The notes under the pieces are model-generated. The model searched no databases and was not told where the DNA came from. It saw nothing but the letters and a program-made list of their open reading frames with translations. The translations under genes were made by a program, and so were the position numbers. DNA of 35,841 nucleotides from Candidatus Poseidoniales archaeon (GTDB taxonomy: Archaea > Thermoplasmatota > Poseidoniia > Poseidoniales > Poseidoniaceae), in assembly GCA_012959275.1 (NCBI GenBank), contig DUDM01000008.1, forward strand, positions 1-35,841, written 5' to 3'. Below, piece after piece: positions 1-35,841 of the stretch. Every line of letters starts with the position of its first letter. Position 1 is the stretch's first letter.

Positions 1-13
1 CCAGGCGCGTCCA
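1..13 (+). tRNA. 3' tip of a tRNA-Ala cut by the left window edge
   Basis: Only the last 13 bases are visible: CCAGG, which would be the 3' side of a T stem, then CGCGTCC and a discriminator A. The last eight bases are identical to the acceptor 3' strand and discriminator of the complete tRNA-Ala on the opposite strand at 39-111, including the U70 that makes the alanine G3:U70 identity pair. The T-stem bases differ (CCAGG against CTCGG), so this would be a different alanine isoacceptor facing the other one. The alternative is that the 11-base inverted repeat GGCGCGTCCAC/GTGGACGCGCC is simply a hairpin. Confidence 0.5.
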
Positions 14-38
14 CGTGAACATCAATTATCATCATAAG

Positions 39-111
39 TGGACGCGCCGAGATTTGAACTCGGGGCCTCTACCATGCCAAGGTAGCGATCTTCCAACTGA
101 TCTACGCGCCC
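39..111 (-). tRNA. tRNA-Ala (anticodon GGC)
   Basis: Read on the minus strand, the sequence folds as a standard 73-base cloverleaf. The acceptor stem GGGCGCG/CGCGTCC contains a G3:U70 wobble, the alanine identity element. The D arm has GATC/GATC with a GTTGG loop. The anticodon stem CTACC/GGTAG closes the loop TTGGCAT with anticodon GGC. The T arm is CCGAG-TTCAAAT-CTCGG. No intron is seen and CCA is not encoded, as is common in archaea. Confidence 0.96.
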
Positions 112-193
112 AATATGCCCTTACGAGCAGCCCATCCACCAACCATCCCTCCTTGAGGCTTACGTTGTAATAGACAGCCCCCATCGCTTGACC

Positions 194-700
194 ATGCAGC
201 CTCCGGAATTCCCCGATTTGGAAGTCCGACACTTGGAGGAAAATCTGGTTGATGATGATGCAGTATTTCTTCGCTTTCTTAGGGAATCACTGAAGATGGA
301 ATGGCTTGATGAGGACGACGATAGACTAGGAGTCACCAGATTCGCAGGAAATCACAACGATGTATTCCGTAAGAAGCGTCTCAAACTACCCCCTGGTAAA
401 ATCACCATTCTCTTGCATCCGATGTTAAGTGAGGATGATAGCCTCTACAAACATACTCTGGTTCATGAATTACTACACGCAGCAGGCTTAGCAAAGCATG
501 ATGATAATCATCATGAATTAGTCGAGAAAATAGCACCTGCACCAAGTCTTGCTAATTCACCGCTATTGCAGAAATTGAGAGAGAATGTTCTTGGCAAACG
601 TGAACTCGTTGAATGGTTGTGTGATGCTTGTGGTTTTCAGTGGAATAGAAAGACACTTCGTAAACCACATCGATGCCCAAAATGTGCATCGAGCCTCTAG
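194..700 (+). CDS. SprT-like zinc metallopeptidase with C-terminal zinc ribbon
   Basis: This 168-residue soluble protein has the SprT-family active-site helix HELLH at about residues 88-92, followed by AGLAKHDDNHH, which supplies the third histidine and resembles the HxxxH arrangement of the family. The C-terminus ends in a CDAC...CPKC zinc ribbon, the usual SprT/Spartan-type tail. SprT-like proteases are linked to removal of DNA-protein crosslinks; a role here is inferred from the family. The ORF track starts at a TTG at 188, but the ATG at 194 is preferred because a TATA-like TGTAATAG lies 21-28 bases before it, which fits a leaderless mRNA. The gene stands alone between tRNA genes. The N-terminal ~60 residues are acidic and unassigned. 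Confidence 0.8.
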   Translation: MQPPEFPDLEVRHLEENLVDDDAVFLRFLRESLKMEWLDEDDDRLGVTRFAGNHNDVFRKKRLKLPPGKITILLHPMLSEDDSLYKHTLVHELLHAAGLAKHDDNHHELVEKIAPAPSLANSPLLQKLRENVLGKRELVEWLCDACGFQWNRKTLRKPHRCPKCASSL

Positions 701-749
701 ATATTTGACTGGCGACATGCGGCTATGGGAATTGAATCCACAACGTATC

Positions 750-1013
750 CATCACGATACACATCAACACATAACAGAAGGATGGGAGCACAGGGATGCG
801 AGTTCTGGACTGAAATTGAACATCACACATCGAAGGAAGAACGAGCGCCCGTGCGCCCATCACGATTCACATCAACACATAACAGAAGGATGGGAGCACA
901 GGGATGAGAGTTCTGGACTGAAACAGAACATTACACATCGAAGGAAGAACGAGCGCCCGTGCACTCATCACGATTCACATCAACACATAACAGAAGGATG
1001 GGAGCACAGGGAT
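750..1013. repeat. 108-base tandem repeat (2.4 copies) ending in the tRNA-Trp 3' end
   Basis: Two full units (750-857 and 858-965) differ at about 7 of 108 positions. A third partial unit of 48 bases (966-1013) runs into the tRNA-Trp gene. The shared core CATCACGATNCACATCAACA...GGGAGCACAGGGAT contains, on the minus strand, the last 15 or so bases of tRNA-Trp (ATCCCTGTGCTCCCA) plus its 3' flank. The unit length is a multiple of three, which keeps ORFs 585-1079 and 725-907 open; those ORFs are repeat artefacts. The arrangement could come from repeated insertion and excision at the tRNA 3' end or from unequal duplication. Confidence 0.9.
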
Positions 1014-1181
1014 TTGAACCCCGACCAGCGGGTATCTTCTGATTTATTCCGCCGTTTTTGGCTTAATTTTCAGGTTTGACATGGGTTGGCGTTCCAGTTG
1101 TTCATCAACTTTCAGCAAACCCGTTTTTGTCATTCCCGTGCAATTGGAGCCCACGATACTACCAAGTTATACTATACTCCC
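999..1181 (-). tRNA. tRNA-Trp (anticodon CCA) with a 110-base intron
   Basis: Exon 1 (1181-1144) contains acceptor GGGAGTA, D arm GTAT-AACTTGGTA-GTAT, anticodon stem GTGGG, and loop CTCCAA with anticodon CCA. The intron (1143-1034) sits at the canonical 37/38 position. Exon 2 (1033-999) gives A38, stem CCCGC, T arm CGGGG-TTCAAAT-CCCTG and acceptor TGCTCCC plus A73. All seven acceptor pairs form, one of them T:G. Introns at this site in tRNA-Trp are common in euryarchaea and in known cases carry a box C/D guide RNA; see the separate entry. The gene lies 12 bases after the L41e-like gene on the same strand, so the two may be co-transcribed. Confidence 0.92.
1034..1143 (-). ncRNA. candidate box C/D guide RNA inside the tRNA-Trp intron
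   Basis: Along the intron, in order, are a weak C box (ATGACAA, 5 of 7 matches), a D' box (CTGA after GGGTTTG), a good C' box (TTGATGA) and a D box (CTGA after TCAAAC). The guide before D' contains CGGGT, which pairs with ACCCG of exon 2. Counting five bases upstream of D' places C39 of the tRNA as the 2'-O-methylation target. In Haloferax the tRNA-Trp intron RNA is known to direct methylation at positions 34 and 39. I could not find a convincing D-box guide for C34. Confidence 0.55.
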
Positions 1182-1193
1182 AAGTATACACCA

Positions 1194-1301
1194 TCAGAGC
1201 TTGGCCTGGCGTCGCGCACGCTTTCGTCGGCGTAGTTTCTTCTTACGCCACTTCCAACGCTGATTACCAGCTTTTTTCCACGCTCGGGAACCTCGCTTCA
1301 T
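1194..1301 (-). CDS. rpl41e: ribosomal protein eL41-like small basic protein (35 aa)
   Basis: This ORF is too short for the track. It encodes 35 residues beginning MKRGSRAWKK and continuing RWKWRKKKLRRRKRARRQAK, with about half of all residues Arg or Lys. The KWRKKxxRRxKRxRR pattern matches eL41 (L41e), the 25-residue single-helix protein at the subunit interface of archaeal and eukaryotic ribosomes; here there are about ten extra N-terminal residues. A TATA-like CATATAG on the minus strand about 30 bases before the ATG supports transcription, and tRNA-Trp follows 12 bases downstream. Because so short a basic peptide is easy to match by chance, the name is good but not certain. Confidence 0.65.
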   Translation of the reverse strand: MKRGSRAWKKAGNQRWKWRKKKLRRRKRARRQAKL

Positions 1302-1328
1302 GGTGAACAAGGCGCCGACTGACCCTCA

Positions 1329-1336
1329 CTATATGA
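1329..1336 (-). promoter_or_regulatory. TATA-like box for the L41e-like/tRNA-Trp unit
   Basis: The minus strand reads TCATATAG 28-35 bases before the L41e-like ATG, the spacing expected for an archaeal promoter giving a very short leader. The rest of 1302-1419 shows no ORF that I can support. Confidence 0.45.
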
Positions 1337-1419
1337 GGACATCGGGATGCCATTGCCGACATTTCAACTGATTCTCCAGCCGCAGTATTCATGGAGGGGA
1401 GGCGCCGGCCGTGGTTTGC

Positions 1420-1492
1420 GGGCGTATGGTGTAGTTGGATATCATGTCGGATTTCTAATCCGACGACACGGGTTCGAATCCTGTTATGCCCA
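1420..1492 (+). tRNA. tRNA-Arg (anticodon TCT)
   Basis: A 73-base cloverleaf: acceptor GGGCGTA/TATGCCC, a D arm with GTTGG, anticodon stem TCGGA/TCCGA around loop TTTCTAA with anticodon TCT (AGA/AGG codons), T arm ACGGG-TTCGAAT-CCTGT, and discriminator A. There is no intron and no encoded CCA. Its last 19 bases and 36 bases of 3' flank are duplicated 191 bases downstream. Confidence 0.95.
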
Positions 1493-1719
1493 CTTTGTAT
1501 GGTATTGTTTTTAGGCGTGGCTGTAACAGAATTCTCACTTGAAACTTAATCATTACTTATTGTGATATAAGTTTCAAGTCATCGCGTGAACGGCGGTGAT
1601 GCTGAGTAATGTTCAGTCCACGCTCGCGCTCAAACAACACGTTGAGTAATGTCCAGTTTGAGCATCGAATCCTGTTATGCCCACTTTACTTGGTATTGCT
1701 TTTAGGCGTGGCCGTAACA
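1474..1719. repeat. 55-base direct repeat copying the tRNA-Arg 3' end and flank
   Basis: Copies lie at 1474-1528 and 1665-1719, with about 5 mismatches in 55. Each reads TCGAATCCTGTTATGCCCA, the T loop to discriminator of tRNA-Arg, followed by the same flank ending GGCGTGG-C-GTAACA. The second copy lacks the rest of a tRNA. This is the pattern left when an element integrates at a tRNA 3' end, but the 136-base interior carries no gene. Confidence 0.85.
1537..1579. repeat. 12-bp perfect inverted repeat after tRNA-Arg
   Basis: ACTTGAAACTTA (1537-1548) and TAAGTTTCAAGT (1568-1579) are exact inverse complements around a 19-base spacer. A second hairpin, GCTCAAAC/GTTTGAGC (1628-1635, 1656-1663), follows, along with a short direct repeat GAGTAATGTNCAGT. 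Together these fill the 1493-1778 gap, in which no gene is supported. Confidence 0.7.
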
Positions 1720-1778
1720 TTCAACATGTTTTTTACTAACTCGGCATATTGTAGTCCGAGTTGCGCCATTGCTCAGAA

Positions 1779-2906
1779 TTAAGCAGATGGATTTCCTTTG
1801 AGTTTAGTAAGGACTCCAGCGGCTATTCCTGACACTGCACCAGTGATAGTTAACCAGACATTCATTCCAGCACTCATGTCGCCTTCGGATGGTAGCATCA
1901 GATACCAGATTAGGACTGCAATTCCTGCAAGGGCGCCGGCTGCAACCCCCGCGATGAAGCCGAATTTCTGGGTGTCGACTGGTAGGGCTCCGATGCCGAA
2001 GATGTTGAAGGCGATTAGCACAACACCTGCAAGGGCTGCAATTGTTGCTCCCCAAAGGATGTATCCACCTGTGCTTCCTGCTGAAGCTGTATCATAGCAA
2101 GTCTGGAATTTTTCCTTGTCATCATCATCAATAGTTCCTCCAAAGCCTTCAATGAATGCAGTCGCGAATGTTTCAGTGTTTGAGCAGAAATCATCTATTG
2201 AACCGGAATTACGGGTGGGGATTTTGTCTAATTCCTCTGCAGTTTCCATGTCCTCTTGAAGGAGTAAGTAACCGAAGGTTGCACAACCTTCCTTGCTAGT
2301 CTCATTTAATTCATCACAATCTATGGTCATGCTTGTCAGCCCCATTGACATATCTCCCATTTCATCATCGCTTTCGACAAGCCACGAATCCATGAATAAT
2401 CCCATAACTGAGAATACTAATGTAAGGACAATACATGCAACTGCAACAAATCCTAGAGGACCTCCTCCACTTGCTGCGGCTGCGGGTGCTGGCATCATTC
2501 CGCCCATTGGTGCAGGCATTCCCATTGCTGGGGCGCCTGCCATCATTGGAGCAGCCATACCAGGTGGTGCAGCCATACCAGGTGGTGCATCCATTGGAGC
2601 TGGAGCGGTTGGTGCAACTGTGCTGGTCATTTGCATTGCAGTTGTTTCTAATTCGCTTTGTTGTAGAATTCCATCGGCGTTGGCGTCGAAGTGGCGGGCT
2701 GTGTCTACGAGTTGGGTTGGATTAACCCCATGTTCTTGAGAAACTTCTGCTACATGCGTTTGCTCAAATTGGAAGTCTGCAACAGGTGCTACCTGTGCCA
2801 CTGCGGGCTCAAAACCAGCGTAGTATTGTTGTGTGTATTGTGTTGCTTGTTCAGGTGTATAGCCCTGTCCAATCAGTCCATCATAGTATGCTTGTCCGTC
2901 CGACAT
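1779..2906 (-). CDS. EF-hand-containing four-segment membrane protein, function unknown
   Basis: The 375-residue product starts with a Tyr/Gln-rich motif (YYDGLIGQGYTPEQATQY, about 7-24). A single canonical EF-hand loop, DANADGILQQSE, follows at about 74-85, with Asp, Asn, Asp, Gly and Glu in the calcium-ligand positions. A Pro/Ala/Met/Gly-rich linker with PPGMA repeats (about 98-145) leads to a membrane segment (about 150-172), an acidic extracytoplasmic loop with four cysteines, and three more membrane segments in the C-terminal third. I do not recognise the family; a calcium-responsive envelope protein is a guess. A TATA-like CTAAATATC 29-37 bases before the ATG suggests a leaderless mRNA divergent from the protease gene. 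Confidence 0.75.
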   Translation of the reverse strand: MSDGQAYYDGLIGQGYTPEQATQYTQQYYAGFEPAVAQVAPVADFQFEQTHVAEVSQEHGVNPTQLVDTARHFDANADGILQQSELETTAMQMTSTVAPTAPAPMDAPPGMAAPPGMAAPMMAGAPAMGMPAPMGGMMPAPAAAASGGGPLGFVAVACIVLTLVFSVMGLFMDSWLVESDDEMGDMSMGLTSMTIDCDELNETSKEGCATFGYLLLQEDMETAEELDKIPTRNSGSIDDFCSNTETFATAFIEGFGGTIDDDDKEKFQTCYDTASAGSTGGYILWGATIAALAGVVLIAFNIFGIGALPVDTQKFGFIAGVAAGALAGIAVLIWYLMLPSEGDMSAGMNVWLTITGAVSGIAAGVLTKLKGNPSA

Positions 2907-2990
2907 GACCCATACGACGCGAGGTATCCGCTTTGATATTTAGGGATGGGTTGAAGAATCGCGCAGGGCCGCCAATTATTGGGAATAGCC
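2907..2990. promoter_or_regulatory. divergent promoter region between EF-hand protein and subtilase
   Basis: The stretch GATATTTAG (2935-2943) reads as a TATA-like box on both strands. It is 29-37 bases before the EF-hand gene start on the minus strand and about 50 bases before the subtilase ATG on the plus strand. Two divergent promoters may therefore share or overlap one AT-rich core. Confidence 0.45.
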
Positions 2991-5162
2991 ATGCGCTCTA
3001 CTTTTGCATTCATCATCGTCGCCCTTTTTGCAGCGCCCCTTGCTGGCGCAATCGGCTTGGGAATTGATACCCCTCAGGGGTATTCACGGCTCGACGATTC
3101 ACAGTTACTTCCCTCAGGTTATTCAAACGACATTCCATTGCGAACACCTTCCCCGTTCACCTTTATTGTCGAGCAACCTTGGTGGAAAACAACTTCTTCT
3201 GACCTAGACCGAAATGGAATATTTGACAGTTTACAGACTGTTTCTGGAGAGGTTAATGTGGGGCTTTCTTATGACCATAGGCCGGCTGAATCTGATATTG
3301 CTACTTTGAATTCTCTGGGTTATGAGGTACAATTGGAATTGCTTTCAGTTGATGCTTTGTTACTTGGGGGGGTTGATGCTTCGCAAGTTTTTGCCTTGGC
3401 TGAATTAGATGGTGTTGTCATGGTAGAACGCTATGGTTCGGTTGTGTTCTTTGGCGATGTGCAGACAACTTCGATAAAATCTCGAAATTCAACAGAGTAC
3501 CCTGTTGGTGCTTGGGACTTAGGAGTGAGTGGTAAAGGAGTGAACATTGCCATGACTGATACCGGTGTTGACAATGAACATCCTGGATTAGTTGGCAAGT
3601 TCAAGGCTGGTTTTGATGCCGTTTGTTATCTTCATTCTGATGTACCCCGTTGCATCGCTGCTGGACTTGGTGCTAGAGAGGATGATGGCAGTTTTGACCC
3701 TGATGATGGTAACCAGCATGGAACTGCCTGTATTGGGATGGCTAGTGCTACTGGTCTTGAGGCCGATGGTACACAATCCAATTTCACTGGCTCAGCCCCT
3801 GATGCTGGATTAGTCGATGTGAGAATTGGGACCGATGTTGGAGCAGGACCATTTGAAAATTATTTGGCTGAACAAGAAGCCTATGAATCTGCGATGAACG
3901 GAATCCAGTGGATTATAGATAATGCAAATACCGAGTGGGCAGGTGTTGAGGCTGAGGACTACGGAATCGATATTTTGTCATTATCTTGGGGAATAACAAG
4001 CCATGAGAGTGGTGGCTCTGATGGCGATGAAATGCATAGTCGCTTGTTGGATGAGGCGATGGAGGCGGGAGTAATCGTTAGCGTTGCTGCAGGTAACGAT
4101 GGTCCAAGCAATGATGGCCTTTCAGGAATGGGCTCCTCTTCTCTATCCGTAACCGTTGGAGCGACTGATGATAAAAACACTATCAATCGCAGTGATGATA
4201 CAATTGCAGATTATTCTTCACGTGGACCTCGGAAAAATAATAGTGATGGCAATCCAATCGATGAACTAAAGCCAGATGTGTCTGCACCAGGTACTAACAT
4301 CATTCAGTCTGAAGCCTGTGTAACTAGTGGTTTTTGCAATAATAATGTGCCAGGTCAAGATGCATCGGATAATTCCTACACAGGACGTGGTTCTGGGACA
4401 TCCTATGCTACTCCAGCAGTTAGTGGAGTGATGGCTTTGATGATCGAGGCCAATCCTGAGTTGGAACCTTTACAGATTAAGGAAATCCTCCGAGTAACTG
4501 CTGAGCCTCGAGGCGGTGCAACTTATCCTGAAATCGACCCGATTTGGAATCGAGATTTTGGTTGGGGAATGGTCGATGCGCTTGCTGCTGTTGAGATGGC
4601 CATTCAATTGAACATGTCAGAGGTTGATTTAGACAACTTGGACCTTGACATGCAATTAAGAGGTACATTTGATGAGGTGAATGGCTCGGTGTACCGCATC
4701 GATGGTATCGCTTGGGCTAGGACAAATTCAGTTTCAGTAGTGCAATACCGAATTGATGGCGATGATTGGATTGAGGCAAGTTATGAAATTGGAGAAGGGG
4801 GTTCAACTGCTCTTGTGCCATTCAACTGGTCAGTCGCTCTCGATGTTGATAAGTTGAGTAAGGGGAATCATAGTATCGAGGTTCGGGCTGTAGGGCCAGA
4901 AGGTGAATCTTTACCGCTGACATATACAGTTATAGGAACAGGAATGAGTACGAGTGATTCAAGTTCATCATTTGGTCGAATCCTTTTCCTCGTCGGATTA
5001 TCCGTATTAGTTTTGGCTGCAGGAGCAATGGCGAGCCTTAAGCAAATCAAGGAAAATGCTGAGTCATCTAGTTCTACAATAACGGGGGAAATCGGCCAAC
5101 AGGCTCAGGAAGAGCCTACATTAGATGCAGAACTAGTGTCTGAAGAATCCACCTCTGGTTGA
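2991..5162 (+). CDS. secreted, membrane-anchored subtilisin-like (S8) serine protease
   Basis: This 723-residue pre-proprotein begins with a signal peptide (about 1-20, MRSTFAFIIVALFAAPLAGA). A probable inhibitory propeptide spans about 55-155. The S8 catalytic domain has Asp190 (DTGVD), His243 (HGTACIG), oxyanion Asn369 (AAGND) and Ser471 (GTSYATP). A C-terminal Ig-like beta domain (about 545-660) is followed by a membrane segment (about 675-697) and a short acidic cytoplasmic tail, so the enzyme should sit on the outer face of the cell. The track start is a TTG at 2979; the ATG at 2991 places the signal peptide at the terminus. All catalytic residues are present. Such proteases fit a protein-degrading heterotroph. 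Confidence 0.92.
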   Translation: MRSTFAFIIVALFAAPLAGAIGLGIDTPQGYSRLDDSQLLPSGYSNDIPLRTPSPFTFIVEQPWWKTTSSDLDRNGIFDSLQTVSGEVNVGLSYDHRPAESDIATLNSLGYEVQLELLSVDALLLGGVDASQVFALAELDGVVMVERYGSVVFFGDVQTTSIKSRNSTEYPVGAWDLGVSGKGVNIAMTDTGVDNEHPGLVGKFKAGFDAVCYLHSDVPRCIAAGLGAREDDGSFDPDDGNQHGTACIGMASATGLEADGTQSNFTGSAPDAGLVDVRIGTDVGAGPFENYLAEQEAYESAMNGIQWIIDNANTEWAGVEAEDYGIDILSLSWGITSHESGGSDGDEMHSRLLDEAMEAGVIVSVAAGNDGPSNDGLSGMGSSSLSVTVGATDDKNTINRSDDTIADYSSRGPRKNNSDGNPIDELKPDVSAPGTNIIQSEACVTSGFCNNNVPGQDASDNSYTGRGSGTSYATPAVSGVMALMIEANPELEPLQIKEILRVTAEPRGGATYPEIDPIWNRDFGWGMVDALAAVEMAIQLNMSEVDLDNLDLDMQLRGTFDEVNGSVYRIDGIAWARTNSVSVVQYRIDGDDWIEASYEIGEGGSTALVPFNWSVALDVDKLSKGNHSIEVRAVGPEGESLPLTYTVIGTGMSTSDSSSSFGRILFLVGLSVLVLAAGAMASLKQIKENAESSSSTITGEIGQQAQEEPTLDAELVSEESTSG

Positions 5163-5180
5163 CCTTTACCTTCGCGCTCC

Positions 5181-5188
5181 TTTGATAT
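5181..5188 (+). promoter_or_regulatory. TATA-like box deciding the aminotransferase start
   Basis: TTTGATAT lies 24-31 bases before the ATG at 5212, the spacing for a leaderless archaeal transcript. It overlaps the upstream TTG start proposed by the ORF track (5182), which makes that start unlikely. Confidence 0.5.
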
Positions 5189-5211
5189 GTTGGAACGAAT
5201 TGCCTTGGCTC

Positions 5212-6375
5212 ATGCGCGGCTTTTCGGATAGGGCGATGGCCATACAACCGACTGGCGTTCGCAGAATGTTTGACATGGCTGGAGATGATATAATTTCCTT
5301 TGGCTTAGGAGAGCCGGACTTCCAACCTCCTCAGGCCGCCATCGATGCAATGAGCAAGGCAATGCAAGATGGGCATAACAAGTATACAACTACAGCAGGG
5401 CTTCCTGCATTGAGAAAGAAAATAGCAGAATCATGGTCCTCTTATCAGGCAGGAATGGATGAGGATAATGTCTGTATGACGATGAGTGGAACAAATGCCT
5501 TACTCAATTGTTTCATGACCTTAGTTAATGATGGTGATAACGTATTACTTCCTGAACCGTATTTTCCACTTTATGGCCCCGATGTAACTCTATGTAGTGG
5601 TGAACCGCGATACTATGAGTGCCTATTCGAACACGAATTCATTCCACAAATCGAAGAACTAGAATCACTGGTCGATGAAAATACCAAAGCAATTCTTTAC
5701 AATTTCCCTTCCAATCCAACCGGTGCTACCTTGAATATTCAACAACGAGATGCATTACTTGAATTTGCAAAGAAGCATGACCTTTGGCTGATTACGGACG
5801 AAGTCTACGATCAAATGGTCTACGATGGAGAGCACGTTTCTTTCATGGGCTGTGATTACGATAATATCTTACTCATCAATTCATTTTCCAAGACATTTGC
5901 CATGACTGGCTGGAGAATAGGATACATCATGTCTAACAATCTTGAGGCGATGAAACAAATTATCAAATTACAATATTACATTACCGCCTGTTCTAATGAT
6001 GCAATGCAATATGCAGTTTTAACCGCCTTTGATGAAGCAGCAGATTATCCGGCTCAAATGACCAAGGAATTCAAGGCTAGGCGGGATTTAATTTGTCAAA
6101 GATTGAATGCAATGCCAGGAGTTTCTTGCCACCTTCCCAATGGCGCTTTCTACGTCTTTCCTAAGGTCGAAGTACTAGGGCTCAGTTCTGAAGATTTAGC
6201 AATTGAATTACTAAAGGGTGGAGTATTATGTTCTCCAGGTACCGCCTTTGGGAAATCTGGAGAAGGTCATCTTCGGTTCGCTTATACTGTCAGCAGAGAA
6301 GATATTTCCCGAGGTATGGATAAGGTTGAATCTGTATTAGTTGGGCTTCAGGAAGCAGCATCAACGGTTATTTGA
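5212..6375 (+). CDS. class I pyridoxal-phosphate aminotransferase (aspartate aminotransferase family)
   Basis: The 387-residue protein has the full set of fold-type I signatures. GLGEPDF (about 31-37) contacts substrate, NFPSNPTGA (about 164-172) includes the conserved Asn, DEVYDQMVY (about 196-204) holds the Asp and Tyr that bind the cofactor, and SFSKTFAMTGWRIGY carries the Schiff-base Lys227 and the Arg that binds the substrate carboxylate. It should transfer amino groups between an amino acid and 2-oxoglutarate in the cytoplasm; the amino-acid preference (Asp, aromatic or Ala) cannot be read from sequence. The next gene follows after 12 bases with a TGAGGTG junction, so the two are probably co-transcribed. 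Confidence 0.9.
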   Translation: MRGFSDRAMAIQPTGVRRMFDMAGDDIISFGLGEPDFQPPQAAIDAMSKAMQDGHNKYTTTAGLPALRKKIAESWSSYQAGMDEDNVCMTMSGTNALLNCFMTLVNDGDNVLLPEPYFPLYGPDVTLCSGEPRYYECLFEHEFIPQIEELESLVDENTKAILYNFPSNPTGATLNIQQRDALLEFAKKHDLWLITDEVYDQMVYDGEHVSFMGCDYDNILLINSFSKTFAMTGWRIGYIMSNNLEAMKQIIKLQYYITACSNDAMQYAVLTAFDEAADYPAQMTKEFKARRDLICQRLNAMPGVSCHLPNGAFYVFPKVEVLGLSSEDLAIELLKGGVLCSPGTAFGKSGEGHLRFAYTVSREDISRGMDKVESVLVGLQEAASTVI

Positions 6376-6387
6376 GGTGGAAATTAG

Positions 6388-7014
6388 ATGGCAACATCGG
6401 ACTTATTGGCGCCGATTTTATGGTTGCTATCAGGAATCATCCTTGGTCACTTGATTCCACGCCTTCCGACTATTATCATGTCGAGATTTTCATTTTTCAA
6501 TCCCCAACTACCTCCTCATCCAGCACCTGTGCCAGTTGACGGATATTTATTGGCAAGAGTTTTGTTGATGAGAAACCTCCGTTCATTAGGATTATTTTTT
6601 GCTTTGATTCCGTTAATTTTGGGTTGGTTAGCCATTATTGGGGCTGATTCCCCATTTGGAGTTGGATTGGTATTAGGTGCAGTTTGGACTTTACTTTCGT
6701 GGTCCATACCAGAAAAGTTGGGCTCGCCTTCTTGGCCTTGGAGCCGTTCATTGGCTGAGGATTTACAGCGATTTAGAAACCAATCAAGGGATGAGAATAG
6801 CCGATGTTGTGATTCCCCAGAGTTGTTTTGGGAAGTTGCATGCATCAGATGTGCTGCCTGTCTCAAAGTCATAGATAACCGACCTCGTCCAGACCTTGGA
6901 AGAAAGCGCAGTGATGGATGGTTTATGGGGGCACTCCGAGTTTGGATGCTTGATGGAAAGTCGCCTTTGGGCTATGTGGAATTAAACAGTAATCCTTCAA
7001 ACGAAGAAGAATAA
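6388..7014 (+). CDS. membrane protein of unknown function with a cytoplasmic cysteine cluster
   Basis: This 208-residue protein has a hydrophobic N-terminal segment (about 7-27), two closely spaced membrane segments (about 65-102), and a soluble C-terminal half containing CC...CIRCAAC (about 140-160) that could bind a metal. I do not recognise the family. The start ATG has a Shine-Dalgarno (GAGGTGG) overlapping the TGA of the aminotransferase gene, which supports translational coupling. It is convergent with the next gene, with one base between the stops. A prepilin-peptidase relationship was considered because of the membrane layout and cysteines, but no catalytic aspartate motif was seen. 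Confidence 0.65.
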   Translation: MATSDLLAPILWLLSGIILGHLIPRLPTIIMSRFSFFNPQLPPHPAPVPVDGYLLARVLLMRNLRSLGLFFALIPLILGWLAIIGADSPFGVGLVLGAVWTLLSWSIPEKLGSPSWPWSRSLAEDLQRFRNQSRDENSRCCDSPELFWEVACIRCAACLKVIDNRPRPDLGRKRSDGWFMGALRVWMLDGKSPLGYVELNSNPSNEEE

Positions 7015-7015
7015 A

Positions 7016-8236
7016 TCATAATTTATCGAAGATGCCCATCGGGCTATCCTCTTCTTCAACGCCATCGATTGAATCACTAAGCGTAATGCCTCCCACCATT
7101 GGCATTATTGCTGCTGCACCTACCGGTATGACATCTTCTAGTAAGCCGCTGATTATTCCTTTGCCGTCATCTTCAGTTAGAGGTTTTTCGACAACCGGTT
7201 CCACCTCTTCAATGACTTCTTCTTCGCCCTCTGGATTTTCCCAATCATCATGCTTGTCTAGTTTCATCCACTGAGGCAAGGAGCCAGAGCCTCCAGCCAA
7301 AACGCCAAATGTCGTGAATGCAGCCAATGGCATGACTGCAAGCGCAGTTAACAAGTCAAGGAATGAATTTTCTGGAATCGAGCCAATTCCCAACCAGTCC
7401 TCGAATATTGCTTTTTCAGCGGCGATGCTGACTGCTAGGTCAGGTCCAATCCATGTAACTACTACAATGCTGGCCAAGCGGCCGAGTAACCAAAGAACCA
7501 GAATTGGCGCCATCCATGAAAGCCGAGTCATCGAAATCAGCCAGCGTCGGGTGAAGGCAGCAATGGCGACGAAGCGCCGTGCATAGGCAGGAAAAACGCG
7601 CATTGCGATGGTAAGAACAAGAAGATAACAGACCAATGCCCATTCAAGTAAGCGATTATTATACATCCATTCAGTTGGCAAGATAAGCATCATCAGGAGT
7701 GGAACGACTACAAGGGTGAGTTGGAATGGAATTGCCAGCAAAACTAATCCTCCATGGATGGCGAGTAGACCATGCCCCTCTTCATAGCGGTCATGTACTA
7801 AGCGCATCATTTTGCCATGTGGAGATTTTCGATGTCTAATTCTAGTTTGTTCGGTCAATAGCGAAGAGCGCCCACCTCGAACTAACCCGAGTCCCCGAAG
7901 CCAGCCTCCGCGGTTGACTATCCACAGTGGACTAAACCCTCCAACAACTAAAGCCAAGGCCAATGCGATCATTCCATAAGCAATAGAGGCAGAAAGAATC
8001 CAAGGAATCATTTGAGATTCAAACTTTATTGAAAAGCCATCAGGACCCGATTGAAATGAGAAGAGATAGGTTATCGAAAAAGCTGCGATAGGCGTTATGA
8101 TGACTTGACCAATTGCTACACCAGTTAGCCAAAGACGAGCGATTATCGGACTTCGGGCCTCACTCATGAAAGCCGCTTGGTAAGTCCACCAACCAAATGA
8201 CTTGCCCTTGGAATACCTTTGGCGAGGAGCATTCAC
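7016..8236 (-). CDS. polytopic membrane protein with acidic cytoplasmic tail, function unknown
   Basis: The 406-residue protein shows about six hydrophobic segments between residues 35 and 320. A basic loop (RGLGLVRGGRSSLLTEQTRIRHRK, about 112-135) follows the second segment, and a 90-residue acidic tail rich in Glu follows the last. No family motif is recognised; the layout is reminiscent of YIP1-like integral membrane proteins, but I cannot support that name. A TATA-like GAAATAAAC on the minus strand 26-34 bases before the ATG (8262-8270) points to leaderless transcription, divergent from the surface protein gene. It is convergent with 6388-7014. Confidence 0.65.
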   Translation of the reverse strand: MNAPRQRYSKGKSFGWWTYQAAFMSEARSPIIARLWLTGVAIGQVIITPIAAFSITYLFSFQSGPDGFSIKFESQMIPWILSASIAYGMIALALALVVGGFSPLWIVNRGGWLRGLGLVRGGRSSLLTEQTRIRHRKSPHGKMMRLVHDRYEEGHGLLAIHGGLVLLAIPFQLTLVVVPLLMMLILPTEWMYNNRLLEWALVCYLLVLTIAMRVFPAYARRFVAIAAFTRRWLISMTRLSWMAPILVLWLLGRLASIVVVTWIGPDLAVSIAAEKAIFEDWLGIGSIPENSFLDLLTALAVMPLAAFTTFGVLAGGSGSLPQWMKLDKHDDWENPEGEEEVIEEVEPVVEKPLTEDDGKGIISGLLEDVIPVGAAAIMPMVGGITLSDSIDGVEEEDSPMGIFDKL

Positions 8237-8328
8237 GATGCTTTTCCTAATGCCGATTGAGGTTTATTTCCACCATACATTGACCGCGTATGCTTAAGGG
8301 GAGTTCTTGAGTGGGAGGGTTGATTGCG
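8237..8328. promoter_or_regulatory. divergent promoter region
   Basis: On the minus strand, GAAATAAAC (8262-8270) is a TATA-like box for the membrane protein gene. On the plus strand, TATGCTTAAG (8289-8298) lies about 31-40 bases before the ATG of the surface protein at 8329. Confidence 0.45.
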
Positions 8329-11300
8329 ATGCGTCAGCGTAACTATCCCGTCTTTTTCATCCTCACTGCAATGATGTTGCAGTTTTTCCTGCCCATCATG
8401 ACAATCGATGTAGATGCCTCCGATTCAGCAAGAGGTGGGACGAATGATGATTTCCACATCAAGTCGATAACTATCGGAAATCTTGGCTATTCTCCTGAAA
8501 TGTGGGTACAGTCAGACGGTAGCGTTGTTGAGTACGTGATGAAGGGGGATCTTGTGCCAATCGGAGTCACCGTCATGCGAAATGGTGGTGCTCTAAGTGG
8601 TGCATCTGCGGATGTCTTACTTGAGGCAGTCCACCCAATTGGCTTCGTCGCTTGGTCAAGTAATTGGTCAACTGGAGATGTTTACGGTGGTGGCGAAGAT
8701 AGTCACGAAGCAGTGTGGACTGCAGATACTGCCCATAGCATTCTCAATGGAAGCGAATTGCTGGGTGGCTATATCCTAAGGGCAACAGTCAATTATTTCG
8801 CAGATACCAAGAATGAAAATGATGTATTGAACCAAACTATTCCAGTTGCCTTTTCTTCTGATATCATGGACGGCTCCTTACTTTCAGGACAAAGGCATAC
8901 AATGGTGCCATTCCGCTATGAGCAAGGTGGAGCAGGGGATGCTGTTGCAGTTGGTTCATGGCAAGATGATGACACAAGCGCATATGTTGGTTCAGCCCAT
9001 TGGAGACACTCAAATCCTGGCTCAAATTATGGAGGAAATGCTTGGGACCGCCTAGTCTGGGGATATGCTCCTGCATCCAACGACTGTGGCAGTGCAATCC
9101 ATGAAGGTGGCGCTGGTGCCATCTATGGGATGTTCTATTGTAGGTTATTGATTCCTAGCCTTGACTTAGTTTCGGTGCAAATGCACGCAACGGCTTGGGG
9201 AGTTATTGGCAATGGAGATGATGTAGCACTTGAGTTATGGAGAAGCGGAGGAGTCTCTCTACGCCACAATTTATCAACAGCCTTGCCAATGGTGGCATCT
9301 GGCCAAGGCCAATGGACCAATCTATCATGGGACCCAACAGACCTATTAGGCGGGCATTCTTGGTTTGCAGGAATGCTTTTTACCAGTGACAACAGTATCG
9401 CAGAAGAAGGATATCACGTTGATGACTGGAGAGTTTTTGCAGTAGAAAAGATAGACCAATTCACTTTAGATGTAACTTGCGATAACCCAGTAGCAGGCTA
9501 TACTGCGGTGCCAAACGAAGTAATTAGTCTATATTGTGAAGTGACCAATAATGGCTACAAGCCGGCGATAATTAGAGTCAAGAGCAATATTTCAAACGAG
9601 ACTTGGATGGAGCCAACTAATCCTAAAATCAGAATTGATTCTTCTCACCCTACTCAACACGGAGTAGAAGTGCAATTACCAGCAACTGCAGCAGGTGCAA
9701 CTACTGAAATGTGGATAAACTTGTCAATTCCTGCCGGTGCAGATATTCAACAACAGACATGGAATGTTACGTGGTCGGATGGCAGTTCACAAGGCTTAGG
9801 AGTCTTGGCAAGCCTTCAAGCGACTGTTGGAGTAACCGAGCAATACAGCGTTGTATTATCCTCTTCAACACCATTACTTGCTGGCAACCTCGGCCCTGGA
9901 GAGACGGAAATTATTCCGATGCGCCTTCAAAATACCGGAAACCGTTTGGCGACATTCAACATGTTCGCATCTTTCAGTGTAGAAGGATGGACATCCGCAT
10001 TCACAGATATTGATGGAGACTTCTTCTTGCCAGTCACCTTAGATAGAGGGCAAATATTTGATTTCAATATCTCTATCACTTCTGCGGCTGATGCAGCACC
10101 AGATAACTATTCATTCTCAGTTAGAGCATTATGCACCACCTGCGGAGGGGTCGCTGTTTCAGGAAATGATGTTCTGATTAGAACCCTCGAAGTTCTACCA
10201 TTCAGAGAAGTTGAATTAATCGCAGAAAGTTTGGAAATTTCTGCCCCAGCAAATGGCATCCTACAAAGAATCGCCTTAGAAATTAATAATCTTGGAAATG
10301 ATGATGAGGTCTATGATTTGGTTTTGACTCAGTCAAATGCTCACCTCCTTGCAGATTTATCTGCTGATTCTACAGGAACTCTTGATGCTTGGGATGGTTT
10401 TACTGAAATCCACCTCGACCTGCCGATGCCGCTATACTTAGACTCCGGATTATACAGTGCCACTATTCGTATCGTTAACCAAGCTGATCCCTCAGTTTTT
10501 GATAGTGTCACCATATCGGTAACTGTACTCGATACCGCAGCAGTCGGTGTAAGTGCTGATGACCCTGAACAATCATACATTCCAGGCGGTGATTCCGATA
10601 CAATTCGCTTTGAAATCAGGAATGAGGGAAATGCTCCTGATAGTTTCGACCTCTCGACAGAGGGCGGCACCGGAATGAGCGCTGAGATAGAGGGCCTCTC
10701 CACTTTGCGGACCCCAACCATTGCCCCAGGCGCATCTTACAATATAACCGTCAGATTCTCCTTTGATGAGAGTGCGGAAGGGCAAGTCGGATTGGAAGTA
10801 TCTGCAACAAGTGTTCTAGACTCTGACATATCTACCACAGGAACGATTCTGTTTTCAGTTGGTTCACAAGATTGGTTGAGACTAATCGCTGTAGATGATT
10901 TGGTTATCGATGAGGCTGGGACATATGAGGTCGTTCTGACCTTGAGGAACCAATTTACAGGTGAACAAACAGTGTCCATTGATGTGCGCCAAGAATCCTC
11001 TTCAAGCATGTGGTATCGTGCAAGTTCAAGCAGTGAGGCTGCACCTTTGCGTATATTGGAACAAAAGGAACGCTTCATCACAGTTGAAATTGTAATCAGT
11101 GAGACTTCCTTGCTAAACCTCCAAGAAGATGAAATGCTAACAACCTTTGAAGTTTGGGCGATTTCAAATACCGTTGAAGATGCTACCAATGCAACTATCA
11201 GAGTAACCCTGATGAAAATCAATACTAAGGACAGCGACTCTGATACAGATTCTGTTAACAGTGGCTCTAAAGTTGCTGATTATGCTGTCTGGGTAATAGG

Positions 11301-11652
11301 CCCAATAATCGTGCTGGCTTTGCTTGGAATGTTATTCAAGGTAATTACCGCCACTGATGAAGAAGATGAAACTCCTTGGGCCAATGAAGAATATGAAAGT
11401 AGTCTTTCGGCTCAATATGGAGCCGTACCAGCCGCTCCTGATGTTCAACCAGCACCGGACATGAGTCAATTTGCTCCGCCATCTGTAGAAACCGCACCTG
11501 TTGTCCAAGCCGCTCCAATCGTAGAAGCGGCTCCAGTTATGGAAGTCTCGGATTCAGGCGTGCCTCCCGTACCAGCAGCAGGATTACCTGAAGGCTGGAG
11601 CATGGAACAGTGGACCCATTACGGGGCTGAATGGCTGAAGAAGAATGCATGA
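8329..11652 (+). CDS. large secreted, membrane-anchored surface protein with repeated CARDB/NEW3-like domains
   Basis: This 1107-residue protein has an N-terminal signal sequence (about 3-30). A jelly-roll-like region (about 200-380) includes a putative binding module with paired cysteines. At least three repeats then carry the CARDB/NEW3 beta-sandwich signature, for example VTNNGYKPAIIRV, LQNTGNRLATFNMF, INNLGNDDEVYDLVL and RNEGNAPDSFDLS. One membrane segment (about 1010-1032) precedes a Pro/Ala-rich cytoplasmic tail that ends in LPEGWSMEQWTHYGAEWLKK. The track start at 8311 is a GTG; the ATG at 8329 gives a better signal peptide. Likely roles are cell-surface binding of polymers or S-layer association. 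The Trp-rich C-terminal motif looks like a discrete docking element. Confidence 0.8.
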   Translation: MRQRNYPVFFILTAMMLQFFLPIMTIDVDASDSARGGTNDDFHIKSITIGNLGYSPEMWVQSDGSVVEYVMKGDLVPIGVTVMRNGGALSGASADVLLEAVHPIGFVAWSSNWSTGDVYGGGEDSHEAVWTADTAHSILNGSELLGGYILRATVNYFADTKNENDVLNQTIPVAFSSDIMDGSLLSGQRHTMVPFRYEQGGAGDAVAVGSWQDDDTSAYVGSAHWRHSNPGSNYGGNAWDRLVWGYAPASNDCGSAIHEGGAGAIYGMFYCRLLIPSLDLVSVQMHATAWGVIGNGDDVALELWRSGGVSLRHNLSTALPMVASGQGQWTNLSWDPTDLLGGHSWFAGMLFTSDNSIAEEGYHVDDWRVFAVEKIDQFTLDVTCDNPVAGYTAVPNEVISLYCEVTNNGYKPAIIRVKSNISNETWMEPTNPKIRIDSSHPTQHGVEVQLPATAAGATTEMWINLSIPAGADIQQQTWNVTWSDGSSQGLGVLASLQATVGVTEQYSVVLSSSTPLLAGNLGPGETEIIPMRLQNTGNRLATFNMFASFSVEGWTSAFTDIDGDFFLPVTLDRGQIFDFNISITSAADAAPDNYSFSVRALCTTCGGVAVSGNDVLIRTLEVLPFREVELIAESLEISAPANGILQRIALEINNLGNDDEVYDLVLTQSNAHLLADLSADSTGTLDAWDGFTEIHLDLPMPLYLDSGLYSATIRIVNQADPSVFDSVTISVTVLDTAAVGVSADDPEQSYIPGGDSDTIRFEIRNEGNAPDSFDLSTEGGTGMSAEIEGLSTLRTPTIAPGASYNITVRFSFDESAEGQVGLEVSATSVLDSDISTTGTILFSVGSQDWLRLIAVDDLVIDEAGTYEVVLTLRNQFTGEQTVSIDVRQESSSSMWYRASSSSEAAPLRILEQKERFITVEIVISETSLLNLQEDEMLTTFEVWAISNTVEDATNATIRVTLMKINTKDSDSDTDSVNSGSKVADYAVWVIGPIIVLALLGMLFKVITATDEEDETPWANEEYESSLSAQYGAVPAAPDVQPAPDMSQFAPPSVETAPVVQAAPIVEAAPVMEVSDSGVPPVPAAGLPEGWSMEQWTHYGAEWLKKNA

Positions 11653-11678
11653 ATGTGCATTTTGCTCACTCATCTGTC

Positions 11679-11687
11679 ATAATATCT
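11679..11687 (+). promoter_or_regulatory. TATA-like box for the thermosome gene
   Basis: The sequence TAATATCTC lies about 55-60 bases before the thermosome ATG at 11740 and gives a leader of about 30 bases. It falls between the stop of the surface protein and the chaperonin start, the only AT-rich stretch in that gap. Confidence 0.35.
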
Positions 11688-11739
11688 CAACGATGGGTTC
11701 AAGTCGGCCGCCATAACCGCTGGGGCGCAGGTAGTCTCA

Positions 11740-13353
11740 ATGTACGCAGGTGGACAACAACCAATCTTCATTCTAAAAGAAGGAACAAGCCAAAGCCGTG
11801 GTCGCGGTGCTCAGAGCAATAACATCGCAGCAGCCAAGGCGGTTGCTGATGCTGTTCGCAGTACTTTGGGTCCAAAGGGCATGGACAAGATGTTAGTCGA
11901 TAGCATGGGTGATGTGGTTATTACCAACGATGGTGCAACTATTCTCAAGGAGATGGATATCGAGCATCCTGCTGCCAAGATGATTATCGAGGTTGCTAAA
12001 ACTCAAGAGCAACACTGCTTTGATGGCACCACAACAGCGGTTGTCATCGCTGGAGAATTACTCAAGCGCAGTGAAGACCTAATCGAGCAAAACGTCCATC
12101 CAACCGTTATCTGCGAAGGATTCAGATTGGCTGCAGAGAAAGCCATCGGCTTATTGGATTCACATGGAATCTCAACCTCTGATGATTTGCAAATGCTACA
12201 TGAAGTCGCTAAGACCGCTTTGACCGGCAAGAGTGCTGGGGCAGTCAAATCGTTCCTTTCAGAAATATGTGTTAACGCAGTTCAGGCAGTTGGCGTCATT
12301 GACGGCGATAAACGCTTAGTCGACCTTGGTGATGTTAAAGTAGAAAAGAAGCAAGGAGGTTCAATCAAGGATAGTAGTTTGGTGGACGGAATCATCCTCG
12401 ATAAAGAACGAGTTCACTCTGGCATGCCTCGTGGTATGGATAATGCAAAGATAGCACTCATTAACTCCGCAATCGAGGTCAAGAAGACCGAGGTTGACGC
12501 CAAGATTCAGATAACTGACCCGAGCCAATTAGCAAGTTTCCTCGAAGAAGAAGAGAATTTCTTGAAGAGCCTAGTCGAGAAAATCCAGGCCGCCGGAGCA
12601 AATGTTGTTATCTGCCAAAAGGGAATCGATGACCTCGCTCAACACTACATGGCAAAGGCTGGCTTATTCGCCATCCGTCGAGCCAAAAAGAGCGATATGG
12701 AAGCATTAGCAAAAGCCACCGGTGGTAAAATCGTCACCAACCTTGACGACCTATCCAATTCAGACCTCGGAACTGCAAGTAAAGTAGAGGAAAGGAAAAT
12801 CGGAGATTCCGATATGACCTTCATCACTGGATGCCCTGAGGCCAAGAGTGTCTCAGTCTTATTACGCGGTGGAACCGATCACGTAGTCGATGAAATACGC
12901 CGTGCTTTCGATGATGCAATCGGCGTGGTTAGCGTTGCTTGGGAAGATGGAATGGTCCTGACAGGCGGAGGTAGCGTCATGGCTGCCTTATCTCGTGAAC
13001 TTCGTTCCTATGCAGAGGGTATAGGAGGACGTGAACAAATGGCTATCGAAGCCTTTGCTACTGCCCTCGAAGTAGTTCCAAGAACTTTAGCAGAAAACGC
13101 AGGACTAGACCCAGTAAACACCATTATAGAATTGCGCAAAGCCCATGCTGAAGGACACTCTCATGCTGGAATTAACGTCGATGAGGGAGGGGTCAAAAAT
13201 ATGCTCGAAGCAAATGTCTTAGAGCCAGTTCGCGTAGTCGAACAAGCCATCCAAAGCGCCACCGAAACTGCGGTCATGATTTTAAGAATTGACGATGTAA
13301 TTTCAAGCAAGTCTGTCTCGATGGGTGAGATGGATCATGGGTTTGATATGTGA
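11740..13353 (+). CDS. ths: thermosome subunit (group II chaperonin)
   Basis: The 537-residue protein matches the archaeal thermosome/CCT family throughout: [14 protein letters not shown] and ITNDGATIL in the equatorial ATP-binding domain, DGTTTAVV with the catalytic Asp, an apical domain with [15 protein letters not shown], and the C-terminal equatorial half with [14 protein letters not shown] and [14 protein letters not shown]. It forms a double-ring ATP-driven folding chamber in the cytoplasm. Two oddities are seen. The usual GDGTT reads FDGTT, with the glycine before the catalytic Asp replaced. The C-terminus ends MDHGFDM without the Gly/Met-rich tail found in many thermosomes. It is apparently transcribed alone. 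Confidence 0.97.
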
Positions 13354-13639
13354 GCATTAATATTTGTCAAACAGCAATAAAAAATCGGCAAATTTTGATG
13401 CGAACACAAGCGTGCGCTGAACACTAGAAAGTAATACGGCCGCGCACGCGAAGTGCGAACATTTGACGAATTAAACCTCAATCTACCGCAAATGTGAAAA
13501 TCAAACTTTGAATCATGCGCATTTGCACTTGATGTTCTATTATGTTGTCAAACGTTCAGTGATGATATGTTATCAAAAGTTAAAGACTTCATCCATCCCC
13601 CACACTTTGTCGATACCGTAGGTATCGTAGGTGTTTCCA
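13354..13639. other. intergenic region with inverted repeats before the redox cassette
   Basis: No gene is supported in these 286 bases. They hold GC-rich alternating sequence (CGGCCGCGCACGCG), a GCAAATG/CATTTGC pair (about 13490-13535), AT-rich stretches that could hold a TATA box (TCTATTATG, TGATATGTTATC), and a 17-base palindrome CGATACCGTAGGTATCG (13611-13627) just before the next ATG. The CGTAGGT half is repeated immediately after. The palindrome is a candidate operator or leader hairpin for the ferredoxin fusion gene. Confidence 0.5.
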
Positions 13640-15586
13640 ATGTCTCAAATCTTATCCGTCTGGATTGAGGAGGGTTGTATCACCTGTGATGCTTGTCAGG
13701 AAACTTGTCCTGAAGTGTTCAGTGTCACCGACGATACCTGCTTCATTATCGCAGATGTGCGCACTGACGGAAAGTTTGATCAGAACGAGGGTCAGGCTAC
13801 TATCAAGGTAGAAATCGGCACTGAATTAGCCGACGATATCGTAGATGCCGCAGAAGGTTGTCCTGTTGAAGTCATCAAATTTACCACTGGAGAATCAACC
13901 GATGCTCCAGTTGAAGAAGCAGCCCCCGCAGTGGAAGTTGTCGCAGAAGAAGTCGAAGAAAAAGATGATTCAGCGATTGAAATCCCCGCATCCTTGCTGG
14001 AGGGCAACCGCGATTTGATGATTCTATTCGGCTCACAGAGTGGTAATTGTGAAGACTTGGCAGCAACCACTGCCAAGATTGCAGAACAGGTGTCCCTGAA
14101 TGCAACTGTCGTTGACATGGCGGAAGCTGACCTAGCAACGATTGCTTCCCAAAAGCGTGTAATGATTATTTGTTCAACATGGGGTGAAGGAGAGATGCCC
14201 GATAATGCTCAGGCATTATGGGATGCAGCCATTGGAGCAGGGGCGCCCTCTTTTTCAGGAGTCAATTTCAATGTCTGTGCCTTGGGTGATACGTCTTACG
14301 ACCAATACTGTGAATCCGGAAAAAATTGGGATGATCAATTTGAGGCGATGGGGGCAAGCAGAGTTGCAACACGTGTGGACTGCGATGTCGATTATGAACC
14401 GGCTTGGAAACTTTGGCTCCCTGAAGCCCTTGGTGCATTGGCGAGCATAGATTCCTCCGGCACAATGCAGCAGGAATATGTCAGTGCATTCATCGAGATT
14501 CTCTCACCAAAGAAGAAGTCAGCCGGTGCTGTCGCAGCCAGTGGTATCGAGCAACCCGATATCGAAGTTAGCCTGAGTATCTTCAGGTATAACCCATTGA
14601 TGGCAGAAAGTGGCCGTGATACCTATGATGTCACCGTCCCAGGTCATGCTAGTCTGCAAGATGTACTTGTTATGCTCAAGGAAACTCAAGATGGAAGCCT
14701 GACCTTCCGCACCAGCAGTGGAGCAGGAAGCAACCCACTGTGCGGATTATCGGTCAACGGAAATCTCGTATTAGCAGATTGTGTTAGAATGATTGACTTG
14801 ATGGCAGGAGCAGGGGAGCCAGCCAAAATACGTATTGAACCATTGCCAGGTCACCAAATCCTGAAGGATCTCTATGTCAGCACCAAGGCACTAGATGTAT
14901 CCAGAGAGCGAGCAAAGCCATGGTTGAGAACTATAGATCGGGTTGGAGCAAATACCCCTCAGGGCACCGTTATTGGTGTCATGTCGAGTACCAAGGCAAC
15001 TGCTTTACACGCCATGAATGACCTTGTTAGCGACCATCTTCTACATTCATTATCTGAGACTGTGCCACACAATCCATCTTACTTAGGGCCAGCAGTTCTG
15101 AACAGGCTTTGGGTGAAGGTGAACGACCCTCGTATCTCAAAAGACTGCAAAGAAGAGATGAGAGAAATTTTGCAAGGTACAGATGGAGTATGGGCCGAAA
15201 GCGACCTTGGCGTCATGGCAAGATTCGGACGTATGGGTCAGCGAGCCTCTCAGAATTACAATGATTGCCGCAGTGAATTATTGCGAGCCCATCGTTTCGC
15301 CGGTAAATCAGGACGCCATGTCAAGTGGTTCTGCAAGACCGTCAAGTCTTCTGGCACCCTCAACGAAACTATTCTTGCAGCTCAAACAATGGGTCCAATT
15401 GGAGCCATAGCCAACTTGCCTGCAACTCTCCGCATGGCATTAGGATTCACTCGTACGGGTGGACCAATGGTTCGCGACCTTCAGGGCTGGATAGCACCTG
15501 GGAAGATGCCTCCAATAATCAACAAGAGCGTTCATGACCATCATGAAGTCGTAGCCTTGTTCAATGAGTTTGACAAGAGGTTCTGA
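13640..15586 (+). CDS. ferredoxin / CysJ-like flavodoxin / degenerate SdhB-HdrC-like fusion protein
   Basis: The 648-residue protein has four parts. Residues 1-82 are a one-cluster [4Fe-4S] ferredoxin (C13, C16, C19, C23P and partner C74P). An acidic Ala/Glu linker spans about 84-115. An FMN flavodoxin domain (about 125-265) is of the CysJ/P450-reductase kind: GSQSGNCEDLA for the phosphate loop, STWGEGEMPDNA and ALGDTSYDQYCESGK. The rest (about 307-648) resembles the iron-sulfur subunit of succinate dehydrogenase or HdrC, with the fold motifs SIFRYNP and LTFRTSS...LCGLSVNG...ADC. However, two of the four [2Fe-2S] cysteines and all CxxCxxCxxxCP motifs are missing. The ATG at 13640 is preferred over the GTG at 13631. 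It is coupled by TGAGGTG to an HdrB-like partner. An electron-transfer role is likely; substrates are unknown. Confidence 0.8.
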   Translation: MSQILSVWIEEGCITCDACQETCPEVFSVTDDTCFIIADVRTDGKFDQNEGQATIKVEIGTELADDIVDAAEGCPVEVIKFTTGESTDAPVEEAAPAVEVVAEEVEEKDDSAIEIPASLLEGNRDLMILFGSQSGNCEDLAATTAKIAEQVSLNATVVDMAEADLATIASQKRVMIICSTWGEGEMPDNAQALWDAAIGAGAPSFSGVNFNVCALGDTSYDQYCESGKNWDDQFEAMGASRVATRVDCDVDYEPAWKLWLPEALGALASIDSSGTMQQEYVSAFIEILSPKKKSAGAVAASGIEQPDIEVSLSIFRYNPLMAESGRDTYDVTVPGHASLQDVLVMLKETQDGSLTFRTSSGAGSNPLCGLSVNGNLVLADCVRMIDLMAGAGEPAKIRIEPLPGHQILKDLYVSTKALDVSRERAKPWLRTIDRVGANTPQGTVIGVMSSTKATALHAMNDLVSDHLLHSLSETVPHNPSYLGPAVLNRLWVKVNDPRISKDCKEEMREILQGTDGVWAESDLGVMARFGRMGQRASQNYNDCRSELLRAHRFAGKSGRHVKWFCKTVKSSGTLNETILAAQTMGPIGAIANLPATLRMALGFTRTGGPMVRDLQGWIAPGKMPPIINKSVHDHHEVVALFNEFDKRF

Positions 15587-15595
15587 GGTGAAAAA

Positions 15596-16450
15596 ATGAA
15601 GTTCGCATATTTCCCCGGCTGTGTCGCAAAAGGCAGTTCAAGAGAAGTTGAAGATGCCATGCGTTGCGTTGTCAAGGCGGTTGGAATCGACCTTATCGAC
15701 ATGCCTGGAGCGGCATGTTGTGGGGCTGGTGTCATGAAGCAAGGCAATCATCGCTTGCAATTAGCAATCAATGCCCGCACTTTTGCCATGGCAGAAGAAC
15801 AAGGAATGGACGTCCTAACTCCTTGTGCAACTTGTCAAGGAAATATGTATGAAGACCTAACCTTACTTTTGGAAGATGAACCCCTGCGTTCAGAAATTAA
15901 TGAAGTCTTAGAGCGAACCTGTGGAATGAGGTTCGAAGGCAACTTGCGAATGCGCCACTTACTCGATGTATTAGTCGAAGATATCGGCCTCGATGTTGTT
16001 GCAAGCAAGGTGGTTAACCCAGTGGATTTCCCAATCGCTGGATATTATGGCTCACCGATGCTCCGTGCTTCGGCAAATGGAGATGACGACCCACATAATC
16101 CAGTTTATTTTGAAGACCTAATTCGTGCATTGGGAGGAGATGCGGTAGATTATGATGGACGTACTGCAAGCGTTGGATTCCCGGGTTTACTTTCACAAGA
16201 AAAAACTGCTATGAAGATGACTGCTTCGGTATTATCAGAAGCCAAGCAAGAAGGGGCTCGAATTATGGCAACTGCCTGTCCTCTGGCTCATTTCAATCTC
16301 GATGTCTATCAAGTAAAGGCTGGAAAAACCACAGGAAAAGATACCAGTATGCCAGTAATTCATCTGCCAGAATTGGTCGCTTATGCATTGGGATATAATG
16401 TTGACAGATATGCACAACTGCGCACTCGCATCCTTGTTATTGGTGATTGA
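15596..16450 (+). CDS. HdrB/SdhE-like CCG-domain protein with a lost second cluster motif
   Basis: The 284-residue protein belongs to the cysteine-rich CCG family (heterodisulfide reductase subunit B, SdhE, GlcF). The first motif is complete: C9 (YFPGC), C41C42G and C77xxC80. In the second half the expected YYGC reads YYGS153, the CCGFP motif reads SVGFP (192-196), and the final CPxC keeps only C228 (CPLA). In SdhE/HdrB-type proteins the C-terminal motif holds an unusual [4Fe-4S] cluster, so that cluster should be absent here. The start has a Shine-Dalgarno fused to the upstream TGA (TGAGGTGAAAAAATG). The two cassette proteins therefore probably form a complex in the way SdhB-SdhE do. The 3' end overlaps the convergent nuclease gene by 14 bases. 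Confidence 0.82.
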   Translation: MKFAYFPGCVAKGSSREVEDAMRCVVKAVGIDLIDMPGAACCGAGVMKQGNHRLQLAINARTFAMAEEQGMDVLTPCATCQGNMYEDLTLLLEDEPLRSEINEVLERTCGMRFEGNLRMRHLLDVLVEDIGLDVVASKVVNPVDFPIAGYYGSPMLRASANGDDDPHNPVYFEDLIRALGGDAVDYDGRTASVGFPGLLSQEKTAMKMTASVLSEAKQEGARIMATACPLAHFNLDVYQVKAGKTTGKDTSMPVIHLPELVAYALGYNVDRYAQLRTRILVIGD

Positions 16451-17225
16451 GCAAAGCCATTTTACCGGCGACTGCAGGCGGTAGGCCAGCATCCACTAAG
16501 GTCGATTGATTAGCCTTGATGACTTTGCTTAGACTGCCAAAAGCCGAGAGTAATCTTTTGGCTCGCTTTGGCCCGATATTGGGATAGGACTGAAGAATTG
16601 ATAATTCAACTTGGGAGATTTTTCTAATTTCCATTTCAACAATGCCTGAAGATTGTGGATTGAAAATAAAATCCTCTACTGCTCTCAAACAATTTTCCTC
16701 TTTTTCCCTCAAGTAACTTCCACATCCGGATTTTTGGAATGCAGAGTATCGAGATACATTCCCTGTGCAATATTCCTCTTCCATTTTCCCTAGCCGCTTC
16801 TTCAATAATTCATATTGTCGTCTGCTACGATTTTGTTCACGATTGGCAATAATTTCAATCAAAGCAACACTCTCTGCTGCCCCAGAAGTTTGCAAAATCG
16901 GAATTCCAAGGTCGATCGCTATCGATGATAATGCACCTAATATTGCATTCCGATGTATTGCATGCATCCCTCCCTCATCCTCTTCAATCAGTAATATTGG
17001 GCGAGGAGATGCAGCCCGAAGTCGGTGCATTTGCCTGAACAATCTGCCATCAACTATCGATGAACAGAGGTCTGAATAGCATTTCCTTTCGATTAAAACG
17101 GCATCTCCAATCTCAATATCTCCATTTTTCAGATGGATTATTTCTAATTCAAAATCTACCGATTTAAGATGGCGTGAAAGGTGAGTCTGCATCTCACGAT
17201 GGTCGATTCGGACCACGCCAAGCAT
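16437..17225 (-). CDS. XPF/ERCC4-type structure-specific nuclease (nuclease half of split Hef)
   Basis: The 262-residue protein carries the ERCC4 nuclease core: IDHRE (D8, E11), IGD41 and the signature IERKCYSD (E46, R47, K48, D52), followed by IVDGRLFRQ. A C-terminal tandem helix-hairpin-helix (about 205-258, YPNIGPKRAKRLLSAFGS) binds DNA. All catalytic residues are kept. In most euryarchaea this domain is the C-terminal half of Hef, which processes stalled forks; here it is a separate gene that starts at the TAATG overlap with the helicase stop. Co-translation and complex formation are expected. The middle region (about 140-200) is less conserved. Confidence 0.9.
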   Translation of the reverse strand: MLGVVRIDHREMQTHLSRHLKSVDFELEIIHLKNGDIEIGDAVLIERKCYSDLCSSIVDGRLFRQMHRLRAASPRPILLIEEDEGGMHAIHRNAILGALSSIAIDLGIPILQTSGAAESVALIEIIANREQNRSRRQYELLKKRLGKMEEEYCTGNVSRYSAFQKSGCGSYLREKEENCLRAVEDFIFNPQSSGIVEMEIRKISQVELSILQSYPNIGPKRAKRLLSAFGSLSKVIKANQSTLVDAGLPPAVAGKMALLNHQ

Positions 17226-19105
17226 TACTCCTCGCCTCTATTTCCATCTAGTATTGGTTGGGACCAATCTCCTTCAAGGGATGTAGTCGGAGTTTGTTCT
17301 ACAGGTGGGGGCAAGAAGGAATCGATACTGGTTTGAGCACGGGGCCGCAATTGTTGTGGCTTGACATCAACTTTCATCGGCTTCGCTGCTGCCGTTGTTT
17401 GATTTGCAGGTGCTTCGATTTCTTCAATTTCCTTTAGTTGGGGTGCTAATCTTTCAACTTCATTCATCATCCAAGTAGCAGCCTTCAAATTATATTCTCC
17501 GTTTTCAACAGAAAAATGTTGCAACCTTTCTTCGAGAGTTTCCAAAACATGCTTGCTCCTTAGACTACGGGCTGCTCTCGCCAATGATTTGTGCATCTTT
17601 TCTTCCCTCGCTTGAGCAGAATGGCGAACTCCCTCATCCCTCGTACCTTCTGCTACAAGGACCACAACTCTACCTTCACGGTGGCGTGCTGTTCGGCCTC
17701 TGCGCTGGATAGTTCTGATTTCACTGGCTACCGGTTCGTGGAAAATAACCAAGTCCGCACTTGGAACATCCAATCCTTCTTCACCAACCGAAGTGGCGAT
17801 GAGAATATTGAATTCACCATCCCTGAATGATTGCAGTCGAGCAAGTTGCTCTTTTTGACTCATGCCGCTGCCCTTTTTCTTGGCTTGGCCGAAGAATTTA
17901 GTTGGCCTTGAGTTTTCAATTTCTAAGAGACCATCATGAATGACTTCCATGGTATCTCTGTAGTTGGTGAAAATAATCAAACGTGCTTGTGGATTAGTTT
18001 TGAAGGCCTGACTAACCAATTGTTTCACTTCTTTCAGTTTGGGGTTTGGTAATTGAAGAGTATGTAACTGTGACATTAGGGTTTGAATCAGTGGATTTGC
18101 TATTAATCGGGCTTGGGTTCTTGAGCCCTTCCTACTTTCTTCTTCCATTCTTGTCAGTGATTTCATCGCAGTCAATGGGCCTTGGGATAGTAATAGGGAA
18201 AGCAAGTTGTGAAGCCTAATCGCATCAGAATTGATTTTGGCAGCATTATAGGCTTGTGGATTACCGCGTTTTATTGCCAAACTAATTCTGTTTTGACTTT
18301 CCATCAGTATCCTTATTCCAACTAATCCTTTGACAGGAATGAACCCGAGGCGACCTAGCCTTTCGAGATATTGTAGCAATAATTCCTCAAGTGGTTTTGC
18401 CAGTGCTCTAGTCTCATCAGGCACCTCGATTCTAAACTCTGTTATTTCCAATCCTTGCACATAGGGCAGAAGTAGAGGGTCATTTGAGCGAAGATTGTGG
18501 ATTCTTTCAATCCCCAATCTTTTGATTACTTCATCAATTGCTTGTATTCTCCAGCCAGGGCTTGCAGTACAGGCAAGAATTCTCGTTGGCCCTGTTGAAT
18601 CTAAGAATAAGTCTCCCACTTGAGCCATTGCCTGATTCCCCGTCGCATGGTGGGCCTCGTCAAATACGATTAGCGCATAATCATCTAAGGATAGGCTGCC
18701 TCTTTGGGCATCATTACGGATGACTTGAGGGGTTGCCACGACCACTCTTGCATCTTGCATCATCCCTTCTCTTTTCTGCCAATTTTGGTTGCCGCTAACT
18801 TTGATTATTTCTGATTCGTCAATCGAAAGTACTTCCTTTAGGTCTTGAAAATGTTGTTCTATCAGCGGGTTAGTAGGTGCTACCATGATTGCTTTTCCAC
18901 CTTCATGGAGAGTTTGGGCTATCGCCATCCATGCTATCGCGGTTTTCCCTTGGCCGGTAGGCAGGACCACAAGCGTAGGTTGTGCCAAGCATTTACGCAG
19001 TGCATCCAATTGATGACCTCTGGCTTCTACTGTGCCAGCGATTAAACATGGGTGCCCGATTCTCGCTGTCATTCTGTCCCCCACTGACCTGATGCGTTCA
19101 TTCAA
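17225..19105 (-). CDS. hef: Hef-type superfamily 2 DNA helicase (helicase half) with a C-terminal PIP-like box
   Basis: The 626-residue protein has Walker A LPTGQGKT (about 48-55), a DEAH Walker B (FDEAHHATGNQ), TASPG motif III and motif VI QRRGRTARHREGR, typical of the Hef/FANCM/MPH1 group that unwinds fork and Holliday-junction DNA. An alpha-helical insert lies between the two RecA domains. The last ~60 residues are disordered and contain QTSIDSFL (about 591-598), which fits the PCNA-interacting consensus QxxhxxFF/L. No nuclease domain follows: the frame stops at TAA, which shares its last base with the ATG of the nuclease gene. An internal Met at about residue 12 is an alternative start. 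Confidence 0.9.
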   Translation of the reverse strand: MNERIRSVGDRMTARIGHPCLIAGTVEARGHQLDALRKCLAQPTLVVLPTGQGKTAIAWMAIAQTLHEGGKAIMVAPTNPLIEQHFQDLKEVLSIDESEIIKVSGNQNWQKREGMMQDARVVVATPQVIRNDAQRGSLSLDDYALIVFDEAHHATGNQAMAQVGDLFLDSTGPTRILACTASPGWRIQAIDEVIKRLGIERIHNLRSNDPLLLPYVQGLEITEFRIEVPDETRALAKPLEELLLQYLERLGRLGFIPVKGLVGIRILMESQNRISLAIKRGNPQAYNAAKINSDAIRLHNLLSLLLSQGPLTAMKSLTRMEEESRKGSRTQARLIANPLIQTLMSQLHTLQLPNPKLKEVKQLVSQAFKTNPQARLIIFTNYRDTMEVIHDGLLEIENSRPTKFFGQAKKKGSGMSQKEQLARLQSFRDGEFNILIATSVGEEGLDVPSADLVIFHEPVASEIRTIQRRGRTARHREGRVVVLVAEGTRDEGVRHSAQAREEKMHKSLARAARSLRSKHVLETLEERLQHFSVENGEYNLKAATWMMNEVERLAPQLKEIEEIEAPANQTTAAAKPMKVDVKPQQLRPRAQTSIDSFLPPPVEQTPTTSLEGDWSQPILDGNRGEE

Positions 19106-19401
19106 GGTATGTCAATGATGAGCCTATGATAATTCTGATAAAGGGGAAGTAAATTGGCAATACTACCATGCTATGAGCCGTTTTCGGGCTAGGTCCAAAC
19201 CAAAGTGCTCATAAAGGGAATAAAAGTCGGCAGGTCGCTCAAAGGGTGAGCAGCCAGTCGCAGCGGGCAATCCAATGGACCCCGAAACCCGACTCCCATT
19301 CGTGGGGTTGGGCCGGCGACACGGCTGTTCCTTCGCTCTTTTAGCCGGTCTGAGCCCTGTTTTTACAGGCATTCGGACTGTAAAACTGGAGGCAGAAAAA
19401 A
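19106..19401 (+). promoter_or_regulatory. long structured leader and promoter of the ribosomal protein operon
   Basis: These 296 bases hold no gene that I can support. AT-rich ATAAAGGGAATAAAAG (19211-19226) is the likely promoter. The following ~170 bases are rich in complementary GC blocks (CCCCGAAACCCGAC with GTGGGGTTGGG; GCCGG blocks near 19311 and 19343). A perfect 8-bp hairpin, TTTTACAG-GCATTCGGA-CTGTAAAA (19361-19385), sits directly before the Shine-Dalgarno of uL3. On the minus strand, the start of the Hef gene has TGATAATT-like AT-rich sequence 20-30 bases upstream. Confidence 0.5.
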
Positions 19402-20421
19402 ATGGCCAAGAGACACCATCCACGGCGTGGAAGCATGGCATTCAGCCCTCGCAAGAGGGCACAGCGTCACTTTGGACGCGTGAAGTCATGGCCACAGGTT
19501 GACAGTAAAGAGATTAGAGTGCAAGGATTCGCCGGCTGGAAGGCAGGTATGACTCACGTTATGATGAGAGATATGAATCCACGTTCCACTAGCGCTGGAC
19601 AAGAAATCCGTGTGCCGGTAACCGTAGTAGAAGTTCCAGAGATGATTGTGCTTGGAGTTCGTGGCTACAAAATGACTCCTTACGGAAAGCAAACCGCTGG
19701 TGAAGCATGGCTAGAAAGCGGCGAGTTAGTTGAAGCATTCCCTGAAATCGGACGTAGACTCCCAGAGCCAAAGGCTCACGAATCAGAAAAGCACTTTGAA
19801 GCCCTCAAGGAAGAGGACCTATGTGAAGTTCGACTAATCGTTGCAACACAACCTGGGAAAGTTTCAGGCTCACCTTCTAAGACTCCAGAAGTTATGGAAC
19901 TTGGATTGTGCGGAGGCACTCCAGAAGAGCAGTTGAATTGGTCCAGTGAACAACTAGGCCAACAAATTTCAATTGATTCAGTCTTTGACGAAGGCGTATA
20001 CATCGATGTTGTGGGTATCACAAAGGGATCCGGTTTCCAAGGTGTTATCCGCAGATTTGGTGGAAAACTACTTTCTCACAAGAACTCCAAGCGTCGCCGA
20101 CAACACGGAAACCTTGGAGATAAGGGTACAGGATACGTGAGGAAGACTCTGCGCCAAGCCGGACAGAAAGGTTACCACCAGCGTACTGAATTCAACAAGA
20201 ACGTCTTGAGAATCTCCAACCCTGAAGAGCACGAGATAACACCAGCTGGTGGTTTCCTCAACTATGGCGAAATTTCGAACCATTACATGCTCATCAAGGG
20301 CAGCCTACCAGGTCCAGCAAAGCGTCTAGTCTGTTTACGAGATGCAACCCGTGCTGGTGCAAAGGCAGACTATCCAATCGACATCACATATGTGAGTACA
20401 GCATCCAAGCAGGGGGTCTGA
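19402..20421 (+). CDS. rpl3: ribosomal protein uL3
   Basis: The 339-residue protein begins MAKRHHPRRGSMAFSPRKRA and contains GWKAGMTHVM and the central GITKGSGFQGVIRRFGGK segment that reaches the peptidyl transferase centre, as in archaeal/eukaryotic uL3. It is the first gene of the operon. A Shine-Dalgarno GGAGG lies 11 bases before ATG, preceded by an 8-bp hairpin that may control translation. uL4 starts 2 bases after its stop. Confidence 0.98.
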   Translation: MAKRHHPRRGSMAFSPRKRAQRHFGRVKSWPQVDSKEIRVQGFAGWKAGMTHVMMRDMNPRSTSAGQEIRVPVTVVEVPEMIVLGVRGYKMTPYGKQTAGEAWLESGELVEAFPEIGRRLPEPKAHESEKHFEALKEEDLCEVRLIVATQPGKVSGSPSKTPEVMELGLCGGTPEEQLNWSSEQLGQQISIDSVFDEGVYIDVVGITKGSGFQGVIRRFGGKLLSHKNSKRRRQHGNLGDKGTGYVRKTLRQAGQKGYHQRTEFNKNVLRISNPEEHEITPAGGFLNYGEISNHYMLIKGSLPGPAKRLVCLRDATRAGAKADYPIDITYVSTASKQGV

Positions 20422-20423
20422 AG

Positions 20424-21305
20424 ATGAAGGCAAGTGTATTCCACATCACCAACGATATCACTCAGGATCAGGTCGAAGCAGGCCGTCTTCAGGAAGTCTA
20501 CGACATCAGTGTCGAATCTGGAAAGAATATCAACTTACCAAGTGCTTTCGAAACCGATGTTCGCACAGACGTAGTTCGCAAGGCAGTACGAGTTTCTCGT
20601 GCTAACCGCCGCCAAGCCTATGGTTCCAAGCAGCAAAAGGGCAAGAAGCGACCAATGCCCGGTATGCGCCACTCTGTTGAATGGTGGGGTAAGGGCCGTG
20701 GTGTGTCTAGAATTATGAGAAAAACCGGTGCTAAGACTGGTGCAGAAAACCCACACACTCGTGGTGGACGTAGAGCTCATGGACCAAAGGTCGAGAAAGA
20801 CTGGAGTATGGCAATGAACACTACTGAACGCCGCTTGGCAAGAGATTCTGCTTTGGCTGCAACCGCAGACAAAGACATAGTATCCACACGTGGCCACAGA
20901 TTCCACGATGAAATCGACACTTTACCATTAATCATCGGCGACTACAAAGAAGTTCGTGATGAAGGTGAAGAAAGCATGGACATAGAGTCCTTCAGCCTTG
21001 AGCACCCAACCCGCAAGTTGATTGCAATTCTTGAGAGCCTTGGTCTAGGAGATGACTTACAGCGTGCAAGAGATGGACGCAAAGTTAGAGCAGGAAAGGG
21101 AACCATGCGTGGCCGTCGCCACCGCACCCCAAAGAGTGTCTTGATGGTAGTTTCACAAAAGTCCGGCCTTGCAATGGCTGGACGCAACATCCCAGGTGTG
21201 GATGTCGTCTCGGTTAGGGACCTCGCAGCAGAGGACCTTGCACCCGGTGGCGATGTTGGACGCTTGACAGTCTTCACAAAGAAGGCAGTAGAGGAACTCG
21301 CTTGA
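20424..21305 (+). CDS. rpl4: ribosomal protein uL4
   Basis: This 293-residue protein is of the long archaeal/eukaryotic type, with the extended loop KRPMPGMRHSVEWWGKGRG and RGGRRAHGP that lines the exit tunnel, and C-terminal VSVRDLAAEDLAPGGDVGRL. It starts 2 bases after uL3 and is followed by TGAGGTGATATCATG, coupling it to uL23. uL4 is a known autoregulator of ribosomal protein operons in bacteria; whether it acts on the leader here is unknown. Confidence 0.98.
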   Translation: MKASVFHITNDITQDQVEAGRLQEVYDISVESGKNINLPSAFETDVRTDVVRKAVRVSRANRRQAYGSKQQKGKKRPMPGMRHSVEWWGKGRGVSRIMRKTGAKTGAENPHTRGGRRAHGPKVEKDWSMAMNTTERRLARDSALAATADKDIVSTRGHRFHDEIDTLPLIIGDYKEVRDEGEESMDIESFSLEHPTRKLIAILESLGLGDDLQRARDGRKVRAGKGTMRGRRHRTPKSVLMVVSQKSGLAMAGRNIPGVDVVSVRDLAAEDLAPGGDVGRLTVFTKKAVEELA

Positions 21306-21314
21306 GGTGATATC

Positions 21315-21587
21315 ATGGATCCATACAAGGTAATCATAGCACCGTGGCTGACTGAGAAGTCATTAGCGGCCCGTATCAACACAGAGGACGACAACCGTAA
21401 CAGGTTGGAATTCATTATCAACCGTAAGGCAACCAAGGCTGATGTCGCAAGTGCCGTAGAGAGGCTCTTCGACGTTAAGGTCGCTAAGGTCAATACTCGT
21501 ATCACAAAATACGGAAAGCATGCAAGTGTCAAACTCGCTGAGGGTTATGATGCTGAGGAAGCAGCACTGAAACTAGGAGCACTCTGA
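21315..21587 (+). CDS. rpl23: ribosomal protein uL23
   Basis: The 90-residue protein has the family start VIIAPWLTEKSL and the C-terminal VKVAKVNTRITKYGKHASVKL; the length is normal for archaea. uL23 sits at the tunnel exit and is a docking site for SRP and the translocon. Its Shine-Dalgarno is fused to the uL4 stop codon, and the next junction is again TGAGGTG before uL2. Confidence 0.97.
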   Translation: MDPYKVIIAPWLTEKSLAARINTEDDNRNRLEFIINRKATKADVASAVERLFDVKVAKVNTRITKYGKHASVKLAEGYDAEEAALKLGAL

Positions 21588-21597
21588 GGTGGTTTGA

Positions 21598-22314
21598 ATG
21601 GGTAAGCGAATTCGTGCACAGAGAAAGGGCAGTAGCCCAAAATATCAGGTTAGTTCCCACCGTTTCCCCGGTAAGAACCGAATGCCAAACATCAAGGATG
21701 AGGTTGCAGAGGTTGCTGAACTAATTCATAGTCCAGTACACACAGCACCACTGGCCCGTGTTAAGCACGGCTATGATGAGTTCATGGTAGTTGCAACAGA
21801 AGGCCTTGCAGTTGGTCAAACAATTGCATTTGGAGATAATGTCTCCTTACGACCCGGCAATGTCACCTCACTTGGACAGATTCCAGAAGGTACCCCGATT
21901 AACAATCTAGAACTTCGCCCTGGAGACGGTGGTAAAATCGCTCGCTCTGGTGGCTCTTCGTGTATTGTCGAGAGCCAGTTGGACAGCGGTAGAGTTCGAG
22001 TCCGCTTACCAAGTGGAAAAACTCGAGACCTACCTCAAAAGTGCCGTGCTACAATCGGTATTCTGGCTGGCCATGGCCGCTCAGAGATGCCACTGATGAA
22101 GGCTGGTACAGCCCACTACAAGGCAAAGGCCCGTGGAAAGGCATACCCAACTGTTAGCGGTGTTGCAATGAACCCTGTTGACCACCCACACGGTGGAGGA
22201 AATCACCAAGCAGTTCACGGTCCAAACAGTGTCGCTCGCGGCACACCACCCGGCGCTAAGGTCGGACATATCGCACCAAGCCGCACAGGTCGTGGCCGAG
22301 GCAAGAAGAAATGA
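21598..22314 (+). CDS. rpl2: ribosomal protein uL2
   Basis: The 238-residue protein begins MGKRIRAQRKGSSPKY and contains the highly conserved VAMNPVDHPHGGGNHQ loop with the histidine close to the peptidyl transferase centre, and ends in a basic GRGRGKKK tail. The length is typical of archaeal uL2. It is coupled to uL23 upstream and uS19 downstream through TGAGGTG junctions. Confidence 0.98.
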   Translation: MGKRIRAQRKGSSPKYQVSSHRFPGKNRMPNIKDEVAEVAELIHSPVHTAPLARVKHGYDEFMVVATEGLAVGQTIAFGDNVSLRPGNVTSLGQIPEGTPINNLELRPGDGGKIARSGGSSCIVESQLDSGRVRVRLPSGKTRDLPQKCRATIGILAGHGRSEMPLMKAGTAHYKAKARGKAYPTVSGVAMNPVDHPHGGGNHQAVHGPNSVARGTPPGAKVGHIAPSRTGRGRGKKK

Positions 22315-22325
22315 GGTGATTTGAG

Positions 22326-22820
22326 ATGGCAAAGAGAAAGCGTCGCTACATGACCCCTAAGGCAGCCCGTCGTCGAGTCCGCAAACTACGCGGAAGAGTC
22401 AGCGAGCGCCGCAAGAAAGAATTCCTCTACCGTGGTTACACGGTTGAACAGTTGCAGGCTCTACCTCTTTATCCAACTGAAGATGATGCAGATGTAATTT
22501 CAGTGGTCGGTCTATTATCAGCCCGCGCTCGCCGTTCATTCTCACGAGGAATCTCTGGAGAAAACGAGCACTTCCGCCTTCGAGTCAAGCATGCAGATGG
22601 CAAGGTAATCCGCACTCACCGCAGAGATATGGTAATTCTGCCAGAATTCGTAGGACAAACAATCGGAGTCCACAATGGACGTGGCTTCTCTGACATTGAA
22701 ATCAGGCCTGAAATGATCGGGCATTATCTGGGTGAGTTCGGCCTCACTCGCCGCAACGTTGCCCACAGTGGCCCCGGTGTCGGTGCGACCAAGTCGTCGA
22801 AGCACGTAGCACTGAAGTGA
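22326..22820 (+). CDS. rps19: ribosomal protein uS19
   Basis: The 164-residue archaeal-type protein has a basic N-terminal extension (MAKRKRRYMTPKAARRRVRK) before the core. The core contains IRTHRRDMVILPEFVGQTIGVHNG and GEFGLTRRNVAHSGPGVGAT, diagnostic of uS19. It is longer than the ~92-residue bacterial form, as expected in archaea. Start chosen at the ATG 7 bases after GAGGTG. Confidence 0.97.
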   Translation: MAKRKRRYMTPKAARRRVRKLRGRVSERRKKEFLYRGYTVEQLQALPLYPTEDDADVISVVGLLSARARRSFSRGISGENEHFRLRVKHADGKVIRTHRRDMVILPEFVGQTIGVHNGRGFSDIEIRPEMIGHYLGEFGLTRRNVAHSGPGVGATKSSKHVALK

Positions 22821-22830
22821 GGTGAAAATG

Positions 22831-23397
22831 ATGAGTAGAGACCGTTCAAAACCTCAAAAAGGATACACCCAACTTATGCAAGGCACCCGCCTTTCCACTG
22901 CTCGCTCAGTGAATGTTGACTGTCACGTAAAACACTGTTACGAAATCGCTCGTGCAGTTCGAAACAAGACTGCATCAGCAGCCATAACAATTCTTGAATC
23001 AGTTATCAAAATAGATTCAGACCGCCCGGATATTCGCCGCAAGGCCCGTGCAATACCATTCGTTCGTGGAAATAACATGCGCCACCGAAACCGCGCAGGT
23101 CCACGTTCACTTGGACACCGAAAAGGAAAGATCGGCCCAGGCCGGTTCCCAGCCAAGGCCAGCCGTGAATTCATCAAACTCATCAACAGTGCCATGGATA
23201 ATGCTCGCCATGAGCATGACGATATCGAACCAGAAGACATGGTAATTACTCACGTCGCCGCTCACCGCGGCCAAATCAAGAAGGGATGGATTCCACGTGC
23301 CCGTGGACGTGCAACCCCTAGCAATCACTACCAGACCAATCTGGAATTATTTTTGGAAGACCTCTCCAGCGAAATAGAGGACGAGGACGAATTCTGA
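22831..23397 (+). CDS. rpl22: ribosomal protein uL22
   Basis: The 188-residue protein contains the uL22 hairpin sequence GNNMRHRNRAGPRSLGHRKGKIGPGRFP and an acidic C-terminal tail. The uL22 loop lines the exit tunnel. The track start is a GTG (22822) that lies inside the Shine-Dalgarno, and an ATG at 22828 is also possible. The ATG at 22831 gives the 6-base spacing seen at neighbouring junctions and is preferred. Confidence 0.95.
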   Translation: MSRDRSKPQKGYTQLMQGTRLSTARSVNVDCHVKHCYEIARAVRNKTASAAITILESVIKIDSDRPDIRRKARAIPFVRGNNMRHRNRAGPRSLGHRKGKIGPGRFPAKASREFIKLINSAMDNARHEHDDIEPEDMVITHVAAHRGQIKKGWIPRARGRATPSNHYQTNLELFLEDLSSEIEDEDEF

Positions 23398-23408
23398 GGT
23401 GTTGAAAG

Positions 23409-24077
23409 ATGGTAAGACAAAATAACGTTATTCGACGCATCATCGACCGCAATGTCGAGCGCCACTTAGTCAAGGAATTCTTGATGAACAACACAAAGAG
23501 AGCTGGTTTTGGTGGACTTGTCATTCGTAGAACTCCTCAAGGAACAGAAGTCACCCTAAAGGCAGAGCGCCCCGGAATGGTCATCGGCCGCAAGGGACGC
23601 ATCATTAACGAACTACAGCGCAGACTCGAAGTCGAGTTCAAACTTCAGAACCCTCGTTTGAAGGTAGATGAAGTAGAGAAGCCCGCTCTTAACGCCCAAA
23701 TCATGGCAGAAAAGTTAGCAAGTGCTTTGGAGCGCGGCTGGTACTTCCGCCGTGCAGGACACTCAACTGCGCTCAACATCATGGAAGCAGGCGCAAAGGG
23801 TGTTATCGTTATTCTAAACGGAAAGATTACCGGTGCTCGACACCGCACTCAGAAGTTCATCGCTGGCCACGTCAAGTACTGTGGTGAAACCGCTCTAATT
23901 CACATGGACCGGGGATTCTCCACTGCCATCAAGAAGTTGGGAACCATCGGATGTACCGTAGCAATTATGCGCCCAGGAACTAAACTCCCTCACGAGATCA
24001 CCGTTTATGGAAAGGACCAAGTTTCGGTCAATGATGAAGGCGAAATCGAAGTTATTCACATGGCGGTGGACGCATGA
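23409..24077 (+). CDS. rps3: ribosomal protein uS3
   Basis: The 222-residue protein has an N-terminal KH domain with the GxxG-type signature VIGRKGRIINELQRRLE and the C-terminal uS3 domain with GHVKYCGETALIHMDRGFSTAIKKLGTIGC. uS3 lies at the mRNA entry channel of the small subunit. Its stop overlaps the start of uL29 (ATGA). Confidence 0.98.
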   Translation: MVRQNNVIRRIIDRNVERHLVKEFLMNNTKRAGFGGLVIRRTPQGTEVTLKAERPGMVIGRKGRIINELQRRLEVEFKLQNPRLKVDEVEKPALNAQIMAEKLASALERGWYFRRAGHSTALNIMEAGAKGVIVILNGKITGARHRTQKFIAGHVKYCGETALIHMDRGFSTAIKKLGTIGCTVAIMRPGTKLPHEITVYGKDQVSVNDEGEIEVIHMAVDA

Positions 24078-24277
24078 GTCACCTACCAAACCGAGAAATC
24101 GATAACATGGGCCAGGATGCTCGTAAGTCGCGATTAAAGGAACTAAGAGAAGAGATGCTTCAACTTAATTCTGAGAAGAGCATGGGTGGAACTGCCTCAA
24201 ACATGGGTGCTTACCGAGCAACCCGCCGCAGTATTGCACGCTTGTTAACAAAGATGCACCAGGACAGGAAGGAGTGA
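24074..24277 (+). CDS. rpl29: ribosomal protein uL29
   Basis: The 67-residue two-helix protein has SRLKELREEMLQLNSEK and a C-terminal YRATRRSIARLLTKMHQDRKE, matching uL29. The ATGA overlap with uS3 indicates coupled translation. The order uL29 then aIF1 then Rnp1 is a conserved archaeal arrangement. Confidence 0.95.
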   Translation: MSHLPNREIDNMGQDARKSRLKELREEMLQLNSEKSMGGTASNMGAYRATRRSIARLLTKMHQDRKE

Positions 24278-24283
24278 AACAAA

Positions 24284-24583
24284 GTGGCTGCAATTTGCAA
24301 TGTCTGTGGACTACCTGATGAACTCTGTATATGTCAAGAAATAGCAAAGGAACAGCAAAAAGCAATAATTTCAATCGTTAGAAGGAGGTATGGAAAACTG
24401 GTAACAATCGTCGAAGGAATCACTGATTCAGCAATCGACATCGACCAGTTAGCAAAGACACTCAAAGCACGCTGCGCAGCCGGTGGCACCGTCAAAGGAC
24501 GAGTCATCGAACTACAAGGCGAGCACAAGAAGAAGGCTGCAGAAGTACTGAAGAAAAATGGATATCAAGTGGAGGTGAGATGA
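24284..24583 (+). CDS. translation initiation factor aIF1 (SUI1 family)
   Basis: The 99-residue protein has an N-terminal zinc-binding motif (CNVCGLPDELCIC) and a SUI1 fold with RYGKLVTIVEGI, LAKTLKARCAAGGTVKGRVIELQGEHKKKAAEVL. aIF1 checks start-codon pairing on the small subunit. It starts at GTG, 9 bases after GGAG, which is unusual in an operon otherwise using ATG and may lower its output. Rnp1 follows directly after its stop. Confidence 0.95.
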   Translation: MAAICNVCGLPDELCICQEIAKEQQKAIISIVRRRYGKLVTIVEGITDSAIDIDQLAKTLKARCAAGGTVKGRVIELQGEHKKKAAEVLKKNGYQVEVR

Positions 24584-24838
24584 ATGGATGCAAGAAATAT
24601 GCCTTGGATAGGACGCACTGTGAGCATTTGCTCCTCAACTGATTCCACACTGGTCGGCCGCACCGGTCTTATCATCGATGAGACAAAGCGAACCATCAAG
24701 GTCTTGGAAGGTGAGTCAGAACTCACTTTTGCCAAAGACGTAATCAAATTCACATTAGATGATGCCGAGCAAATTATCGACGGCAGCATAGTAGGACAAC
24801 GGCTCGGTGACCGAATTCATCGAAGGTACAGGAAGTGA
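24584..24838 (+). CDS. rnp1: RNase P protein subunit Rnp1 (Pop4/Rpp29 homologue)
   Basis: The 84-residue Sm-like beta-barrel protein contains WIGRTVSICSSTDSTLVGRTGLIIDETKRTIKVL and LDGSIVGQR-like IIDGSIVGQRLGDRIHRR, matching archaeal RNase P component 1. It binds the specificity part of RNase P RNA with Rpp21. Its location between aIF1 and uS17 is the standard archaeal context. Its stop overlaps a GTG before uS17. Confidence 0.93.
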   Translation: MDARNMPWIGRTVSICSSTDSTLVGRTGLIIDETKRTIKVLEGESELTFAKDVIKFTLDDAEQIIDGSIVGQRLGDRIHRRYRK

Positions 24839-24843
24839 AACCA

Positions 24844-25182
24844 ATGCGTGACATCGGAGTTGACGTGAGCAGACCCAGTAGTGAGTGGGACGGCGATGAG
24901 AATTGCCCGTTCTATGGCACCTTAAGGCTAAGAGGACAAATCCATGAAGGTACAGTTGCCCGCATTGGAATGACAAAAACAATTATTCTTGAGCGCCACA
25001 ATGTTCGCAAAATGGCAAAATACCAAAGATATGAGAAGCGCACCAGTAGAATGGCTGCCCATTTACCAGCTTGTATCGGAGAACCTGAAATTGGCGCCCG
25101 CGTCAAGGTTATGGAGTGTAAGCCACTTTCCAAGACAGTTTCATACTGCGTTATCGAGATGGACAAGGAGGGATCTGCATGA
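24844..25182 (+). CDS. rps17: ribosomal protein uS17
   Basis: The 112-residue archaeal-type protein has the OB-fold core GTVARIGMTKTIILERHNVRKM and IGARVKVMECKPLSKTVSYCVIE. The track start at 24835 is a GTG within the Rnp1 stop region; the ATG at 24844 matches the usual uS17 N-terminus (MRDIGVDV) and is preferred. The end overlaps uL14 by ATGA. Confidence 0.95.
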   Translation: MRDIGVDVSRPSSEWDGDENCPFYGTLRLRGQIHEGTVARIGMTKTIILERHNVRKMAKYQRYEKRTSRMAAHLPACIGEPEIGARVKVMECKPLSKTVSYCVIEMDKEGSA

Positions 25183-25577
25183 AGGGAATTGCAGGTAAGC
25201 AAACCCGTGGTCTTCCAACCGCTGCTCGAATGCAGTGCGCAGATAACACAGGTGCTAAAATCGTACAATTGATTTCAGTTTACAAAATTGGTTCAACCAT
25301 GCGCAGATACCCAGCAGCCGGAGTCGGCGACATGATCAAGGTCAGTGTCAAGAAGGGTACTCCAGAAACTCGCAGACAAATGTTCCGCGCAGTAGTCATC
25401 CGCCAGCGCCGTCCATTCCGCAGAGTCGACGGAACTTGGGTTCAATTCGAGGACAATGCCGTAGTCATTACCAATGAGCGTGGAGAAGTCCAAGGTTCCG
25501 ATATCAAGGGACCTGTATCAAGGGAGAGCGCAGAGCGCTGGCCCAGAATTGCGGCAACTGCCAAGCAGATAATCTGA
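25179..25577 (+). CDS. rpl14: ribosomal protein uL14
   Basis: The 132-residue protein contains MQCADNTGAKIVQLI and GVGDMIKVSVKKGTPETR, which together with VVIRQRRPFRRVDGTWVQFEDNAVVI identify uL14 of archaeal type. It is overlapped by uS17 (ATGA) and coupled to uL24 by TGAGGTG. Confidence 0.98.
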   Translation: MKGIAGKQTRGLPTAARMQCADNTGAKIVQLISVYKIGSTMRRYPAAGVGDMIKVSVKKGTPETRRQMFRAVVIRQRRPFRRVDGTWVQFEDNAVVITNERGEVQGSDIKGPVSRESAERWPRIAATAKQII

Positions 25578-25587
25578 GGTGCTGAAT

Positions 25588-25992
25588 ATGGTCAAGAGTA
25601 GCAAGCCAAACAAGCAAAGGAAGAGCATGTACAATGCTCCAACCCACAGCCAGCGAAAGCGAGTGAAAGCCCGCCTTCAAACTACAGACTCCCGCTTGGC
25701 GGGAATCCGCTCAGTCACCGTTCGTGTTGGTGATGAAGTCAAAGTTCTTCGTGGAGATTTTGGTAACCCAAGCAAGGGTAAGCGCCATGGAGGCCCTCGT
25801 GGAGTTAGCGGCGTTGAAGGCAAAGTCATCTCAATCAATGCAGCCAAGTCGCAATTGATGATTGAGGGAGCAACCCATTCCAAGGCCGACAATAAGGAGG
25901 AAGGTGTACCAATCCATTCCTCTAACGTGGTCATAACAAAGTTGGATGAAACCGACCCGATGCGAATGAAGAGCATCACCGATAGGAGCTGA
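25588..25992 (+). CDS. rpl24: ribosomal protein uL24
   Basis: The 134-residue protein starts MVKSSKPNKQRKSMYNAPTH and has the KOW motif VTVRVGDEVKVLRGDFG with GVEGKVISINAAK, as in archaeal/eukaryotic L26-type uL24. The ORF track start (GTG 25579) falls in the Shine-Dalgarno; the ATG at 25588 has the local 6-base spacing. Confidence 0.96.
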   Translation: MVKSSKPNKQRKSMYNAPTHSQRKRVKARLQTTDSRLAGIRSVTVRVGDEVKVLRGDFGNPSKGKRHGGPRGVSGVEGKVISINAAKSQLMIEGATHSKADNKEEGVPIHSSNVVITKLDETDPMRMKSITDRS

Positions 25993-25997
25993 ATCAG

Positions 25998-26702
25998 ATG
26001 GGATCAAGCCACCACCTAAAGAGACTCAATATGCCCCGTTCATGGGCTCTACCTCGAAAGACTAGCGTCTGGGTAACTCGCCCAACTCCTGGTTCTCACA
26101 GCCTGGAAATGTGCATGCCATTGGTGATGATTGTCCGTGATGTTCTCGGCCTTGCTAAGAGCGTTCGTGAAGTCCGCACTATACTACACAACAAACTTGC
26201 CCGAATCGATGGTCGCATCGTCAAAGACCCACGAATTGGCGTAGGATTGATGGATGTCCTCACTCTTGGGGAGCAACACTTCCGCTGCGTCCTTGACCAG
26301 AATGGAAAACTCCGCTACCGCCAAATCGCAGAAAGCGATGCAGGTTGGAAGGTTTGCCGTATCGAAGGCAAGACAACTATCAAAGGTGGAAAGACCCAGT
26401 TGAACTTGCACGATGGACGCTGTATTATCGTCGATGATGCTAACGCTTACAACAGCGGTGATTCCTTGAAGATTTCACTACCAGAGCAGGAGATTATTGA
26501 GCACTTATCATTCACAGATGGCTGTGCATCATACCTAATCGGTGGATCACACGTAGGCAATATCGCTCATGTAAAGGAATACCTCGTCAAGCGTTCAAGT
26601 ATGTCAAACGAAGTCAATTTCGAAAATTTTGGAACCATTGCTCGCCACGTATTCGTGGTCAGTGACGCAACACCACTACCCGGCGTGGAGGTGAAGGTAT
26701 GA
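25998..26702 (+). CDS. rps4e: ribosomal protein eS4
   Basis: The 234-residue protein begins MGSSHHLKRLNMPRSWALPR and includes an S4-type RNA-binding segment (LVMIVRDVLGLAKSVREVR, LARIDGRIVKDPRIG) and a KOW-like C-terminal part. eS4 is found only in archaea and eukaryotes, so it helps set the domain of life. It overlaps uL5 by ATGA. Confidence 0.97.
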   Translation: MGSSHHLKRLNMPRSWALPRKTSVWVTRPTPGSHSLEMCMPLVMIVRDVLGLAKSVREVRTILHNKLARIDGRIVKDPRIGVGLMDVLTLGEQHFRCVLDQNGKLRYRQIAESDAGWKVCRIEGKTTIKGGKTQLNLHDGRCIIVDDANAYNSGDSLKISLPEQEIIEHLSFTDGCASYLIGGSHVGNIAHVKEYLVKRSSMSNEVNFENFGTIARHVFVVSDATPLPGVEVKV

Positions 26703-27226
26703 GTGAAACAGCAAATCCAATGCTAACTCCGAGAATTACCAAAGTCACCATCAATATCGGTGTTGGTGAAGGTGGAGAGCGCCTTCAAACAGCTGAAAAA
26801 GTTCTAGAATTACTAACTGGCCTTTCTCCTCTACGTACAATGGGCCGCATCCAAAACCGCGACCTGAAAGTCCGCAAAGGTTTCCCAATCGGCTGCAAAG
26901 TCACCATGAGAGACAGCGAGAAAGTTGAGAAATTCTTGACCGATGCATTTTGGGTTCGTGAAAACAGCATTCCGTCATGGAATTTTGATGCACAAGGCAA
27001 CTTAACTTTCGGAATCAGCGATTATACTGAATTCCCAGACCAGAAGTACGACCCAGACATTGGGATTTATGGAATGGATATCAGCGTAGTTCTTGAGAGA
27101 CCAGGACACCGTGTCAAGCGCCGACGACGACGTAGTCGCAAGGTTGGCCGGAGCCACTCGGTTTCCCCAGATGAATCACGAACATGGTTTACCGAGAAAT
27201 TCGGTATAACAATTCAGGAGGAGTGA
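26699..27226 (+). CDS. rpl5: ribosomal protein uL5
   Basis: The 175-residue protein contains PRITKVTINIGVGEGGERLQTA and the later FGISDYTEFPDQKYDPDIGIYGMD, both diagnostic of uL5, which binds 5S rRNA in the central protuberance. The internal basic patch KRRRRRSRK is typical of archaeal forms. It is followed after 3 bases by uS14. Confidence 0.97.
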   Translation: MSETANPMLTPRITKVTINIGVGEGGERLQTAEKVLELLTGLSPLRTMGRIQNRDLKVRKGFPIGCKVTMRDSEKVEKFLTDAFWVRENSIPSWNFDAQGNLTFGISDYTEFPDQKYDPDIGIYGMDISVVLERPGHRVKRRRRRSRKVGRSHSVSPDESRTWFTEKFGITIQEE

Positions 27227-27229
27227 AGC

Positions 27230-27382
27230 ATGGCAAGAGATCATGGAGAAGCAATTGGAAGAACAATCGGTTGCCGCCGTTGTGGCCGCAAGCGTGGAAT
27301 GATTCGCAGACACGGGCTAAGATTATGCCGTCAGTGTTTTAGAGATATAGGCCCAGAAATTGGGTTCAAAAAGTATAGTTGA
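27230..27382 (+). CDS. rps14: ribosomal protein uS14, zinc-binding form (50 aa)
   Basis: This gene is too short for the ORF track. It encodes 50 residues with the zinc ribbon CRRCGRKRG...[10 protein letters not shown], four cysteines as Cx2C and Cx2C, and ends GFKKYS. That is the archaeal uS14 in its invariant place between uL5 and uS8. The start ATG is 8 bases after GGAGG, and its TGA is part of TGAGGTGG before uS8. Confidence 0.97.
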
Positions 27383-27394
27383 GGTGGTGATGAG

Positions 27395-27784
27395 ATGCAA
27401 TTCGATCCTTTGAATGATGCCCTTGGCAAGATTTTCAACGCAGAGCAAGCAGGTAAGTACAACGTTGATGTTAGACCAGCAAGCAAGTTGCTTGCTTCGG
27501 TTCTTGATATCATGCAACAAGCCGGCTACATCGGCGCCTTTGAGCGTGATGAAGATGGACGCGGCGGTTCATACCGTGTCGAACTTCGTGGCGCTATCAA
27601 CCAATGTGGAGTAGTAAAGCCACGCCATTCCGTAGGTAGACAAGAGTTCGAGCAGTGGGAGTCCAGATACCTCCCTGCTCAGGATTTCGGTTTACTGATT
27701 TTGACCACCAACCAGGGAGTCATGCACCATTATGACGCTAAGTCGTCAAGAATTGGTGGTCGCTTACTGGCCTATGTATTCTGA
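27395..27784 (+). CDS. rps8: ribosomal protein uS8
   Basis: The 129-residue protein has DPLNDALGKIFNAEQAGK at the N-terminus and the C-terminal DFGLLILTTNQGVMHHYDAK and GGRLLAYVF of archaeal uS8, which binds the central domain of 16S rRNA. It is coupled to uL6 through TGAGGTG. Confidence 0.97.
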   Translation: MQFDPLNDALGKIFNAEQAGKYNVDVRPASKLLASVLDIMQQAGYIGAFERDEDGRGGSYRVELRGAINQCGVVKPRHSVGRQEFEQWESRYLPAQDFGLLILTTNQGVMHHYDAKSSRIGGRLLAYVF

Positions 27785-27794
27785 GGTGATTTTG

Positions 27795-28340
27795 ATGGCA
27801 TTATTAGATAGAATAGACCACACAATAAAAATCCCAGAGGGCGTTACTGCCACTCTTAATGATGGCATGGCCACGGTAAGTGGACCAAATGGCTCAATCA
27901 GCAGAGAATTCATCAGCGGTAGAGTGTCTCTCTTCCGTGAAGGAGATGCACTCATCGTAAGAGTCGATATTCCTCGCCGAAAGGAGAAAGCCTTGGCAGG
28001 AGCATGGGCAGCCCACTTGCGCAACATGGTAGTAGGAGTGACAGATGGTTTCACTTACCACCTAAAGGCACTTTACAGCCACTTTCCAATGACTCTCGCA
28101 GTCAAGGGTAATGTCTTCGTAGTCAACAATTACTTCGGAGAGAAAGTTCCAAGAAACGCTGCCTTACCTTGGGCTAGTGAAGTCAAAGTAGAAGTCAAGA
28201 ACAAAGTAGAGATTACAGTTTCAGGCGCCGATAAGGAGAAAGTCGGTCAGACTGCTGCCAATATCGAGCGCTGTACTACGGTCAAAAAGCGTGACCGCCG
28301 TGTCTTCCAGGACGGAATATACCTGGTCAATAAGGAGTGA
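27795..28340 (+). CDS. rpl6: ribosomal protein uL6
   Basis: The 181-residue protein has two uL6 repeats, with IKIPEGVTATLNDGMATVSGP in the first and VEITVSGADKEKVGQTAANIE in the second. The track start at 27732 lies inside uS8; the ATG at 27795, 7 bases after GAGGTGA, is right for the family. The end GGAGTGA provides the Shine-Dalgarno for eL32. Confidence 0.96.
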   Translation: MALLDRIDHTIKIPEGVTATLNDGMATVSGPNGSISREFISGRVSLFREGDALIVRVDIPRRKEKALAGAWAAHLRNMVVGVTDGFTYHLKALYSHFPMTLAVKGNVFVVNNYFGEKVPRNAALPWASEVKVEVKNKVEITVSGADKEKVGQTAANIERCTTVKKRDRRVFQDGIYLVNKE

Positions 28341-28345
28341 TTCAA

Positions 28346-29083
28346 ATGTCTGAAGAATACCAAGACATGACTGTTGCAGAATTAAAGGTTCTACTGAAGG
28401 AATCTGGTCTACCAGTATCTGGAAATAAGTCTGTGTTAGTTGCCCGCCTATCTGATAATGCTGAAGATGATTCGGTTGAAGAGACTGTGGTTGAAGAGAC
28501 TGTGGTTGAAGAGACTGTGGTTGAAGAGGCCGCAGAAGAAAGCCAAGATTCTGAAGATTCTGAAGAAGATTCCGAAGAAGCCGAAGAAGCCGAAGAAGAT
28601 TCCGAAGATGACCTCGAGGACTTTGATGATGATGATGAGGACTGGGATGACGAAGAATCGGAATTACACGTTGCAAAACAAAAGCCAGTACTTGATGATG
28701 CCACAAAGGCTGCTTTGCTCCTACGCGCAGAACAAAAGAAACTGACACCAAACTTCCTTAGAACCGAATGGTTCCGCTACAAGCGCCTATCACGCAGTGG
28801 TTGGAGAAGACCCAAGGGAATGGATAACAAACAACGCCGCAATTACAAATATCGCGGTGCAATGGTCCGTGTTGGCCATGGAAAGGTAGCCGCAGCCCGC
28901 GGTCTTCACTCAAGTGGATTCCGCGAAGTTATGGTGCAGAATCCGAACGATCTCGAGGCTATCGACCCAGAGACAGAAGCAGCCCGTGTTGGCCGCACTG
29001 TTGGTGGTCGTAAGCGAGAGCGCATCCACGACCGTGCTGATGAATTAGGGATACGTATTTTAAACCGCAGGAGGGGACTCTGA
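28346..29083 (+). CDS. rpl32e: ribosomal protein eL32 with N-terminal SAP motif and acidic repeat tract
   Basis: The 245-residue protein is about twice the usual length. Residues ~8-36 (MTVAELKVLLKESGLPVSGN) fit the SAP helix-extended-helix motif that binds DNA. Residues ~40-105 are almost only Glu, Asp and Ser, including VEETV repeats. The eL32 body (~110-245) has FLRTEWFRYKRLSRSGWRRPKG, VRVGHGK and GRTVGGRKRERIHDRADELGIRILN. Extra N-terminal helical domains on archaeal eL32 are known, but a SAP-plus-acidic tail is not something I recognise. The ATG at 28346 is chosen over the GTG at 28337 from the GGAGTG spacing. The stop overlaps eL19 (TGATG). Confidence 0.93.
   Translation: MSEEYQDMTVAELKVLLKESGLPVSGNKSVLVARLSDNAEDDSVEETVVEETVVEETVVEEAAEESQDSEDSEEDSEEAEEAEEDSEDDLEDFDDDDEDWDDEESELHVAKQKPVLDDATKAALLLRAEQKKLTPNFLRTEWFRYKRLSRSGWRRPKGMDNKQRRNYKYRGAMVRVGHGKVAAARGLHSSGFREVMVQNPNDLEAIDPETEAARVGRTVGGRKRERIHDRADELGIRILNRRRGL
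28474..28533 (+). repeat. 15-base tandem repeat (about 4 copies) in eL32
   Basis: GGTTGAAGAGACTGT repeats in frame at 28474, 28489, 28504 and, in changed form, 28519, encoding VEETV units. The three copies are identical at DNA level, a sign of recent slippage and probable length variation between strains. Confidence 0.9.
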
Positions 29084-29541
29084 TGCAGATTACTAATCAA
29101 AAGAAGATGGCAGCTCAACTGTTAAAGTGCGGTGTTAACAGAATCTGGGTTCACCCAGCATTTGTTGACCAAATTTGCACTGCTGTCCAAAAGGACGACA
29201 TCCGCGAGTTCATTGAAGAAGGCTGGATTAAAGCCAAGCCAATCAAGGGAACAAGCCGTGTTCGTGCCCGCCACATCGCATTACAGAAAGCAAAGGGTCG
29301 CCGTAAGGGCCATGGAAAGCGTAAGGGTAGTGCAAATAGCCGAACCCCCCGCAAACAATCTTGGATGAGAACCATCCGTAGTCAACGCGGTACTCTTGCA
29401 GAGATGCGTGAAGATGGAACTTTGGAATCTAGCCAATACAGGTATTACTACCGTAAGGCAAAGGGTGGTTCATACCGCTCTCTCGCCCACATGCGCCAGC
29501 AAATGGCCGTGGACGGGGTTTCATTTGGAGGTGATGAATGA
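29083..29541 (+). CDS. rpl19e: ribosomal protein eL19
   Basis: The 152-residue protein has KKMAAQLLKCGVNRIWVHPA at the start and the basic GRRKGHGKRKGSANSRTPRK helix that contacts rRNA at the subunit bridge, characteristic of archaeal/eukaryotic eL19. It starts in the TGATG overlap with eL32 and overlaps uL18 by ATGA. Confidence 0.97.
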   Translation: MQITNQKKMAAQLLKCGVNRIWVHPAFVDQICTAVQKDDIREFIEEGWIKAKPIKGTSRVRARHIALQKAKGRRKGHGKRKGSANSRTPRKQSWMRTIRSQRGTLAEMREDGTLESSQYRYYYRKAKGGSYRSLAHMRQQMAVDGVSFGGDE

Positions 29542-30050
29542 TGGCTAAAGGTGCAAGAAAAAGACTCCCGTACAGGCGCCGACGCAGTGGCGAAACGGAT
29601 TACCGGCGTCGCAGCAAGTTGCTTAGAGCACGCAAGCCACGAGCAGTAGTTAGAATCTCCAACACTCAGATTACTTGCCAATTGGTCAATTACATAGCCA
29701 CTGGCGACGAAGTGGTCATTAACGTCAACGGTTCAAGCCTAGTTTCCAAGTATGGATGGCCAGAATCCAATTCACGCAAATCTTTACCGGCATCTTACTT
29801 GGTAGGATTGGCAATGGGTAAAGCGGCAGTAGCTGCAGGACATGAGGAAGCAATCCTTGATATCGGCCTTGCAGCATCCAGAGGTTCACGAGTTTATGCA
29901 GCCCTCAAAGGTATGTTAGATGCAGGACTTGATTTACCACATGGTGAATCCGCAATCCCAGATGATGAGCGCCTAGGTGGGGCTCATATCAACGAAGAAC
30001 TCGCATCACAAGTTGAAACAACTCGTGGCAACATAGAGGGGGCATTCTGA
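29538..30050 (+). CDS. rpl18: ribosomal protein uL18
   Basis: The 170-residue protein has RRRRSGETDYRRRSKLLRARKPRAVVR and AILDIGLAASRGSRVYAALKGMLDAGL, the 5S rRNA-binding uL18 of archaea. Two adjacent ATG codons (29538, 29541) follow GGAGGTG; either may be used. The end overlaps uS5 by TGATG. Confidence 0.96.
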   Translation: MMAKGARKRLPYRRRRSGETDYRRRSKLLRARKPRAVVRISNTQITCQLVNYIATGDEVVINVNGSSLVSKYGWPESNSRKSLPASYLVGLAMGKAAVAAGHEEAILDIGLAASRGSRVYAALKGMLDAGLDLPHGESAIPDDERLGGAHINEELASQVETTRGNIEGAF

Positions 30051-30880
30051 TGAGTGACGAAGCACCAGTAGAAGAAGAAAATACAGTTCCAGAGATGCCA
30101 GTAGAGGTACAGCCCTCCGCACCAGCCAAGATCGAAAATATGGCACCAGGTATCGCCCTTGCTTTCAATCCACCAGAGGTTAGTGAAGATGCACCACGGC
30201 GCCGTCGTGGAGTTGGAGTTGACCCAATGGAAGCATTGCGAAACTGGCAACCTCTAACTCGCTTAGGAAGAGCAGTTCATTCTGGCGAAATATTCTCTAT
30301 GGAACAAGCCCTTCGCAGTGGTATGCCCATACGTGAAGTTCAGGTCGTCAATGCTCTACTTCCAAACCTCGAAGAAGAAATCATCAAGGTAAACATGGTT
30401 CAGAGAATGACTGATAGTGGACGCCGTGTAAGATTCAATGTCATGGCTTGTGTTGGAAACCGCGATGGATATGTCGGTTTGGCAATCGCCAAGGGAAAGG
30501 AAGTAGCAGGAACAATCAGCAAGGCAATCGATGCCGCAAAACTCAATGTAATCTCAGTACAGCGCGGAAACGGCTCTTGGGAGTCTAGCGCTGGGCCAGG
30601 AACAAGTGTTCCATTCAAGGTCACTGGTCGTGCCGGTTCTACTCGTGTCACACTAATGCCGGCTCCAGCAGGAAAGGGATTGGTTGTTGGTGGTACAGGA
30701 AAGAAGGTCTTGGAATTAGCAGGCGTAACCGATGTTCTAAGCCGCTCCAAAGGGCAAACTCGTACTACCATCAATTATGCACTAGCAACATATAATGCTC
30801 TAATCGAAATGAACAAGACAAAGGTCAGTGCTGACCAACGTCAAAGATTGTTCATGGTTCAGGGGAGGTTGTTAGAATGA
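30050..30880 (+). CDS. rps5: ribosomal protein uS5 with acidic N-terminal extension
   Basis: The 276-residue protein contains the uS5 double-stranded-RNA-binding and decoding segment GNRDGYVGLAIAKGKEVAGTISKAI and VTLMPAPAGKGLVVGG. About 55 N-terminal residues are acidic and proline-rich (MSDEAPVEEENTVPEMPVEV), beyond the usual archaeal length of 200-235. The body is otherwise normal. Start at TGATG, end at ATGA with uL30. Confidence 0.96.
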   Translation: MSDEAPVEEENTVPEMPVEVQPSAPAKIENMAPGIALAFNPPEVSEDAPRRRRGVGVDPMEALRNWQPLTRLGRAVHSGEIFSMEQALRSGMPIREVQVVNALLPNLEEEIIKVNMVQRMTDSGRRVRFNVMACVGNRDGYVGLAIAKGKEVAGTISKAIDAAKLNVISVQRGNGSWESSAGPGTSVPFKVTGRAGSTRVTLMPAPAGKGLVVGGTGKKVLELAGVTDVLSRSKGQTRTTINYALATYNALIEMNKTKVSADQRQRLFMVQGRLLE

Positions 30881-31347
30881 CTTGGTTAGTTGTTAGAGTA
30901 AGATCCGATGTTGGTGTCGAGCGCACTATCAAGGAAACAATGCACATGTTGAATCTGACTCGTGTTAATCACGCAGTCCTAGTTCCAGAGAATGACCAAT
31001 ACAAGGGAATGCTACAGAAAGCCAAGGATTACATCACTTGGGGAGAAATCTCAGAAGCAACCATCAACAATCTAATTTCAGAGCGTGGACGCCTAGCAGG
31101 AGACAAGCGTGTCGACGATGAAGTGGTCAAAGATAATAGCGATTTCAAGAACATTGCAGGACTATCAAAGGCTATTGCAGCCGGAGATGCTACTGTCAAG
31201 GATGTTGCAGGAATGAAGCGAGTCTTCCGCCTTCACCCACCTCGTGGGGCAAAAGGCTGGGGAGGCATCAAGCGTTCCTTCCGTGTTGGCGGTGCTTTAG
31301 GAGCACGAGGCGATGAAATCGAGGCCCTAGTGGTCAGAATGATGTGA
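30877..31347 (+). CDS. rpl30: ribosomal protein uL30
   Basis: The 156-residue long archaeal form starts WLVVRVRSDVGVERTIKETM and includes LNLTRVNHAVLVPENDQYKGML, then FRLHPPRGAKGWGGIKRSF. It starts in the ATGA overlap with uS5 and is followed 12 bases later by uL15. Confidence 0.96.
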   Translation: MTWLVVRVRSDVGVERTIKETMHMLNLTRVNHAVLVPENDQYKGMLQKAKDYITWGEISEATINNLISERGRLAGDKRVDDEVVKDNSDFKNIAGLSKAIAAGDATVKDVAGMKRVFRLHPPRGAKGWGGIKRSFRVGGALGARGDEIEALVVRMM

Positions 31348-31359
31348 GGATGATTTGAG

Positions 31360-31773
31360 ATGGTAAGCAGAACCAATAAATTCCGTGGACGTTGCAGAAC
31401 TCATGGCCGTGGTCACAAGGCTGGCCGTGGTGCAGGAAAGCGCGGTGGCCGTGGAAACGCAGGACTAAACAAGCACAAGGTAATGACTCGAATTAAGTAC
31501 ATGCCCAACCACTGGGGAATGCACGGATTCAACCGCAAGCCAAGCCTGCGTACTGTCAACGTCTGTTGCAACGTCAGCGACCTTGAAAAGATGGAAGCAG
31601 ATGGAGGCTCAATCAATTTGACCGAAATGGGAATCGATAAACTACTCGGCAGTGGACAAATCAAAACTGCTCTCAACATCACTGTTGGAGCAGCCAGTCC
31701 AAGAGCAGTCCAGAAAATCGAAGCCGCAGGTGGAAGTGTTTCACTTGATGACGTTGAGGAAGACAGCAAGTGA
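31360..31773 (+). CDS. rpl15: ribosomal protein uL15
   Basis: The 137-residue protein has the Gly/Arg-rich start NKFRGRCRTHGRGHKAGRGA and C-terminal ALNITVGAASPRAVQKIEAAGG of archaeal uL15. Its stop codon lies in the tetraloop of a perfect hairpin; see the separate entry. The gap before secY is 75 bases, the widest in the operon. Confidence 0.96.
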   Translation: MVSRTNKFRGRCRTHGRGHKAGRGAGKRGGRGNAGLNKHKVMTRIKYMPNHWGMHGFNRKPSLRTVNVCCNVSDLEKMEADGGSINLTEMGIDKLLGSGQIKTALNITVGAASPRAVQKIEAAGGSVSLDDVEEDSK

Positions 31774-31819
31774 TTGCTGTTAACACTGAAGGAATAAACC
31801 CAAACTACTTGACAGCAAC
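31763..31819 (+). promoter_or_regulatory. hairpin around the uL15 stop codon with an alternative pairing partner
   Basis: ACAGCAA-GTGA-TTGCTGT (31763-31780) forms a 7-bp stem with a GNRA-type GUGA loop that contains the UGA stop. A second ACAGCAA at 31812-31818 can pair with the same TTGCTGT, so two exclusive structures are possible between uL15 and secY. The secY Shine-Dalgarno (GGAGG) follows further down. Confidence 0.6.
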
Positions 31820-31848
31820 AAAGTGGCAAGAGAAAAGGAGGAGAGAAG

Positions 31849-33780
31849 ATGGTTAACCGCAGAAGAGTTACTTGGGCGATTGGACTAATCGCTGCAATGT
31901 ACTACGGTACGCTATTTTACTGGCAAAAAGAGAACCTATTAGGAGACTCAGTTGACCAAGTATTACGCGATAGAGCAATCCTTGGAATCGTCCTCGCCAT
32001 CCTCTATGTGGGATACCTAATGTGGTGTTTCATGAACGATTTACCAGAAAAAATCAAGGACATACCCTTTATTGGAAAATTCCTAAAGTTGGGAATTTGG
32101 TTAGGATTTGTTGGATTTGTTTCCTATTATTCTTGGTTTGTCGACAAAGAAGCCGTTGGTTTCCTGTTTGTTGGTGTACTGTTGATGGGATTCGGTGCTG
32201 CTGCTTCTTTGACATGTCTTTTCTATACAGGAACCGAGTCAAGCCGTCTCTATGCATTACGTAGATTCGTCGATGTCTATCCAACTATTACTAAGCCTGA
32301 TGGCCACGTTCGTTTCATGTCCAAACTATGGACTACAACCTTCGTTCTGATTCTTTACTTCGGTATGACTAATGTCATGATATGGGGATTATCTGGAACT
32401 GCATTAGATATTTTCTCTGGATTCCGTGCCATCATGGCTGGTGCCAGCGGTACCATCATGCACTTGGGAATTGGTCCAATTGTCACTGGTTCAATTATAA
32501 TGCAGCTATTCGCTGGTGCTAAGATTATCAAATTGGATCTACAAGATACAGATGATAAGGCACTTTACCAAGGTGTTCAGAAGTTATTGGTTCTAATCAT
32601 GATCCCAGTAGAATCGATTCCACAAACTTATGGTTTCTTAGATCCTAACCCAGATTTGATCATCAACCTTGGTTCTGGTTGGGCTAACATGATTATCGTG
32701 GCTCAACTATTCATTGGTTCATATTTGGTATTCCTTCTCGATGAATTAGTTTCTAAGTGGGGAATTGGCTCCGGTATCTCTCTATTCATTGCAGCAGGAG
32801 TTGCCCAGTCCACTTTCGTTGGAACCCTATCTCCTCTGCCGATCACTAAGGGTGTTGAATACAGTGTTCAGAATCCACCTGCGGGTGTACTGCCGATGAT
32901 ATTTTACATGTTTAGAACTGCATCCAATTCACAATTAGTATCACAAAATGGATTCGAATCAATGTTGCTGACGCACGTCAATCCAATCATTGCATTAGCA
33001 TCATCTATCATCGTGTTCATGGTGGTAGCATTCGCAGAATCCAGCAAATTAGAATTACCACTAACCCATGGAAAAGTTCGTGGACACAAGGGTAAGTACC
33101 CAATACGCTTGGTATATGCAAGTAATATTCCGGTCATTCTAATGGCGGCACTGCTCGCTAACATCAACATGTTCACGTTGCTCTTCTGGAGTCATCCGAC
33201 CTTATCTACGGTTCCGATACTGGGGCGTGAAGGGTGGTGGTCTCAAGCCGAATTGTTCGGGGCTTACGAGCCCGGTCAAAGCACTGCTTCGGACGGGTTT
33301 GCATGGTATGCTTCGATGGTTAATGGAGTCGGTGATTGGCTACTGCCATTACTCGACCAACGAGGCGATGTATTCGGTCACTCACTTGGTGAGATGATGC
33401 TACACGTAGTAGTCTATGTCGGTGTCATGACCTTGGGTTCAATGGTCTTCGCTAAGTTTTGGATCGAGACCACAAATATGGGCGCAAAGGATGTGGCTAA
33501 ACAAATTGAACGGACGGGGATGCAAATCCCTGGATTCCGTAAGAATCCAGCCGTGCTTGAGAAAATCTTGCAGAGGTACATCCCACCAGTCACGCTGTTC
33601 TCCGGCGCTTTCGTCGGATTGCTAGCATCTGGAGCGGATTTACTCGGTACCATCGGTAACGCCAGTGGAACGGGTTTGTTGCTGGCGGTAGGAATTATTC
33701 TGAGAACATATGAGCAAATCCAGAAGGAACAGGCGATGGAAATGCATCCGATGCTGAGACAGTTCTTCGGTGCTGAATGA
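31849..33780 (+). CDS. secY: preprotein translocase SecY with extra N-terminal membrane region
   Basis: The 643-residue protein is ~150-200 residues longer than usual archaeal SecY. The core begins near residue 140 (FVDVYPTITKP) and has the plug/TM2 region GIGPIVTGSIIMQLFAGA, the WGIGSGISLFIAAGVAQ segment, the cytoplasmic loop LPLTHGKVRGHKGKYPIRLVYASNIPVIL and MQIPGFRKNPAVLEKILQRYIPPVT. Before it lie about 130 residues with four likely membrane segments (about 8-24, 42-62, 82-98, 102-126) that are not part of the ten-helix SecY fold. An insert rich in Trp/Gly lies in the loop after SHPTLSTVPILG. The Shine-Dalgarno is GGAGGAG. It ends the operon. Confidence 0.95.
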   Translation: MVNRRRVTWAIGLIAAMYYGTLFYWQKENLLGDSVDQVLRDRAILGIVLAILYVGYLMWCFMNDLPEKIKDIPFIGKFLKLGIWLGFVGFVSYYSWFVDKEAVGFLFVGVLLMGFGAAASLTCLFYTGTESSRLYALRRFVDVYPTITKPDGHVRFMSKLWTTTFVLILYFGMTNVMIWGLSGTALDIFSGFRAIMAGASGTIMHLGIGPIVTGSIIMQLFAGAKIIKLDLQDTDDKALYQGVQKLLVLIMIPVESIPQTYGFLDPNPDLIINLGSGWANMIIVAQLFIGSYLVFLLDELVSKWGIGSGISLFIAAGVAQSTFVGTLSPLPITKGVEYSVQNPPAGVLPMIFYMFRTASNSQLVSQNGFESMLLTHVNPIIALASSIIVFMVVAFAESSKLELPLTHGKVRGHKGKYPIRLVYASNIPVILMAALLANINMFTLLFWSHPTLSTVPILGREGWWSQAELFGAYEPGQSTASDGFAWYASMVNGVGDWLLPLLDQRGDVFGHSLGEMMLHVVVYVGVMTLGSMVFAKFWIETTNMGAKDVAKQIERTGMQIPGFRKNPAVLEKILQRYIPPVTLFSGAFVGLLASGADLLGTIGNASGTGLLLAVGIILRTYEQIQKEQAMEMHPMLRQFFGAE

Positions 33781-33840
33781 TTTCACTAAGCAATTTTTGC
33801 GCAACAGCGCTCCTGTAAGAACATCCTCCAACCCCGCTTT

Positions 33841-33867
33841 AGCCCTGAAAATGAGAATTTTAGGGCT
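33841..33867 (+). terminator. possible terminator hairpin after secY
   Basis: AGCCCTGAAAAT-GAG-AATTTTAGGGCT pairs over 11-12 positions with one bulged G, 61 bases after the SecY stop. It lacks a long T run, so its role as a terminator of the ribosomal operon is only suggested by position. Confidence 0.4.
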
Positions 33868-33873
33868 AGATAC

Positions 33874-34083
33874 ATGTTGCATAAAAGCCCATTGGAGTAT
33901 GAAATACTCATATTCAACCTCAAATCGGAGGATAAAAATTATAGTTTTTGGGGCGGAAAGGAGTTTTCTACAAGTATCAAGACCTCTGATTTTGCTATGT
34001 ACCAGGTAGAGAAAACGGTTGAATTTAAGGTAGAGAATACGATTGATTTTATTGATATTATTGTTGAGAAATTAGGTTGGTAA
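33874..34083 (+). CDS. possible small protein (69 aa), doubtful
   Basis: An ORF in an AT-rich gap encodes 69 residues (MLHKSPLEYEILIFNLKSED...) with balanced composition and amphipathic ends. No Shine-Dalgarno is seen; GATAC lies just before the ATG. I do not recognise it. Base composition is clearly more AT-rich than the ribosomal genes, which could mean foreign or decayed sequence. It may equally be chance in a non-coding spacer. Confidence 0.25.
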   Translation: MLHKSPLEYEILIFNLKSEDKNYSFWGGKEFSTSIKTSDFAMYQVEKTVEFKVENTIDFIDIIVEKLGW

Positions 34084-34474
34084 ACTCCTACATAGGGTGA
34101 CTTCAAGTGGAACTTCGTATTTGGCTTAGCAGTGGTCCGGTTTTGTGGTTCAGCCCCTCCCATCACCTTCATATAGGGTAGGTAGGTCGCAAGGTTGCTT
34201 GCGTCTGTCAAGGCGTTGCCGATGGAGTCTCTTCGGAGATGATGAAAACCGGCATCTGACGGGCGTGATGCCGAAGCAATGCGGTTCCGAGAAACCGATC
34301 TCCATTAGGGGACGCCAGCTCGGGGCTGAGAAGGTGATCAGGTTACACAGAAATGTGTGTAAGATAAAGAGCAACTCTAGAAAAAGAGTGTTCCAACCAA
34401 AAATTAACCAATAAGTGACAACTTGTGATGTCGTCTTCAAGGATCAGTGCAGAGAAGAATTTATTCTTCGAACA
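34084..34474 (+). promoter_or_regulatory. 16S rRNA promoter and structured leader
   Basis: CATATAG (34170-34176) is the best TATA-like box, with C-rich upstream sequence. The leader then carries several hairpins: CGCAAG-GTTG-CTTGCG (34188-34203), CGGCATC/GATGCCG (34250-34273), ACACA-GAAA-TGTGT (about 34346-34359), and GAAGAA-TTTA-TTCTTC (34454-34469) immediately before the mature 5' end. ATGATGA (34239) and CTGA (34256) resemble C and D' boxes but fall partly in a better hairpin. No protein gene is supported in these 391 bases. Confidence 0.55.

Positions 34475-35841
<1,367 letters not shown>

Follow-up and report, generated by a model that had tools for sequence, protein, structure and literature searches.

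The window, i.e., the whole stretch of 35,841 nucleotides analysed here (contig G000:C8 of the Candidatus Poseidoniales genome G000), carries two consecutive genes on the forward strand, P1 and then P2. Their products retain the folds of SdhB and HdrB and have lost the iron-sulfur wire built into these folds, and P1 has intact low-potential electron carriers fused in front. The pair is conserved and under selection, and the C-terminal tail of P1 is inherited together with P2. We consider it highly probable that this cassette is a repurposed electron-delivery scaffold. HdrB and SdhB are textbook cluster-holding proteins, and a conserved, selected, single-copy pair in which both folds lack clusters shows that the scaffold is useful in itself. 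The pair also belongs to the core genes of an archaeal group that ranks among the most abundant in the sea. A preliminary description of the window had suggested that an SdhB/HdrB-type pair was repurposed, with electrons entering through ferredoxin/flavodoxin; this was largely supported, with a separate intact SdhB found in the same genome.

Gene layout and electron carriers

The start of P1 is likely the ATG at 13640, the GTG upstream at 13631 being a mechanical ORF start, and P2 starts nine bases past the P1 stop. The cassette comprises the following features:

13640..15586, forward strand: P1 gene, 648 aa; SdhB fold without clusters, preceded by ferredoxin and flavodoxin and followed by the tail
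13667..13879, forward strand: ferredoxin domain (Fer4_13), from Pfam; CxxCxxC...C ligands retained
14021..14392, forward strand: CysJ-type flavodoxin (FMN) domain, from Pfam and NCBIfam
14573..15325, forward strand: SdhB-like fold (Fer2_3 half and helical half) without a complete Fe-S site, from Pfam, profile and predicted fold
15326..15583, forward strand: P1 C-terminal tail of form A type, co-inherited with P2
15596..16450, forward strand: P2 gene, 284 aa; form A, with an HdrB/SdhE fold in which the first CCG quintet is retained and the second lost
15824..15826, forward strand: C77 codon of P2; C77 occurs in 106 of 107 distinct P2 sequences
16277..16279, forward strand: C228 codon of P2, the sole surviving second-cluster cysteine (107/107 distinct P2 sequences)

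Pfam searches identified Fer4_13 (E = 2.6e-7), Flavodoxin_1 (1.3e-29) and Fer2_3 (5.8e-11) in P1 and CCG (3e-19) in P2. Among the NCBIfam models, cysJ matched the middle of P1 and SdhB-type models covered residues ~310–590, below the curated cut-offs. HdrB/SdhE models spanned almost the whole of P2, also under their cut-offs (TIGR03288 scored 179 bits against 345, and NF042965 160 against 500). The fusion of a ferredoxin, a CysJ-type FMN domain and an SdhB-like part, previously read from the sequence, was thus recovered by domain searches, as was the CCG domain of its partner.

P1 has both marks of a single-cluster ferredoxin, the Fer4_13 match and the CxxCxxC...C ligands, and the CxxCxxC pattern was whole in 69/69 ferredoxin-bearing relatives. 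Flavodoxin_1 scored 103.7 bits against a cut-off of 25, and P1 relatives contain an FMN phosphate loop of the GSQ[ST]GN type; FMN binding is predicted. This domain was the only Flavodoxin_1 match in the window genome, which is 77% complete.

Retained folds and lost cluster ligands

The C-terminal part of P1 is predicted to form an SdhB fold, with a plant-type ferredoxin domain and a helical domain. A family profile of 43 relatives matched SdhB proteins of E. coli, mitochondria and others (E = 3e-38, positions 6–244), and the AlphaFold model of this part (pLDDT 79) matched SdhB/FrdB structures across ~250 residues at E ~1e-14, the SdhB-normalised TM-score being ~0.8. P2 was likewise predicted to have the structure of HdrB (pLDDT 92, TM 0.9), and its profile matched HdrB over the whole length (3e-71). 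Structure prediction for the single proteins therefore agreed with the assignments made earlier, and the possibility that the C-terminal part of P1 is not SdhB-like fell away, since profile and fold both match SdhB.

The closest intact relatives were SdhB-SdhE pairs of family f6 in the same phylum, in which the cluster cysteines are whole in both proteins. Identity to these pairs was ~40% for P2 and ~21% for the P1 part; as the alignment runs end to end, ligand columns could be read one by one. No conserved Fe-S cysteine was found in the SdhB-like part across 29 full P1 sequences and the Poseidoniales rows of the relatives' alignment, and none of the sampled Poseidoniales members had a complete cluster site there. 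The ligand losses described previously were confirmed with minor corrections. Both CxxCxxCxxxCP motifs are absent from the window P1; its four [2Fe-2S] ligand columns read S, N, C and D, and the lone aligned cysteine is present in just 3 of the 29 relatives. The losses in the SdhB-like part, initially noticed in the window copy, are present there but common to all sampled Poseidoniales. No sdhA-like gene was found among the conserved neighbours of the cassette. A second, intact SdhB is located elsewhere in the window genome (G000:C10, with a ~490-aa frame immediately upstream), in agreement with the canonical complex II reported for MGII (PMC6336850).

In the window P2, the first quintet is complete (C9, C41, C42, C77 and C80) and C228 alone is left of the second, with S at 153, S at 192, V at 193 and A at 231, as the preliminary description had it. 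Four of the five second-cluster ligands were lost in all 107 distinct P2 sequences. The first site divides these sequences into form A, with C9, C41 and C80 present (22/107, including the window), and form B, with all three gone (85/107). The degeneracy reported for P2 held for the second cluster, but the P2 of the window is the less degraded of the two forms, and most of the order lacks the first cluster too.

C77 (106/107) and C228 (107/107) persisted despite the other ligand losses. Position 42 of form B holds D in 68 of 85 sequences, and C42 survives in the other 17. Lost ligands were replaced by fixed residues, N9 in 85/85 form B sequences and S192 in 107/107 P2 sequences, and H121, H232 and D164 were invariant among the 107. 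With these fixed replacements and invariant residues, the pattern looks like a selected site and not drift. The only P2 with Ser in place of C77 came from genome G199 (L051/L091) of the window's genus and retained C9, C41, C42 and C80.

The N-terminal carrier set differed between genera. All 16 form A proteins had a ferredoxin followed by a flavodoxin, and form B was found with ferredoxin-flavodoxin (52), two flavodoxins (23), flavodoxin alone (2) or ferredoxin alone (1). Flavodoxin is missing from one variant and ferredoxin from a few, so that the complex has no absolute need of either carrier. The P1 of G019 (L084) is 471 aa long, with only a ferredoxin before the SdhB-like part and no flavodoxin; in G062 (L086), a 555-aa frame has only one flavodoxin in this position. 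According to the ligands, five clusters are expected in the intact SdhB-SdhE pairs, two in form A, one in form B with a ferredoxin and none in form B with two flavodoxins, a combination in which zero recognisable iron sites remain. With members that hold two cluster sites, one or none, the cassette offers a natural series for probing the role of each cluster.

Distribution, selection and joint inheritance

Among 293 genomes of Poseidoniales (Marine Group II, archaea of the surface ocean), 258 contained P1 and 256 contained P2, most of the genomes surveyed being metagenome assemblies; each protein was present in 35/35 high-quality Poseidoniales genomes. Named records with the cassette belonged to Marine Group II / Candidatus Poseidoniales, and the genomes sampled outside the order yielded nothing beyond remote relatives of SdhB and HdrB. 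The open-access literature searched contained no description of the cassette. One record titled Deltaproteobacteria bacterium AH-558-G13 (L114, JAOMAZ010000036.1) showed 97% identity to the window P1 domain and is probably mislabelled or contaminated.

Gene order was the same in 25/25 compared loci, which span 21 genera and are skewed toward the nearest family: an upstream gene, the cassette, an opposite-strand gene pair downstream, and then the ribosomal L3 gene. Judging by sequence, the upstream gene encodes a putative thermosome, and the pair on the opposite strand a putative Hef-type helicase and nuclease. The window also encodes two proteins without a Pfam match, one of 1113 aa (8311–11649, forward strand; family in 22/25 compared loci) and one of 406 aa (7019–8236, reverse strand; family in 20/25).

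The cassette is under strong purifying selection (dN/dS 0.03–0.06): for form A, one pair gave 0.056 (P1 part) and 0.027 (P2), and for form B, one pair gave 0.058 and 0.033, respectively. The many ligand residues lost in comparison with SdhB and HdrB might suggest a decaying pair or an assembly artefact, an explanation whose probability is practically nil. Both genes recur across independent assemblies in the numbers given above, and low dN/dS, universality in the order and fixed synteny rule it out. Close homologues have lost the cysteines as well, and the coordinated losses in two partners with open frames, pointed out in the preliminary description, thus proved to be a property of a universal, syntenic and selected pair.

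In the P2 tree, all form B sequences fell into a single clade (100/99) that extends across both families of the order and conflicts with the species order obtained from neighbouring genes. The tree of the SdhB-like part of P1 taken whole follows the species, and the last ~90–95 residues of P1 group with P2 instead (94/98). Tail and P2 agreed in form in 94/94 distinct pairs (21 A-A, 73 B-B, 0 mixed). Genome G112 (L073, genus g6) was found to be a recombinant, in which a block begins at about P1 residue 560 and runs to the end of P2; the block is ~80–95% like genus g4 and mostly 40–60% like its own genus g6, and the neighbouring genes group with g6. G211 (L074, genus g6) clusters with G112. We interpret both as natural homologous replacement of the P1 tail and P2 from a genus-g4-like donor within a g6 neighbourhood. 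Because the P1 tail and P2 are contiguous, their co-inheritance may partly reflect DNA linkage. Nevertheless, the recombination junction falls within P1, and AlphaFold confidence was low for the tail modelled alone; both observations point to the tail as a probable interface with P2. In G005 (L082), P1 and P2 form one 997-aa frame in which the last P1 residues are absent; the fusion is either natural or the product of faulty assembly.

Proposed function and relation to known systems

The chances are about even that the cassette forms an electron-delivery complex specific to Poseidoniales, in which tethered carriers feed P2 and whose ancestor was the SdhB-SdhE pair of a class-E succinate dehydrogenase (SDH)/heterodisulfide-reductase-like enzyme. 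In such a complex, P1 would bind P2 via its tail, the carriers would swing on the acidic, alanine-rich linkers of P1, and electrons would pass from them straight to the pocket between the P2 halves, replacing the lost wire. The working centre in this pocket would consist of the near-invariant C77 and C228, acting in form B as a thiol/disulfide pair. In form A, the first CCG cluster would lie beside C228, in principle by analogy with ferredoxin:thioredoxin reductase. The centre could then reduce a disulfide or another substrate. A thiol-centre step at C77/C228, suggested by residue conservation, is less likely than not. The Ser in place of C77 in G199, the variants that do without one of the carriers, and the possible DNA linkage of tail and P2 count against this model.

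The ladder of five, two, one and no clusters suggests that iron sparing may have been the driver. Tentatively, and on balance doubtfully, a five-cluster enzyme would have been converted stepwise into an iron-free one, with two tethered flavodoxins and a cluster-free HdrB pocket built around a two-cysteine centre. This would be an iron-saving route to new chemistry in the HdrB fold, with A and B modules still swapping between genera. If the iron-saving reading is true, the cassette clearly exemplifies how flavins can take over from iron-sulfur wiring within a single complex.

The main rival to electron delivery into P2 is a pseudo-enzyme: the SdhB/HdrB-like part would be a docking platform, and the ferredoxin and flavodoxin would serve as the cell's general low-potential reductant for docked enzymes, e.g., radical-SAM enzymes. 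The only flavodoxin domain found in the window genome sits in the cassette, the carrier modules are interchangeable on a constant scaffold, and the neighbourhood is a housekeeping one adjoining the ribosomal L3 operon, all of which would suit a platform. However, the two cysteines, three histidines and fixed replacements conserved in the old pocket across 107 P2 sequences exceed what a platform needs, and G019 has no flavodoxin altogether; we regard this explanation as unlikely, if a serious one. The same pocket residues could instead bind a metal in form B through new ligands (N9, D42 or C42, C77, C228, H121 and H232), making P2 a new metal enzyme and not a thiol enzyme. The conservation of N9 (85/85) and D42 (68/85) in form B, together with near-invariant C77, C228, H121 and H232, is consistent with such a site. 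Nevertheless, the latter four are equally conserved in form A, where the old quintet persists, and so are not markers of a form B-specific site, which leaves the metal-site proposal improbable.

That P2 has turned into an isomerase with two catalytic cysteines, like the Asp/Glu racemases, is more improbable still. A few P2 members matched Pfam Asp_Glu_race locally (best E = 8e-6), and racemases ranked after HdrB in the Foldseek search with P2. The hhalign probability was 12%, for one half only and as a rough figure, with one racemase row (L198) in the wrong frame; the TM-score against P2 was 0.34, and a redox partner would be superfluous for an isomerase. An HdrB homologue from another family also weakly matched Asp_Glu_race; given this match and the hhalign value, a racemase-like P2 was not supported.

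Among known systems, the cassette resembles the class-E SdhB-SdhE pair, represented by the intact f6 pair, in gene order, folds and end-to-end alignment. It differs in lacking every SdhB cluster site and one or both SdhE sites, in the ferredoxin/flavodoxin fused to SdhB, and in having no adjacent SdhA. The Wolinella SdhABE enzyme is a class-E succinate dehydrogenase / 8-methylmenaquinol:fumarate reductase (PMC2680327). The cassette uses the class-E SDH/HdrB skeleton but is not a member of this class, as the defining cluster sites are missing. P2 shares its whole-length fold with HdrB of heterodisulfide reductase (5ODC, 8RVY; fold and profile scores as above); unlike HdrB, its second non-cubane cluster site is gone in all sequences and its first in most. 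Unlike heterodisulfide reductase, the cassette has no HdrA, and the SdhB-like part stands in the place of HdrC.

The same two modules are joined in TfrB, subunit B of thiol:fumarate reductase, an SdhB-HdrB fusion whose model (NCBIfam PRK06259) weakly matched both P1 and P2. A full set of clusters is expected in TfrB, whereas in the cassette clusters have been lost and carriers added. The match of the middle P1 domain to cysJ covers positions 58–208 of the model (5e-36); in contrast to CysJ, no FAD/NADPH reductase domain follows the flavodoxin, and a ferredoxin or a second flavodoxin precedes it. The Helicobacter pylori protein of PDB entry 3KWL (514 aa), listed in its paper only as a protein of unknown function, matched by fold both the SdhB-like part of P1 (7e-6) and P2 (7e-10). 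Unlike the cassette, it is a single chain in which no flavodoxin or ferredoxin match was seen. Judging by its fold matches, 3KWL appears to be a single-chain SdhB and HdrB fold and may represent a parallel, cluster-poor case.
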